In this document: positions 1 to 64,000 of the stretch, one piece after another
Layout of the letters: every line of letters starts with the position of its first letter
Position numbering within the stretch: the first letter of the stretch is position 1
Made by a program: the position numbers and the translations under genes
Assembly (NCBI GenBank): GCA_015060165.1
Contig: SUZC01000004.1
Coordinates: 62,001-126,000, forward strand
Direction of reading: 5' to 3'
From: Rikenellaceae bacterium
Lineage (GTDB): Bacteria > Bacteroidota > Bacteroidia > Bacteroidales > Rikenellaceae
Length of the DNA stretch: 64,000 nt
Notes under the pieces: model-generated
Told to the model about the DNA's origin: nothing
The model's database searches: none
The model's input: only the letters and a program-made list of their open reading frames with translations

Positions 1-147
1 CTTCCTTGGGTGGGCGAAGTGATTATCGTACTACTCGGACTAATGCGCTCGAATGTCTACATCACCACTTTGACAATGTTTATAGGCAAATTCATACGCT
101 ACCTACTCATAATCCTTGCTCTACAAGGGGTAAATTCTCTTTTTTAA
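1..147 (+). CDS. C-terminal fragment of a DedA/YqaA-type membrane protein (5' end outside window)
   Basis: Frame 1 reads LPWVGEVIIVLLGLMRSNVYITTLTMFIGKFIRYLLIILALQGVNSLF* with TAA at 145-147; the 'LPWVGE..vl.GLMR....F.....GKF.RY' pattern resembles the YqaA/DedA C-terminus. Not in the ORF track because the start is missing. Confidence 0.6.
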   Translation, partial: LPWVGEVIIVLLGLMRSNVYITTLTMFIGKFIRYLLIILALQGVNSLF

Positions 148-315
148 CTTCCACACAACAACAATCATCGGGCAAATCATCCCGACGACTGCTATCATTA
201 TAATAATAGGTATAGATAATTTTACCCTCGCGAAACAACATTTTGCTTTTCACAATTTATTTTTGGTTCAAAGTTTGAATGAGTGTCTGCTGAATTAACA
301 GGCAATCTTCATACT

Positions 316-885
316 ATGAAAAAAATTCTACTTTTAGCGCTGGCAATGTCAGCATTTATCGGAAAAGTCGATGCACAGAGTGTAGGACTGAAGAGCAACC
401 TTCTCTACTCGGCATCGTTATCGCCCAATTTGGGTGTAGAAATTGGTTTGGGGTCACAGACAACCCTCGACATCTCAGCAGGATTCAACCCCTTTACATT
501 CTCAAAAGGCCGACAATGGAAGCACTGGCTTGTGCAGCCAGAATTCCGTTATTGGACCTGCGAACGTTTCAATGGCCATTTTGTTGCTGCACATCTTGTA
601 GGAGGCGGATTTAATGTCGGCAACGTCGATTTCTTCCCCTTCTCGATGTGGGACTCGCTCGAAAACTATCGCTACAAAGGCCACGCACTTGGAGCTGGCT
701 TGGGTTATGGCTATGCATGGATGCTGGGCAAACACTGGAATCTCGAAGCCGAAATTGGTCTCGGATATGCCCACGCCTGGTATGATCAATATGAGTGTCG
801 TGATTGCAGCGACAAGATTGGATCTGGCGGCAAAAACTATTGGGGCATAACCAAATTATCTATCTCATTTGTATATCTATTTTAA
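316..885 (+). CDS. DUF3575 domain-containing outer-membrane-like protein
   Basis: ORF with signal peptide (MKKILLLALAMSAFIGKVDAQ) and 'VGLKSNLLYSASLSPNLGVEIGL' typical of DUF3575; internal ATG at 316 preferred. Confidence 0.8.
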   Translation: MKKILLLALAMSAFIGKVDAQSVGLKSNLLYSASLSPNLGVEIGLGSQTTLDISAGFNPFTFSKGRQWKHWLVQPEFRYWTCERFNGHFVAAHLVGGGFNVGNVDFFPFSMWDSLENYRYKGHALGAGLGYGYAWMLGKHWNLEAEIGLGYAHAWYDQYECRDCSDKIGSGGKNYWGITKLSISFVYLF

Positions 886-896
886 TAATTGAGACT

Positions 897-2372
897 ATGA
901 AACACATTGTAAAGCATCTGCTTATAGTATGTATAGCGACTCTGGGAATAACCTCGGCCATAGCCCAGACAGTCACTACCAACAACATAACAATAAAAGA
1001 TATCGACATATCACAATCGGGCAATCGTGTATATGTATATATGGCAATCGATTTGAGCAATGCTCACATCAAATCCAATAAATCATTACGCATAACCCCA
1101 ATCATTGCCGATGGCAATCAGATGATTCAACTTCCTGCTGTAATGATCGACGGACGACGTCGCCACATGGTGCACCAACGTGGCGAAATCACACCCGACG
1201 AGTCTAACAATATTTTCGTTCGTCGAAAAAATCGCACAACACAAGAGGTCGACTACGAAGCTGATGTAGCCTACGAGGCATGGATGGATAATTCTGAATT
1301 AATCATTCGTGAGGAGTGGTGTAGTTGCCACGATGCACCTTATGCTGAGGAGCTTATCGCTGTAGCCCAGATGCCTAACTCGTCAACATCTGCAACTACA
1401 ACAGAAAACAATCTCGCAAGTGCATCACCAACCACCGCAAGTCCAACCCCCAAAATGGCATACGCCATACCGCAGGCTGGTTCACCCTCGGCCACGACTC
1501 ACAATGCCGAGATATTCTTCCCGATTAATAAAAGTATGCTCAACACGACCTACATGAGCAATAATCAAGAGATTGACACTTTACGACAATTGATAGCCGG
1601 TAGCAGCGAAATCACCGGAATTAAACTCATTGGATACGCCTCACCAGAAGGTCCATATCAATTCAACGAGAATCTGGCAGCACATAGAGCAAACGCCGTA
1701 AAGGATTATATGACAAAAAACAATATCGCAGGTTCTGTACCTATCACAACCGAGTCGGCTCCAATCGATTGGCAAGCATTGAAACAGAAGCTCACCAATA
1801 GTCGCATAAGCAATTATCTAAAAATCATCGCCATAATCGATGACCCTCAGATAAAGCCTGCCGACAAAAATAGTGCGATACGACGTCAATATCCGGTTGA
1901 GTATAAATTTATGTTCCGCACGTGGTATCCCAAATTGCGTAAGACCGATATCGACATCACACACAAACCAAAGCAGTTGGATATTGCAGCCGCCAAGCAA
2001 CAACTCCAAGTTGACCCATCACAGTTATCGCTGGGCGATATATATATGATTGCCCTCACATACGAGCAGGGTAGCAAAGAGTGGAACGATATTATTCTGC
2101 TTGCCGTACAGACCTATCCAAATGTAGCCGAAGCACGTGTAAACGCCGCCAACGTGGCGATGGCCAACGGAAACTACACACAAGCTGCTGCATACTTGCA
2201 AGGGCTGCCATCGAATATGCCTGAGGCGATGAACTCGCGAGGAATATTAGCTATGTCGAAGGGCGATTATCAACAAGCCCTTACACTATTTGAGGCGGCT
2301 CAAAAAGCTGGAGTTAGCGAAGCCACTTACAACATTTCACTTGTAAAAGAGCTTATGTCGCTGAAAAGTTGA
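897..2372 (+). CDS. DUF3868 / OmpA-like domain protein with C-terminal TPR-like region
   Basis: ATG at 897 followed by signal peptide (MKHIVKHLLIVCIATLGITSAIAQ); DUF3868-like N-terminus, OmpA-like 'IKLIGYASPEGPYQFNENLAAHRANAVKDYM', TPR-like C-terminus. Confidence 0.75.
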   Translation: MKHIVKHLLIVCIATLGITSAIAQTVTTNNITIKDIDISQSGNRVYVYMAIDLSNAHIKSNKSLRITPIIADGNQMIQLPAVMIDGRRRHMVHQRGEITPDESNNIFVRRKNRTTQEVDYEADVAYEAWMDNSELIIREEWCSCHDAPYAEELIAVAQMPNSSTSATTTENNLASASPTTASPTPKMAYAIPQAGSPSATTHNAEIFFPINKSMLNTTYMSNNQEIDTLRQLIAGSSEITGIKLIGYASPEGPYQFNENLAAHRANAVKDYMTKNNIAGSVPITTESAPIDWQALKQKLTNSRISNYLKIIAIIDDPQIKPADKNSAIRRQYPVEYKFMFRTWYPKLRKTDIDITHKPKQLDIAAAKQQLQVDPSQLSLGDIYMIALTYEQGSKEWNDIILLAVQTYPNVAEARVNAANVAMANGNYTQAAAYLQGLPSNMPEAMNSRGILAMSKGDYQQALTLFEAAQKAGVSEATYNISLVKELMSLKS

Positions 2373-2464
2373 CACCGATAGGGTAGCAAACAACCCTTAT
2401 CGACAAATATAATACACCTTGAGAGAGGTTGCATAAACCATCGTGCATCTCTTCTCAAAACAAA

Positions 2465-2493
2465 GAGTGCCAAACCTTCGTGGTTTGGCACTC
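2465..2493. terminator. Bidirectional intrinsic terminator hairpin
   Basis: Perfect 12-bp inverted repeat GAGTGCCAAACC-TTCGT-GGTTTGGCACTC between convergent genes. Confidence 0.75.
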
Positions 2494-2606
2494 GATTTAT
2501 ATCATATTTATACTTCCTGATTCAATCCGCGAAAGGGAAACGACATAAAGCGATGAAGATCAATCACACTTCTCTCATCACCCCCCCCCGCATGCATACA
2601 GAATTG

Positions 2607-4085
2607 CTACTCTCTCACGCAGCGCACCTGCATAGCATTTGCACGATACATCTGCTTCTGAGGCTCGTAGCGATTATTGACAGCGCGAGTTGTATTCAAA
2701 TCGAAGAACATAGATGTCGCCTTAGAGCCATCAATACCCGCGGTCCAATAATAACCAATCCAAGGCATTGGATTATAACCATCATAGTTATTGATATTTG
2801 TCAACACGCCATTCTCAAAGCTACGACGACCCGCACCCGGCATAAATATCTTAGCTCCAGTTGCACGGTCAACCAAATGCCAACCATACATCATCTTCAC
2901 CTCAGAGAGTGATGCCAAGTCCTCCAACTCATCAATATCAAATGCTGTGAATAAATCGCCAGCAGGAAGGCGCCATCCGCGTGGACAGGGATCATTAACA
3001 CCCTTCTGCTCAGAACTCCACAATGAGTTATCGTGTGATGAATATATCCAGTCGTAATCATTAGACTTAGCTCCAAGCACAAACGACATAGGATTAGCTA
3101 CTGCATACTCCATCGTACCTGCACCATCCTCTACGTCATCATATCGCCATCTGAGGAAGTTATCGAGATGATTGTATACATAAGCATCCTCATTGTTCGA
3201 GAAGTTGTAATCCATCGAATATATCATAGGATCTTTTCGTCCCCACTGATAGTACAAACCATACGAACCATAAATAGACTCAGCATCTGTAGAACCATCA
3301 CTATTGAGATATGCGCCCAAATTACGATCCATAAAATCACCAACCGAGGTTGTGATAGCCGACGACTCGATATCAGAACCAGTCAACCACAAATGCCAGC
3401 TCCAAATGATTTTGCCACCATTGCCATATGCGGCCACAACAGCATTTCCACCAGGCATACGAGTGTCAACGACCTCCTTCTCGTCATCCAATATATCTTC
3501 GTGGCCGACAAAGAATGTAAATTCACCCGTCGACTTCTCGTAGCTACTATACTGAACCAACGACTTTGCGCTCTGCCACAATAATTTGACGCTATCGGGA
3601 TTGATACGGGTCTGACTCTCTCCGATGTGGGTTACATCGATTGTGTATCGTGTATCCATTTCTGTAAGAGGATAACAATTCGAGTACTTATCTGTCAGGT
3701 CTACCTGCTTATTAAGCAATGAGAGATATGACGAGGTGTAGACTTTTGTTCCAATTGCGGTATATCCCATCAAACGCAATATTCCATTCTCCTCCACCGA
3801 GTTATCGTCAGCAGTATATGCAGTTGGAGATTTAACTGTAATGGTCCAATTCAACATATCCACATCCACAACAGTCCAGCCCTTAGGCTGCGCTGCCACC
3901 GAAATACTTGTGATATTCTCGGCCTTGAAAGGTATTACAATCTCAGTACCGAAAGAGGCTGTAATTTGGCCTGGCATCTCGAATAGAAAATCATATTTCT
4001 CCTCTGTTTTACAAGATGAAAGCACTGCAACACAAGATGTTACAACCATCATCACAGAAAAAATACTCGTCAAAAATCTTTTCAT
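2607..4085 (-). CDS. FISUMP-type surface lipoprotein
   Basis: Start MKRFLTSIFSVMMVVTSCVAVLSSC (lipobox-like); C-terminal 'PCPRGWRLPAGDLFTAF...YYWTAG...AMQVRCVRE' typical of Fibrobacter succinogenes major paralogous (FISUMP) domains. Confidence 0.7.
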   Translation of the reverse strand: MKRFLTSIFSVMMVVTSCVAVLSSCKTEEKYDFLFEMPGQITASFGTEIVIPFKAENITSISVAAQPKGWTVVDVDMLNWTITVKSPTAYTADDNSVEENGILRLMGYTAIGTKVYTSSYLSLLNKQVDLTDKYSNCYPLTEMDTRYTIDVTHIGESQTRINPDSVKLLWQSAKSLVQYSSYEKSTGEFTFFVGHEDILDDEKEVVDTRMPGGNAVVAAYGNGGKIIWSWHLWLTGSDIESSAITTSVGDFMDRNLGAYLNSDGSTDAESIYGSYGLYYQWGRKDPMIYSMDYNFSNNEDAYVYNHLDNFLRWRYDDVEDGAGTMEYAVANPMSFVLGAKSNDYDWIYSSHDNSLWSSEQKGVNDPCPRGWRLPAGDLFTAFDIDELEDLASLSEVKMMYGWHLVDRATGAKIFMPGAGRRSFENGVLTNINNYDGYNPMPWIGYYWTAGIDGSKATSMFFDLNTTRAVNNRYEPQKQMYRANAMQVRCVRE

Positions 4086-4243
4086 ATATAAAATTTTATC
4101 CTTATTCGTTTGCAAATTATCTGCAAATATACCAAAAACCTGCGACATAGCGCAATGAATTTTTGATAATTTATCCGCAAAATCAATAATTACCATATTG
4201 CAAACGTTTCATAAGCCGATTTATTATATAAATCAACACAAAA

Positions 4244-4278
4244 AAAGTGAGGTTGCACCCAATTGACAACCTCACTTT
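4244..4278 (-). terminator. Intrinsic terminator downstream of floA
   Basis: 12-bp inverted repeat AAAGTGAGGTTG / CAACCTCACTTT followed on the minus strand by a T run. Confidence 0.7.
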
Positions 4279-4306
4279 CATAATATGCATTATAAACTAT
4301 CAGAGC

Positions 4307-5287
4307 TTACTTTTTATCCGTCTTCGAGATGGCATCACGCATCTGAGTATCGGCCATAATGTTTTTCATCTTATAGTAGTCCATTATACCCAAATTACCA
4401 TTGCGGAATGCCTCGGCCATAGCAAGCGGCACCTCAGCCTCTGCCAAAATAACCTTCGCACGAGCATCCTGAGCCTTTGCTCGGTTCTCCTGCTCCAATG
4501 CAACTGCCATCGCACGACGCTCCTCAGCCTTAGCCTGAGCAATATTTTTATCAGCATCCGCCTGATCCATCTGCAATTGCGCACCGATATTCTTACCCAC
4601 ATCAATATCGGCAATATCAATCGAAAGAATCTCAAAAGCAGTACCTGCATCAAGACCCTTCTCCAACACAACGCGTGAAATAGAATCGGGATTCTCCAAC
4701 ACAATCTTATGCGACATTGCCGAGCCGATTGAAGATACAATACCCTCACCGACGCGAGCCAGCACAGTCTCCTCGCCAGCACCACCGACCAACTGTTTGA
4801 TGTTTGCACGCACGGTCACACGCGCCTTAGCAATAAGCTGAATACCATCTTTCGCCACAGCAGCAACAGGTGGGGTATTGATAACCTTGGGATTTACCGA
4901 CATTTGCACCGCCTCAAACACGTCACGACCTGCCAAATCAATAGCTGTTGCCATCTTGAAATCAAGATTGATATTTGCCTTCTGAGCCGACACTAAAGCG
5001 TGCACAACATTCGTAACATTACCGCCAGCCAAATAGTGAGCCTCCAACTCATTGGGGTCCAACTTTAAGCCAGCCTTGGTACCCTCAATCATAGATGACA
5101 CTATCACCGAGGGTGGCACTCTACGCCAACGCATCAAGAATAGCTGTAATAGGCTGATATTCACACCCGACACCAATGCCGAGAACCACAATCCAACTGG
5201 AATAAAGTAGAAAAACAGCCAAATGGCAATAAATCCTAAAATTGCGGCAATTGCAAGAATGCCAATCTGAATCTCTCCCATAATCAT
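4307..5287 (-). CDS. floA: Flotillin-like protein FloA (UPF0365)
   Basis: 326 aa; '[25 protein letters not shown]...[13 protein letters not shown]' and '[18 protein letters not shown]' match the FloA/YqfA family. Confidence 0.93.
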
Positions 5288-5341
5288 ATATGTTTTAAAG
5301 TTTTATCTATTTTAATTAAAGTCATGCATCAAGTTGTAGAG

Positions 5342-5815
5342 CTAAATCTTCTTCACTATGACTGTAAAATTCTCAACGCCCACAACCTCAATGTCCGAGC
5401 GCTGATCAACATACGAATCTATCGACTTTGCCTCATACACATTTCCGCCGATACTTACAGTTCCCATAGGCGATAGGCGAGATAACGCCACTCCACGTTG
5501 ACCAACCTCAACCAACGGAGCCGGATCCTTAGTTCCTACACCATCCATCTTATCTTTCAACGCAAAACGTTGCCAAGTTTTAGCACGAAGCGATACTACG
5601 GTAACCAATAACGACAATGCCAAAACTACAAATATCGTCACAATACCACCCCCCAAACCACATTTAGCAAATCCGAAATAGATTGCTGCACCATAGCTTG
5701 CCAATGAGAGCAATGCCCCCAAAATTGTACCTGGAAGAAATACCAACTCAGCCACCAAAAAGAATGCGCCAAGCAACAATAATAATATAATCAACCCCAT
5801 ATCATATATATTCAT
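5342..5815 (-). CDS. NfeD-like membrane protein
   Basis: Multiple TM segments plus C-terminal OB-like 'LVEVGQRGVALSRLSPMGTVSIGGNVYEAKS'; immediately upstream of floA, as in known NfeD-flotillin pairs. Confidence 0.85.
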   Translation of the reverse strand: MNIYDMGLIILLLLLGAFFLVAELVFLPGTILGALLSLASYGAAIYFGFAKCGLGGGIVTIFVVLALSLLVTVVSLRAKTWQRFALKDKMDGVGTKDPAPLVEVGQRGVALSRLSPMGTVSIGGNVYEAKSIDSYVDQRSDIEVVGVENFTVIVKKI

Positions 5816-5833
5816 AGGTTTAACAATCTAATT

Positions 5834-7381
5834 CTACTCTTCCTCTTCCGATTTAGGCTCTGGTTTAATCTCAACAACCTCAACCGAAAGATTCTCGTCG
5901 CATTTACCAATAGCCTGAGCTACTCTATCTGCCAAGCTTCTATTCACAAATGTCCCTAAAACAAACACTCCATCACCAGATTTTGAAATCTGACAATCGG
6001 CAGCCATAGTAGCTATTATATCTCGGACAGTATCATCCAATTCACCACCTTTGATTGTCAAACGATAGGTGATAGCCTCGCCTTCTCCCACTTCAGAAAG
6101 ATTTGTCTTACGACCGTCATACCACTCAACAATCTGCGGGTTACGGAATCCCTTTTTCTTCATAACCTCCAACGCAGCTTCCGCCTCAGCCTTACTATGC
6201 AAACCACCGGCATAATAGCTAAATCGGCCATCTTCAAGTTTCTCAACATACAACGGAGAGGCATTGCGGAATATCGACACAGCCTGCTTATACTTAAACG
6301 TACCAAGTAAAATTCTATAAACTACGCCGTATTCGTAGACAACACAATCGGGAATTGGATTGGTAGAGTTATACGGACTGCGAGCAGAAAACTCGATTGG
6401 CTGATAATCGACAAACGAGCGACGCTCCACATCGACCACTGGCATACGATAATCAATCTGACGCACCATACGCGATGCACTCGACAGAGAATCTATCGAA
6501 GGGGTAAGACTCAGCAACTTGGCCACATACATCTCGTAGTTGAGGACAATAGGTTTTTGCAAGCAATAATCCATCACTGACTCCGACACACAATTATCGA
6601 CCGATAGAAGCTTCTGCTGTCGCGACTCCATCATCATACTCTCGGTAATTTCGAGAATATCCTCACGTGACTCCTTCTCCAAGAAATATGAGTAAACGTA
6701 TGTTTTTTGGTCATAAATCTCGGCCCACAATTTAGCCATACGACGCTCTAAAACCATATTTTCGTCCATCACGCCAGCCATCTGCGAGTACAACTCCTCA
6801 GCCTCAGCTTCGGTTGTAACTAAAAGATATTTATCATACAATGACTTGATTTTAGAGTAGTTCTTCGCATATGTCTGAACATAATCACGCACTGTAGCCT
6901 CTTTACCCTGAGCCGCCATCAACGCTTTAAAATCTTCAGGTTCTATACTCTTTTTGAAATAGGCGTTGTTGAAAATTGAACCAGAGCCTTTTGCACCGTC
7001 GGCGTCACCGATATTACCCATCGACGAGAGCACATGCTGCTGCTCAATAGCGTTTATCTGATCAATGAGTTTCATCTTCTGAGTACGCATATTATAAACC
7101 TGATTCTCGGCATCCGACAGAACTATACGCATTGAGTCGATACGCAACAATGAAAGCGAATCACGCACATCGGAATCGGCTCTCATAGCCACACGAACAT
7201 CGCGAATAACAGCCAACAACGAATCGGTCTTCTGTCGCAATTTATCATCACTCTGCAACAGACTCATATAATTCTTATTGCTCTCCAACCCCGGTACCCT
7301 GGCCACGATATCTTGTGCAGACACCTCGGCCATACCTACAAAAGCAGCAAATAATCCAGTAAAAATAAATCTACATTTCAT
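5834..7381 (-). CDS. SPOR-domain-containing secreted protein
   Basis: Signal peptide (MKCRFIFTGLFAAFVGMAEVSA), coiled-coil region, C-terminal SPOR-like 'YAGGLHSKAEAEAALEVMKKKGFRNPQIVEW'. Confidence 0.7.
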   Translation of the reverse strand: MKCRFIFTGLFAAFVGMAEVSAQDIVARVPGLESNKNYMSLLQSDDKLRQKTDSLLAVIRDVRVAMRADSDVRDSLSLLRIDSMRIVLSDAENQVYNMRTQKMKLIDQINAIEQQHVLSSMGNIGDADGAKGSGSIFNNAYFKKSIEPEDFKALMAAQGKEATVRDYVQTYAKNYSKIKSLYDKYLLVTTEAEAEELYSQMAGVMDENMVLERRMAKLWAEIYDQKTYVYSYFLEKESREDILEITESMMMESRQQKLLSVDNCVSESVMDYCLQKPIVLNYEMYVAKLLSLTPSIDSLSSASRMVRQIDYRMPVVDVERRSFVDYQPIEFSARSPYNSTNPIPDCVVYEYGVVYRILLGTFKYKQAVSIFRNASPLYVEKLEDGRFSYYAGGLHSKAEAEAALEVMKKKGFRNPQIVEWYDGRKTNLSEVGEGEAITYRLTIKGGELDDTVRDIIATMAADCQISKSGDGVFVLGTFVNRSLADRVAQAIGKCDENLSVEVVEIKPEPKSEEEE

Positions 7382-8826
7382 CATCTCCACCATCTAATAA
7401 AAAAGAGTTGAATCAATCCAAATATCTCTAAACGGCCCAACAACATAAGAACCGTCAAATTAAATTTCGTCACAATAGGCATCGCCGAATAGTTATCCAT
7501 CGTTCCCACTTCGCCGAATCCGGGCCCCACATTACTAGCACAAGCCACCGCAGCCGAAAAGCCGGTCATCAAATCGGCTCCAAACATGGTATTCAAGAAC
7601 GTACCGACCAATATCATCATCATAAACGCTACGATATAAACCGATACCGTACCCAACATCTCTGAATCCTGCGACACGCCATCAATTTTGGTGCGGATAA
7701 CGGCAGTAGGGTGTTGTTGTGAACGAATACGATTGCGCAACATCTTAATTGCCAACAACAGACGATCTATTTTAAGACCTCCCGATGTAGAACCTGCACA
7801 AGCGCATACTATCGAACAGAATATCAACACCAATATAGCAAACGACGTCCATGTGTTGCAATCAGCCGTAGCAAAACCCGTTGTCGTTATAAATGATGCC
7901 GTATGGAACAATGCATTCCTTAACGATACAAGTATCGATGGATAAACATCGGCAAACCACAAACTAATCGCTATACAAACCGATGCGCCTATAATAATCG
8001 CAAAGTAGAATCGCGTAATCTCCGAGCGGAAAATATTGTTACGTTTACCCGTAACTGTGGCGTATATCAAACCAAAGTGGATACCAACCAATATCATCAC
8101 TATTGCTAAAATCCACTCTATCAAACCCGAATTAAAATAGGCTATGCTCGCATTCTTTGTGCTGAATCCGCAAGTTGCACACGCCGACATAGCGTGACAT
8201 ATAGCATCAAACCAGCACATTCCGCCCAATTTAAGAGCAATAGCTGTCACAACTGTCAAGCTCACATAAACCGAAAGAACAATCCTTACAACCGTTTGTG
8301 TGCGGTAGTTGAAGTTATCCTTTGCCAACGACGAAAGTTCCACATTCGAAAGCATCATCTTGCTCTTACCGATAGATGGCAGGATAACGAGTGCAAACAT
8401 CACAACTCCAACTCCGCCAATCCAACTTGTTGACATTCGCCAGAATTGCAATCCGCGAGGTAATGCCTCGATATTATTCAAAATTGATGCACCGGTGGTC
8501 GTAAATCCCGATACACTTTCAAACCAAGCATTGATAATCGTAAATTCACCGCCCCACATAAGATAAGGGAATGTTCCAACCATACACGCCACAATCCACG
8601 ATCCGACAACTATACAGAAGCCCTCCTTGGTTGAAATTCTATCTATTCGTGGCACAAAGATTAGCGGAAAACATCCAATGAGCAGGGTAATAAGCGACGA
8701 CATCACAAGTGGCGAATACGACGTATCGACATTGCTGGCGTAGGAGATACCCGCCGACAGCAACATAAATGCAGCCAATACAAGCAGCACTATTCCGATA
8801 TATCTTATCACAACTTGTATACGCAT
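7381..8826 (-). CDS. trkH: TrkH family potassium uptake protein
   Basis: 481 aa polytopic; 'ESVSGFTTTGASIL', 'ACATCGFSTKNAS', 'CAGSTSGGLKIDRLL' are TrkH pore/loop motifs. Confidence 0.93.
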   Translation of the reverse strand: MRIQVVIRYIGIVLLVLAAFMLLSAGISYASNVDTSYSPLVMSSLITLLIGCFPLIFVPRIDRISTKEGFCIVVGSWIVACMVGTFPYLMWGGEFTIINAWFESVSGFTTTGASILNNIEALPRGLQFWRMSTSWIGGVGVVMFALVILPSIGKSKMMLSNVELSSLAKDNFNYRTQTVVRIVLSVYVSLTVVTAIALKLGGMCWFDAICHAMSACATCGFSTKNASIAYFNSGLIEWILAIVMILVGIHFGLIYATVTGKRNNIFRSEITRFYFAIIIGASVCIAISLWFADVYPSILVSLRNALFHTASFITTTGFATADCNTWTSFAILVLIFCSIVCACAGSTSGGLKIDRLLLAIKMLRNRIRSQQHPTAVIRTKIDGVSQDSEMLGTVSVYIVAFMMMILVGTFLNTMFGADLMTGFSAAVACASNVGPGFGEVGTMDNYSAMPIVTKFNLTVLMLLGRLEIFGLIQLFFIRWWR

Positions 8827-8832
8827 ACCTAG

Positions 8833-9633
8833 CTACTTCTGAGTCTTATTGACATTTACCAGATTCTCTATTTTCTCCTTCAACTCCCGCATCTCGTCCT
8901 GACACTCCGTCTTGACATTAAAAGGCAACTTATATCGTAGCCAATCGCCCAAACTGCGGTTCATTGCAATAATGGGGTTGACTGTGTAAATCACGATGAA
9001 ATAGTAGAACATCAAAAGGATGGCAATCATCACCAGAAGCGATATAAAAACTGGCGTCACAGAACGATACGCATTATGGCTCAAACGTTCGGCTCGAGGC
9101 GATAGGGTACTCTGAGCCAACGACATAACACGCATTACGCTATTGCTTGTTGAATTATATACCGGAAGATAGTTCTGATAGTACCAACGGCGGCCATCAA
9201 ACGACAAAGCGCCACCCGACATACTATCCAACATCAAAAGATTCTCAATTGTTCGACTTGCTCGAAGTCTCTCAACCACACCGTTCAACTCACTGGCGAA
9301 TGTCTCCAAAGAATCAAACAATGGGGCAGCCGATGCCGACGTCTCGCGACGAGCCTGCTCAATCTTTGCCGAGAATGCCTCAAAACTCAAACGGCACGAA
9401 TCAGCATAAGTACTATCGCGAAGCACCGCATAATTGACTACTGCTCTGTCGTTAGCTCGTATTGCATCGAGCATACTCTCTGAAAGCTCGATACTTTGAC
9501 GACTACTATTGAGGATAGACTCAATATCCTCACTCATATTGTTTAGCTCAAACAGCGAAACCAATCCCGAAAAAAAGAGTAGCACAACGATACTCAAAAA
9601 ACCTATGGTTACTCTCTTACGAATACCTGTCAT
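8833..9633 (-). CDS. HAMP-containing membrane sensor-like protein with no recognisable output domain
   Basis: N-terminal TM, periplasmic helical 'ELNNMSEDIESILNSSRQSIELSESMLDAIRANDRAVVNY', second TM, then 'VNPIIAMNRSLGDWLRYKLPFNVKTECQDEMRELKEKIENL' (HAMP-like), then stop. Confidence 0.65.
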   Translation of the reverse strand: MTGIRKRVTIGFLSIVVLLFFSGLVSLFELNNMSEDIESILNSSRQSIELSESMLDAIRANDRAVVNYAVLRDSTYADSCRLSFEAFSAKIEQARRETSASAAPLFDSLETFASELNGVVERLRASRTIENLLMLDSMSGGALSFDGRRWYYQNYLPVYNSTSNSVMRVMSLAQSTLSPRAERLSHNAYRSVTPVFISLLVMIAILLMFYYFIVIYTVNPIIAMNRSLGDWLRYKLPFNVKTECQDEMRELKEKIENLVNVNKTQK

Positions 9634-9737
9634 AATTTGTTCTTTTGCCAATAGCATTAATACACAATGCCACTAATTATGCAAATATACAAATATTTTT
9701 CAATTTCCGTACGAGTTTCTGCTCTAAGCAATAGATT

Positions 9738-11033
9738 TTATTCTAAAATCTCGGCCAAAGAGCTACAATCGGGTTCAACAGAGGTTAATCGCACACGGCT
9801 GATTCGATTAATCAAATCGCGACGATAGCGAGCTTTAACCCTCACATAATTTCCCGTATACCCATACATCATTCCACCTCGCATAGTGCTTTCAAACAAG
9901 ACATCGGCCTCTTTTCCAACCATAGAAGAGCAGAATTCATAATGCAATTTCTGGCATAACTCCTCCAACTGTTTAACTCTTTGTGTAGACACCGATGAAG
10001 GTACCTTATCCGGCATATCAACAGCCGGCGTACCTGGACGTTCCGAGAATGGAAATATGTGTAAAAATGCCGGGCGCAATTCGGCCAACAGATTGTAAGT
10101 TTCCATAAAATTCTCCTCGGTCTCACCCGGAAAACCTGTTATCACATCAATTCCAATAAAAGCATCGGGCATAAGCGAACGAATCTTATGGATTCTATCC
10201 GCGAACTTGGCCGATGTGTAACGGCGACGCATCAAGCCCAAGATTCGATCCGAGCCGCTCTGCAAGGGAATATGAAAGTGATGTTGGAATTTAGGTGACG
10301 ATGCGCAAAACTCTATAATTTCGTCAGTTATGAGATTTGGCTCAATCGAGGAAATTCTATATCGCTCAACACCATTGACCTCATTGAGGGCTTTGAGCAA
10401 ATCGATAAACTTCTCACCAGTAGTACGGCCAAAATCACCCGTATTGACGCCCGTTATCACTATCTCTTTTATTCCCGAAGCTGCCACCTCTTTAGCCTCG
10501 GCAACAATGTCGGCAATAGGCATATTTCGACTTGAACCGCGGGCATAGTGAATAGTGCAATACGCACACTTATAATCACAACCATCCTGCACTTTCAAAA
10601 ACGAGCGAGAACGATCTCCCGTTGAGAAGGCCGCAAAGAAATTTGCAATCTCCTCACAATCGCATCTATACACTTGAGTCACACCCTTCAAACCTAGCTC
10701 AAGTATTCGTTGATATAAATCGCCTTTATCATTATTACTCAGCACTATATCTACGCCTTCAATATTCGCTATCTCATAGGGTTTAAGCTGGGCATAACAC
10801 CCCGTAACAGCAATTATCGCATTAGGATTATTGCGATGTAATCGCCGTATTATATTGCGACATTTTTTATCGGCATGTTCGGTTACCGAACAACTATTCA
10901 CAACGCATATATCGGCCGGCTCATTAGCACCGACACGCTCAAATCCTCCCTGTTCGAATTGGCGTGCCAAAGTGGAGCTCTCCGAAAAGTTGAGCTTACA
11001 ACCCAACGTATGAAAACTAACTCGACGTTTCAT
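9738..11033 (-). CDS. mtaB: tRNA (N6-threonylcarbamoyladenosine(37)-C2)-methylthiotransferase MtaB
   Basis: Radical-SAM 'VQDGCDYKCAYCTIHYARG'; N-terminal 'TLGCKLNFSES'; MiaB/MtaB architecture with C-terminal TRAM. Confidence 0.93.
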   Translation of the reverse strand: MKRRVSFHTLGCKLNFSESSTLARQFEQGGFERVGANEPADICVVNSCSVTEHADKKCRNIIRRLHRNNPNAIIAVTGCYAQLKPYEIANIEGVDIVLSNNDKGDLYQRILELGLKGVTQVYRCDCEEIANFFAAFSTGDRSRSFLKVQDGCDYKCAYCTIHYARGSSRNMPIADIVAEAKEVAASGIKEIVITGVNTGDFGRTTGEKFIDLLKALNEVNGVERYRISSIEPNLITDEIIEFCASSPKFQHHFHIPLQSGSDRILGLMRRRYTSAKFADRIHKIRSLMPDAFIGIDVITGFPGETEENFMETYNLLAELRPAFLHIFPFSERPGTPAVDMPDKVPSSVSTQRVKQLEELCQKLHYEFCSSMVGKEADVLFESTMRGGMMYGYTGNYVRVKARYRRDLINRISRVRLTSVEPDCSSLAEILE

Positions 11034-11155
11034 ATTCTATTTAATCGAAATTCTAGCGCGAAAATATAAAAACTTTGGCTTAATCGAAAAAAGTTTTGAT
11101 GCAATCCGATATTTAAAGTAAATTTGTGCACGTTTTTAGCGATTACAACAACGAA

Positions 11156-11974
11156 ATGGATTTTTTTTCAGACATACTTCGATATGAATACCTGGCAAAC
11201 GCACTATTGGCAGCAATACTTGCAGGCATCACGTGCGGTATTATCGGAACCTATATTGTATCCCGTCGTATGGTGTTTTTGTGCGGAGGTATCACCCACG
11301 CATCGTTTGGCGGTCTTGGCATAGCTTTCTATCTGGGAGTCAATCCAATAATGGGAGCATTTGCATTTTCCACACTATCGGCTTTAGGCATCGAGTGGGC
11401 TTCGGATAAGGGGCGCATTCGCGAGGATTCCGCCATTGGAATCATATGGTCAATCGGAATGGCCATCGGAGCGTTATTTATGAGTATCACCCCAGGATAT
11501 ACATCGGGCGATTTAGCAAGCTATATGTTCGGCAGCATCATTACAGTAAGCAATCAAGATATAACACTTCTCGGAGCGCTGACCGCAATATGCGTCATAG
11601 GTGCAATATTGTATTATCGACCAATTATGTACGTAGCGTTCGACAAAAGTTTCGCTGCGAGCCAAGGCATCAACACCCGAATTATCGCTTACATAATGTC
11701 AATTGTCGTGGCAATAACAATTGTAATGGCAATCCGTATTATGGGAATTGTTTTGTTATTATCGCTTTTCACAATTCCTGTTGTGACTGCCAACTGTTTC
11801 ACAAAATCATACGCCGCAATCACTTTTTGGGCATCGATCATCGGTGCTATAGGGGCCGTTATGGGGCTAATTATGAGCTATAATTTGGAGGTTCCACCTG
11901 GTGTAAGCATAATATTTACGCTTACTATTGCGCTTATTGTTACAAAACTCTTATCTTTGCGAAGCAAAAAGTAG
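11156..11974 (+). CDS. Metal (Zn/Mn) ABC transporter permease, ZnuB-like
   Basis: 'GIIGTYIVSRRMVFLCGGITHASFGGLGIAFYLG' typical of ABC-3 family; start at MDFFSD preferred. Confidence 0.88.
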   Translation: MDFFSDILRYEYLANALLAAILAGITCGIIGTYIVSRRMVFLCGGITHASFGGLGIAFYLGVNPIMGAFAFSTLSALGIEWASDKGRIREDSAIGIIWSIGMAIGALFMSITPGYTSGDLASYMFGSIITVSNQDITLLGALTAICVIGAILYYRPIMYVAFDKSFAASQGINTRIIAYIMSIVVAITIVMAIRIMGIVLLLSLFTIPVVTANCFTKSYAAITFWASIIGAIGAVMGLIMSYNLEVPPGVSIIFTLTIALIVTKLLSLRSKK

Positions 11975-11978
11975 CTAA

Positions 11979-13502
11979 ATGCGATTAAAAACTATACATA
12001 GACTCGTTATTAAAGCCTATTTAGGCCCGTTGGTTCTCACCTTCTGCATCGTCACATTCGTCTTGATGATGAATTTCGTGTGGCGATACATCGACGAATT
12101 GGTAGGTAAGGGCCTCGACGCAGGCATCATCATAGAGCTTATCTCGTATGCCACAATCAATATGATTCCAATGGGCATGCCGCTTGCGATGCTCTTTGCA
12201 GCCATTATGACATTGGGCAACCTGGGCGAGAACTACGAATTACTTGCGATGAAATCGGCAGGTATGTCGCTTATGCAGATTCTTAAGCCTCTGATTATTT
12301 TGGTAATATTTATGTCGATAGGCAGTTTCTTCGTGGTAAACAATCTGGTACCTTTTGCCAACAAGAAGATGACCAGCATCATCATCGATATACGTCGCCA
12401 GAAGAAGGTTTTGGAGTTTCAGGATGGCCTGTTTTTCAATGGTATTGATGAGAATCTGAGTATTCGTGTCGAGCACCAGGATCCTGAAACCGGATTGCTC
12501 AACGACATATTGATTTACGATAATCGTTCGGCAACCGGGAATATGACAACAACTCTTGCTGAATCGGGTTACATTCGTCTCTCGGATGATAAAAAGTTCC
12601 TGCTTCTGACGCTCTACAATGGCGATAACTATCAATTGACACGCAATAGTAATTGGTACACAAAAAACGGAGTACGCCACGATAAGTTCAAAGTACAGGA
12701 TATGGTAATCCCGATGGAGGGTTTTGCATTCCAGCGTTCGGACAATAGTGGTATGATTGGGGGATCGCAAACCAAAAACATTGTTGAGTTACAACACGAT
12801 ATCGATTCGCTCGACATAAAGGTCGCGGAGGCAACATCTCAATCCTACAAACCTCTATTCCAGGACAATATATTCAGTAAGGATATTCAGGTATTGCATC
12901 TTCCTGACTCGCTACGTAAAGACAAAACGGGTTATCGCGATGCTGTACTTTTGGATTCAATAAGCAAACTGGGTGTAAGAGAAAAATTCCAAATTTGGAA
13001 TCAAGCACACTCGAATGCCTTGAATTCACGTAATGCTTTTACTTTCGATGAGTCTTCAGCAAAAAATGCACTCAACCAACTCTATCGAAGCAAAAACGAC
13101 TGGCACCGCAAACTATCGATTCCGTTCTCGGTATTGATTTTCTTCTTGATTGGCGCACCACTAGGAGCAATCATACGAAAGGGAGGATTGGGTACTCCGG
13201 TTGTTATCTCGGTAGCATTCTTCGTATTTTATTATATCATCAGTTTGAATGGCGAGAAAGCAGCAAAAGAGGGTGTATGGAGCTCCTTTGCAGGAATATG
13301 GCTATCGTCGTTTATCCTCACACCCATAGCCATATATCTGATGATTAAGGCTACGAATGACTCTTCATTGCTTGACACCGATTGGTATTACAATAAATTC
13401 AAACTCATCGAAGAGAAGGTTGCACCCTTTTGGCTACCTGTAAAAGCACGAATACAACCATATTGGCAGAGAGCCAAGGGTATGATAACCCGCAAAAAGT
13501 AA
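11979..13502 (+). CDS. LptF/LptG family permease
   Basis: 'LVGKGLDAGIIIELISYATINMIPMGMPLAMLFAAIMTLGNLGENYELLAMKSAGMSL' matches the YjgP/YjgQ family. Confidence 0.92.
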   Translation: MRLKTIHRLVIKAYLGPLVLTFCIVTFVLMMNFVWRYIDELVGKGLDAGIIIELISYATINMIPMGMPLAMLFAAIMTLGNLGENYELLAMKSAGMSLMQILKPLIILVIFMSIGSFFVVNNLVPFANKKMTSIIIDIRRQKKVLEFQDGLFFNGIDENLSIRVEHQDPETGLLNDILIYDNRSATGNMTTTLAESGYIRLSDDKKFLLLTLYNGDNYQLTRNSNWYTKNGVRHDKFKVQDMVIPMEGFAFQRSDNSGMIGGSQTKNIVELQHDIDSLDIKVAEATSQSYKPLFQDNIFSKDIQVLHLPDSLRKDKTGYRDAVLLDSISKLGVREKFQIWNQAHSNALNSRNAFTFDESSAKNALNQLYRSKNDWHRKLSIPFSVLIFFLIGAPLGAIIRKGGLGTPVVISVAFFVFYYIISLNGEKAAKEGVWSSFAGIWLSSFILTPIAIYLMIKATNDSSLLDTDWYYNKFKLIEEKVAPFWLPVKARIQPYWQRAKGMITRKK

Positions 13503-13517
13503 ATAATCAATATATCT

Positions 13518-14492
13518 ATGACACCCGCAAAAGAGTTACGCATAGTTTTTATGGGCACGCCAGAGTTTGCAGTAGCCCCGTTACGCCGTTTGGTTAGCGA
13601 TGGATACAATGTAGTGGCTGTTGTTACTACACCCGACAAACCCGCAGGCCGTGGACAGAAGATACACGAAAGCGATGTGAAAGTGGCAGCTCGAGAGTTG
13701 GGTCTCCCTATACTACAACCCGAAAAATTAAAATCTGAGGAGTTTGTAGAGGCTATGCGAGAACTGAATCCCGATCTGGGAATTGTAATTGCATTCCGTA
13801 TGTTACCTGAGATTATATGGGCAATGCCAAAGTACGGAACATTCAATTTGCACGCATCGTTGCTTCCACAGTACAGAGGTGCTGCACCTATCAACTGGGC
13901 CATAATTAATGGAGAGAAGGAGACCGGAATCACAACTTTTCTATTGAATCATGAGATCGACAAGGGGGCAATTATCGGGCAGCAGCGAATGCCTATTCTC
14001 GATGAGGACAACATCGGTACGATGTACGATAAGTTGATGATAGCAGGATGTGATTTAGTGGTGGACACAGTCGAGAAAATCGCTACTAACGACTACACCC
14101 CAATCAAACAAGACGATATCGATGAGAGCACACTAAAACCCGCACCAAAAATATTCAAGGAGGATTGTCGTATCGACTGGTCGTGCAGTGGCGAGAGTAT
14201 TGTAAATTTCGTCAGAGGCCTATCGCCTTATCCGGCTGCATGGACTCCAATGTATCTGAATGGAGAGGAGAAGAGTTCGGCCAAGATATTCGAGGTGAAA
14301 TTTGAGCCACGCACAACTGAGGCTACACATATTGGGGACATTATTTCTGATGGAAAAGAGATAATCAAAATTGCCTGCGCCGATGGTATGATACATATTT
14401 TATCTATGCAGATTGCAGGCAAGAAGCGTATGAGTAACAAAGATCTACTACTCGGATTCCGCGATATTGAGGATTATTGCTGCATACCATAA
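13518..14492 (+). CDS. fmt: Methionyl-tRNA formyltransferase
   Basis: 'IVFMGTPEFAVAPLRRL', 'FNLHASLLPQYRGAAPINWAIINGEKETGITTF'. Confidence 0.97.
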   Translation: MTPAKELRIVFMGTPEFAVAPLRRLVSDGYNVVAVVTTPDKPAGRGQKIHESDVKVAARELGLPILQPEKLKSEEFVEAMRELNPDLGIVIAFRMLPEIIWAMPKYGTFNLHASLLPQYRGAAPINWAIINGEKETGITTFLLNHEIDKGAIIGQQRMPILDEDNIGTMYDKLMIAGCDLVVDTVEKIATNDYTPIKQDDIDESTLKPAPKIFKEDCRIDWSCSGESIVNFVRGLSPYPAAWTPMYLNGEEKSSAKIFEVKFEPRTTEATHIGDIISDGKEIIKIACADGMIHILSMQIAGKKRMSNKDLLLGFRDIEDYCCIP

Positions 14493-14530
14493 AATAGAGC
14501 AGCGAAAGAATATGTTTTCTATAAATACAA

Positions 14531-14570
14531 AAAATCCCTTGATAATAACTCAATAATATCAAGGGATTTT
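14531..14570. terminator. Bidirectional terminator
   Basis: AAAATCCCTTGATA / TATCAAGGGATTTT inverted repeat between convergent genes. Confidence 0.75.
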
Positions 14571-14589
14571 CACTTTATCACTTAAGGTA

Positions 14590-15936
14590 TTACTTCACCT
14601 CCCAGATACCACCTTGGCCAAAGATTCCATCAACCCAGCCATCCAACAAACCTGCTCGCAGACCGAGATCCAGCATATTATATCGACGACGGATATGACG
14701 AACAAATGGCACATCGGCCAGCATCTGCGATTTCGAGACACCAACATCCTCAGGCTTTACGGGAGCTCCCACAATAGAGAGATAACGATACATCTCGTCA
14801 TATGTATAGCACTGCTCCTGCAACTTGCGCTTCAGCTCTGGCCAATCAGCCTTAATAAGCTCCAATTGACGACGAACCTCGGCTTTATCATCATACTTGG
14901 CTGTAACCTCTGTAATACCCAACTCAGCATATGGTTCGCCCGCAAAAAGTTTCTCGGCAGCAAAACGAACTTCATCGAGAGTACACCAATTATTGACACA
15001 ACGATCGACATCAATTTGGGTAAAATCACTCTTATACATCTGATCGAACATTGCGCACATAAATAGGGTACCCACACTCACCTGAAAACCATGGGAAGGA
15101 GTCACTCCATTATAGGTATGGTTGCGCATATTCCACAAATGGCTAAACAGGTGGTCTGTACAAGATGCAGGGCGACTCGATCGAGCTGCCTGCATAGCAA
15201 AGCCACTAAGCATCAACCCTTCTACAAACGGAGCAATCGCTTCGGGACGTAATGCAGCAACACCTTCGGGATCGGCAAGAGACTCTTTTAAGCTATCTTG
15301 CACAATATGCCAAGCCACATCGTGGATAGGCTCCACACCCAAGAAATCGGCAATAATCCACTCTGCACCAGCAGGAATTTTTGCAGCCAAGTCTGCATAT
15401 CCAGCAGCCGTCATCTCAGCAGGAGCCTTAGCCATAACACCCACATCGGCCAAGATAGCCTTAGGTGCAGGGCAAGTGAAGGTCTGCTTCATATTTTTAT
15501 AAGTAATCGAGGCTCCAAACGATGAATAACCATCGACCGATGCAGCCGTTGCAACACACATATATGGGCGTTGCTGATGATAAGAACAGAGCTTACACAA
15601 ATCGTTTATTGTACCCGAGCCCACCGCAACTGCAATAGCATCGGTAGCTGACAATCGCTCATCGAGCATCTCGATAAAAGTCCACTCGGCGTGAAGATGC
15701 TTATCGGTAAAGATATATGGTTCGTCGCACTCCACACCCGCCTGCTGCAAAAAGGCATAGGTTGCCTCACCTGCAGCTCGCCAAGTATTCTCGTCAGCAA
15801 CAATCAAAGCCCTCTTACCGGGAAATTGCTCCTTAAACATAACCGGAATTCGATCCAGAATATCAACTCCAATCTCCATTGCGGCCGTTTCGGTCGCCGC
15901 GGCCAAAGCTTTGGCCACTCGCTGATTATTATTCAT
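14590..15936 (-). CDS. sn-glycerol-1-phosphate dehydrogenase-like (EgsA/AraM family)
   Basis: 'ALIVADENTWRAAGEATYAFLQQAGVECDEPYIF', 'AVGSGTINDLCKLCSYHQQRPYMCVATAASVDGYSSFGASITYKNMKQTFTCPAPKAILADVGVMAKAP' resemble bacterial G1PDH/AraM. Confidence 0.85.
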   Translation of the reverse strand: MNNNQRVAKALAAATETAAMEIGVDILDRIPVMFKEQFPGKRALIVADENTWRAAGEATYAFLQQAGVECDEPYIFTDKHLHAEWTFIEMLDERLSATDAIAVAVGSGTINDLCKLCSYHQQRPYMCVATAASVDGYSSFGASITYKNMKQTFTCPAPKAILADVGVMAKAPAEMTAAGYADLAAKIPAGAEWIIADFLGVEPIHDVAWHIVQDSLKESLADPEGVAALRPEAIAPFVEGLMLSGFAMQAARSSRPASCTDHLFSHLWNMRNHTYNGVTPSHGFQVSVGTLFMCAMFDQMYKSDFTQIDVDRCVNNWCTLDEVRFAAEKLFAGEPYAELGITEVTAKYDDKAEVRRQLELIKADWPELKRKLQEQCYTYDEMYRYLSIVGAPVKPEDVGVSKSQMLADVPFVRHIRRRYNMLDLGLRAGLLDGWVDGIFGQGGIWEVK

Positions 15937-16052
15937 AGCTAAACACTTTATTACAACAAAGGTAGCGATTTATTTTATAAACATTGAGAATATCAACAAA
16001 AAAAAGAGCAAGACTACCTCATCGTTTATCCTGCTCGTTAATTTATTTGATA

Positions 16053-16598
16053 TTATCTTACCTGTCGAATTATCTCACCACCCCGCAAGATGGCTTTTTC
16101 GTTTTCGGGTAATAAACGCCACGCACGCTCAGGCAGCGATTTCTTCAATCCCAGCATCACATTCTCCATACTAACGATTGGTTTGATTTTCAAATACCCT
16201 CCCAAAACCATAGTATTGAATAGTTTGGGCTGTCCCAATCGAGCACACTCGCTAGCTGCATCGATTATATATATTTCAATATCGGTACGTTTGGGAGGAT
16301 TCACAATACCATTAGCGTCATAAATCAACACTCCACCAGGCTTTACCATAGGCTCAAACTTATCCAACGATTGTTGGTTAAGAACGATGGCTGTATCGTA
16401 ATCATTGGCAATAGGCGACGAAATCCTTTTATCGGAAATGATAACAGTCACATTAGCCGTACCACCTCGCATCTCGGGGCCATACGATGGCATCCAGGTA
16501 ACCTCAGAATCCTGCATAACACCCGAATAGGCCAGAATCTTACCCATCGACAAGACTCCTTGACCACCAAATCCAGCAATAATTATAGTCTCTTTCAT
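16053..16598 (-). CDS. 2-oxoacid:ferredoxin oxidoreductase, gamma subunit
   Basis: 'IIIAGFGGQGVLSMGKILAYSGVMQDSEVTWMPSYGPEMRGGTANVTVIISD' is diagnostic of Kor/Por gamma subunits. Confidence 0.93.
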   Translation of the reverse strand: MKETIIIAGFGGQGVLSMGKILAYSGVMQDSEVTWMPSYGPEMRGGTANVTVIISDKRISSPIANDYDTAIVLNQQSLDKFEPMVKPGGVLIYDANGIVNPPKRTDIEIYIIDAASECARLGQPKLFNTMVLGGYLKIKPIVSMENVMLGLKKSLPERAWRLLPENEKAILRGGEIIRQVR

Positions 16599-16617
16599 AA
16601 CATTCTCGTTTTATGGA

Positions 16618-17388
16618 TTATTTAGGTAGGGTAGAACTCTTGATATCGCCTAACGGATATGCCGGAATAAGATTCTCCTCCATCCAACGATTCGCTTCTA
16701 CGGGAGACAACTTCCAACCACTATTGCAAGATGCTACGACCTCGACCATAGAGTAACCATTGCCCGACATAGAGTTCTCAAAAGCCCGACGTATAGCCTT
16801 TTTACACTTACGCACATTGGCAGGAGTATGTACACTTTGGCGGGTAATATAGGTAGCTCCATCCAAATGAGCAATCATCTCAGCTATCTTATATGGGAAA
16901 CCATTCAAATGCGGGTCACGGCCACAAGGTGTGGTTGCCGTTTTCATCCCAAGCAGGGTAGTAGGCGACATCTGGCCGCCTGTCATACCATAGATGGCGT
17001 TATTTATGAATATCGTAACGATATTCTCTCCGCGAGCCGCTGCATGAATAGTCTCAGCCGTACCAATTGCCGCCAAATCACCATCGCCCTGATAGGTAAA
17101 GACCATATTATTGGGGTACAAGCGTTTAGCTGCAGTTGCCACAGCGCAAGCACGACCGTGAGCAGCCTCAATCCAATCGATATCAATATAGCGATAGGCA
17201 AAAACCGAACAACCTACAGGCGAAACTCCGATTGTAGAGGCTTCAATACCCATCTCATCAATAACCTCTGCTACCAATTTATGCACTGTGCCATGGCTAC
17301 AACCAGGGCAATAGTGCAACTCTTCGTTTGTAATCAGACGAGGCTTGGCATAAACCAAATTCTCTTGCTTTATCTCAATATTTGCCAT
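16618..17388 (-). CDS. 2-oxoacid:ferredoxin oxidoreductase, beta (TPP-binding) subunit
   Basis: 'HYCPGCSHGTVHKLVAEV', 'TYQGDGDLAAIGTAETIHAAARGENIVTIFINNAIYGMTGGQMSPTT'. Confidence 0.95.
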   Translation of the reverse strand: MANIEIKQENLVYAKPRLITNEELHYCPGCSHGTVHKLVAEVIDEMGIEASTIGVSPVGCSVFAYRYIDIDWIEAAHGRACAVATAAKRLYPNNMVFTYQGDGDLAAIGTAETIHAAARGENIVTIFINNAIYGMTGGQMSPTTLLGMKTATTPCGRDPHLNGFPYKIAEMIAHLDGATYITRQSVHTPANVRKCKKAIRRAFENSMSGNGYSMVEVVASCNSGWKLSPVEANRWMEENLIPAYPLGDIKSSTLPK

Positions 17389-17394
17389 AGCTCA

Positions 17395-18486
17395 TTACTT
17401 TACAAGTTTATTTTTCAATGCTTCAAGCACCTCTTCGGGTGTAAACAATACGCCTCCCGTTCGGCCATAATGCCCAACAGCAGCCTCTCCATTGACCGCT
17501 AAACGCACATCTTCAACCATCTGACCGGCATTAAGTTCTACCGACAAAAAACCTTTGACTCCTCGCTCAACCATATCTCGCAATGGCTTAACAGGAAATG
17601 GATATAGGGTTATTGGACGCAACAAGCCGACTTTCAAGCCTTGCTCGCGAGCCTGCTCCACAACGGCTGCGCTAATTCGAGCCGAAGAGCCATATGCCAC
17701 TAAAACATATTCGGCATCGTCACACATAATCTCCTCCCAACGAGCCTCCTCGGCCTCGATAGTTCGATACTTAGCTTGCAGACGCAAATTCAGAGCCTCC
17801 AAATCATCAGGCTGCATAAAGAGTGACGTGCAGACGTTATATCGTTTACGGTTACCTTTGCCACAAGTGGCCCAATCGCCATATCGCTCGGCAATCTCCT
17901 CATCGGCCAACCTCGGTTGTTGCTCAGAGAGCACAACCTTTTCCATCATCTGACCAATGGCACCATCGGCCAAAATCATCGCAGGATTTCGATGTTTGAA
18001 AGCCAAATCGAATGCCAGCGATACAAAATCGTACATCTCCTGCACCGATGAAGGCGCCAGAACGATCAGGTGATAATCACCGTGACCACCGCCTTTACAA
18101 GCCTGAAAATAATCGCCTTGTGAAGGTTGGATAGTACCCAATCCCGGGCCTCCACGCTGGCAATTAACCACCAGGCAAGGTAATTCACATGCCGCCAAAT
18201 AACTTAGCCCCTCACTCATAAGACTCACACCGGGACTCGACGACGAAGTCATAATTTTTTTACCCGTCGCAGCACCGCCATAAACCATATTAATTGAGGA
18301 AATTTCCGATTCAGCCTGCAAGACCACCATACCCGTAGTCTCCCAAGGACGCAACTCCATCAAAGTCTCCATTACCTCAGACTGAGGAGTGATAGGGTAG
18401 CCAAAATATCCATCACAACCGCAACGTACGGCAGCGTGGGCAATAACTTCGTTACCCTTCATCAATCTAACATCGCTATCTGCCAT
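17395..18486 (-). CDS. 2-oxoacid:ferredoxin oxidoreductase, alpha subunit (VorB-type)
   Basis: 'LMKGNEVIAHAAVRCGCDGYFGYPITPQSEVMETL', 'TSSSSPGVSLMSEGLSYLAACELPCLVVNCQRGGPGLGTIQPSQGDYF'; start MADSDVRL at 18486. Confidence 0.92.
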   Translation of the reverse strand: MADSDVRLMKGNEVIAHAAVRCGCDGYFGYPITPQSEVMETLMELRPWETTGMVVLQAESEISSINMVYGGAATGKKIMTSSSSPGVSLMSEGLSYLAACELPCLVVNCQRGGPGLGTIQPSQGDYFQACKGGGHGDYHLIVLAPSSVQEMYDFVSLAFDLAFKHRNPAMILADGAIGQMMEKVVLSEQQPRLADEEIAERYGDWATCGKGNRKRYNVCTSLFMQPDDLEALNLRLQAKYRTIEAEEARWEEIMCDDAEYVLVAYGSSARISAAVVEQAREQGLKVGLLRPITLYPFPVKPLRDMVERGVKGFLSVELNAGQMVEDVRLAVNGEAAVGHYGRTGGVLFTPEEVLEALKNKLVK

Positions 18487-18488
18487 AA

Positions 18489-18716
18489 CTATTCCACCTT
18501 TTGACGATAAATAACCAAACAACTATCAGGGCATATTATACCACACGAGGCACAGCCTGTACAAGCATCGGCATTGGCCATCATGACATAGCTATAGCCC
18601 TTGCCATTAACCTCGGCCGACAATGCCAGCACTCCACAAGGACATGCATCGACACAAACGCCGCAACCTTTGCAACGCTCCTTATCAACAACAACGTAAC
18701 CTTTAATCTTTGCCAT
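18489..18716 (-). CDS. 4Fe-4S ferredoxin / delta subunit
   Basis: Two CxxCxxCxxxCP clusters: 'CKGCGVCVDACPCG', 'CTGCASCGIICPDSCL'. Confidence 0.93.
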   Translation of the reverse strand: MAKIKGYVVVDKERCKGCGVCVDACPCGVLALSAEVNGKGYSYVMMANADACTGCASCGIICPDSCLVIYRQKVE

Positions 18717-18968
18717 AGCTCATAAATTAAGATTTTTAATCAACCTACTTTAGGACAATATTAGCAGAAATTCGTTCCCTAATTTCACCTATTACAGCAG
18801 GTGGCTTTTCAACATTTGCCATACGAATTTCGCACAAATTTTTCAAATTAGCAAATTATTGTGGCACACTTCCACGATCTGTGTTTAAAACAACTTATCG
18901 GGGTCAAATCAGATATTTTGTGGCGAAATCATCATCAAATGACACTTCGCTTCCATACATAAAAAGCA

Positions 18969-18999
18969 CGAGACCGACTATACAATATAATCGGTCTCG
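18969..18999 (-). terminator. Intrinsic terminator downstream of the DUF1015 gene
   Basis: CGAGACCGA / TCGGTCTCG inverted repeat; on the minus strand followed by TGCTTTTTATG. Confidence 0.65.
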
Positions 19000-19010
19000 G
19001 CATATATCAA

Positions 19011-20255
19011 CTAATCTTCAAACGAATGAATCACAACACCTGAACGTAACTTAGGCTCAAACCAAGTAGTCTTAGGCGGCATAATGTTGCCCGTGTCGGC
19101 AATATCAATTAATTGCTGCATCGAGACGGGGTAGAGCGCAAAAGCGACTTTCATCTCGCCACTATCAACGCGGTTCTTCAACTCACCCAATCCTCGGATT
19201 CCTCCAACAAAATCAATTCGCTTAGATGTTCGCAAATCGGCAATGCCCAAGATTTTATCCAGTACAAGATCAGAAAGCACCGTAACATCCAAAACACCTA
19301 TCGGATCATTATCGTTGTACGTACCCTCGCGAGCTGTCAAGCTATACCACTCGCCATCCATATACATCGAGAAATTATGGAGATTCTGCGGTGTATAGAT
19401 CTCAGCACCCATCAATTTCACCTCAAACGACTCGCTTACCTTCGACAAAAACTCCTCCTTGCTCAATCCATTAAGATCGCGAACAACACGATTATAATCG
19501 ATAATCTTCAATTGCGACGCAGGGAATGTAACAGCCAAAAAGTAGCAATACTCCTCATAGCCCGTATGATTAGCATTAGCCTTCATACACTCCTGTCCAA
19601 CCCTCGCGGCAGCCGCCGTACGATGATGACCATCGGCAACATACAGAGCCGGAATCTGAGCAAAAAGTTCAGTAATGCGGCGATTATACTCCTCACCACG
19701 AACAACCCAGAAATGGTGACCAAAACCATCCTCGGCTATAAAATCATAATCCGCTGCATTACTTGCCACCACATCAGCAACTATAGCATTAATCTGCTCA
19801 TCATCGGGATATGCAAAAAAGACTGGTTCGATATTTGCCTTTTGGTTACGGACATGAATCATACGATCCTCCTCCTTATCCGGACGTGTAAGCTCGTGCT
19901 TTTTGATCGCACCCGACAAATAATCCTCGAAATGGCAACACATAGCAATACCATACTGTGTGCGACCATTCATCGTCTGGGCATATATATAATAGTGCTC
20001 CTGCTCGTCCTGCACAAGCCATCCACGCTCCTTCCACGCTTTGAAATTAGCCACAGCTTTATCGTACACTTGTTGCGAATGTTCATCGGCAATAGGATCG
20101 AAATCAATTTCAGGCTTGATGATATGCAACAGCGAACGCTCGGTAGCCTCGGCCTTAGCCTCAACAGAATTCAATACATCGTAAGGACGCGACGCCACCT
20201 CGGCAGCATACTCTTTAGGCGGACGTATTCCGCAAAAGGGTTTAATTCGAACCAT
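19011..20255 (-). CDS. DUF1015 family protein
   Basis: 'IKPFCGIRPPKEYAAEVASRPYDVLNSVEAKAEA', 'PALYVADGHHRTAAAARVG' characteristic of DUF1015. Confidence 0.93.
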   Translation of the reverse strand: MVRIKPFCGIRPPKEYAAEVASRPYDVLNSVEAKAEATERSLLHIIKPEIDFDPIADEHSQQVYDKAVANFKAWKERGWLVQDEQEHYYIYAQTMNGRTQYGIAMCCHFEDYLSGAIKKHELTRPDKEEDRMIHVRNQKANIEPVFFAYPDDEQINAIVADVVASNAADYDFIAEDGFGHHFWVVRGEEYNRRITELFAQIPALYVADGHHRTAAAARVGQECMKANANHTGYEEYCYFLAVTFPASQLKIIDYNRVVRDLNGLSKEEFLSKVSESFEVKLMGAEIYTPQNLHNFSMYMDGEWYSLTAREGTYNDNDPIGVLDVTVLSDLVLDKILGIADLRTSKRIDFVGGIRGLGELKNRVDSGEMKVAFALYPVSMQQLIDIADTGNIMPPKTTWFEPKLRSGVVIHSFED

Positions 20256-20274
20256 AACTATTATCGTTTAACAT

Positions 20275-21216
20275 TTATTTGCAATCACAAGGTTTTTTAT
20301 TTACCTGGAATCGGTTCTCACCACGCTCCAAATATCCAACAACCTGACGAGCCGCTGCAAGGCCTGCATTGATATTAGCTTCAGCAGTCTCGGCACCCAT
20401 CTTTTTAGGTGTAGCAAAGAATCTGGCTCCGAACAATGCTGCCATTGTAGAGTTGTCATCAGGGGCAATATCGGTAATATATTTAAGATCGGTTCGCTCC
20501 ATCATAGCAGCCTCCAATCCAACTTCGTCAATCACCTCCTTACGGGCAGTATTTACAAGTGTCGCACCCTTTGGCATCGACATCAAGAGCTTATAACCGA
20601 TTGACTTTTTAGTCTGCTCAGTGGCAGGGATATGCAACGACAAATAATCAGATGCAGCATACAACTCCTCGACACTTCCAACAGGCTCAACGCCATCGTT
20701 ATCAAACAATGCGCGATCGGTCACGAATGGGTCGTATGCAATAACATTCATACCCAAAGCCTTAGCCTTACGCGCCACCAAACGGCCGACATTACCATAG
20801 GCGTGGATACCTACTGTTTTACCTTGCAACTCGAAACCTGTACCTGGGGTAAACTTATTGCGCGACATATATATCATCATACCCAAAGCCAACTCTGCAA
20901 CTGCATTTGAGTTCTGGCCCGGAGTATTCATAACCGCCACATCTTTGGCCGACGCAGCAGCAAGGTTAACATTATCGTATCCCGCGCCAGCACGAACCAC
21001 AACCTTCAAGTTCTTAGCCGCATCCAGCACCTCGGCTGTAACTTTATCACTTCGGATAATCAATCCATCGACATCGGCAACCGCAGCGATGAGCTCTTCT
21101 GGCTCAGTATATTTCTCCAATCTAACAACCTCATATCCCGCACCTGCAAGGATTTCAGTCATTCCATCTACTGCCTTTTTGGCAAATGGTTTTTCGGTAG
21201 CTATAAGAATTTTCAT
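20275..21216 (-). CDS. serA: D-3-phosphoglycerate dehydrogenase, short type
   Basis: 'VVVRAGAGYDNVNLAAASAKDVAVMNTPGQNSNAVAELALGMMIYMSR', 'GIHAYGNVGRLVARKAKALGMNVIAYDPF'; start MKILIATEKPFAKK; no C-terminal ACT domain. Confidence 0.9.
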   Translation of the reverse strand: MKILIATEKPFAKKAVDGMTEILAGAGYEVVRLEKYTEPEELIAAVADVDGLIIRSDKVTAEVLDAAKNLKVVVRAGAGYDNVNLAAASAKDVAVMNTPGQNSNAVAELALGMMIYMSRNKFTPGTGFELQGKTVGIHAYGNVGRLVARKAKALGMNVIAYDPFVTDRALFDNDGVEPVGSVEELYAASDYLSLHIPATEQTKKSIGYKLLMSMPKGATLVNTARKEVIDEVGLEAAMMERTDLKYITDIAPDDNSTMAALFGARFFATPKKMGAETAEANINAGLAAARQVVGYLERGENRFQVNKKPCDCK

Positions 21217-21350
21217 ATTTTTCTTCTCCTCGGTAAAGTAAATCATCTCACTCTGCTCCCATTCAATAACATCATCCCCGAATGGGTTATGCCGAGTGGG
21301 CAGATGATAGGTAAAGCCCATATTACGATATGGTTAGTTATAATTGTAAA

Positions 21351-22421
21351 TTATTTGTGCAACTGCTCAAACTCCTGCATACAAGCAACCAAAGCCTCAA
21401 CGCTCTCCACCGGACAAGCATTGTAGCACGAAGCACGGAAACCTCCAACCAAACGGTGACCCTTAATTCCAACCATTCCACGCTCCTTGGCAAAGCTCAT
21501 AAACTCGGATGCCAACTCCTCGTTACCCTCACTCATAACGAAACAGATATTCATCAACGAGCGATCCTCCTCGGCAACTGTACCTCTAAACAATGAGTTA
21601 CGGTCGATCTCCGCATAAAGCAATGCTGCCTTCTTCTGATTACGTGCATAGATTACCTCCAAGCCACCCTCAGCCTTCATCCACTTCAAAGTCTCTCGCA
21701 AGACATAGATAGGGAATACAGGTGGGGTATTAAACATTGAGTTATTCTCGACGTGAGTATTCACGTTCATCATCGTGGGCAACTCGCGCTTTACGCTCTG
21801 CAACATATCATCACGGATAATTACAAACGATACTCCCGCAGGGGCAAGGTTCTTCTGCGCACCGCCATATATCATAGCATACTTCGACACATCGACAGGA
21901 CGGCTCAAAATATCAGAACTCATATCTGCAATCAACGGCACTGGAGAGTCGATATCACTCTTATACTCTGTACCATAGATAGTATTATTGGCGCAAATAT
22001 AGAGGTAATCCAGATCAGAAGGTATTTCGAAATTCTTGGGGATATAGGTAAAATTCTTATCCTCAGAAGATGCAACAATCTGCACCTGACCATAAAATTT
22101 AGCCTCCTTGATTGCCTTCTTGGTCCATACTCCCGTATGAACATAACCAGCCTTCTTGCCTAAGAAATTGGCAGGAATATGGAAAAACTGGGTACTGGCA
22201 CCTCCACCCACGAAGTATATTTGGTAATTGTCGGGAATGTTCAGCAACTCGCGGAATAGAGATTTTGCCTCAGCGAGAACTGCATCAAACTCCGGTGTAC
22301 GGTGGGATATCGAAAGCAATGAAAGGCCTGTTCCGTCAAAATCAATAATAGCCTTTGCTGCCGCTTCGAGTACGACATCCGGAAGAATAGATGGTCCGGC
22401 ATTAAAATTATACTTCTTCAT
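21351..22421 (-). CDS. serC: Phosphoserine aminotransferase
   Basis: '[21 protein letters not shown]', '[19 protein letters not shown]', '[23 protein letters not shown]'. Confidence 0.96.
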
Positions 22422-22666
22422 ATCAAAATTAGATTAAAATGTTTTACAAATACAGACCTCAATCGAGCTGTTTGTATCTACAAAGTAAACACAAAAATAT
22501 GATTATTCAAAATCCTTTATGGTCTATTTAGAGTCGAATTATCATTTTTTCAGCCCAAAAACACAAAAAACGGCATTTATTTAGAAATTTTAATAACGAT
22601 ATGACACAGAAACAGGGCTAAAGATAAAAAAAGATAATTTTTCAAAAATTTTATCAATTAAACAAA

Positions 22667-22697
22667 GAGGCTCGCCGAAAGTTATTTAGCAAGCCTC
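22667..22697 (-). terminator. Probable terminator for the acyltransferase gene
   Basis: GAGGCT-c-GC / GC-a-AGCCTC imperfect inverted repeat followed by T-rich minus-strand sequence. Confidence 0.55.
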
Positions 22698-22719
22698 CAC
22701 ATATCATATATTAACCTAT

Positions 22720-23823
22720 CTACCCAATCAGCCATCGACTGCCTGGCAGATACGAAACAATCTTAATAGTAAGATACGAGCCCAAGAAAGTAGCCAGGCT
22801 AATTACGGGGATGGCAGCAACGGTCGGAAGAGCCATATTGGTTTTGAAAATAAGCACAAACAACCCTAACCAGAACAGATGCACCAAATATATTCCAAAA
22901 CTCATCTGCGACATATCCGCAATAAGGCCAGGAACAGAGTCCCTCTTTATGCAAGTAAATACCAAGAATACTCCAAAGGTAAACAACACACAATTGATGG
23001 TACAAAATGCCCATCCCAATTCAATCACAGAAGTAGAGTGGACAACCCCCGGAATCGCCTGAATATAAAATGAATATATTGTAATTGCAGCACCAACAAT
23101 CGTAGCTATCAAACCCACGCATAAACGCTTACTGCGACTCCATTCGGGAATGATATAAAAACGGATATAATGAGCCAAAACCACATAACCGATATACCCT
23201 GCAAAATTCCATAACATATGATACTCATTCCAGAAGCATTGACCCCACACCTCACCAAACCATCTGTTCAAATAAGGCATACAAGTTGACAACAAGAAAA
23301 GTCCGATAAAGAACTGTTCCTCGCGACGTGAAGCACGCTCAAGCCAAGGTGAAATAATCGGCATAAAAAGATAGATTCCAATCAGCGGATAGATGTACCA
23401 AAAATGGCCAGCCAGAGTTGGGAAATTAAGGAAGAATCGGGATAAATCTTTGACCGATGTAGCACCATCAATTCCGCCCCACAACAAAGGCAATGTACTA
23501 TAAAGAATCATAAAAAACGCAACAGGTGGCACCACTCGTTTCAAGCGACGAGAATAGAATTGCCAAGAAGTCTGTCCTTTACGGATTGGCAACAACAAAA
23601 ATGCCGAAACCATCATAAACAAAGGGACTGAAATACGCGAAAAACCATCGTAAACCGACACCCATAAGCGATCCACATCGTTAGCCAAAAACGATTGAGG
23701 ACCAGCGATATCAGATGCACTGCCATCGGTCCCATAATAATTCTCGCTAGCATGAACCAAAATCACAAGAAAGCAGGCAAAAATCCTCAAATAATCGAGA
23801 AACACAACACGTTTAGTTGTCAT
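22720..23823 (-). CDS. Acyltransferase 3 family membrane protein
   Basis: 'VVFLDYLRIFACFLVILVHASENYY', 'FGIYLVHLFWLGLFVLIF'; polytopic acyltransferase_3 pattern. Confidence 0.88.
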   Translation of the reverse strand: MTTKRVVFLDYLRIFACFLVILVHASENYYGTDGSASDIAGPQSFLANDVDRLWVSVYDGFSRISVPLFMMVSAFLLLPIRKGQTSWQFYSRRLKRVVPPVAFFMILYSTLPLLWGGIDGATSVKDLSRFFLNFPTLAGHFWYIYPLIGIYLFMPIISPWLERASRREEQFFIGLFLLSTCMPYLNRWFGEVWGQCFWNEYHMLWNFAGYIGYVVLAHYIRFYIIPEWSRSKRLCVGLIATIVGAAITIYSFYIQAIPGVVHSTSVIELGWAFCTINCVLFTFGVFLVFTCIKRDSVPGLIADMSQMSFGIYLVHLFWLGLFVLIFKTNMALPTVAAIPVISLATFLGSYLTIKIVSYLPGSRWLIG

Positions 23824-23971
23824 AATAGTGATAAATTAATTTTCAGTGTCCAAATATACTATTTTATTCTCAGATTAGCCACATTATGACGTAAATCAAG
23901 TAACATTTTGAATTATCAACAATAAAGTTTTCGGCTTTTTGTTGCAAAGGTGGAGAATTGTTGAAAATAAA

Positions 23972-24003
23972 TTTGTTTAAGCGCTAGGGTTATATTATCT
24001 TTG
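23972..24003 (+). promoter_or_regulatory. Bacteroidota-type promoter upstream of yicC
   Basis: TTTG (23972-23975), 20-nt spacer, TATCTTTG (23996-24003) matches TTTG-N19-21-TAnnTTTG. Confidence 0.75.
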
Positions 24004-24088
24004 CGAGGATTTTCGACCACCTTCCACCCTAAAGGGTGGCTGAGAAAAATCATAATAATTTTAGAAAACAGTTAACCCGACTCGAAAA

Positions 24089-24961
24089 ATGATAAAATCG
24101 ATGACCGGTTTCGGCAAAAGCGAAGTGACACTGCCGACAAAAAAAATCAGCGTCGAAGTACGCTCACTAAATTCAAAACAATTAGACTTGACGGTAAAGC
24201 TCCCCGGCATCTATCGTCCATTTGAGTTCGACATAAGAAGCATTGCCTCGGCTGCAATCATCAGAGGAAAAGCCGACGTATCTATCTCAGTTGAAAACAC
24301 CGCAGCCAATACCTCAGCCACAATCAACAAAGAGGTTTTTCGCGAATATATGCACCAAATCAACGATGCATTGGCATACACTGGAATCGACGCCGCATAC
24401 GACGCTATCGTACCCGTTGCAATGCGAATGCCCGAGGTGGTTTCCACCCAAATTGAGAGTGTAACCGAGGAAGAGCAGGCCGCACTTATACAGGCTGTAA
24501 AGGAGGCATTGGCTCGTTTTACAGAGTTCCGCGAACAGGAGGGTGCTACGCTGATTGCCGACCTTCTGAATAGGGTTGACAAAATCGAAGATTACAAACT
24601 TCAGGTCGAGCCATACGAAAAAGCCCGTTGCGAAAATATAAAGAATCGTATTCGCGAGAATTTGGCACAGCTCAAAGTTGACGTTGACAGTAATCGCCTG
24701 GAGCAGGAGATGATATTCTACATCGAGAAGCTCGACATTACCGAGGAAAAGGTTCGCCTCTCTAATCACTGTCGCTATTTCCGCGAGGTTGCAGCAGAAG
24801 AGGAGGCCGCAGGCCGAAAACTAGGATTCATTGCACAAGAGATGGGTCGCGAAATCAACACTCTCGGTTCGAAAGCCAACGAGTCGAATATGCAGATTCT
24901 TGTGGTAAAGATGAAAGACGAATTGGAGAAGATTAAAGAGCAGGTATTAAACATTCTATAA
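24089..24961 (+). CDS. yicC: YicC family endoribonuclease-like protein
   Basis: 'MIKSMTGFGKSEV', 'IAQEMGREINTLGSKANESNMQILVVKMKDELEKIKEQVLNIL'. Confidence 0.95.
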   Translation: MIKSMTGFGKSEVTLPTKKISVEVRSLNSKQLDLTVKLPGIYRPFEFDIRSIASAAIIRGKADVSISVENTAANTSATINKEVFREYMHQINDALAYTGIDAAYDAIVPVAMRMPEVVSTQIESVTEEEQAALIQAVKEALARFTEFREQEGATLIADLLNRVDKIEDYKLQVEPYEKARCENIKNRIRENLAQLKVDVDSNRLEQEMIFYIEKLDITEEKVRLSNHCRYFREVAAEEEAAGRKLGFIAQEMGREINTLGSKANESNMQILVVKMKDELEKIKEQVLNIL

Positions 24962-24972
24962 CCCAACATCAG

Positions 24973-25545
24973 ATGCAAGCGGCAGGAAAACTCATCATAT
25001 TCTCAGCCCCCAGCGGCTCGGGAAAGACTACAATCGTAAAGGAACTTTTGAAACAGTTCCCTCAATTTGAGTTCTCAATATCAGCAACGTCCCGTCAGCC
25101 TCGTGGCACAGAGCAGAACGGCATAGATTACTTCTTTCTCTCGCACGAGGAGTTCAAACAGAAAGTTGCTGCCGACGAATTCATCGAGTGGGAAGAGGTT
25201 TACAACGGCACTTGTTACGGAACTCTCAAAAGCGAAATGACTCGTATCTGGGAGAAAGGTAACGTAATCATTTTTGATGTGGATGTAATGGGAGGTATTA
25301 ATCTCAAACACATCTTCGGCGATAGCGCCTGCTCGATTTTTATAATGCCCCCCTCGATTGAAGTTTTGCGCCAAAGATTGATTGGTCGTGGTACAGACTC
25401 AATGGAGACAATCGAAAAGCGCGTAGCAAAGGCGGGATTTGAGTTATCTAAGGCCGATGAGTTTGACCACGTTGTCGTGAACGACATCTTGGAAGATGCC
25501 ATATCGCAGACTCAAGAAATTATCAACGACTTCCTAAACAAATAA
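24973..25545 (+). CDS. gmk: Guanylate kinase
   Basis: 'LIIFSAPSGSGKTTIVKELL', 'SATSRQPRGTEQNGIDYFFLS'. Confidence 0.96.
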   Translation: MQAAGKLIIFSAPSGSGKTTIVKELLKQFPQFEFSISATSRQPRGTEQNGIDYFFLSHEEFKQKVAADEFIEWEEVYNGTCYGTLKSEMTRIWEKGNVIIFDVDVMGGINLKHIFGDSACSIFIMPPSIEVLRQRLIGRGTDSMETIEKRVAKAGFELSKADEFDHVVVNDILEDAISQTQEIINDFLNK

Positions 25546-25555
25546 TCCGGCACTG

Positions 25556-26374
25556 ATGGGCAAGAAGAGAATGATGCTCTATTTCGGGTCATTCAACCCC
25601 GTACACCGAGGCCATATAGCCTTGGCCGAGTACGCCGTTGAAAGAGATCTATGCGACGAGGTTGCGATGATTATTTCGCCACAGAACCCATTCAAGCATA
25701 GTTGGGCACAAGCAGCCGAGATGGATAGATATGCGATGGTAGAGATTGCTTGCCGTAATTCTCGATTCCCTGAAAGAATTATGCCATCAGTTATAGAATT
25801 TTTACTCGAAAAACCGTCGTACACGATTAATACATTGCGCCACCTCTCGGAAAATTATGGCGACCAGATGGAGTTTGCAATCTTGATGGGGAGTGATTTG
25901 ATAAACCAACTTCCTCGTTGGAAATCGGCCAATGAAATCATTGCTGGCTACGACATTTACGTTTACCCACGGCCCAATATCGAGATGGAGTTTTCTACTC
26001 CTCGCACTACATTTTTGCATGATGCACCGCAACACGATTACTCATCAACCGCAGTAAGAGATGGTATAGAACGCGGCGAGAAAATTGAGGAAATGGTCGA
26101 CAACGAAGTAGCAGCATACATAAGAGAAAAAGGGCTTTGGACTACATCGTACAAGATTACCACACTGACAGCTGCCATAGAGCAAGGAGCTGCAAGCGCT
26201 GAGATGTTTGTCGAGCGAGGTAAATGTTATTTCCGCAAAAACGATTGGGGAAATGCCATCAACGACTTCAAAAAGGCCGAAGAACTTGCGCCAGGACAAA
26301 CTGAGGCAAAACAGTTTATCGAGATGGCCCAAGAGATTTTGGAATTCAGATACAAAGATATATACAACCCTTGA
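25556..26374 (+). CDS. nadD: Nicotinate-nucleotide adenylyltransferase with C-terminal TPR-like extension
   Basis: 'LYFGSFNPVHRGHIALAEYA', 'DYSSTAVRDGIERG'; then 'AEMFVERGKCYFRKNDWGNAINDFKKAEELAPGQTEA'. Confidence 0.92.
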   Translation: MGKKRMMLYFGSFNPVHRGHIALAEYAVERDLCDEVAMIISPQNPFKHSWAQAAEMDRYAMVEIACRNSRFPERIMPSVIEFLLEKPSYTINTLRHLSENYGDQMEFAILMGSDLINQLPRWKSANEIIAGYDIYVYPRPNIEMEFSTPRTTFLHDAPQHDYSSTAVRDGIERGEKIEEMVDNEVAAYIREKGLWTTSYKITTLTAAIEQGAASAEMFVERGKCYFRKNDWGNAINDFKKAEELAPGQTEAKQFIEMAQEILEFRYKDIYNP

Positions 26375-26417
26375 TTTGCCGAAAAGAGTACAAAGGGAAA
26401 AGATAAAGCACAAGAGA

Positions 26418-26999
26418 ATGATTGAAATTGATGATAAAATAGTTAGTAGCGATATCCTCCAAGAGTGTTTTGCCTGCGATTTAGGCAAATGCAAGGGTAT
26501 ATGTTGCGTGGAGGGTGACGCTGGTGCTCCGCTTGAATTAGATGAGGTAGATCTATTGGAGGAAGAGTACGAGAATTATGCACCATATATGACCGAAGAG
26601 GGTCGCCGCGAGGTTGAACGCCAAGGTTTTATGGTGGTCGATTCGGACGGTGACTATACCACGCCCTTGGTTAATAACGCCGAGTGTGCATATGCGTTCA
26701 GTGAAAACGGAGTAACATTCTGCGCTATCGAGAGAGCTTACAGAGAGGGAAAATGCTCATTTTTGAAACCCATCTCGTGCCATCTATATCCAATCAGAGT
26801 GATGCAATTCTCGAATGGTACATTTGGCCTGAACTATCACCGTTGGAGTGTGTGCCGAGATGCTGTGGAGTGTGGTCGCAAGATTGGGCTTCCCGTATAC
26901 AAGGCATTAAAAGAGCCTATTATCAGACGATTCGGAGAAGATTTCTACAAAGCATTGGAGTGTGCCGAGGAACTTCTTAAAGAGCAGGATAACAAATAA
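26418..26999 (+). CDS. DUF3109 family cysteine-rich protein
   Basis: 'FACDLGKCKGICCVEGDAGAPLELDEVDLLEE' and 'SCHLYPIRV'; ATG at 26418 preferred. Confidence 0.85.
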   Translation: MIEIDDKIVSSDILQECFACDLGKCKGICCVEGDAGAPLELDEVDLLEEEYENYAPYMTEEGRREVERQGFMVVDSDGDYTTPLVNNAECAYAFSENGVTFCAIERAYREGKCSFLKPISCHLYPIRVMQFSNGTFGLNYHRWSVCRDAVECGRKIGLPVYKALKEPIIRRFGEDFYKALECAEELLKEQDNK

Positions 27000-27049
27000 C
27001 CAGAAAAAAGAATAATAATTATAAACTTCAAAAAAAGTCCCAAAACCAA

Positions 27050-28087
27050 ATGAATTTACGCAGAACACTGCTTTTATGTTTGCCGTTGCTCATTGCCGGC
27101 ACTGTGTCGGCCCAAACAACCACGACAACACAAAAGGATACAACCAAAAGAAATCTGCCCGCCGATGCTGTTATTGTAAAACGAGTACCCCTTGAATCGG
27201 GTCCTGAATTGAATGTAACCGATGCTCTTGTAGTGGATACTATCCCATCATCAAGCGAAGGCCTGAGTATAGTGCTTTACAACGATAACACTTGGAGATT
27301 CGTAAGAAACAGAAATATCGACGTACTCGATGAGACTGTTTTTACATCGGATTGGGATACCACAAAAATTCAAGTTTACAAGACCGAGTTGAAGGATTTG
27401 CCTATTTCGATGGTTATCGATTTGGTAGACTCTCTGAAAAGCTATCACTATCCCCACAAAGGTCGTGTAACATCAAAGTATGGCCCACGCCGCCGTAGAA
27501 TCCACCAAGGTACCGATATCGACCTTGAAACAGGTGAGCCGATATATGCTACATTTGATGGCCGCGTGAGAATCACCACATACGTAAGATATGGCTACGG
27601 AAATCTTGTTGTGATTCGCCACGACAACGGTTTGGAGACATATTATGCCCACCTTTCAGAGATTAACGTAAAGCCTAATCAGTGGGTAACAGCCGGTCAG
27701 GTAATCGGAAAGGGTGGCAACACAGGTCGAAGCACTGGTTCACATCTCCACTACGAGATTCGCTACAAAGGTCAGACATTCGATCCAGAGCGTTTGATTG
27801 ACTTCTCTACGGGCACACTCCGCCGAGAGACTTTCCTTTTGAAGCGAACATATTTTAGTCCATACTCTCGATTCACACAAGATTTTGACGAAGAGGTACA
27901 GAGCGCCGAGGAAGATAAGAAGATTGCAGCCGAGGCTGCCGCTAAGAAGTACCACATCGTAAAACGTGGTGACACATTGGGTCGTATTGCGATTAACAAC
28001 CGTACTACGGTAACAAAGTTGTGTCAGCTTAATGGCATCCGGAAGACTACGGTTCTGCAAATCGGCCAGCGAATTAGAGTACGATAA
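27050..28087 (+). CDS. M23 family metallopeptidase with C-terminal LysM
   Basis: 'GRVTSKYGPRRRRIHQGTDIDLETGEPIYATFDGRVRI', 'GSHLHYEIRYKG', 'YHIVKRGDTLGRIAINNRTTVTKLCQLNGI'. Confidence 0.94.
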   Translation: MNLRRTLLLCLPLLIAGTVSAQTTTTTQKDTTKRNLPADAVIVKRVPLESGPELNVTDALVVDTIPSSSEGLSIVLYNDNTWRFVRNRNIDVLDETVFTSDWDTTKIQVYKTELKDLPISMVIDLVDSLKSYHYPHKGRVTSKYGPRRRRIHQGTDIDLETGEPIYATFDGRVRITTYVRYGYGNLVVIRHDNGLETYYAHLSEINVKPNQWVTAGQVIGKGGNTGRSTGSHLHYEIRYKGQTFDPERLIDFSTGTLRRETFLLKRTYFSPYSRFTQDFDEEVQSAEEDKKIAAEAAAKKYHIVKRGDTLGRIAINNRTTVTKLCQLNGIRKTTVLQIGQRIRVR

Positions 28088-28110
28088 TACCAACTAAAAA
28101 CCTAAATAGA

Positions 28111-29490
28111 ATGAAAAAGCTTATACTTATCACCATCTTCATATGCGGAATGCTATCCGCTATGGCACAGGAACAGAAGGCCGAAAAAGCTTTGGTTGAC
28201 TATATAAACAATGATGATAAGAGCTACAAATGGCAAGAGGCTGATAAATTACGAGGTGAGGGTTGTACGATATATCGTCTGGATTTCACATCACAGACAT
28301 GGAGGGATAATGTATGGAGCCACCAGTTGATAGTTATCATTCCCGACAAAATAAGCCACGATGAGGTATTGCTTCACGTTGCTGGTGGTGCTGTTGACAC
28401 CAAGACTCACAAACCAAATCTTTATGGATGGGAGCATCGTGCCATAAAATTCCAAAGTGGAATAGCTGCACGATGTGAAGCCGTAACGGCGATTCTATGG
28501 CACGTTCCAAGACAGCCACTCTACGGCAATAAGTACGAAGATGAATTACTATCGTTTACACTACACAAATTCCAGCAAGATAAGGACTACTCTTGGCCAT
28601 TGCTATTCCCAATGGTAAAGAGTGTGGTAAGAGCAATGGACGCAATCGAGGAGTTCACAAAACAGAAGCACAATGCCGAGGTAAACAAATTCGTGATAAA
28701 CGGATTTTCTAAACGTGGTTGGACAACTTGGCTTACAGCAGGTACGGGCGACAAGCGTGTGGTAGCCATTGCACCAATGGTTATCGACATACTTAATATG
28801 CCGGTGAGCGTTCCTTATCAGCGACATATGTTCGGTAGCTATAGTATTATGATTCAGGATTACATCCGTCTTGGACTCACCGAGGAGCTTGTAACGCCAT
28901 CAGGATTGGAGCTTGTGAAGATGATCGATCCATATTCGTATCGTAGTCAATACACTATGCCGAAGATGGTATTCCTGGGTTCGAACGACCCATATTGGAC
29001 GGTAGATGCAGTAAAGAACTACATTGACGAGATACCAGGCACAAAATTTACCGCTTATTCCACCAATGCGGGTCACGACCTTGACGACGAGGCAATCACT
29101 TCACTTGAAGCATTCTTCCACCAGACTATCAACGGTGCAAAGTACCCAAAGTTTGAATACACACCTCGCCAATTGGAGGATTGTGCAATGATTGATATCA
29201 AGGCCAACAAGCGACTACTTGAAGAGGTTATAGTTTGGGAGGCTGTATCTGAGAACAAGGATTTCCGCAAATGTCAATTCATACCGCGAATAGTCGATGG
29301 GGTAGTCGGCAAAAAGAGTTTCTCGGTTAAAGTAGATTATCCGAAACAAGGCAACAAGGCATTCGTTGTAATGCTGAAATACAAGCATCCGTCGAAGGAG
29401 GGGACATATAATATAAGTACGCGTATGTATACGGCCGACAACGATGAACTATTCGAGGAGGCATTTGTCTCAAAACAATCAGAGGAATAG
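28111..29490 (+). CDS. PhoPQ-activated pathogenicity-related (PqaA-type) protein
   Basis: Signal peptide; 'VINGFSKRGWTTWLTAGTGDKRVVAIAPMVIDILNMP', 'MVFLGSNDPYWTVDAVKNYID' typical of the family. Confidence 0.88.
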   Translation: MKKLILITIFICGMLSAMAQEQKAEKALVDYINNDDKSYKWQEADKLRGEGCTIYRLDFTSQTWRDNVWSHQLIVIIPDKISHDEVLLHVAGGAVDTKTHKPNLYGWEHRAIKFQSGIAARCEAVTAILWHVPRQPLYGNKYEDELLSFTLHKFQQDKDYSWPLLFPMVKSVVRAMDAIEEFTKQKHNAEVNKFVINGFSKRGWTTWLTAGTGDKRVVAIAPMVIDILNMPVSVPYQRHMFGSYSIMIQDYIRLGLTEELVTPSGLELVKMIDPYSYRSQYTMPKMVFLGSNDPYWTVDAVKNYIDEIPGTKFTAYSTNAGHDLDDEAITSLEAFFHQTINGAKYPKFEYTPRQLEDCAMIDIKANKRLLEEVIVWEAVSENKDFRKCQFIPRIVDGVVGKKSFSVKVDYPKQGNKAFVVMLKYKHPSKEGTYNISTRMYTADNDELFEEAFVSKQSEE

Positions 29491-29511
29491 ACCAACAATT
29501 AGGTATATAAT

Positions 29512-29545
29512 AACTATGGCAACTTCATGTGGAGTTGCCATAGTT
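29512..29545. terminator. Bidirectional terminator
   Basis: 13-bp AACTATGGCAACT / AGTTGCCATAGTT between convergent genes. Confidence 0.7.
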
Positions 29546-29567
29546 TATTTATGTCAGACCGAATTTG

Positions 29568-30227
29568 CTAATACTCTCTGGCTCCAAAGATTGTGGAACC
29601 GATGCGTACCTCAGTTGAACCATATTCCAGAGCAATGGGGTAGTCATCGGACATTCCCATCGAGAGCATATCAAACTGCTCACCGAAATACTCTGCAAGC
29701 TCACGTTTGCAAGCCGCAAGTCGCTCGAAATCGGCTCTAACGACCTGCTCATCGTCGGTAAATGTTGCCATACCCATCACTCCTCGCAGGCGGATATTGG
29801 GATAGCGATCGAATCCTCCAGACTGTACAAAGCTGAGCAGTTCATCATAATCCCAACCCGATTTGGTCTGCTCCGAAGTAACGTGAATCTCCAACAAGCA
29901 ATCAATCCTGCGGCCGCACTTCTCTGCCTGACGATTTATCTCTTCGGCCAATCGTTCGCTATCAAGCGACTCGATAAGCGACACGAAGGGGGCTATATAC
30001 TTCACTTTATTTGTTTGCAAATGGCCAATCATCACCCATTCTATATCGCTATGTAATACTTCATGCTTGGCCTTCAACTCCTGCGGGCGACTCTCGCCAA
30101 AGGCACGCTGACCAGCATCGTAAGCTTGCTGCAACGCCTCAACTGGATGAAATTTCGAGACAGCTAAAAGCCTGACTCCCTGCGGTAGACTCTCGCGCAA
30201 ACGTAATATTTCACTTGCTATTGACAT
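29568..30227 (-). CDS. YggS family PLP homeostasis protein
   Basis: 'VRLLAVSKFHPVEALQQAYDAGQRAFGESRPQEL', 'EWVMIGHLQTNKVKYI', 'LSMGMSDDYPIALEYGSTEVRIGSTIFG'. Confidence 0.95.
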   Translation of the reverse strand: MSIASEILRLRESLPQGVRLLAVSKFHPVEALQQAYDAGQRAFGESRPQELKAKHEVLHSDIEWVMIGHLQTNKVKYIAPFVSLIESLDSERLAEEINRQAEKCGRRIDCLLEIHVTSEQTKSGWDYDELLSFVQSGGFDRYPNIRLRGVMGMATFTDDEQVVRADFERLAACKRELAEYFGEQFDMLSMGMSDDYPIALEYGSTEVRIGSTIFGAREY

Positions 30228-30290
30228 CGTTTTCTGTTTTTAGAGTGTAAAAATACTCATTTTAGCATTAAAAACACGTGATGGCCAAAA

Positions 30291-32075
30291 TTATTTTGTT
30301 GAGTATAAAAAGTTAAATCGTCCAATTGGAGCGGCATCACCATTAAGGTAGAATTCATATACATCGCCTTCTCGCTGCATATTATCGACCCACTTAAACT
30401 CAAATTCGACCGCATCGCCACGTATCAAGCCAAGTGATTTGCGAGGAATAACCAACTCCAATGAGTTGCCATCAACTCTATACTCAACATCCGCAACTTT
30501 ACTCCAGTTCCACCCATTGTCACTACGCAATAGGGTAGCTTTTCCATTGGCGGAATGGTCTGAAATCATATAATCATAACCTTCCCAACCAGTTTGCCTT
30601 TTGCGATCGATATCGATAAAAAGATTGAGCCATGATTTGCTGCAAGGCTGAGTAATCGACTCAGCACAAGCAACATAAAAATAGAGATTCCGGCTATCGC
30701 GTGCCACCTTTGCCGACACTATATCGTTTCGGCCAGTCGTATTGGTATAGACATATTTACCCCAGCCTTTGCTATTACGATGTATCGTATTGCCGCGCGT
30801 AGCTCGGTATTCTGGTTTTACATCCTGCCAATCAGAAAAAAGGCCATCGATTTTTATCTTCTTTACAGCTGAAGCAGACTCTTGAGGTGGCATACCTTTG
30901 AATCTACGGATACCTTCTACCATCTGATAATAGTAGTTATCACCATGACCACCACGCATAGGCTCAATATCGCGACTATGCTCTTGATCGAATTGGTCGG
31001 GAAAGGCATTCGGTTGATTCTGCCACACTTCAAAGCGGCCCATAATCCACTCGTTCCAACCAGTAATGAATATCAGTTCGGGATCAAGCTCCAAAGCTCG
31101 CTGCCACTGCTCCGCAAAATTGAGTCCTCGGCCGACATCCTCGGCCGAATAGTCGTGACCATTTTTATCGGTATAGCTTCGACCAAATGCCCCTTTGGTA
31201 TTCATAGCACTCAACCCCTGATGAGCAGTCCAATTCTGTGAAACACCGACTGTTGCCTGTTCGTAACTTCCATCGGGATTCTTTGCGAATCCGTGCTGCG
31301 GATAGATCTCGAGCCACCCCCAGTGGTCGTTACGTGTGGGGCCTACATTATACACTGGTTGTCCCGGGCGGAAAGTGAAATAGTTACGAATTTCACGATG
31401 CAGGCGAGTTTTGGCCTCATCACCTTCGACATCAGCCAACATCTCTGGATAGGCCATAATCAACGGTTTACCCTTCCACCTAAAAAACAGATCATCATAT
31501 TTGCCAGGTTTGTACAGATCCTCATAGATACTTATGATAGCATCACGGCTACCATCGGTTGGACCAAAAGCCAACATAAACGCGATCTGCGGGGTATTTA
31601 CGCCATCGCGTCGCGCCTCAGCAAAGACCTCGCACAGAGCTGTATAAGATTCACGCCAAGTAAATGAGCCATTGGTGCAATCGAACATTATCATATCAAC
31701 TCCTGCATCGGCCAACATCTCTGCGTGCTTGCGCAAAACCCAGCGATCGGTATCGCGATAGAAACCAAACAACGGCTCACCCCAAAAGTTTGTATGAATG
31801 GCTTTATTCCAAGCAGGATGGTTAAAATCGTAAGCAGCATCAGGATGTTTTTCAATCACTTTCGAGGGAATACACACATCGAGATATGAGAAATTCGTGT
31901 GCCATGTCCAATAAAACAATCCGACAAACTTCCCTTTACGGGGAGCTCCTACATCTTCAAAGTCAGGCAGGCTACGATTTAATGCATCTGTTGCAGGTAA
32001 ACCATTGCCAAAATTCTGGGCCGATAGGGTGGCAAATGATAATATTGAAAATAGCAATAATCCGAGTCTTTTCAT
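30291..32075 (-). CDS. Secreted GH71/99-like glycosidase-type protein with C-terminal CBM9-like domain
   Basis: Signal peptide MKRLGLLLFSILSFATLSAQ; 'KFVGLFYWTWHTNF', 'DMIMFDCTNGSFTW', 'ELIFITGWNEWIMGRF'; C-terminal 'IDGLFSDWQDVKPEYRAT...LNLFIDIDRKRQTGWEGYDYMI' resembles CBM9-type folds. Confidence 0.65.
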   Translation of the reverse strand: MKRLGLLLFSILSFATLSAQNFGNGLPATDALNRSLPDFEDVGAPRKGKFVGLFYWTWHTNFSYLDVCIPSKVIEKHPDAAYDFNHPAWNKAIHTNFWGEPLFGFYRDTDRWVLRKHAEMLADAGVDMIMFDCTNGSFTWRESYTALCEVFAEARRDGVNTPQIAFMLAFGPTDGSRDAIISIYEDLYKPGKYDDLFFRWKGKPLIMAYPEMLADVEGDEAKTRLHREIRNYFTFRPGQPVYNVGPTRNDHWGWLEIYPQHGFAKNPDGSYEQATVGVSQNWTAHQGLSAMNTKGAFGRSYTDKNGHDYSAEDVGRGLNFAEQWQRALELDPELIFITGWNEWIMGRFEVWQNQPNAFPDQFDQEHSRDIEPMRGGHGDNYYYQMVEGIRRFKGMPPQESASAVKKIKIDGLFSDWQDVKPEYRATRGNTIHRNSKGWGKYVYTNTTGRNDIVSAKVARDSRNLYFYVACAESITQPCSKSWLNLFIDIDRKRQTGWEGYDYMISDHSANGKATLLRSDNGWNWSKVADVEYRVDGNSLELVIPRKSLGLIRGDAVEFEFKWVDNMQREGDVYEFYLNGDAAPIGRFNFLYSTK

Positions 32076-32196
32076 ACGAAAATTATTTAATGCAAAACAA
32101 ATATAAACAAAATCGAGCACAAAACATTTTTTTATCTCCAAAAATAACGTTGTAGTTTTTTCACCATCAGAACAAAGAATATTATAGCGATTAAAA

Positions 32197-32227
32197 TTGT
32201 CAGATAGGCCTTTTTTTATTATCTTTG
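32197..32227 (+). promoter_or_regulatory. Bacteroidota-type promoter for the MurNAc operon
   Basis: TTG (32197-32199), 20-nt spacer, TATCTTTG (32220-32227). Confidence 0.7.
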
Positions 32228-32250
32228 ACAAATATTAACCTAATAATATT

Positions 32251-33756
32251 ATGACACCGGCAATAGTTTTAATTACCGTAGCCTCATATTTGGCTATTTT
32301 ATTCTATGTCGCTTGGCGCACATCGCGTAAAAGCGACAACTCTTCATTCTTTACGGGAGGACGCAGCACCTCATGGGTATTGGCCGCAATGGCAATGGTT
32401 GGAGCTGCAATTTCGGGCGTAACATTCATTTCGGTTCCGGGATGGGTGGCTCAAAGCGGATTCTCGTATATGCAGATGGTAATGGGATTTATCGTAGGTA
32501 ACTGCACAGTTGCTTTTTTGCTTATCCCGCTATTCTACAAACTCAATGTTATCTCGCTTTACCAGTATTTGGAAGATCGCTTTGGTGGTAGTTCATACGC
32601 AACAGGAGCTTGGTTCTTCTTCATTTCAAAGATAACTGGTGCTGCACTTCGTGCATTCCTTATATGCGCTGTTTTACAGACCTTGGTTTTCGATGCTTAT
32701 AATATTCCGTTTGTATTCAACGTGGTTATTATGATGGCTCTGGTATGGCTATACACCCGCACCGGAGGAGTTAGCTCGGTTATCGGAACTGACGTATTGA
32801 AGACTACATGCTTGGTTGGTAGTGTAGTATTGTGTATCGTATTTATGATGCGCGAGTTAGGATTGGGTATGGGCGAGGCTATCAGCCAGGTTGCCAACCA
32901 CGACTACTCTCAGATTTTCTTCCTCGATGACACTGCTGACACGCGTTTCTTCTGGAAACAATTCCTGGCCGGAGTATTTATCTCAATCGCTACTACAGGT
33001 CTCGATCAGGATATGATGCAGCGTACGCTTTCGTGCAAGAGTCCACGCGATTCACAGAAAAATCTTGTTATATCGGTATTCATGCAGGCCGCTGTGATAT
33101 TCCTATTCCTATTCCTCGGAGTATTGTTCTACATCTATTTGGCAGGTAAGGGTATTACTCCAGCAGCTGAGGGATTCTATCCAATGAGCGATGCAGCCGG
33201 TACACCTCTGATTGCCGAGAGCGATGAAGTATTCTCTTACATTGCAACAAAGAGCGGTTTGCCTCTTATCGTAGGTATTTTGTTTGTATTGGGTCTTATT
33301 TCATCGACCTACTCGGCCGCAGGCTCTGCAATGACAGCTCTTACCACATCGTTCACTGTTGATATTATGCACGGCACAAAGCGTTACGATGAACAGCGCC
33401 TTACAGTTATCCGCAAGCGTATCCATATCGGAATGGCCATCGCGATGGGTGTGTTTATCCTTATCTTCAATGCCTGCAAAAATACAAGCTTGATTGACAT
33501 GGTATACACATTGGCAAGTTATACTTATGGTCCATTGTTGGGTATGTTTGCTTTCGGTATCTTCTCGAAGTGCCGCCCAGCCGATAAGTATGTACCTATC
33601 GCAGCTATCGCTGGCGTTGTACTGAGTTTGATTCTTCAGCTTAACTCTGAGCGTTGGTTTGGCGGTTACAAGTTCAGCTATGAAATTCTATTATTCAATG
33701 CCTCATTCACAGCAATTGGCATGTGGCTATTGTCTTTAAAAAACTCTAAAAAATAA
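32251..33756 (+). CDS. Sodium:solute symporter, candidate MurNAc transporter (MurT-like)
   Basis: SSS family: 'FFTGGRSTSWVLAAMAMVGAAISGVTFISVPGWVAQSGFSYMQMVMGFIVGNC'; operonic with a BadF-type kinase and murQ. Confidence 0.88.
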   Translation: MTPAIVLITVASYLAILFYVAWRTSRKSDNSSFFTGGRSTSWVLAAMAMVGAAISGVTFISVPGWVAQSGFSYMQMVMGFIVGNCTVAFLLIPLFYKLNVISLYQYLEDRFGGSSYATGAWFFFISKITGAALRAFLICAVLQTLVFDAYNIPFVFNVVIMMALVWLYTRTGGVSSVIGTDVLKTTCLVGSVVLCIVFMMRELGLGMGEAISQVANHDYSQIFFLDDTADTRFFWKQFLAGVFISIATTGLDQDMMQRTLSCKSPRDSQKNLVISVFMQAAVIFLFLFLGVLFYIYLAGKGITPAAEGFYPMSDAAGTPLIAESDEVFSYIATKSGLPLIVGILFVLGLISSTYSAAGSAMTALTTSFTVDIMHGTKRYDEQRLTVIRKRIHIGMAIAMGVFILIFNACKNTSLIDMVYTLASYTYGPLLGMFAFGIFSKCRPADKYVPIAAIAGVVLSLILQLNSERWFGGYKFSYEILLFNASFTAIGMWLLSLKNSKK

Positions 33757-34619
33757 TGATACTTACAGCAGATTCAGGCTCAACCAAATGCCACTGGGCA
33801 TTGGCTGAAAAGGGAGAAACTGTCACCGAGCAGAGTATAAAACTCGTACAAAGTCGCGGCATTAACCCTGCAACGTGCTCTCGTGAACAGATGATTGAAA
33901 TCATCACCGAAGAACTTTTGCCCAATATTGACGCAGAAGCAGTTGAGAGTGTATATTTCTATGGTGCAGGTTGTATTGCCAATGCACCCGCAACGCTTGG
34001 GCTGAAAGATGTACTCGCATCGATCTTCCCAAATGCAAAGGAGGTATTGGTAGCAACTGATATGCTGGGTGCAGCTCACGCTTTGTGTGGACATGACAAG
34101 GGAATTGTGTGCATTTTGGGCACAGGCTCAAATTCAGCTCAATACGACGGCGAGAAGATGACAAAAAACGTCCCGCCTCTTGGATACATCCTAGGTGACG
34201 AAGGTGGTGGCACCAACATTGGCCGTACGTTCGTAAGCGATGCATTGAAGGGTGTGATGAACAAAGAGATTGTTGACATGTTCTATGCAGAGTGCAATAC
34301 TTCGTATCCTGAAATTATCGAAAACGTTTATCGCAAACCCAACGCTAATCGATACTTAGCCTCGTTTGTACCATTCGTTGCGGCTCACCGAGATATTCCC
34401 GAGGTTCGTAAATGTATCGACACGGCGTTTAACAATTTCATTGAGCGAAACTTGCTGCAATACCCAGGTGTAGAATCGACAGAGATTAACTTCGTCGGAA
34501 GTGTCGCATTTGTATTTGAGAAAGAGCTCACTGAAGCATTGGAACGTCACTCGCTTAAATTGGGTAAGATCATGCGTTCACCCATCACAGGAATGGTAAA
34601 TTATCACACATTAGCATAA
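33756..34619 (+). CDS. BadF/BadG-type amino-sugar kinase, candidate MurNAc kinase (MurK-like)
   Basis: 'ILTADSGSTKCHWAL', 'GIVCILGTGSNSAQYDGEKM', 'PLGYILGDEGGGTNIGRTF'. Confidence 0.88.
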   Translation: MILTADSGSTKCHWALAEKGETVTEQSIKLVQSRGINPATCSREQMIEIITEELLPNIDAEAVESVYFYGAGCIANAPATLGLKDVLASIFPNAKEVLVATDMLGAAHALCGHDKGIVCILGTGSNSAQYDGEKMTKNVPPLGYILGDEGGGTNIGRTFVSDALKGVMNKEIVDMFYAECNTSYPEIIENVYRKPNANRYLASFVPFVAAHRDIPEVRKCIDTAFNNFIERNLLQYPGVESTEINFVGSVAFVFEKELTEALERHSLKLGKIMRSPITGMVNYHTLA

Positions 34620-34628
34620 CACAAAACT

Positions 34629-35444
34629 ATGGCATTCGAAAAAATTACCGAGAAATCGTCATTGTACGATAATCTGGACGAAATGAGTCCATCGGAAATT
34701 GTAAAATGTATGAATCAAGAGGACCGCAAAGCTGCCGAAGCGGTAGGTAATGCGCTACCTCAAATCAGCGAACTTGTAGAGCGATTGGTTCCTCGCATGA
34801 AAGAGGGTGGTAGATTATTCTATATCGGAGCCGGCACAAGCGGCCGCTTGGGTGTATTGGACGCATCGGAGATTCCTCCCACGTTTGGTATGCCCGCTAC
34901 AACAGTAATTGGCCTTATCGCCGGTGGAGACCACGCATTACGCAATCCGGTAGAGGGTGCCGAGGACGATACAGAGCAGGGCTGGAAAGATTTGTTAGCA
35001 CACAACATCAACGACAAGGATACCCTTGTAGGAATTGCAGCATCGGGTACAACTCCATACGTTATCGGAGCATTGCGTGAGGCACGCAAAAATGGAGTGC
35101 TGACAGCATCTATCGCCTGCAATCCATCGTCACCAATGGCTCAAGAGGCTGAGATAGCCATTGAGATTATTGTAGGTCCAGAGTTTGTAACTGGTAGTTC
35201 TCGAATGAAAGCCGGCACAGCGCAGAAGATGACACTCAATATGATTAGTACGGCTGCAATGATTGGCTTGGGTAGAGTGAAGGGTAATCGAATGATTAAT
35301 ATGCAGCTCTCAAATGCCAAATTGGTAGACCGAGGTACGCGAATGATTGTGGATTCATTGGGTATTCCTTATGACCAAGCACAGCAGCTTTTGCTCTTGC
35401 ACGGCTCGGTTGCAGAGGTTATGAAGAAGTTCCAAAAAGAGTAA
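34629..35444 (+). CDS. murQ: N-acetylmuramic acid 6-phosphate etherase
   Basis: 'GGRLFYIGAGTSGRLGVLDASEIPPTFG', 'EFVTGSSRMKAGTAQKMTLNMIST'. Confidence 0.97.
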   Translation: MAFEKITEKSSLYDNLDEMSPSEIVKCMNQEDRKAAEAVGNALPQISELVERLVPRMKEGGRLFYIGAGTSGRLGVLDASEIPPTFGMPATTVIGLIAGGDHALRNPVEGAEDDTEQGWKDLLAHNINDKDTLVGIAASGTTPYVIGALREARKNGVLTASIACNPSSPMAQEAEIAIEIIVGPEFVTGSSRMKAGTAQKMTLNMISTAAMIGLGRVKGNRMINMQLSNAKLVDRGTRMIVDSLGIPYDQAQQLLLLHGSVAEVMKKFQKE

Positions 35445-35468
35445 TAATCTGTACTAAACAACCAATTT

Positions 35469-35504
35469 ATATAGCCCGTATAACAAATGTTATATGGGCT
35501 ATAT
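35469..35504 (+). terminator. Strong intrinsic terminator after murQ
   Basis: 16-bp stem ATATAGCCCGTATAAC-AAAT-GTTATATGGGCTATAT (one G-U) followed by TTTT. Confidence 0.85.
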
Positions 35505-35505
35505 T

Positions 35506-35536
35506 TTTGGCTATTTCATATTTATTCGTATATTTG
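35506..35536 (+). promoter_or_regulatory. Bacteroidota-type promoter for the beta-helix protein gene
   Basis: TTTG (35506-35509), 19-nt spacer, TATATTTG (35529-35536). Confidence 0.7.
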
Positions 35537-35562
35537 TATGAGATATATCACGACACTTATAT

Positions 35563-36630
35563 ATGAAACTACGAAATATTATAATCACTCTGCAAGCCGC
35601 GATGTTGTCACTATCGGCCTTTGCGCTCAACGCACCAAAAGACAATGGGTATGTGATAGTTACAAAATATATCAAGGCTAATTCAGGCAAGGATGTAAGC
35701 GATGCAATACAGAAAATAATCGACGATAATCCCAATCGTACGATATACTTCCCAGATGGCGAGTACATTATCTCAAAGCCAATCGTAACCCCTGCAGAAC
35801 CAACAAAAAGTGTAGCATTGGAGTTATCGAATTATGCGATAATCAGAGCTGCAGAGGGGTGGTCGCACAACGATGCAATGATACGTTTGGGAGGAAAAGA
35901 TGCTGCAAATAATATTGGCGTTGCCGGAAGTAATTACTACCTCGATGGAGGCATTATTGATGGTAGAGGTACAGCAAAGGGAGTTTCGATTGACGGAGGT
36001 CGCGAAACGGTCATACGAAACACATCAATCAAGAATGTTGAGGTTGGAATCCACGTTAAGCACGGTGCAAATAGCGGTTCATCGGATTGCGATATATCAG
36101 GAGTAAATATCGTTGGTAACAACTCTTCGACATCTATAGGGCTCTTGGTAGAAGGTTATGATAACACCTTCACAAATATGCGTATAGCCGCTGTAAATAC
36201 AGGTGTAGTACTGCGTTCACAGGCCAATATGTTAAGAAACATACACCCATTATACTATGGCGGTAAAAACGGATACGACCAAAACAGTTGTGGATTCCGC
36301 GATGAGGCAGGATGCAACTGGTATGACTTCTGTTATAGTGACGAATTTGCAACCGCATTTTACACGTCGAAAGATGCTGCAAGTCAATACAATAACTGTT
36401 TTGCATATTGGTATTCAAAACGAGGCACAAAACACACTGTTTTCAAAGCTGAGGGTAAGTTCAAATCTTTTGTATCAAATAGCCGCACTGGATTACGCAC
36501 AAGCAATGCGGTAAAAGAGAACAAGATTTTAGAGGTCGGAGAAGATGGAGGTGATGGACGATTTGTCAACCTGTACATCGACAACAAAGAGATACTGACA
36601 GATAACACATACGAAAAATACCTGAAATAA
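35563..36630 (+). CDS. Secreted right-handed beta-helix / pectate-lyase-3-like protein
   Basis: Signal peptide; 'VSDAIQKIIDDNPNRTIYFPDGEYIISKPI' and 'YYLDGGIIDGRGTAKGVSIDGG'. Confidence 0.8.
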   Translation: MKLRNIIITLQAAMLSLSAFALNAPKDNGYVIVTKYIKANSGKDVSDAIQKIIDDNPNRTIYFPDGEYIISKPIVTPAEPTKSVALELSNYAIIRAAEGWSHNDAMIRLGGKDAANNIGVAGSNYYLDGGIIDGRGTAKGVSIDGGRETVIRNTSIKNVEVGIHVKHGANSGSSDCDISGVNIVGNNSSTSIGLLVEGYDNTFTNMRIAAVNTGVVLRSQANMLRNIHPLYYGGKNGYDQNSCGFRDEAGCNWYDFCYSDEFATAFYTSKDAASQYNNCFAYWYSKRGTKHTVFKAEGKFKSFVSNSRTGLRTSNAVKENKILEVGEDGGDGRFVNLYIDNKEILTDNTYEKYLK

Positions 36631-37391
36631 TGCGTTACTTCATATATCTTTCATACGATGGGGCAGCATATTGCGGTTGGCAACGTCAGCCCGATGCTCC
36701 GTCTGTACAGCAAACACTGGAGAAGGCTCTATCCACCTTGTTGCGAGAAGATATTTTAACCGTTGGTGCAGGTCGCACCGATACAGGAGTTAACGCATCG
36801 TATTACGTTGCCCACTTCGATTGCGAGCATACAATTGAGGATTGCGAGAAATTGTGCTACAAGCTCAATCTGGTTCTGCCACAAGATATAGCAGTAAGCA
36901 GAGTTCGCCAGGTAAGGAGCGATGTCCACGCACGATTTGACGCCCAACAAAGAGAGTACACATACGTAATCTCGCAACACAAAAACCCATTCCGACGTTT
37001 CTCGGCATGGCAATATTATGTAGCGTTGGATTTTGACAAGATGAATGAGGCCGCAGCAAAGTTGCTCGAATATGATGATTTCACATCTTTTGCCAAACTC
37101 AACTCCAACAACAAGACAAATATCTGCCATATTAATCGGGCTGAATGGTTTCGAGATGAAAAAGATGAATCGGTAATAATATTTAAAATTAGGGCTGACA
37201 GATTCCTGCGCAATATGATTCGAGCCATCGTAGGGACTTTGGTTGATGTTGGCCGAGGTCGTTATTCAGTAGAGGAGTTTGAACAAATTATACTAAGCAA
37301 AGACCTCTCTCGATCGAGTGCAGGAGCCCCAGCGCAAGGGTTGTTTTTGAGCGATGTGGTCTATGAGGACAACATATTTGTAGAAGATTAA
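36630..37391 (+). CDS. truA: tRNA pseudouridine(38-40) synthase
   Basis: 'SYDGAAYCGWQRQPDAPSVQQTLEKAL', 'GAGRTDTGVNASYYVAHFD', 'RFLRNMIRAIVGTLVDVG'. Confidence 0.96.
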   Translation: MRYFIYLSYDGAAYCGWQRQPDAPSVQQTLEKALSTLLREDILTVGAGRTDTGVNASYYVAHFDCEHTIEDCEKLCYKLNLVLPQDIAVSRVRQVRSDVHARFDAQQREYTYVISQHKNPFRRFSAWQYYVALDFDKMNEAAAKLLEYDDFTSFAKLNSNNKTNICHINRAEWFRDEKDESVIIFKIRADRFLRNMIRAIVGTLVDVGRGRYSVEEFEQIILSKDLSRSSAGAPAQGLFLSDVVYEDNIFVED

Positions 37392-37422
37392 AACTATTGT
37401 TAAACTTAAATAAATTTATACT

Positions 37423-37608
37423 ATGGGAACAATTATTTGGTTAGTAGGTGTTATTTGCTCTATTTGGTGCGTTATTGACATTTTCAAGAAGCCTATCGGT
37501 TTGGTCGGAAAGTTGCTCACAGCGATTATTGTATTGACAACAAGCTGGGTTGGTTTTTTGCTCTATTACTTCTGGGCACGCCACCACCTCGCATCTTGGT
37601 TTAAGTAA
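37423..37608 (+). CDS. Small membrane protein, possible PLDc_N-like
   Basis: 61 aa, two TM segments: MGTIIWLVGVICSIWCVIDIFKKPIGLVGKLLTAIIVLTTSWVGFLLYYFWARHHLASWFK. Confidence 0.65.
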   Translation: MGTIIWLVGVICSIWCVIDIFKKPIGLVGKLLTAIIVLTTSWVGFLLYYFWARHHLASWFK

Positions 37609-37627
37609 AAGAACCATAAATAACACA

Positions 37628-37660
37628 AATACGGGTTGGTCGCAATGACCAACCCGTATT
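37628..37660. terminator. Bidirectional terminator
   Basis: 14-bp perfect stem AATACGGGTTGGTC-gcaat-GACCAACCCGTATT between convergent genes. Confidence 0.85.
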
Positions 37661-37680
37661 CTTTATATAGGTGAGATTTA

Positions 37681-39069
37681 CTACAAATGAATCGCCGCAC
37701 CCATTGCAGCCTCCGATGCCTCCATCAACCCCTCGTGCATAGTGGGGTGAGAGTGAATTGTCTTGGCAATAGCATGAGCCTTAACACCCAAACGTTTTGC
37801 AAGAGTAGGCTCACCCAACATCTCTGTTACGTTTGCACCCACAAGATGTGCTCCGATAAGTTTCTCGTCGGCATCAAAGATAAGCTTCACAAAACCATCC
37901 CTATCGCCTGCGGCAGTTGCCTTACCCGATGCTGTAAATGGGAAACGACCCACTTTATACTCAATACCAGCCTTCTGGGCCTGCTGCTCGGTCATACCTA
38001 CTGATGCAACCTCAGGAGAAGTAAAGATACAAGATGGGATAGTTGAGTAATCAACCGCCTCGGGATTAAGACCGCAGATATACTCTACACAATGCAAAGC
38101 CTCGGCAGAAGCAACGTGTGCCAACGCAGGAGTAGCAATGATATCACCAATTGCATATACGCCAGCCACCGATGTCTGATAATGCTCATCGACCTTAATC
38201 TTATCACGCTCAACCTCAACACCAACCTCTTCGAGGCCGATATTTTCAATATTAGACTTAATACCCACAGCCGAAAGAACAATCTCAGCCGTAAGGGTCT
38301 CTGCACCTTTCTTACCCTCAATCTCGACATTACACATACCATCCTCACCAACAGTTACGCTCTTCACGTTAGTCGACGTAAGAACCGTTGCACGCATCTT
38401 GCGGAACGAACGCTCCATAGTTTTTGCAACCTCCTCGTCCTCCAATGGCATCATCTGAGGCATATACTCAATAACAGTAACCTTCACACCCAGAGATGCA
38501 TACAAACAAGCAAACTCGCTACCTATTGCACCTGAGCCTACGACAATCATTGATGCCGGCAACTTTGGCAATACAAGAGCCTCCTTTGAGGTAATAACGT
38601 GCTGACCATCTACGGGCATAAACGGCATCTGGCGTGGACGTGCACCTGTTGCCAAGATAATTGCATCAGCCTCATACGTATTACCGTCAACATCAACCTT
38701 GCCATCACCAGCCAAACGACCAAAGCCATTGATTACATCGATATTGTTCTTCTTCATAAGGAAAGCTACACCCTTGCTCATTGTCTCTGCCACTGTACGC
38801 GAACGAGCCACAATCTTCTCGAAATCGGGCTTCACCTCACCCTCAACAGCAACACCATAATGAGCTGCATTCTTGCAATATGAGAATACCTGCGCACTCT
38901 TCAACAAAGCTTTTGTGGGAATACATCCCCAATTTAGGCACACACCTCCCAATTCAGCCTTCTCGACGATAGCTACTTTCTTGCCGAGCTGCGCAGCACG
39001 AATGGCAGCAACATATCCGCCAGGACCGCTACCTATTACTATAATATCGTATTTCATTTTACACTTCAA
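37681..39069 (-). CDS. lpdA: Dihydrolipoyl dehydrogenase
   Basis: 'IVIGSGPGGYVAAIRAAQLGKKVAIVEKAELGGVCLNWGCIPTKALLKSA', 'HSHPTMHEGLMEA'. Confidence 0.96.
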   Translation of the reverse strand: MKCKMKYDIIVIGSGPGGYVAAIRAAQLGKKVAIVEKAELGGVCLNWGCIPTKALLKSAQVFSYCKNAAHYGVAVEGEVKPDFEKIVARSRTVAETMSKGVAFLMKKNNIDVINGFGRLAGDGKVDVDGNTYEADAIILATGARPRQMPFMPVDGQHVITSKEALVLPKLPASMIVVGSGAIGSEFACLYASLGVKVTVIEYMPQMMPLEDEEVAKTMERSFRKMRATVLTSTNVKSVTVGEDGMCNVEIEGKKGAETLTAEIVLSAVGIKSNIENIGLEEVGVEVERDKIKVDEHYQTSVAGVYAIGDIIATPALAHVASAEALHCVEYICGLNPEAVDYSTIPSCIFTSPEVASVGMTEQQAQKAGIEYKVGRFPFTASGKATAAGDRDGFVKLIFDADEKLIGAHLVGANVTEMLGEPTLAKRLGVKAHAIAKTIHSHPTMHEGLMEASEAAMGAAIHL

Positions 39070-39082
39070 TTAATCGTTATAA

Positions 39083-40753
39083 CTATTTAATTACTTGTAA
39101 AATATCACCATTATCCTTAGCCACGGCACGCTTCCACTTCTCGTTATATCCAGGGAACTGAATCTTACCAGGAATCTGCTTGCCATTGCCATTGTCAACA
39201 AAGTGAGTGTGATCGCCACCAGCGCCTATAACATACTTCAACACATCAGCGTGCTCACTCTTGACATTACCATCAACATATTTGATAAGCAAATATTTAT
39301 CCAAACGACTCCAATTTGAAAACATCTCTTGAGCCATATTGTTGCTAAACTGTGTGAGATACTTCTTCTGAGCCTTTGCAGAGAGAGTAGCCGCCTTATT
39401 GTCGATACCCTTAACAGCCTCCAACATTGAGTTCTCCCAAAAATCCACCACCTTGCGGATATCAGCTGAAATCATATCATAACGCAAATATGCAAAGTTG
39501 GTTACACGATTGAACAACCAGAAAGCAGAAGATGCTGTATAGTCGAGCATCGAGCCATTATCCTCAGCCAAACACTCTGGAGCCTCCTGTGTATTACAAT
39601 AAATAGGAGTAAGACACGATGTGGCAGCATCATCAACACCAAACCACAAGATACCGGTCTTACCGGGACGTGCCTGACCTACCAACCAGAAACCTGTCTG
39701 CTGAGTAGCTGTTGCACGCTCATTAGTATAAGACTTTCCGTCAACCGCGAAAGTCATTGGACGCCAACGATAGGGCAGAGCGTGACCTCCTGCACCCAAA
39801 TCTTTGGTCATATCCATCGGAGTACCCTCATAATGATCGCGCATAGCATCGAACACCTGCTTGGGTGAAATTTTGGCATTAGGCTTTACCCACAAAGGCA
39901 TACGATTCTTTGGATTATGACCCATAGCATAATCGAGATACTTATCCATTCCATCGGCAAAAGTGCGGAAGAATGCCCACACGCGAGCCTCGCAGCCACG
40001 CATACCGCTGAAATCGAGCGGAGCATAGGTATCGCTAAATGAGAACTCCTCGTCGCTACCATTATAATATCCCATCTCGCGAGCGAATGAGATTACATCG
40101 GGAGCATACATACAATTTTCGGGATCGTTCTTTGGAAAAGTAGTAATACGGGCTTGGTTAGCATGAGCCGAGATGTATCCATCGGGAATACGGCGTGCCA
40201 CCCAAACAATACCCTTTTTACCAGGACCCTTTCCTATAAGTTCCATAATCCACGCCTCCTCGGTATCGGCAATCGAAAAACTCTCACCCTCAGAAGCATA
40301 GCCATATGTATTAGCCAATTCAACAATCGTTTTGATTGCCTCACGAGCAGTCTTGGCACGTTGCAAAGTGATGTATATAAGTGAGCCATAATCCATCACG
40401 CCCTCAGGGTTGTACAACTCATGACGGCCTCCATAGGTAGTTTCGGTAATAATAAGCGAGTGCTCGTTCATATTACTAACAGTCGAATATGTCTGTGCAA
40501 CCTGAGGAATCAGGCCCAACGACTTGCCTGTATCCCACTCTGTAACGGGAAGCATTGTGCCAGCCTTATACTTAGTGGCATTGTGCTTATAAAGGCATCC
40601 ATAGAGTTGGTGAGAGTCTGCAGCATATGTGACCAAAATAGATCCATCGGTCGACGCACCGCGGGTGATGATAAAATTGGTGCAAGCCAAAGCCTCAGAG
40701 CCTCCAAATAGGGTAGCTGTGGCAAGCATCAGCGAACAAAAGATTTTCTTCAT
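39083..40753 (-). CDS. C69 family dipeptidase
   Basis: 'ACTNFIITRGASTDGSILVTYAADSHQLYG', 'NEHSLIITETTYGGR' characteristic of peptidase C69. Confidence 0.92.
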   Translation of the reverse strand: MKKIFCSLMLATATLFGGSEALACTNFIITRGASTDGSILVTYAADSHQLYGCLYKHNATKYKAGTMLPVTEWDTGKSLGLIPQVAQTYSTVSNMNEHSLIITETTYGGRHELYNPEGVMDYGSLIYITLQRAKTAREAIKTIVELANTYGYASEGESFSIADTEEAWIMELIGKGPGKKGIVWVARRIPDGYISAHANQARITTFPKNDPENCMYAPDVISFAREMGYYNGSDEEFSFSDTYAPLDFSGMRGCEARVWAFFRTFADGMDKYLDYAMGHNPKNRMPLWVKPNAKISPKQVFDAMRDHYEGTPMDMTKDLGAGGHALPYRWRPMTFAVDGKSYTNERATATQQTGFWLVGQARPGKTGILWFGVDDAATSCLTPIYCNTQEAPECLAEDNGSMLDYTASSAFWLFNRVTNFAYLRYDMISADIRKVVDFWENSMLEAVKGIDNKAATLSAKAQKKYLTQFSNNMAQEMFSNWSRLDKYLLIKYVDGNVKSEHADVLKYVIGAGGDHTHFVDNGNGKQIPGKIQFPGYNEKWKRAVAKDNGDILQVIK

Positions 40754-40953
40754 ACGATTTATGTTTTTATCAGTTTATTATTTGCTCTTAAATTGTAATC
40801 TACAAATATAAGCAAAATAATCGATTTCATACATCACTTTATCTTTTATTGGAACAAGTCGTGATAAATATTTTTTCTATGCAGAATTATTCATATCTTT
40901 GTGGGATTATTAATTGGCTCACACTATGTGTGAGCATAACGCAAAATACAACA

Positions 40954-41673
40954 ATGAAAGCAGCCATCATAGGATACGGCAAAATGGGCCGTGAGATAGA
41001 GAAGATTTTGATCCAGCGAGGCCATAGTGTGGAGCTGATTATCGACATAAACAACGCAGCTGATTTGACAGCTGAAAATCTGGCAAAAGTGGATGTTGCA
41101 ATTGAATTCACAACTCCATCGACAGCATACGACAACATACGCAAATGCTTGGAGTGTGGCGCTGCCGTTGTGAGCGGCACAACAGGTTGGACAGATCGCC
41201 TTCCAGAATTGCAGAATTTATGCAAGCAGAAGGGTGGTGCTATGTTCTACGCTTCAAATTACTCACTTGGCGTGAATTTGATGTTCCGCCTCAACCGCGA
41301 ATTGGCCAGAATGATGAGCGCCATTTCTGGGTATAAAGTCTCTATCGAGGAGACTCACCATACCGAGAAGAAGGATTCTCCCAGCGGCACCGCAGTAACA
41401 TTGGCTGACGATATTATCGAGCGTATTAACACAAAGAAAGGTTGGATTAACGAGCCTACCGATAATCCGGAATTGATTGGAATCGAATCATTCAGAGTAG
41501 GAATGACACCTGGAGATCACTCGGTGACATACTCTTCGGACGATGATGTACTGGAGATTCGCCACTCAATCAAAAACCGCCGCACTTTGGCACAAGGTGC
41601 TGTGGTTGCAGCAGAATTCCTATGCGGCAAAAAGGGAATATTCACGATGGAGGATTTGCTCAGCGCTATATAA
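40954..41673 (+). CDS. dapB: 4-hydroxy-tetrahydrodipicolinate reductase
   Basis: 'MKAAIIGYGKMGREIEKILIQRGH', 'VSGTTGW', 'SIEETHHTEKKDSPSGTAVTLAD'; ATG at 40954 preferred. Confidence 0.95.
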   Translation: MKAAIIGYGKMGREIEKILIQRGHSVELIIDINNAADLTAENLAKVDVAIEFTTPSTAYDNIRKCLECGAAVVSGTTGWTDRLPELQNLCKQKGGAMFYASNYSLGVNLMFRLNRELARMMSAISGYKVSIEETHHTEKKDSPSGTAVTLADDIIERINTKKGWINEPTDNPELIGIESFRVGMTPGDHSVTYSSDDDVLEIRHSIKNRRTLAQGAVVAAEFLCGKKGIFTMEDLLSAI

Positions 41674-41738
41674 ACCATACAAGATGCAATATAGTATTAC
41701 AGCAAGCCGTTTAGCTATATCATAGTAACCTAACTAAA

Positions 41739-43085
41739 ATGGAAAAAATAAAGAAATTTTTCGGCAACAAGTGGGTAGGATTCACCCTCGCCACAATTGT
41801 ATACGTATTGTGGTTTGTCGTATGGACCGGTAATTGGTGGCTGATCTTGGGTGTCGGAGTGATTTACGACCTCTACATCTCAAAATATTTCTATCGCTAC
41901 GTATGGAGCAAGAACGAAGCTCTTTGCGAAAAGAGTTCGCTATATCGCAACATATACGAATGGGTGAATGCAATCATATTTGCAACAGTTGTTGCTACAT
42001 TGATTCACATCTTCATCTTCCAGATGTATGTGATTCCTTCATCGTCGATGGAGAAGAGTCTGCTTGTGGGAGATTATCTCTATGTGAGTAAGGTGACTTA
42101 CGGCCCACAAATGCCCAACACTCCACTCTCGTTCCCATTCGTACACCATACGATGCCTATGTCGCAGACAAAAAAATCATTCTCAGAGGCAATTAAGTGG
42201 CCATACCACCGATTGAAGGGCCTAAGAAAAATCGAGCGTGGCGATGTGGTGGTATTTAATTTCCCGGCTGGCGACACTGTGCTATTGGAAAATCAAGCTA
42301 TAACATATTACGATGTACTTCGAGATTATCAGAAGCAATTTGGACCAAAGAGAGGTAGAGAGCAATTAGAGGCTGATTACACAATTATATCTCGTCCTGT
42401 CGATAAACGAGAGAACTACATCAAGCGATGTGTAGCTTTGCCTGGAGACTCAATCCGCATTGAAAACCGAAAACTGTTTGTCAATGGTCAGTCCGAAGGC
42501 AAGATAACCGAAAAGCAATACTGCTATACAATACGTACATCATCGGCATTGAGCCAGTATGCAATAGATAATTTGGGCATCACCGAAATTATGGGTAATG
42601 GCAACAGTTATATATCTCCGCTTACCGATTCGATGGTCGAGGCTCTCCGCAAGATGGATAACGTGATAAGCATTGAGCCATATACCGTCACTGATCAGGC
42701 ATTTCCACATAGTGAAAAATATGCATGGACAGCCGATAATTTCGGACCGCTTTGGATTCCACAAAAGGGAGAAACAATTGAGCTTTCGACAGACAACCTG
42801 CCTCTGTATGAGCGAATTATCGACGTATACGAGGACAATGATTTGCAAGTTAAGGATGGCGAGATATACATCAACGGTCAGAAAAGCAATAGCTATACAT
42901 TCAAGATGGACTACTATTGGATGATGGGCGACAACCGCCACAACTCTGCAGACTCTCGATATTGGGGATTTGTACCTGAGGATCATATCGTAGGAAAAGC
43001 ATCGTTCATTTGGCTCTCACTCGACCAGAATAAGAGTTTCCCCGCAAATATACGTTGGGGAAGAATCTTCAACAAGATAAAGTAA
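41739..43085 (+). CDS. lepB: Signal peptidase I
   Basis: 'QMYVIPSSSMEKSLLVGDYLYVSK', 'NYIKRCVALPGDSIRIENRKLFVNG', 'MMGDNRHNSADSRYWGFVPEDHIVGKASFIW'. Confidence 0.96.
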   Translation: MEKIKKFFGNKWVGFTLATIVYVLWFVVWTGNWWLILGVGVIYDLYISKYFYRYVWSKNEALCEKSSLYRNIYEWVNAIIFATVVATLIHIFIFQMYVIPSSSMEKSLLVGDYLYVSKVTYGPQMPNTPLSFPFVHHTMPMSQTKKSFSEAIKWPYHRLKGLRKIERGDVVVFNFPAGDTVLLENQAITYYDVLRDYQKQFGPKRGREQLEADYTIISRPVDKRENYIKRCVALPGDSIRIENRKLFVNGQSEGKITEKQYCYTIRTSSALSQYAIDNLGITEIMGNGNSYISPLTDSMVEALRKMDNVISIEPYTVTDQAFPHSEKYAWTADNFGPLWIPQKGETIELSTDNLPLYERIIDVYEDNDLQVKDGEIYINGQKSNSYTFKMDYYWMMGDNRHNSADSRYWGFVPEDHIVGKASFIWLSLDQNKSFPANIRWGRIFNKIK

Positions 43086-43091
43086 TCAAGG

Positions 43092-43703
43092 GTGGAGACA
43101 ATTAAAGATAGCTATCTAACCATCGAAGATAATGCCGAAGCAATCTTCAAGGAGAAGAGTAGCAAATTCCTATGCTACGCTTATCACGTTGAGTCGGAAG
43201 AGGAGATTGCGGCTCATTTGGAGTGTCTACGCAAACAGTACTATGACGCTACACACCATTGCTATGCCTGGCGATTAGGCCCATTTGGCGAAAAATTCAG
43301 AGCCAACGACGATGGAGAACCGTCGAGCACAGCAGGCAAACCGATTCTGGGACAGATGCTATCGCGAGAGATTACCGATTGTTTGATCGTGGTAGTGAGA
43401 TATTTCGGTGGAACCAAATTGGGAGTTCCGGGATTGATTGCTGCATATAAGGAGTCGGCTGCAGCTGTAATTGATGCAGCAAAGGTGGTGGAGCGTACGG
43501 TTGACACCCACATTCGCATTGAATTCTCATATATCGTAATGAACGATGTAATGAGAATCATCAAGGAAGAACAGCCTACAATAGTTGAGCAGGTATTCGA
43601 CAACTTGTGTATGATGAGACTCTCGATAAGAAATAGTCGTGCGGATATAGTAGAAGGACGCCTCAGGAAAGTAGAGGGTGCAATAGTCGAAATTGTAGAA
43701 TAA
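43092..43703 (+). CDS. YigZ/IMPACT family protein (GTG start)
   Basis: 'KSSKFLCYAYHVESEEEI...HHCYAWRLG...NDDGEPSSTAGKPILGQM...VVVRYFGGTKLGVPGLI'. Confidence 0.94.
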   Translation: METIKDSYLTIEDNAEAIFKEKSSKFLCYAYHVESEEEIAAHLECLRKQYYDATHHCYAWRLGPFGEKFRANDDGEPSSTAGKPILGQMLSREITDCLIVVVRYFGGTKLGVPGLIAAYKESAAAVIDAAKVVERTVDTHIRIEFSYIVMNDVMRIIKEEQPTIVEQVFDNLCMMRLSIRNSRADIVEGRLRKVEGAIVEIVE

Positions 43704-43783
43704 CAGAACCAAAAATAGCGGCAAGAACCTCCCCTCGCATAGATGATGGGAGAAGTGAAAGAGTAGGATAGTAAAGCAAAAAT

Positions 43784-46573
43784 ATGTCAAACGAAAAGAG
43801 TATATATATCAAGGGAGCACGCGTTCATAATCTTAAAAATGTGAACGTGGAGATACCTCATAATACGTTGACAGTTATTACCGGACTCTCAGGATCCGGA
43901 AAGTCGACACTTGCTTTCGACACTATTTTTGCCGAGGGTCAACGCCGCTATGTGGAGAGTCTATCGTCATATGCCCGCCAGTTCTTAGGCCGAATCAATA
44001 AGCCCGATGTTGATTTGATTTCCGGCATAGCCCCGGCAATCGCCATTGAGCAAAAGGTCAACACTCGCAATCCACGCTCTACGGTAGGTACATCGACCGA
44101 AATATATGACTATCTCAAACTCCTATTTTCACGTATCGGACATACCTATTCACCCATATCGGGCAATGAAGTACGATGCTATGGAGTTGACGATGTAGTA
44201 GCCTACATCACCGAAAACGGATTGGGTAAAAGGGTAGTAATAACCGCCCCCATATTACTCAATTCTAAGCAAGGTTTAATCGAAAAGTTACTGGAACTTA
44301 TCGGTGATGGTTTCCAACGTGTATGGGTGGATGGTCAAGCACTCACAATGGAGGAGTTTATCCCCACGATTAATGCCGAAACCGATGTCCAGCAAGTAAG
44401 ATTGGTTGTGGACCGCTTGCGTGCCGCAGAAGATGATGACACAATGCTTCGACTACGCGACTCGGTAGCTCGCGCATATAGCTATGGCGATGATTTGTGC
44501 AACATTATCATCGAGGGTAAAGAGCGAGAGTTCTCTGCTCGATTCGAGGCCGACGGAATAGAGTTCGAGCAACCAACCGAACATCTGTTTAGCTTCAACA
44601 ATCCCATTGGAGCTTGCCCAGTATGCGAGGGCTATGGAAAGATTATAGGCATAGACGAGGATTTGGTTATTCCCGACAAGAGCAAGACTATATACGAAGA
44701 TGCCATTGCCTGCTGGCGAGGAGCCACAATGAAGCGATGGAAAGAGGTGCTGGTAAATAACGCCTACAAATTCGATTTCCCGATTCATGAGCCTTACTAC
44801 AATCTCTCGCAAGAGCAAAAGCTATTGCTATGGCGCGGAAATGAGTATTTTCACGGATTGAACGAATTTTTCCAATACATCGAAAGTGAACGTCGCAAGA
44901 TTCAATACCGAGTAATGAAGGCTCGATATACAGGCAAAACTACCTGCTCGGAGTGTGGAGGCAGCCGATTGCGCAAAGAGGCTTTATACGTAAAGGTAGG
45001 GGACAAGAACATCGCCGAGCTTGTAAAAATGACTGTTGATGAATTAATTAGCTTCTTCGATGGTTTACAGCTAGACGATCACGATAAGAAAACGGCCCAT
45101 AGAATCATTGTCGAGATACGTAATCGCCTCAACTACCTTTCTGATGTAGGATTGGGATATTTGACACTCGACCGCTTATCGTCAACACTATCGGGTGGCG
45201 AGAGCCAGCGAATCAATCTATCGACATCGCTCGGTAGTAACCTCGTTGGATCGTTGTATATACTCGATGAACCAAGCATTGGACTTCATCCACGAGACAC
45301 ACATCGACTAATAAAGGTTCTTAAACAATTGCGTGACATTGGCAACACGGTAATTGTAGTGGAACACGAGGAGGAGGTTATTCGTGCAGCAGATTATATT
45401 GTTGACGTAGGGCCCAAAGCGGGTGAACACGGCGGAGAGATAGTATTCAGCGGAGCGATAAAGAGTTTGTTAAAATCGAAAAAGAGCCTTACGGCTGACT
45501 ATTTGATGGGCCGCAGACAAATCGAGATCCCGGCAAACGCAAGAGGCTGGAGCAACTCAATTATAATAAGAGGAGCAAGAGAAAACAATCTGCGCAACAT
45601 AGATGTGCGTATACCATTGGGCGTAATAACCTGTATCACAGGAGTTAGTGGCAGCGGAAAATCATCTATTGCAAAGGGTATTTTATATCCTGCTCTGCGG
45701 CGTGAGCTATTCGACACAGGCCAAAAGCCGGGCGATTTTGACCACTTGGAGGGAGACGTTAAGATGTTGGGCGCGGTGGAGATTGTTGACCAAAATCCAA
45801 TAGGTAAATCCTCGCGTTCGAACCCCGTAACATACTTGAAGGCATACGATGAAATTCGTAAACTTTATGCTGACCAGCCTCAAGCCATTCATACCGGGCT
45901 AACAGCTGCTTCGTTCTCGTTCAACGTAGCTGGTGGCCGATGCGAAGAGTGCCAAGGCGAGGGTGTTATCAAGGTCGGGATGCAGTTTATGGCCGATGTG
46001 GAGCTCGTGTGCGAAGCGTGTCACGGCAAACGATTCAAAGATGAGATTCTCGATATAAAATATCGCGGTAAGACTATTCACGACACGTTGGAGATGAGTG
46101 TTGACGATGCAATAGAGTTCTTTGGTCAAGACAAAGAGAACTCCACATGCCGCAGAATTGTGGAACGTCTGCAACCATTGCAGGATGTTGGATTGGGATA
46201 CATCAGATTAGGACAATCATCATCGACACTCTCAGGTGGAGAGAGTCAACGTGTAAAGTTGGCTTCATTCCTATCGAAGGATAATGATACAAAACAGATA
46301 ATGTTTATCTTCGACGAGCCAACAACAGGACTCCATTTTCACGACATCAACCGACTGCTAAAAGCATTCAACGCTCTGATTGCCAATGGACATACGATTG
46401 TAATCGTAGAACATAATATGGAGGTGATAAAGTGCGCAGACTGGGTGATTGACCTTGGTCCTGAAGCCGGCGACAACGGAGGAGAGATAGTATTTGAAGG
46501 TACTCCGAAAGATTTGGAAGAGTGCACACATAGCCACACCGGAAGGTTCTTAAAAGAACACAACAAAGCATGA
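43784..46573 (+). CDS. uvrA: Excinuclease ABC subunit A
   Basis: 929 aa; two ABC cassettes; 'VITGLSGSGKSTLAFDTIFAEGQRRYVESLSSYARQFLG', zinc-finger CxxC motifs. Confidence 0.98.
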   Translation: MSNEKSIYIKGARVHNLKNVNVEIPHNTLTVITGLSGSGKSTLAFDTIFAEGQRRYVESLSSYARQFLGRINKPDVDLISGIAPAIAIEQKVNTRNPRSTVGTSTEIYDYLKLLFSRIGHTYSPISGNEVRCYGVDDVVAYITENGLGKRVVITAPILLNSKQGLIEKLLELIGDGFQRVWVDGQALTMEEFIPTINAETDVQQVRLVVDRLRAAEDDDTMLRLRDSVARAYSYGDDLCNIIIEGKEREFSARFEADGIEFEQPTEHLFSFNNPIGACPVCEGYGKIIGIDEDLVIPDKSKTIYEDAIACWRGATMKRWKEVLVNNAYKFDFPIHEPYYNLSQEQKLLLWRGNEYFHGLNEFFQYIESERRKIQYRVMKARYTGKTTCSECGGSRLRKEALYVKVGDKNIAELVKMTVDELISFFDGLQLDDHDKKTAHRIIVEIRNRLNYLSDVGLGYLTLDRLSSTLSGGESQRINLSTSLGSNLVGSLYILDEPSIGLHPRDTHRLIKVLKQLRDIGNTVIVVEHEEEVIRAADYIVDVGPKAGEHGGEIVFSGAIKSLLKSKKSLTADYLMGRRQIEIPANARGWSNSIIIRGARENNLRNIDVRIPLGVITCITGVSGSGKSSIAKGILYPALRRELFDTGQKPGDFDHLEGDVKMLGAVEIVDQNPIGKSSRSNPVTYLKAYDEIRKLYADQPQAIHTGLTAASFSFNVAGGRCEECQGEGVIKVGMQFMADVELVCEACHGKRFKDEILDIKYRGKTIHDTLEMSVDDAIEFFGQDKENSTCRRIVERLQPLQDVGLGYIRLGQSSSTLSGGESQRVKLASFLSKDNDTKQIMFIFDEPTTGLHFHDINRLLKAFNALIANGHTIVIVEHNMEVIKCADWVIDLGPEAGDNGGEIVFEGTPKDLEECTHSHTGRFLKEHNKA

Positions 46574-46589
46574 TAGCTTAGCAACAAGA

Positions 46590-47807
46590 ATGAAGGAATT
46601 TGAAACATATACTCTACCCAATGGCATAAAGGGAATACACCGCCGAGTACACAGCAGTGTGGCACATTGTGCGTTGGTAGTCAATGCCGGAACTCGCGAT
46701 GAGCAGAGAGATGAGTATGGTCTGGCACACTTTGCCGAACACGCAATTTTCAAAGGCACAGAGCATCGCAAGGCGTATCAGGTAAATTGCCGTTTGGAGA
46801 ATTTGGGTGGCGAGCTCAATGCATACACCACAAAAGAGGATACGACGATTCACGCCACTACACTGAGGGGAGATTTCGCAAAGGCAGCAGAGCTCATCGC
46901 CGATGTTGCCTTCCACTCAACTTTCCCCGAAAAGGAGCTTGCAAAGGAGCGAGAGGTGATTGTTGACGAGATAAACACCTATAAAGACTCACCTGCTGAT
47001 ATGTTGTTCGACACATTTGAAGATATGTTGTTCGAAGGGTCTGAACTGGGACATAATATCCTCGGCACAAAGGCCGCTTTGGCTCGATACAATGGTGACT
47101 CAATACGCCGATTTATGGCTCGTACGCACACTACAGACCAGATGGTATTCTCGACAATTGGAAATATGTCGCTCAAAACAGTGCAGAATGTGGCAATGAA
47201 ATATTTTGCCGGGCAACCATCATCTGTCCGCTCATTCAAACGCTCGACACCACAAAACGTCAACTCATTCGAAAGACAAATCAACAAGCATACTCACCAA
47301 ACTCACTGCATTGTAGGAGCAAGAGCGTACGACATAAACGCAGAAAAACGTCTACCCCTGTCGTTGCTGATAAATATTCTCGGCGGGCCATCGGCAAACT
47401 CTCGTCTAAATATCGTTTTGCGAGAGAAGAATGGTCTGTCGTACAACATCGAGGCATCATATACTCCGTACAATGATTGCGGTGCTGTGGCGATATATTT
47501 CAGTTCCGATCACCATAATGCCGATTACTGCCGTGAGCTAATCGATAAAGAATTGTTGACACTTCGCACGACACGCCTTACGGCTCGACAACTATCGATG
47601 ACAAAACGTCAGTTCTTGGCACAGATGGCCATCTCGATGGAGAATAATGAGGGTTATATGCTCGGCGCGGGAAAAAGTTATTTGGTTCACGACGAGATAG
47701 ACACATTGGAAGAGGTGTACAAGAAGGTGATGGCAGTGACTGCGGAACAGGTCTTGGAGGTGGCTGAAGATATTTTTGCCCATACCTCAACGCTTATTTA
47801 TCAATAA
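46590..47807 (+). CDS. M16 family zinc peptidase
   Basis: 'GTRDEQRDEYGLAHFAEHAIFKGTEHRKAYQVNCRLENLGGELNAYTTKEDTTIHA' with HxxEH. Confidence 0.95.
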   Translation: MKEFETYTLPNGIKGIHRRVHSSVAHCALVVNAGTRDEQRDEYGLAHFAEHAIFKGTEHRKAYQVNCRLENLGGELNAYTTKEDTTIHATTLRGDFAKAAELIADVAFHSTFPEKELAKEREVIVDEINTYKDSPADMLFDTFEDMLFEGSELGHNILGTKAALARYNGDSIRRFMARTHTTDQMVFSTIGNMSLKTVQNVAMKYFAGQPSSVRSFKRSTPQNVNSFERQINKHTHQTHCIVGARAYDINAEKRLPLSLLINILGGPSANSRLNIVLREKNGLSYNIEASYTPYNDCGAVAIYFSSDHHNADYCRELIDKELLTLRTTRLTARQLSMTKRQFLAQMAISMENNEGYMLGAGKSYLVHDEIDTLEEVYKKVMAVTAEQVLEVAEDIFAHTSTLIYQ

Positions 47808-48470
47808 ATGGAGGACTCACAGGAGATACGTACAATGGACTTACTTGAAAAATACATACACGATAACTCTTCGCCCGAAGATGCCTTGTTGCACGAATTA
47901 GACCGCGAAACACATCTCAGAGTGCTAAATCCGAGAATGATTTCGGGTCATATTCAGGGGAAACTCTTGGAGCTAATTGTAAAGATGTTTCGCCCAAAGA
48001 ATATCCTTGAGATTGGTACTTTTACGGGTTATTCGGCACTCTGTATGGCTGCTGGATTGGAGGAGGGTGCGACGATTGACACCTGCGAGGTTGATGATGA
48101 GTTGGAGCCATTGGCGCAATCGTTTTTCGACCGCTCTGCACACGGTCACAAGATTACACTTCACATAGGCTCGGCATTGGAGATTGCGCCGACGCTCGGC
48201 AAGCAGTTTGATTTGGTATTCATCGATGGCGACAAGCGCGAGTACCCTGCATATTATGATATGTTGATGGACAAGGGGTTGGTACATAGTGGCTCGGTGA
48301 TGCTGGCCGACAATATTTTGTGGTATGGCAAGGTTGTTCAGCCCGTTGCGCACAATGACCACCACACGCAGGCTCTCATCGAGTTCAACCGCAAAGTGGT
48401 GGAAGATGATAGGGTAGAGAGCGTGATACTGCCACTAAGAGATGGAATAAATATTATCAGAGTAAAATAA
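47808..48470 (+). CDS. SAM-dependent O-methyltransferase (COMT-type)
   Basis: 'NILEIGTFTGYSALCMAAGLEEGATIDTCEVDDEL', 'FDLVFIDGDKREYPAYYDM', 'LADNILWYGKV'. Confidence 0.93.
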   Translation: MEDSQEIRTMDLLEKYIHDNSSPEDALLHELDRETHLRVLNPRMISGHIQGKLLELIVKMFRPKNILEIGTFTGYSALCMAAGLEEGATIDTCEVDDELEPLAQSFFDRSAHGHKITLHIGSALEIAPTLGKQFDLVFIDGDKREYPAYYDMLMDKGLVHSGSVMLADNILWYGKVVQPVAHNDHHTQALIEFNRKVVEDDRVESVILPLRDGINIIRVK

Positions 48471-48484
48471 TTCTCACAAAAAAT

Positions 48485-48508
48485 GAGGCTGCCCCGAAAG
48501 GCAGCCTC
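48485..48508. terminator. Bidirectional terminator
   Basis: GAGGCTGCC-ccgaaa-GGCAGCCTC between convergent genes. Confidence 0.7.
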
Positions 48509-48544
48509 CTACATTTACATCGGGTGAAACTACATCTTATTACT

Positions 48545-51500
48545 TTATAAACTTAAAGATATCATCTCCACCTCAACATCGTTTATCTTCTTATCCAATC
48601 GAAGTTTAAGCAACAGAGTCTCATACTTACCTGGGATATACTCCAATTCGTATGGGAATTGATACTCCTTATCACCCTTGAGGGTTAATACTCCGTTGGC
48701 ATAGGTGTATTTGTATTTACCCGACTCAATGATATTCTTAGGGGTGCGATTCAACACATAGATAGTATCATCATCGGCAACATTGATAACAGGAACCATC
48801 TGCAAAATCTGCCTAATCTTGGGCTGAGGAATCTTATTGGGATCCCAAACAGGCTCATCCTTTGTCATAACACCGTAAGAGAAATAATCTCCGACTGTGA
48901 TATCGCCACTCTTAGCACACTTCTCCAAATCAACGGGGGCTGATTCCGTCTCGGCGGTTTTTCTCGTCACAAACTTGACATCCTTGACCACATTACTCAT
49001 TATCAACTCATCGCGAAGCTGCTCGGCCATAGTCATCACCTGCTCCTTAGTCATACCCTTTGCCGAGTCGGTTATAATTCTAATCTTGGTCCTGTACTCT
49101 CCATACTCCGAAATATGACGACGGAACTCTGCAAGGTTCATCTTAAATCCATCCACAAGCAACAAATCCTCGCCGCTGATGGTGGCCACAATCTTATCGT
49201 AGGTTGGTTTAGACATACGATGCTTGCGATTGCATTTGAGCGTTACTGTCTGGCCATCAACATCTTTGCATATAACCTCACCCTTACCTTCACTGTCAAC
49301 AATCGAAATAACTTTCACTCGGCGATTATCCATCAGGGCCTCTTTAACAGCCTCGGCAACCTCGACATTATAGCCATTAGAGAGGTATATAACAGCCTGC
49401 TCGGAGAGCTTGCTCGAAGCGAGATTCTTGCACGCCTTAGGATCTCCACCCTGACTGATTCTGTGTACCATAGTTGATGGAGACTGGAGCAATGCATAAT
49501 GAATCCATATTGCTTTTTGCTCATCGGAAAATGATTTTGCGTGAGCAATATTTTTGTCGGAGTAATAACCCTTGTTGAGCTTCACATACTCGGCTACAGA
49601 CATCTCTTTGTCGTTGAGATAGAGTTTGCCATCGCGAGCTTGAATATGCGTCTTGTACTCAACTCTGATAATCTTACGCTTCTCAAAATCAGCCTCAGTG
49701 TAGGGGGTTAACTGCAACAATCGTGGTGTGTGAGGCTGCATTTGAGTCTCCATAATAAATGATGAAATTTCATCTGGCGAGAGTTTTGCCAACTGCTCGG
49801 GTGTAGCAAGTTCAAAATCGATAAGGACGATGGGCATCTCGTTGAATCCATAAGTTGTGGTGTGCTCAACGGGGGTAGAGCTCAGCAAATCCAGAGAGCT
49901 AAGAATATCCTTAACCTCAGCGACTTTACCCTCGTCAGCACCCTCCTGAACATAGAACTTGATTGGACGCATAATATCGTTCTTCTTCAACGTAGCCAAA
50001 TCGGCCTCGAACATCTGCATATTATAATATCGAGCCTCGTTAAAGTATATACCAAACTTGCAAACAAGAATACGATACTCACTCTTTATCCTGGTCTCAA
50101 AGAGGAATTGCGACTCGAGGAACTCTCGCTCCGAAATACCCGCCGTGTTCAAAATCGCACGAACCTCATCGTTCAATTCGGTATGCAATTTTCCATCGTT
50201 TTCATAGGCCCAAGTGGGGCCTACGCGTTTACCTCGCTTGCCTCCAATCACAGATAGCGATTTGCCAAATTCATACTTAGCTCCGCTCTCTTTGATTATC
50301 TTTTGCAAATCCAAGCTATACTGAGAAGTTCTTTGCAAATATGTTGAGTTAGCCGAAAATACATAGGTTTTATTGGCCGCATCTCCCATTGTTGCGATAA
50401 CTTTTTGTAACTCGGAAATGGTAATCTTTTCGCCCTCGAGGAAGATATCAACAACTGTACTATTAGGTTCATGTTGCATTCTGATTATTGGACGTGGCTG
50501 CTCAACTGCTTTTTTGGCAGCCGCCTGAGCACTTGGGCTCAACTCAACAGAAGCTACATCCGAATCAGCAACCGCTTCCTGCCTTATAGGCTTATTTGTA
50601 CCCTTGCGGAGGATATCAAGCAGGGTGGTAGGCTTTCCATTCTCGTCTTGAGCCTCGGCATCAAAATCGAAGTGATGCACCTCATCAAGCTCTTTGAGAG
50701 TGGTCTGCTTGCCATTCAAATATACATTGCCATCCTTGAAACCAATTGCAACGGTAGAATCGCGAGTCTCCTTTGGACCAACAAAGTCCAAACGACTGAT
50801 TTTCGCGTCGTTAGGCGTATGCAATTTCAAAGTGGATTTGAACATAGGGCCTGCAAATTTGGCATCGAATGTATATTTTCCATCGGCGCTGGTCAGACTT
50901 AAACGCTTAGGAGTGAGCATATAGGAATATCGGCCCGACTCAACAAGTTTCCAATCGCCCTGAGATTTGATCTCCATCTCAGTGTCGTTCAACACGGTAA
51001 TTACGACATTGGGGGAGATTTTATTGTATTGAGCTGAGGTAAACGCACAACTCATAACTTCATAAGTACCCCTATTGAGAATAATTCTCTTCTCCTGAGG
51101 CTCAGGAGGTATGACTCCAGTCGAGAACTTAATCTGTACAGAGGATTTTGTTTGGGTAGTATCCTGCACAACAGCATCATTTTCCATCTGGTCGGTAGCA
51201 AACTCCGACTCAACAGACTGTGAAGGGTTGCTATAAACAATCTTATCCTCGGCTTTAACTGCACCAAAAGCCAATATCATTGCCGCCATAACGGGAACCG
51301 ATGCAACCATACGCAAAAGTTGGAATCGTCCCTTTTTGAAATCTGTCATCATAAGAAATCGTTTTTTAGTTAATTTACTATGTAACCCGCTGGTTAAATC
51401 CACTTCGGGACCTACACCATAGAGCTGGCGAAAAATGAAATTTCTATATTCGTAAACATCGTAACCTGCATCAATCACATCTTTATCGGCCTGCCACTCC

Positions 51501-52156
51501 TGCACCTGCACCAACAACGATCCTGCAATCCACACAAATGGATTGAACCAGAACACACAACGCATCAACTCCAATGTGAGTCGCTCGGCTGTATGGTGGT
51601 GGCTGACGTGGCTAAGTTCGTGAGTTAAGATATGCTGCCGCTCGCGACCTTGTAAATGGCGATTCATATAAACGGTTCGCCAGAAGGAAAACGGTTCGGA
51701 AATATGGTCGCTCAAAGCAAGCGTATATGCCTCATATATTGTAAGTTCACAACGACGACGCAACTTACGGATAAGCCACAATCGCCACGCAAATCGAGCC
51801 AAATTGAGCATCACTATCAATCCGTAAATCGAGGCTGCAACAATACCTGCAACCTTACCCCAATCAATGGGCTGCTGCTCTGGCTCGGGCATTGGCTCTG
51901 ATGGAGAGACGATATCGGCTGAGGGTAGAATCTCTACGGGTTGTTCATATGTAATAATCGGCAACTCGTAATAAATTGTCTGGGCAGGGTAGAGTGGTAG
52001 CTCCAACATCGGCACCACAGCCGAGAACACCATCGACAACACCAAATATATACGAGAATAGCGATACGACACACGACCCTCGATAAATAGTTTATACAAT
52101 GCCACAAAAACTGCACTGCACAACACGAACTCCAAAATATATAAGGTAACTGACAT
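48545..52156 (-). CDS. M56 family (BlaR1-like) metallopeptidase with very large C-terminal extension
   Basis: 1203 aa; N-terminal TM segments and zinc motif in 'HILTHELSHVSHHHTAERLTLELMRCVFWFNPFVW'; about 900 aa C-terminal region with recurrent short motifs; lies next to a BlaI-type regulator. Confidence 0.88.
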   Translation of the reverse strand: MSVTLYILEFVLCSAVFVALYKLFIEGRVSYRYSRIYLVLSMVFSAVVPMLELPLYPAQTIYYELPIITYEQPVEILPSADIVSPSEPMPEPEQQPIDWGKVAGIVAASIYGLIVMLNLARFAWRLWLIRKLRRRCELTIYEAYTLALSDHISEPFSFWRTVYMNRHLQGRERQHILTHELSHVSHHHTAERLTLELMRCVFWFNPFVWIAGSLLVQVQEWQADKDVIDAGYDVYEYRNFIFRQLYGVGPEVDLTSGLHSKLTKKRFLMMTDFKKGRFQLLRMVASVPVMAAMILAFGAVKAEDKIVYSNPSQSVESEFATDQMENDAVVQDTTQTKSSVQIKFSTGVIPPEPQEKRIILNRGTYEVMSCAFTSAQYNKISPNVVITVLNDTEMEIKSQGDWKLVESGRYSYMLTPKRLSLTSADGKYTFDAKFAGPMFKSTLKLHTPNDAKISRLDFVGPKETRDSTVAIGFKDGNVYLNGKQTTLKELDEVHHFDFDAEAQDENGKPTTLLDILRKGTNKPIRQEAVADSDVASVELSPSAQAAAKKAVEQPRPIIRMQHEPNSTVVDIFLEGEKITISELQKVIATMGDAANKTYVFSANSTYLQRTSQYSLDLQKIIKESGAKYEFGKSLSVIGGKRGKRVGPTWAYENDGKLHTELNDEVRAILNTAGISEREFLESQFLFETRIKSEYRILVCKFGIYFNEARYYNMQMFEADLATLKKNDIMRPIKFYVQEGADEGKVAEVKDILSSLDLLSSTPVEHTTTYGFNEMPIVLIDFELATPEQLAKLSPDEISSFIMETQMQPHTPRLLQLTPYTEADFEKRKIIRVEYKTHIQARDGKLYLNDKEMSVAEYVKLNKGYYSDKNIAHAKSFSDEQKAIWIHYALLQSPSTMVHRISQGGDPKACKNLASSKLSEQAVIYLSNGYNVEVAEAVKEALMDNRRVKVISIVDSEGKGEVICKDVDGQTVTLKCNRKHRMSKPTYDKIVATISGEDLLLVDGFKMNLAEFRRHISEYGEYRTKIRIITDSAKGMTKEQVMTMAEQLRDELIMSNVVKDVKFVTRKTAETESAPVDLEKCAKSGDITVGDYFSYGVMTKDEPVWDPNKIPQPKIRQILQMVPVINVADDDTIYVLNRTPKNIIESGKYKYTYANGVLTLKGDKEYQFPYELEYIPGKYETLLLKLRLDKKINDVEVEMISLSL

Positions 52157-52261
52157 AACTTAGATTTTTATGCCGTAAAACAATACTTATCGGACATATT
52201 TAGAGCGTAGTCCGAGTACGCGATAGGGTAAACCCCTCCGACAAATATGGCTACGTCCGAT

Positions 52262-52666
52262 TTACTCGGCTGCAACACTATCTTTTTCGGGAGATTGGAG
52301 CATTTCGATAATCTCGCTGGTCTCTTCGAGAGAAATTGCTTTGCTCGAAGTGAGAAACGACACCATACGGCTTGTCGAGCCACCAAAGAATCGGTCAAGA
52401 ACCGACGACATAAATGTAGAGGTGTAACTATCACGATCCACCAAAGGGTAGTATTCGTGACTCTTACCATAGGCCTTATAGCCCACAAAGCCCTTCTTTT
52501 CAAGTACTCGTAGCACGGTCGATACGGTATTATAGGCCGGTTTTGGCTCTGGAAGATGCTCAATTACATCATTTACAAAACCCTTACCTCGCGCCCAAAG
52601 AATCTGCATAATTTCCAATTCGGCGGGGGTGAGCTCTTGCGATTTCGGTCTAAGTCGTTCTGCCAT
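52262..52666 (-). CDS. BlaI/MecI/CopY family transcriptional repressor
   Basis: 'LTPAELEIMQILWARGKGFVNDVIEHLPEPKPAYNTVSTVLRVLEKKGFVGYKAYGKSHEYYPLVDRDSY' is diagnostic. Confidence 0.95.
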   Translation of the reverse strand: MAERLRPKSQELTPAELEIMQILWARGKGFVNDVIEHLPEPKPAYNTVSTVLRVLEKKGFVGYKAYGKSHEYYPLVDRDSYTSTFMSSVLDRFFGGSTSRMVSFLTSSKAISLEETSEIIEMLQSPEKDSVAAE

Positions 52667-52735
52667 AATAGTTTGGTTATTAATTTTAATAAATTTATTA
52701 CGATGTTTCCGAATATTGTTTTCCTTTTCCTAATA

Positions 52736-52780
52736 CAAATATATAACTATTATTGTAGTTATACAACTATTTCAATAGTT
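52736..52780 (-). promoter_or_regulatory. blaI promoter with two overlapping tandem operator-like dyads
   Basis: Minus-strand -7 TATATTTG (52743-52736), 20-nt spacer, TTG (52766-52764); AACTA-N6-TAGTT at 52745-52760 and 52765-52780. Confidence 0.7.
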
Positions 52781-52876
52781 AATTTCGAAAAAATTGACAT
52801 TATTTTTGGATTAGGCCTTATTACCTATATATAAAAGTTAATATACTGATAGAGTTACATAGTAAAACATAAAAAA

Positions 52877-52909
52877 AGATTGCCGACCTTGCGGTAAGGT
52901 CAGCAATCT
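52877..52909 (-). terminator. Terminator downstream of the phospho-sugar mutase gene
   Basis: AGATTGC-c-GACCTT / AAGGTC-a-GCAATCT; T run on the minus strand. Confidence 0.7.
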
Positions 52910-52941
52910 GAATTAGCCTATATGTAATATAGCTATCTTGA

Positions 52942-54687
52942 TTAGATAAGCTTGAGGTCACGCTTAATGGTCTCAATCTTCTCATCAAGTTTAGCCAATA
53001 CCTCATCGTATTGATCAACTGATGGCAGAGGCTCCTTAACACCAAAGTAGAACTTGATCTTAGGCTCTGTACCAGATGGACGAACCGAGATAATACTACC
53101 ATCGGCTGTAATCCACTGCAATACATTGCTTGAATCCTGCTCGATAGGGGTACGGACACCACTGCGCACGTTCAACTCCTGCAATGACTTATAATCAAGC
53201 ACCTTAAGCACCTCTGAGCCAGCCAACTCCTTAGGAGGATTAGCACGGAAATCGATCATCATCTGCTGAATCTCCTCGGCACCTTCCTTACCCTTGCGGA
53301 CAACAGATACCAACGATTCACGATAGAAGCCATACTTCACATACAACTCCTGCAACCACTCGTAAAGTGTAAGACCCATAGTATCCTTTGCCCAAGCAGC
53401 AGCCTCAGCAGCCAATGCGCAAGCCGATACGGCATCCTTATCGCGAACATAGTCACCAGCAAGGTAACCGAAGCTCTCCTCGCCACCACCTACATACTTA
53501 GCCTTACCCTCATTCTCACGGATAATCTTAGCAATATACTTAAAGCCTGTCAAGCAATCATAGCATTTCACACCAAAGTGAGCTGCCACAGCATTTGCCA
53601 TCTGAGAAGTAACGATAGTCTTAACAGCATACTGTGAGCCGTCCAAATCTCCACGCTCAGCCAAGCGAGTAAGCTGATAGCTAAGCAACAGAGCCAGAGT
53701 CTGATTTCCATTTAGCAAAACATACTCACCACTACCCGTACGCAATGCTACACCAATACGGTCGGCATCGGGATCGGTTGCCAACACCAAATCAGCTCCC
53801 TCTTTACGACCCCACTCCATAGCCTGCAACATTGTCTTACGCTCCTCGGGGTTAGGTGACTCAACAGTTGGGAAGTTTCCATCGACAACAGCCTGCTCAG
53901 GAACTACAAATACATTCTCAAAACCAAATGCCTTCAATGCCATAGGCACCAAACGTACACCCGCACCATGGATAGGAGTATATACAATCTTCATATCCTT
54001 GTACTTCTCTACACACTCAGGTGAGAGCTGTACATCCTGCTTAATACGAGCCACATAGCGTTTATCGAACTCCTCGTCAAGAATAGTGATATTCTCAGGA
54101 TTTGCACCTGTAAGTACCTGCGAATTATCGGTAATCTTAGAAACCTCCTCGATAATATTAGCATCGTGGGGTGGAGTAACTTGTGCTCCATCGCTCCAAT
54201 ATGCCTTGTAACCATTATACTCCTTAGGATTGTGCGATGCTGTAATCACAACACCAGAATGCAAACCAAGCTCGCGAATTGTAAAGCTAAGCTCGGGTAC
54301 GGGGCGCAATGCATCGAACAAATATACCTGGAAACCGTTAGAAGCAAAGATATCCGCCACACGCTCTGCAAACTTACGAGAATTGTTGCGACTATCGTGA
54401 GCCACAGCTACTCGAACCTGCTCACCGGCAAAGTTCTTCTTCAAATAATTCGCAAGACCCTGAGTAGCAGTTCCTACCGTATAGATATTCATACGGTTAC
54501 TTCCCACGCCCATAATACCGCGCAGACCACCAGTACCAAACTCAAGATCCTTGTAGAAGCTCTCAGTAAGCTCCTTCATATCGCTATCCATCAGCGACTT
54601 AACCTGAGCTTTTGTTTCGGCATCATAATCTCCATCAAGCCAACTTTGCGCTTTGGCCAAAACTACCTGCTCTAAATTGTCTGTCAT
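52942..54687 (-). CDS. Phospho-sugar mutase (phosphoglucomutase/phosphomannomutase)
   Basis: 'FGTGGLRGIMGVGSNRMNIYTVGTATQGLANYL', 'GVVITASHNPKEYNGYKAYWSDGAQVTPPHD', 'ATDPDADRIGVALR'. Confidence 0.96.
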   Translation of the reverse strand: MTDNLEQVVLAKAQSWLDGDYDAETKAQVKSLMDSDMKELTESFYKDLEFGTGGLRGIMGVGSNRMNIYTVGTATQGLANYLKKNFAGEQVRVAVAHDSRNNSRKFAERVADIFASNGFQVYLFDALRPVPELSFTIRELGLHSGVVITASHNPKEYNGYKAYWSDGAQVTPPHDANIIEEVSKITDNSQVLTGANPENITILDEEFDKRYVARIKQDVQLSPECVEKYKDMKIVYTPIHGAGVRLVPMALKAFGFENVFVVPEQAVVDGNFPTVESPNPEERKTMLQAMEWGRKEGADLVLATDPDADRIGVALRTGSGEYVLLNGNQTLALLLSYQLTRLAERGDLDGSQYAVKTIVTSQMANAVAAHFGVKCYDCLTGFKYIAKIIRENEGKAKYVGGGEESFGYLAGDYVRDKDAVSACALAAEAAAWAKDTMGLTLYEWLQELYVKYGFYRESLVSVVRKGKEGAEEIQQMMIDFRANPPKELAGSEVLKVLDYKSLQELNVRSGVRTPIEQDSSNVLQWITADGSIISVRPSGTEPKIKFYFGVKEPLPSVDQYDEVLAKLDEKIETIKRDLKLI

Positions 54688-55018
54688 AATCGTTATAAGT
54701 TTTAGTTATAGTTAGTATTATCAATTATCCTATTTTCTGATACACAAATATACGACTTTTTTTTCAATTATTCACTATCAGCGAGTTAAAAAAGCTGGTC
54801 AAAAAAAGTGTTGTTTCTCTATATACAAAAAAAGAACAAAAACAAGAGCAAATAAAATTTATTTTAACAAATTTATTCACAACTTTGTGCTGTCAAAGAA
54901 AACGAATCCGAGACATGTCGATTTTTGCACTTCCGCTTTTAGTAAAAAGAGCGGTGGGGCAAGATTCACGCCAAATTTAACCATTTTTTAGAACACTACA
55001 AAGAGAATAACGATAATA

Positions 55019-56428
55019 ATGGCAAACTCTCATACATATGGAGAAGTGTGGCAGATATGCTTAGACCGCATCAAGCAGCAAACCTCGCAAGAGGAGTTTG
55101 CTCGTTGGTTTGAGCCTATCAAGCCATTGGCTTTCGATGGTACCCACCTCAAACTGAAGGTTCCCAATGAGAGTTATGTGTCGCACATCGAGAAGAACTA
55201 TCTCAAGCAATTCTTCGCGCAGATTATATACCAGCTCTATGGCAAGCAGACACGAGTACTTTATGCCGTTCCCAACAGCATGGAGCAGCAGAGTGTACCC
55301 GTTAATGCCGACACTACAGCCATTTCACAATTTACAACTCAATCCGACACCGCAAACATCAAGAATCCGTTTGTTATCCCCGGATTGAAGCGTATCACTA
55401 TCGATCCACAACTTAACGCCAAGTATACATTCTCGACCCACGTCGAAGGAGAGTGTAACCGTTTGGCTCGCTCGGCCGGTTTGACAGTAGCCTTGACTCC
55501 CGGATCTTCTCCATTTAACCCACTATATATATATGGAGCTTCGGGACTTGGAAAGACCCACATAGTACAGGCCATTGGCCACGAGGTGCGTGAACGTCAT
55601 CCAGAGTTGCAGGTACTATACGTATCGACCAACAAATTTATGGCTCAGTTCCAGACTGCCTATAAGAATGGTGAGCTAAACGACTTCATCCGTTTTTACC
55701 AGATGATCGATGTGCTTATCATCGATGACATACAGGAGCTTACCGGACGTAGCGGTACGCAAAACGTATTCTTCAATATCTTCAACCATCTACAGATGGC
55801 AAACAAGCAGATTATCCTCACATCGGATAAACCTCCCGTAGAGTTGAAAGATATCGAACAGCGATTGCTTACCCGTTTCAAATGGGGCCTGTCTGCCAAG
55901 ATTGACACTCCCGACTACGAGACAAAAGTTAAGATTATCCACTCAAAGGCAGAGGGTATGGGAATTACCCTTACAGAGGAGGTTGTAACATATTTGGCCG
56001 ATAATATCTCAGCCAACATCCGAGAAATCGAAGGTGCGCTTCTCTCGCTTAAAGCTAATGCCAATTATTTGGGACGCAGAATTTCGACTTCACTTGCAAA
56101 GGAGGTTCTGAAGGTATACGTGCAGATGAATCACAAAGAGATTTCAATCGCCCGCATTACCGAAATAGTTTGCCAATACTACGATATCGACGAGCAGAAC
56201 TTCAACTCATCGAAGCGCACTCGCGAGGTAGCACAGGCGCGCCAAATTGCAATGTATCTGGCAAAGCAACACACCAAGGCTCCATTGGCAGCAATTGGAG
56301 CGGCAATCGGAGGTCGTAACCACGCTACAGTTCTGCACTCTTGTAAAACTGTTAGTAATATGATTGAAACTGACAAGATATTCAAAAGCCAGATTGATGA
56401 GCTCGAGAAGATTATTGCAGCAGGATAA
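55019..56428 (+). CDS. dnaA: Chromosomal replication initiator protein DnaA
   Basis: 'NPLYIYGASGLGKTHIVQAIGHEV', 'DVLIIDDIQELTGRSGTQNVFFNIFN', 'AAIGAAIGGRNHATVLHSCKTV'. Confidence 0.98.
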   Translation: MANSHTYGEVWQICLDRIKQQTSQEEFARWFEPIKPLAFDGTHLKLKVPNESYVSHIEKNYLKQFFAQIIYQLYGKQTRVLYAVPNSMEQQSVPVNADTTAISQFTTQSDTANIKNPFVIPGLKRITIDPQLNAKYTFSTHVEGECNRLARSAGLTVALTPGSSPFNPLYIYGASGLGKTHIVQAIGHEVRERHPELQVLYVSTNKFMAQFQTAYKNGELNDFIRFYQMIDVLIIDDIQELTGRSGTQNVFFNIFNHLQMANKQIILTSDKPPVELKDIEQRLLTRFKWGLSAKIDTPDYETKVKIIHSKAEGMGITLTEEVVTYLADNISANIREIEGALLSLKANANYLGRRISTSLAKEVLKVYVQMNHKEISIARITEIVCQYYDIDEQNFNSSKRTREVAQARQIAMYLAKQHTKAPLAAIGAAIGGRNHATVLHSCKTVSNMIETDKIFKSQIDELEKIIAAG

Positions 56429-56446
56429 TGAAAATCATTTGAATAT

Positions 56447-56477
56447 AATCACCGCACTAGGGTTTCGTGCGGTGATT
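56447..56477 (+). terminator. Intrinsic terminator after dnaA
   Basis: AATCACCGCAC-tagggtttc-GTGCGGTGATT followed by a T run. Confidence 0.85.
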
Positions 56478-56525
56478 TTTTTTCATATCTTTGTAAAAGA
56501 TTAAATAACCACAATAAGTAAAAAT

Positions 56526-57446
56526 ATGGACCAGCCAAAAATAGAGCGATTGTTGAGACTTATGAAGATGCTAACGACCAACACAACCTATACGGTTGAC
56601 GATTTGGCCGAGCGACTTTCGATGTCTCGCCGCACAATATATCGCTATATAGACACATTCCGTGAGGCTGGTTTTGTTATCAAAAAGAGCGGTGATCATA
56701 TCCGACTCGATAAGGAATCACCTCATTTCAAAGATATTTCACAACTTGTACATTTTACCGAAGAGGAGGCAGTTATACTCAAACGCGCCATAGAAAGCAT
56801 AGACGATACCAACCTTCTTAAACAAAACCTTAAACGCAAACTGTACTCGGTATACGATAATAAAATATTGGCCGATACAATTGTTCGTGGCAACAACTCC
56901 GCAACGGTTCATACTCTTATTGAAGCCATAGAAGAGCAGCAGCAAGTAAAATTATGTGCTTATCGTTCGGCACACGGTAGCGTGGCACGTGACCGACTTG
57001 TCGAGCCTTTTGCATTCACGACCAATTACATACAGATCTGGTGCTACGACACAGAGGACAACACCTGCAAACTGTTCAAGCTCTCGCGCATAGGCGCCGT
57101 CGAGAAACTTGAATCAAACTGGCAACACCGTAAGCAGCACAATCAAGGCTTTATAGATATATTCCGAATGAATGGCAAACAAAGATTTCCGATTCACTTA
57201 AAACTCGGAATGATGGCCCACAATCTACTCATCGAAGAGTATCCTTTAGCCGAGAAAGATCTGTCACAGAGCGAAGATGGACGTTGGGAATTAAATACTG
57301 ACGTGGCGAACTACGCCGGCGTAGCACGTTTTGTTGTGGGACTTATGGACGACATTGAGATCGTAGATTCACCTGAATTGGAGGAATATATTGCCACATA
57401 CGTAGCTAAATATTGGCCAGAAATCAAAGTTTCACCAACGCCATAA
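56526..57446 (+). CDS. HTH-WYL domain transcriptional regulator
   Basis: N-terminal 'YTVDDLAERLSMSRRTIYRYIDTFREAGFVI' HTH_11; central WYL-like 'VEPFAFTTNYIQIWCYDTEDNTCKLFKLSRIGAVEKL'. Confidence 0.9.
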   Translation: MDQPKIERLLRLMKMLTTNTTYTVDDLAERLSMSRRTIYRYIDTFREAGFVIKKSGDHIRLDKESPHFKDISQLVHFTEEEAVILKRAIESIDDTNLLKQNLKRKLYSVYDNKILADTIVRGNNSATVHTLIEAIEEQQQVKLCAYRSAHGSVARDRLVEPFAFTTNYIQIWCYDTEDNTCKLFKLSRIGAVEKLESNWQHRKQHNQGFIDIFRMNGKQRFPIHLKLGMMAHNLLIEEYPLAEKDLSQSEDGRWELNTDVANYAGVARFVVGLMDDIEIVDSPELEEYIATYVAKYWPEIKVSPTP

Positions 57447-57589
57447 GGCGGGGTAAAACTCCTGAAAGAGTCTTATTTCACGCTTTTTCTCAAAAAAAAT
57501 CCCATATTTTTCAAAAAAAATATCTGTGTCATAAGTTGACACAGAAAGGGTGTTACTTTGCATCAACAAACCAAAACAAATAGAGAATT

Positions 57590-57673
57590 ATGTTGTTTGC
57601 AATACTCGTATTTATAGGAATTGGTGCCGATGTAATATGTTATATATTAGGCCAAGATAGTTCACTTAAATAG
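57590..57673 (+). CDS. Candidate 27-aa single-TM microprotein (below ORF-track cutoff)
   Basis: ATG at 57590 to TAG at 57673: MLFAILVFIGIGADVICYILGQDSSLK; hydrophobic helix with short polar tail, 27 nt upstream of the zinc-ribbon ORF. Confidence 0.4.
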   Translation: MLFAILVFIGIGADVICYILGQDSSLK

Positions 57674-57700
57674 AAACACTTAAAACAAAACATTAAAATT

Positions 57701-57913
57701 ATGGGAGTAGCATACCAAATCAAGTGTAAACACTGCAAGGCAGAGTTCACTTACAGTCAAGATCCAACTTTTGGGCTTCGCCCGAGATGCATCGGTTGCG
57801 AAACACACATCGAGACCGAATCACCTATCAGGTGTCCGGCTTGCAACTCGCGACTAAATTCGACACTCGACGAATTCAACGAACAGGTGCAGACCACAAT
57901 TCTATGGGATTAA
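57701..57913 (+). CDS. Small zinc-ribbon-like protein
   Basis: 70 aa with three CxxC knuckles (CKHC, CIGC, CPAC). Confidence 0.75.
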   Translation: MGVAYQIKCKHCKAEFTYSQDPTFGLRPRCIGCETHIETESPIRCPACNSRLNSTLDEFNEQVQTTILWD

Positions 57914-58034
57914 AGTTATAACGCAAGCAAAAAGATGAAATTCAACAGAGCAAGAATAAAAAAAAGGGGCAAAAAGTAAATAAATTCAAAGAAAAATTCT
58001 TAACTTTGAATAATTATTACCTATAACGAAACTT

Positions 58035-58502
58035 ATGGCAGAATTGAAAGTAGGGGATATTGCTCCTGATTTTATTGGTAAGACTCAGAATTTGGAAACA
58101 TTATCGCTTTCGCAGCTAAAGGGCAGCAAAACGGTATTATACTTTTATCCCAAGGATAATACATCGGGGTGTACGCTGGAAGCTAAGAGTCTACGCGACG
58201 GAAAAGAGGGTCTCGCTGAGCGAGGATACCGCATAGTGGGTGTTAGCCCCGATAGCGAGAAGTCGCACCAGAATTTCTGCTCGAAACATGACCTTAATTT
58301 CACTCTGTTGGCCGATACCGACCGCTCGATATGTGAAGCATTTGGCGTATGGGTTGAAAAGTCGATGTATGGTCGTAAATATATGGGAGTGGCGCGCAAG
58401 ACATTCCTACTGGACGAAGAGGGTAGAATCACACACATCTTCGACAAAGTAAAGACTGCCGACCACTACAATCAAATTATTAATGAGTTAGATAAAAAGT
58501 AA
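58035..58502 (+). CDS. bcp: Thioredoxin-dependent thiol peroxidase (Bcp/PrxQ)
   Basis: '[13 protein letters not shown]', '[23 protein letters not shown]'. Confidence 0.96.
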
Positions 58503-58509
58503 AACAAAT

Positions 58510-59523
58510 ATGGCAACTGAAAAAGCACAAGTTAACGCCGACAAGCTCAAAGTTTTGAGCGCGGTAATGGATAAGATAGAGAAGGATTTCGGCAAAGGTT
58601 CTATTATGCGTATGAGCAGCGAGGCCGTAACCGATATTCCGGTAATCCCCACAGGTTCTGTAACATTGGATATGGCATTGGGAGTGGGTGGTTATCCTAA
58701 GGGTCGAGTAATTGAGATTTATGGCCCAGAATCATCAGGAAAGACAACACTCGCAATTCACGCTATCGCAGAGGCACAGAAAGCTGGAGGTATTGCAGCG
58801 TTTATCGATGCAGAGCACGCTTTCGATAGCTTCTACGCACAGAAATTGGGTGTAGATGTTGATAATTTGCTCATCTCACAGCCCGACAACGGCGAACAAG
58901 CATTGGAGATTGCCGACTCGTTGATTCGTTCAAGTGCAATTGACATTATCGTTATCGACTCAGTTGCAGCTCTTACACCGAAGGCTGAGATTGAGGGCGA
59001 GATGGGAGACTCAAAGATGGGTTTGCAGGCTCGTTTGATGTCGCAGGCTCTGCGTAAACTCACCGCCAGCATCTCAAAGACCAAGACTGTCTGCATATTT
59101 ATCAACCAGTTGCGTGACAAAATTGGTGTAATCTATGGCAATCCTGAGACTACGACAGGTGGTAATGCACTGAAATTCTACGCAAGCGTACGTATCGACA
59201 TTCGTCGCGCATCAGTGATCAAGGATGGAGAGGAGCAGCTCGGAACACGTACAAAAGTCAAAGTTGTTAAGAATAAGGTAGCTCCTCCATTCAAGCGTGC
59301 TGAGTTTGACATCATGTTTGGCGAGGGAATCTCGAAGATTGGCGAGATAGTTGACCTTAGTGTAGATTATGGCATTGTACGAAAGGCTGGATCATGGTTT
59401 TCGTATGGAGAGCAGAAGATTGGCCAAGGCCGTGACGCTGTCAAGGAGTTGCTTTCAACAAATAAAGAGCTTTGCGATGAGATCGAGGCTAAGTTGCGCG
59501 AAGCTATGAAAACTAAAAAGTAA
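58510..59523 (+). CDS. recA: Recombinase RecA
   Basis: '[42 protein letters not shown]', '[31 protein letters not shown]'. Confidence 0.99.
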
Positions 59524-59528
59524 AGCTT

Positions 59529-61748
59529 ATGAATTATACTGCAGAGGACGAGATACTTATTCAAAGTAAATGGGAAGTTCTTGCAGAGTCTTGCAAGAAA
59601 ATATGCAAGAAAGAGGAGGATTGGAATTTCATCAAGAAGGCTTTCTTCCTCGCAAAAGAGGCCCATCAGGGGGTAAGGCGACGCTCAGGCGAGCCTTACT
59701 TCCTGCATCCTATTGCAGTAGCACAGATAGTTGTCGATGAGATTGGCTTGGGTGTAAAGTCGGTTGTAGCATCGCTTCTTCACGACGTAGTAGAGGACAC
59801 CGACTACACAGTGGAGGATATGGAACACCTCTTCGGTCACAAAATCGCAACAATGGTCGATGGACTGACCAAAATGTCGGGTGTTTTTAATGCCGATACC
59901 TCACGCCAAGCTGAATATTTTCGCAAGGTTTTGCTTACGCTCTCGGATGACGTCAGAGTAATCCTCATTAAAATTGCTGACCGCCTGCACAATATGCGCA
60001 CATTGGGAGCAATGCCTCAAAACAAACAGATTAAAATCACCGGAGAGACAATATACCTATTCGCTCCGTTGGCTTACCGTTTAGGCCTTTATGCCATCAA
60101 GACCGAATTGGAGAATCTATGTATGAAATACCGATTCCCCAATGAATATGAGGAAATTACACGACAAATAAACGAATCATCAGCCGTTCGAGATGAATAC
60201 ATACGCAAATTCAACGCTCCGATTATTGAAGCGCTTGACAAGAATGGCATCAAATATGAAATCACAGGCAGAGTAAAGAGCGCATACTCAATTTGGACCA
60301 AGATGGTTCAAAAGCAGATACCATTCTCGGAGATTTACGACCTGTTCGCCATTCGCATTGTATTCCAACCTCTGGAATTCCCCTCTGAAAAGACCCAATG
60401 CTGGCAGATTTACTCATCGATAACTGATATTTACACCCCCAAACCCGACCGTTTGAGAGATTGGATCAGTATGCCAAAAGCAAACGGATATGAGGCTCTG
60501 CACTCAACTGTAATGGGCCCCGATGGAGTATGGGTAGAGGTACAGATTCGCACCCAACGAATGGACGAAATAGCCGAGCGAGGTTTTGCAGCACACTGGA
60601 AATACAAGAAGGCTACAATCTCGCACGACGAAGATGAATTCGACAAGTGGTTGAAGATGATACGCACCGCATTAGAGAGCCCTACACAGAATGCGGTGGA
60701 CTTCTTGGATAACTTTAAGTTATCGCTGTATGCGTCTGAAATAGCAGTATTTACACCAAAGGGAGAAGCTCGTCGCCTACCATACGGAGCCACTGCATTG
60801 GATCTCGCATACGATGTCCATACAAAGATTGGAAATAGTGCCATCGGCGCTAAAATCAACCATAAAATTATGCCCATCACCACTCCGTTGAATAGTGGTG
60901 ATCAGGTTGAAATCATTACAGCAGAATCAGCCAGGCCAAAAGCAGAATGGTTAGAATCGGTACTAACCACAAAAGCAAAGCAGGCAATCAAAAATTACCT
61001 TAAACGCGAACAGGAACATAACCAGCAACATGGTATGCAAATTCTGGATGAACGATTGGCTCAACTCAATATAACTCCAAACAACCGTGTAATACGCAAG
61101 CTGATAAACGCTTACGACAGTCACAACAAAGAGGAGTTGTACACAAAAATTGGTGCTGGAATTGTTTCACTCGATAATCTGGAAAAGGTTGTTCGAACAA
61201 ATTCCAATTTCAAGATACTGAAATTCTGGACCCTTTTCATCAAAGACGATGACGAAAATGACGACGATGACAACATAAAGAATGACGATAAAAAGGGTAG
61301 GACAAAGGAGCACAATGAAGGCCAGAATCTGGTTGTCGCAGAATGCTGCCATCCGCTACCAGGAGATAGGGTAGTCGGATTTAAAGACCCTATCACACAC
61401 CAAATTATCGTCCACAAAGCTACCTGTGACGAACTGAACCGTCTGGCATCTCAACATGGCGACTGCATCGTCAAAGAGGAGATTAAATGGGAACAACACA
61501 AGACTCAATCTTCGTTGGCCACAATCGAAATTATGGGTATCGACCGTATGGGCTTGTTAGTTGACCTGGCAAATGTCGTAACAAACGATTTCAGCATCAA
61601 TATGCGACAAGTAAACATCCAGTCGCACGATGGAATATACGAGGGCACATTAAGCTTATATGTGCGTGACGCTGAAAGTCTAAACGCTATCCTCGATAGA
61701 TTGAGGAGAATCAAGGGTATGGAGAGCGTAAAACGCCAGACAAACTAA
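59529..61748 (+). CDS. RelA/SpoT-type bifunctional (p)ppGpp synthetase/hydrolase
   Basis: HD motif 'HDVVEDTDYTVEDM', synthetase region, TGS 'VFTPKGEARRLPYGATALDLAYDVHTKIG', ACT-like C-terminus. Confidence 0.96.
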   Translation: MNYTAEDEILIQSKWEVLAESCKKICKKEEDWNFIKKAFFLAKEAHQGVRRRSGEPYFLHPIAVAQIVVDEIGLGVKSVVASLLHDVVEDTDYTVEDMEHLFGHKIATMVDGLTKMSGVFNADTSRQAEYFRKVLLTLSDDVRVILIKIADRLHNMRTLGAMPQNKQIKITGETIYLFAPLAYRLGLYAIKTELENLCMKYRFPNEYEEITRQINESSAVRDEYIRKFNAPIIEALDKNGIKYEITGRVKSAYSIWTKMVQKQIPFSEIYDLFAIRIVFQPLEFPSEKTQCWQIYSSITDIYTPKPDRLRDWISMPKANGYEALHSTVMGPDGVWVEVQIRTQRMDEIAERGFAAHWKYKKATISHDEDEFDKWLKMIRTALESPTQNAVDFLDNFKLSLYASEIAVFTPKGEARRLPYGATALDLAYDVHTKIGNSAIGAKINHKIMPITTPLNSGDQVEIITAESARPKAEWLESVLTTKAKQAIKNYLKREQEHNQQHGMQILDERLAQLNITPNNRVIRKLINAYDSHNKEELYTKIGAGIVSLDNLEKVVRTNSNFKILKFWTLFIKDDDENDDDDNIKNDDKKGRTKEHNEGQNLVVAECCHPLPGDRVVGFKDPITHQIIVHKATCDELNRLASQHGDCIVKEEIKWEQHKTQSSLATIEIMGIDRMGLLVDLANVVTNDFSINMRQVNIQSHDGIYEGTLSLYVRDAESLNAILDRLRRIKGMESVKRQTN

Positions 61749-61802
61749 CTCCTCAAAATTGCTGGTAAATTAGAGGCTTAAACATATATTAACGAGAAAT
61801 AT

Positions 61803-62348
61803 ATGGACAACTTTTGGATATTTCTACTCATTATCGGAGCTGTTGCTTCTATTGCACAGAAGAATCAGCAAAAGAACAAACCTTCCTCACCTGAAGGAGA
61901 GCCAACGCTCGATCCTCAGGCTGAGTGGGAACGTCGTATGCGTGAAATATTCGGGGACAACACAGAAAATGAAGTAAGCGAGAATCCAAAAGAGGAAGCA
62001 ACAGAAGGCTCAAGCACCGCCAATAAGCCAAACAATAAGCCTATAACTACTCAAACGGCACAAACCATAAGACATACCATTCCTGCGCCAAAGAAGGCTA
62101 CGCAAGCCCCAATAGCGCAGAGTGTAGCTTCGTATAGCAGGTCAAAAATTAGACATACAAGCTCTGCAACGAGTACTACGTCAACATATAAAAAATCTAC
62201 GGATAGTGTGTCAAAGACCAATAATCCCATTAAGTCTGGCGAGATATCATCAAACAATAGCGAAATTGAACAGATTATAGACGATTTCACCATGGAGAAG
62301 GCTGTAATTTACTCCGAGATACTTAAGCCAAAATTCGAGGAGTTATAG
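61803..62348 (+). CDS. Uncharacterised single-TM protein with low-complexity linker
   Basis: N-terminal TM 'MDNFWIFLLIIGAVASIAQ', Ser/Thr/Pro/Asn-rich middle, distinct C-terminal 'FTMEKAVIYSEILKPKFEEL'. Confidence 0.7.
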   Translation: MDNFWIFLLIIGAVASIAQKNQQKNKPSSPEGEPTLDPQAEWERRMREIFGDNTENEVSENPKEEATEGSSTANKPNNKPITTQTAQTIRHTIPAPKKATQAPIAQSVASYSRSKIRHTSSATSTTSTYKKSTDSVSKTNNPIKSGEISSNNSEIEQIIDDFTMEKAVIYSEILKPKFEEL

Positions 62349-62459
62349 GTCAAATATGCGAGCATTGGCAGGTTAAGCCAAATAACCACCCAATTTTACC
62401 GAAAAAGTCCCTATTAGATATCTAATCATAAATCGAAATAACCCATAACAAGAAACACT

Positions 62460-62846
62460 ATGGCAACAATATTTTCAAGAATTATAGCAGGGGAGATACC
62501 TAGCTATAAAATAGCTGAGGACGAGAACTACTACGCATTCCTCGACATAAATCCTTTGGCAAAAGGGCACACACTTGTGGTTCCAAAGAAGGAGGTGGAT
62601 TACTACTATGACCTGGATGACGAGACATTGGCGGGTATGAGTCTATTCGCAAAAAAAATTGCGCACAAAATTAAAGAGCAAACAGGGTGCAAAAAGGTTG
62701 CAACAGTGGTTTTAGGCCTTGAAGTACCACACGCTCACATACATCTAATCCCGATGAATGACGAAAAAGATGTTGATTTTCGTCGCGAAAAGCTGAAATT
62801 AACTCCAGAAGAGTTTACTGAAATTGCATCAAAACTCGCGCTATAA
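62460..62846 (+). CDS. HIT family protein
   Basis: 'IFSRIIAGEIPSYKIAEDENYYAFLDINPLAKGHTLVVPKKE' and 'VPHAHIHLIP'. Confidence 0.96.
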   Translation: MATIFSRIIAGEIPSYKIAEDENYYAFLDINPLAKGHTLVVPKKEVDYYYDLDDETLAGMSLFAKKIAHKIKEQTGCKKVATVVLGLEVPHAHIHLIPMNDEKDVDFRREKLKLTPEEFTEIASKLAL

Positions 62847-62884
62847 TAGGTAATTTCACAAGTTTATAACTAACTGAAATGCAA

Positions 62885-62912
62885 TAGGGTAGTCATTAAT
62901 TTGGCTACCCTA
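62885..62912 (+). terminator. Probable terminator after the HIT gene
   Basis: TAGGGTAG / CTACCCTA inverted repeat followed by a T-rich stretch. Confidence 0.55.
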
Positions 62913-63016
62913 ATTATTTTATATTTAACATAATATAACGCGTAAAAAGAATTCGTATAAAAAATAACATAAAAGGGTAGGAGCGGGATCAAAATTGTAA
63001 AATAATCATCCATAAT

Positions 63017-63126
63017 TTACATTTGTAATTACACATGTAAAGTGATTACATAAGTAAAAATACGTTATAGTTTACTTTTGTAAATATACGCACTTTCAAA
63101 CTTTTGTTCAATATTCACACTTGTAA
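63017..63126. repeat. Array of TTAC-N4-GTAA short palindromes (candidate operators)
   Basis: TTACATTTGTAA 63017-63028, TTACACATGTAA 63029-63040, TTACATAAGTAA 63046-63057, TTACTTTTGTAA 63072-63083; near match TCACACTTGTAA 63115-63126. Confidence 0.75.
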
Positions 63127-63401
63127 TTAATGCGAATCGAGTAACAACCGCCACAAAATGACTATTTAAAGTAAAGTTAAATAACTAAATATGAGTTATT
63201 ATAATAAACATTATCAGCTATTTACACAATCTAACTAATCTAAAACATAAGCTACAAGCCATAATACAAGTCATTTCAGGGATAATGTTCAATATTGAAA
63301 GATTTACCCACATTATATCGCATATAATCAGTATTTTACACTAATTTAAATAAACTAAAAGTTTAAATGTAAACGCTTTGAACATTTTACCATAAATCAA
63401 T

Positions 63402-63417
63402 GTATACAATTGTAAAC
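63402..63417. promoter_or_regulatory. Extended operator-like near-palindrome GTATACAATTGTAAAC
   Basis: 16-bp near-perfect dyad containing ATAC-AATT-GTAA, about 90 bp upstream of the XRE gene start. Confidence 0.6.
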
Positions 63418-63459
63418 TTTATCAACACATCCACAATATTCACATCGGTAACAAAAAAC

Positions 63460-63490
63460 TTGTTTACAAAAGAAAAATGTTTTATATTTG
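63460..63490 (+). promoter_or_regulatory. Promoter of the XRE regulator, overlapped by operator-like sites
   Basis: TTG (63460-63462), 20-nt spacer, TATATTTG (63483-63490); TTACAAAAGAAA (63464-63475) and TTATATTTGTAA (63482-63493) resemble the upstream dyads. Confidence 0.65.
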
Positions 63491-63505
63491 TAAAAAATTA
63501 GGATT

Positions 63506-63955
63506 ATGCGTGAAAAATTACAAAAATTGATGTCCGCAGAGCATCTTACACCAAGCCGCTTTGCTGAATTACTCGGAATACAACCGTCTGGAGTTTCTCA
63601 CCTTCTAAGTGGACGAAACAAGCCAAGCTTTGATTTGGTGCAAAAAATCCTGCGCCGTTTTCCGCATATTAATCCAGACTGGCTGCTGCTCGAAAACGAA
63701 CATATGTATCGCTCGGAACAGAGTAACATCTTCGATTCTGCGACTCATTCCAATTCTGATGATCTGACCAATACGGCGATAAATGAAGAAAAAAAATTAG
63801 CCGCGCAAAATATCGCATTCTCGGAGAGTTCTCCGCTAACTGCTAATCGCATCGACGAGGTGTTGATAAAGAGTTCATCTAATCAAAAAATTGTAAAACG
63901 AGTTATCGTTCTCTTTGACGACCATACATTCGAGAGTTTTGAGATGGCTAAATAG
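63506..63955 (+). CDS. XRE-family HTH transcriptional regulator
   Basis: 'LTPSRFAELLGIQPSGVSHLLSGRNKPSFDLVQKILRRFPHINPDWLLL'; C-terminal 'IVKRVIVLFDDHTFESFEMAK'. Confidence 0.85.
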   Translation: MREKLQKLMSAEHLTPSRFAELLGIQPSGVSHLLSGRNKPSFDLVQKILRRFPHINPDWLLLENEHMYRSEQSNIFDSATHSNSDDLTNTAINEEKKLAAQNIAFSESSPLTANRIDEVLIKSSSNQKIVKRVIVLFDDHTFESFEMAK

Positions 63956-64000
63956 CTTGTACTGGTGAATCAAATTCTAACAATGCAGATTTGCGCAGCT

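Follow-up and report, generated by a model that had tools for sequence, protein, structure and literature searches.

The systems closest to the locus described here are known from several settings. In enterobacteria, the sequence-specific DNA-binding protein MatP is tied to the terminus region through matS sites, which are scattered over the Ter domain, and the terminus of Bacillus subtilis carries XerD-only sites linked to SMC unloading. Autoregulated XRE/HTH_3 repressors of the phage CI, RstR and DicA type are associated with palindromes over their own promoters. The plasmid Xer sites cer and psi use accessory sequences for ArgR/PepA or ArcA (PMC5357621).

The present locus lies in a 64-kb stretch of Rikenellaceae DNA, here called the window, and resembles each of these systems in part. 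It shares an HTH_3 protein and palindromes over its own promoter with the CI, RstR and DicA type, but differs in having nine sites in two clusters 290 bp apart with a module pair between them, as well as in its order-wide chromosomal conservation and its terminus location. Like cer and psi, it combines a transcriptional regulator on a long accessory stretch with a nearby Xer core site; unlike them, it is chromosomal, its XRE-type protein has its own promoter, the Xer core is often hundreds of base pairs away or separated, and the arrangement is known from sequence alone. As with MatP, a sequence-specific DNA-binding protein would be tied to the terminus region, whereas its sites are gathered at one locus and are not dispersed or enriched elsewhere as matS sites would be. 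As in B. subtilis, a XerD arm without a partner arm is found in a terminus-linked locus, but here as one strictly placed half-site attached to the XRE array. The best overall explanation, to which we assign a rough probability of one half, is a conserved nucleoprotein locus that regulates itself, sits in the chromosome terminus region and may be an accessory to Xer/dif.

The dyad array and the XRE protein

The 659-bp gap upstream of the XRE gene (62847-63505) holds four exact and five one-mismatch TTAC-N4-GTAA dyads (Table 1). An earlier note on this DNA had located the exact dyads at 63017, 63029, 63046 and 63072 correctly, and there are no others in the window, where exact TTACNNNNGTAA is expected 0.66 times. 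The note had also named ordinary motif density as a finding that would undo its interpretation; this did not hold, since the gap stands far above its dinucleotide shuffles (n = 2000; mean 0.052 exact and 0.93 one-mismatch dyads, none of the 2000 with four exact). Its near matches at 63115, 63464 and 63482 are all one-mismatch copies, the near-palindrome GTATACAATTGTAAAC is present at 63402, and the promoter reads as described, with TTG at 63460-63462 and TATATTTG at 63483-63490. The gap is free of ORFs as it had said, the longest frame between stops spanning at most 49 codons. It overlooked the dyad at 63440, the pair of modules that separates the clusters, the XerD half-site with dif close by, and the terminus location.

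Table 1. Features of the XRE locus, in window coordinates unless a contig is named
Feature	Position	Strand	Remarks
Terminator-like hairpin AGGGTAG...CTACCCT	62886..62911	+	After HIT-family gene; divides HIT gene from array
XerD half-site ATTTAACATAATAT	62923..62936	-	Reverse complement of XerD arm TTATGTTAAAT; without XerC arm
Distal dyad 1	63017..63028	.	Exact
Distal dyad 2	63029..63040	.	Exact; abuts dyad 1
Distal dyad 3	63046..63057	.	Exact
Distal dyad 4	63072..63083	.	Exact
Distal dyad 5	63115..63126	.	One mismatch in the window; several relatives have an exact copy
Module copy 1, ATTATCAGCTATTTACACAATCTAACTAATCTAAA core	63200..63245	+	Conserved block in genus; other families have it upstream of XRE too
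Module copy 2, TAATCAGTATTTTACACTAATTTAAATAAACTAAA core	63315..63360	+	CAG anchors 114 bp from copy 1
Conserved block TTTTACCATAA	63385..63395	+	From alignment of genus loci
Proximal dyad at -102	63404..63415	.	One mismatch
Proximal dyad at -66	63440..63451	.	One mismatch; weak here, stronger in relatives
XRE promoter TTG-N20-TATATTTG	63460..63490	+	Among the gap's most conserved blocks
Proximal dyad at -42	63464..63475	.	One mismatch; overlaps promoter
Proximal dyad at -24	63482..63493	.	One mismatch; overlaps -7 element
XRE gene (149 aa)	63506..63955	+	HTH_3 domain, variable linker, conserved C-terminal beta hairpin (Pfam, alignment, model)
Full dif-like site	G000:C18:126129-126154		173 bp past XRE stop, outside window

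The genome-wide scan that the earlier note had proposed gave a divided answer. Over the 2.19-Mb genome, the loose dyad pattern is no more frequent than a reversed control (51 and 57 sites), so that the signal consists of clustering at a single locus; of the four occurrences of the stricter TTACANNTGTAA, two fall in the gap. One of the other two exact sites (G000:C14:152466-152477, or L082:1501-1512) is flanked by a TlpA-like gene and the dnaG primase gene, with a XerC-like gene about 1.8 kb away, and may be there by chance.

The XRE protein belongs to HTH_3 (PF01381; 32.6 bits, cut-off 23), and its recognition-helix region, around SHILSGRNKPS, is nearly invariant in an alignment of homologs. 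In the structure model (mean pLDDT 75.7) the HTH and the C-terminal hairpin are confident, and the model says nothing on dimers; a search of solved structures gave only two matches, both generic HTH. Upstream of the array, several relatives carry stem sequences related to that of the terminator-like hairpin. Between relA/spoT and the HIT gene, the window also encodes a 181-aa ORF (61803-62348) with an N-terminal hydrophobic stretch and no match in a Pfam comparison.

Conservation in the genus and across Bacteroidales

Of 41 genomes searched, 33 have an XRE homolog, and 19 XRE loci come from named MAGs and isolates that are labelled Alistipes, Rikenellaceae, Labilibacter, Saccharicrinis and Plebeiobacterium. 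The gap can be aligned end to end across the genus loci, the bases between the dyads being variable. Measured from the XRE start, the dyads keep their positions in 29 related loci, at about -490, -478, -461, -435 and -391 and again at -102, -66, -42 and -24. The exact TTACANNTGTAA occurs 70 times in the 29 genus loci, against 0.1 expected, and together with the one-mismatch copies the dyads form two zones, with none between -375 and -125. A lack of dyad conservation in relatives, the other outcome that the earlier note had named as fatal, is thus not what we found. One sequence deposited as 'Bacteriophage sp.' (unverified; MT836585.1, 6477-14653) carries the relA end, the HIT gene and the XRE array; its half-site is placed at -586 and its dif-like site, a perfect one, at +661. 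It has the appearance of a piece of chromosome from a close relative.

The roughly 290 bp between the clusters contain two same-strand copies of a second conserved module, approximately ATAAYCAG-N2-TTTTA-N6-TTATATAAAGTNAA. A profile of this stretch built from genus sequences only recognises the corresponding position in front of the XRE genes of other families (best E 6.6e-10) and has no further match in 175-400 kb stretches of three genus genomes. The two best module matches lie 100-130 bp apart in 17 of 44 other loci, including those of Parabacteroides, Bacteroides and Phocaeicola, and the spacings cluster near 105 and 116 bp; by our estimate, two random positions in such a region would show a spacing of 100-130 bp roughly once in 20 times. 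The length and conservation of this non-coding stretch might suggest a small RNA gene between the clusters, a reading that we consider barely credible: the gap has no Rfam match at gathering score, the consensus fold energy of the stretch is 0 on either strand, and what is conserved are short AT-rich blocks. A structured non-coding RNA was rejected on these grounds.

Across Bacteroidales, with one genome per family, XRE homologs occur in 75 of 88 genomes. The comparison outside the genus covered 43 XRE loci, mostly with 26-43% protein identity and often with different neighbour genes, and nearly all compared sequences are draft MAGs. These 43 loci hold 50 exact TTACA-N2-TGTAA sites against 0.16 expected, the reversed pattern being absent. 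When 13-mers shared near the extra-genus XRE genes were counted with no prior motif, TTACA-N2-TGTAA ranked first, with 18 loci. In Bacteroides and Parabacteroides the gene order is holA, 0.8-1.2 kb of non-coding DNA and XRE-pyrK-pyrD, and the dyads upstream of XRE are degenerate.

Judged by their conservation, the palindromes are very probably real binding sites of the protein encoded by the adjacent gene. The order-wide sites, the unbiased 13-mer ranking and the nearly invariant recognition-helix region are strong evidence that the XRE protein binds the dyad. The last two dyads overlap the promoter, which suggests autorepression, and the palindromes co-evolve with the gene. We regard it as highly probable that the XRE protein binds the dyads and represses its own promoter because the dyads exceed shuffled expectation, keep their distances in relatives and top the shared 13-mers across the order. 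The multi-site autoregulation proposed in the earlier note is strongly supported in that proximal sites overlap the XRE promoter, positions are kept in relatives and the sites track XRE despite changed neighbour genes. Its alternative of an iteron-like element is not supported: an iteron plasmid or chromid origin has direct iterons and a cognate Rep gene, whereas the units here are dyads and no replication initiator gene adjoins them.

Some further sequences touch on the locus. An RNase P RNA gene (Rfam match) adjoins it at L152:479-831, and about 0.6-0.85 kb upstream of XRE in G145:C5 there is a similar RNA on the other strand, as judged by eye. NZ_OY725779.1 and NZ_OY725929.1 (L272, L273, L276-L280) are catalogued as circular plasmids from Parabacteroides distasonis and Bacteroides finegoldii; they carry the chromosomal housekeeping genes gyrA, holA, nqr, dnaJ and ligA and look like chromosome pieces.

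Xer-type sites and the chromosome terminus

Bordering the array, a XerD half-site contains the reverse complement of TTATGTTAAAT, the XerD arm of E. coli dif. Compared with a dif of 28 bp and both arms, it has the XerD arm alone, which is conserved: across the genus it stands near -583 or -570 relative to the XRE start, and in G004 it keeps its usual place even though the full dif-like site is on another contig. TTTAACATAATAT occurs twice in the whole genome, once in this half-site and once 190 bp past the XRE stop, where it is part of a full dif-like site (consensus in relatives TTGATGTAATA-N6-TTATGTTAAAT). The latter has the 28 bp, two arms and 6-bp centre of a dif and is single in the genome, which encodes XerD and a XerC-like gene. 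About 18 genus genomes have a full dif-like site no more than 1.5 kb from XRE; for about 11 others, the flank that was read does not include XRE, and in some genus genomes dif is away from XRE. Several relatives (L003, L004, L034-L038) have a further XerD half-site, in either orientation, shortly after the XRE gene, about +490 to +550 from its start. In G019:C3 two dif-like sites in the same orientation (2646-2671 and 8041-8066; L129, L131) lie 5.4 kb apart and may mark a small element that the host Xer system has inserted at dif.

Throughout, dif was recognised by sequence similarity alone. An unbiased 28-mer comparison of six Labilibacter, Saccharicrinis and Plebeiobacterium loci revealed a conserved dif-like site with the core TWWATTATGTTA, 0.95-1.2 kb upstream of XRE; five of the six genomes contain no other exact match to the consensus of this site. 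Plebeiobacterium and Saccharicrinis have another dif-like site, 2.9 kb past XRE, which was dismissed because it lies inside a coding frame. Across the order, the dif search near XRE stayed at background level outside the genus, with none recognised in Bacteroides or most other families, and a 28-mer search for dif found none in Bacteroides, Parabacteroides or Phocaeicola. GTAACAGAAAATAAC, common to L152 and L153, was considered as the dif of other families and stayed unsupported.

Xer-type sites on both sides of the locus in the genus could also be read as the trace of a domesticated Xer-integrated mobile element, of which the repressor gene, the operators, an origin-like region and an att half-site were kept after integration at dif. 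The sub-threshold similarity of XRE to phage regulators and to the RstR phage repressor family (NCBIfam NF041951; 21.4 bits, cut-off 80) fits such a history. We nevertheless consider it unlikely: the site pairs are inverted in 22 of 31 cases, where an integrated element would give directly repeated att sites around its own genes. Moreover, Rep, capsid and mobilisation genes are absent within the locus, which occurs across the whole order, and the inspected phage and plasmid database matches resemble chromosome fragments.

GC skew was taken from sampled values in genomes that are not closed; G145, G136, G140, G039 and G119 had been picked for their long contigs before skew was seen. The main plus-to-minus switch lies about 20 kb from XRE in G145 (whole 1.11-Mb contig of a 1.2-Mb genome sampled), within about 30 kb in G136, about 20 kb away in G140, where skew is weak, about 40 kb in G039 and about 100 kb in G119. 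For Parabacteroides distasonis, the switch roughly coincides with XRE, although skew just left of it is close to zero. All six genomes belong to distant Bacteroidales. In the window's own genus, three genomes (G000, G002, G015) show no switch at the locus or its dif-like site, that of G002 being about 138 kb off, so that the terminus claim there is drawn from dif alone.

These positions bear on two further readings. The XRE protein on two dyad clusters might halt forks at the terminus in the manner of RTP or Tus in other systems, and several phased sites as well as the skew-terminus location in six genomes would suit a replication fork barrier; known barriers are polar whereas the dyads are symmetric, and the window's genus lacks a switch at the locus, which makes this very unlikely. 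The locus as chromosome origin (oriC), suggested by dnaA at 55019-56428 and by TTATYAACA boxes beside the dyads, is more improbable still and largely refuted by skew: the three genus genomes have no minus-to-plus switch here, and in other families the locus is near the skew maximum, not a minimum. The dnaA gene itself precedes the gap by 6.4 kb and has no skew minimum in its vicinity; it therefore appears not to mark the origin in this genome.

A probable nucleoprotein locus and its possible role

In the mechanism that we propose, XRE dimers would fill the TTACA-N2-TGTAA dyads in both clusters, and the proximal dyads, covering the XRE promoter, would let the protein repress its own gene. The two modules and the distal cluster, which lies 390-490 bp upstream, might take part in a larger nucleoprotein complex whose geometry is fixed and which is probably looped or wrapped; looping between the clusters is possible, and the whole region is probably one nucleoprotein element. 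This complex would most likely also serve the handling of the terminus, for instance as an accessory to XerCD/dif, because the locus is in the terminus region and beside Xer-type sites in the window's genus and in Labilibacter, Saccharicrinis and Plebeiobacterium. That the region acts in terminus or Xer processes is a hypothesis we advance with some reserve.

The main rival is autoregulation and nothing else, through a long operator whose distal cluster loops or titrates and whose modules bind an architectural protein, the terminus location being a by-product of a stable neighbourhood. Promoter-covering proximal dyads, the company that the dyads keep with XRE among different neighbours, and the lack of a recognised dif near XRE in most families all agree with it; it leaves unexplained why six families with differing neighbour genes all have XRE close to the skew terminus and why the XerD half-site stays with the array. 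We regard this rival as less likely than not. Returning to the conserved nucleoprotein locus of the terminus region, its boldest form, an undescribed Bacteroidales terminus element in which XRE sits beside its own 0.6-1.2 kb platform and positions XerCD/dif activity, SMC unloading or sister-terminus separation, is a tentative proposal, held less firmly than a terminus or Xer role in general.

If it were true, this element would play the part in Bacteroidales that MatP, PepA/ArgR or RTP-type systems play in other settings. On the minimal reading there is still a clearly defined operator, TTACA-N2-TGTAA, and it belongs to a conserved regulator that no specific curated family covers. An order-wide conserved protein, its DNA site and a nearby Xer site together offer a direct, testable handle in tractable gut bacteria. 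The XRE gene and its long control region have been kept across an order of gut bacteria, often near the end of chromosome copying, which suggests a role in finishing or separating chromosomes.
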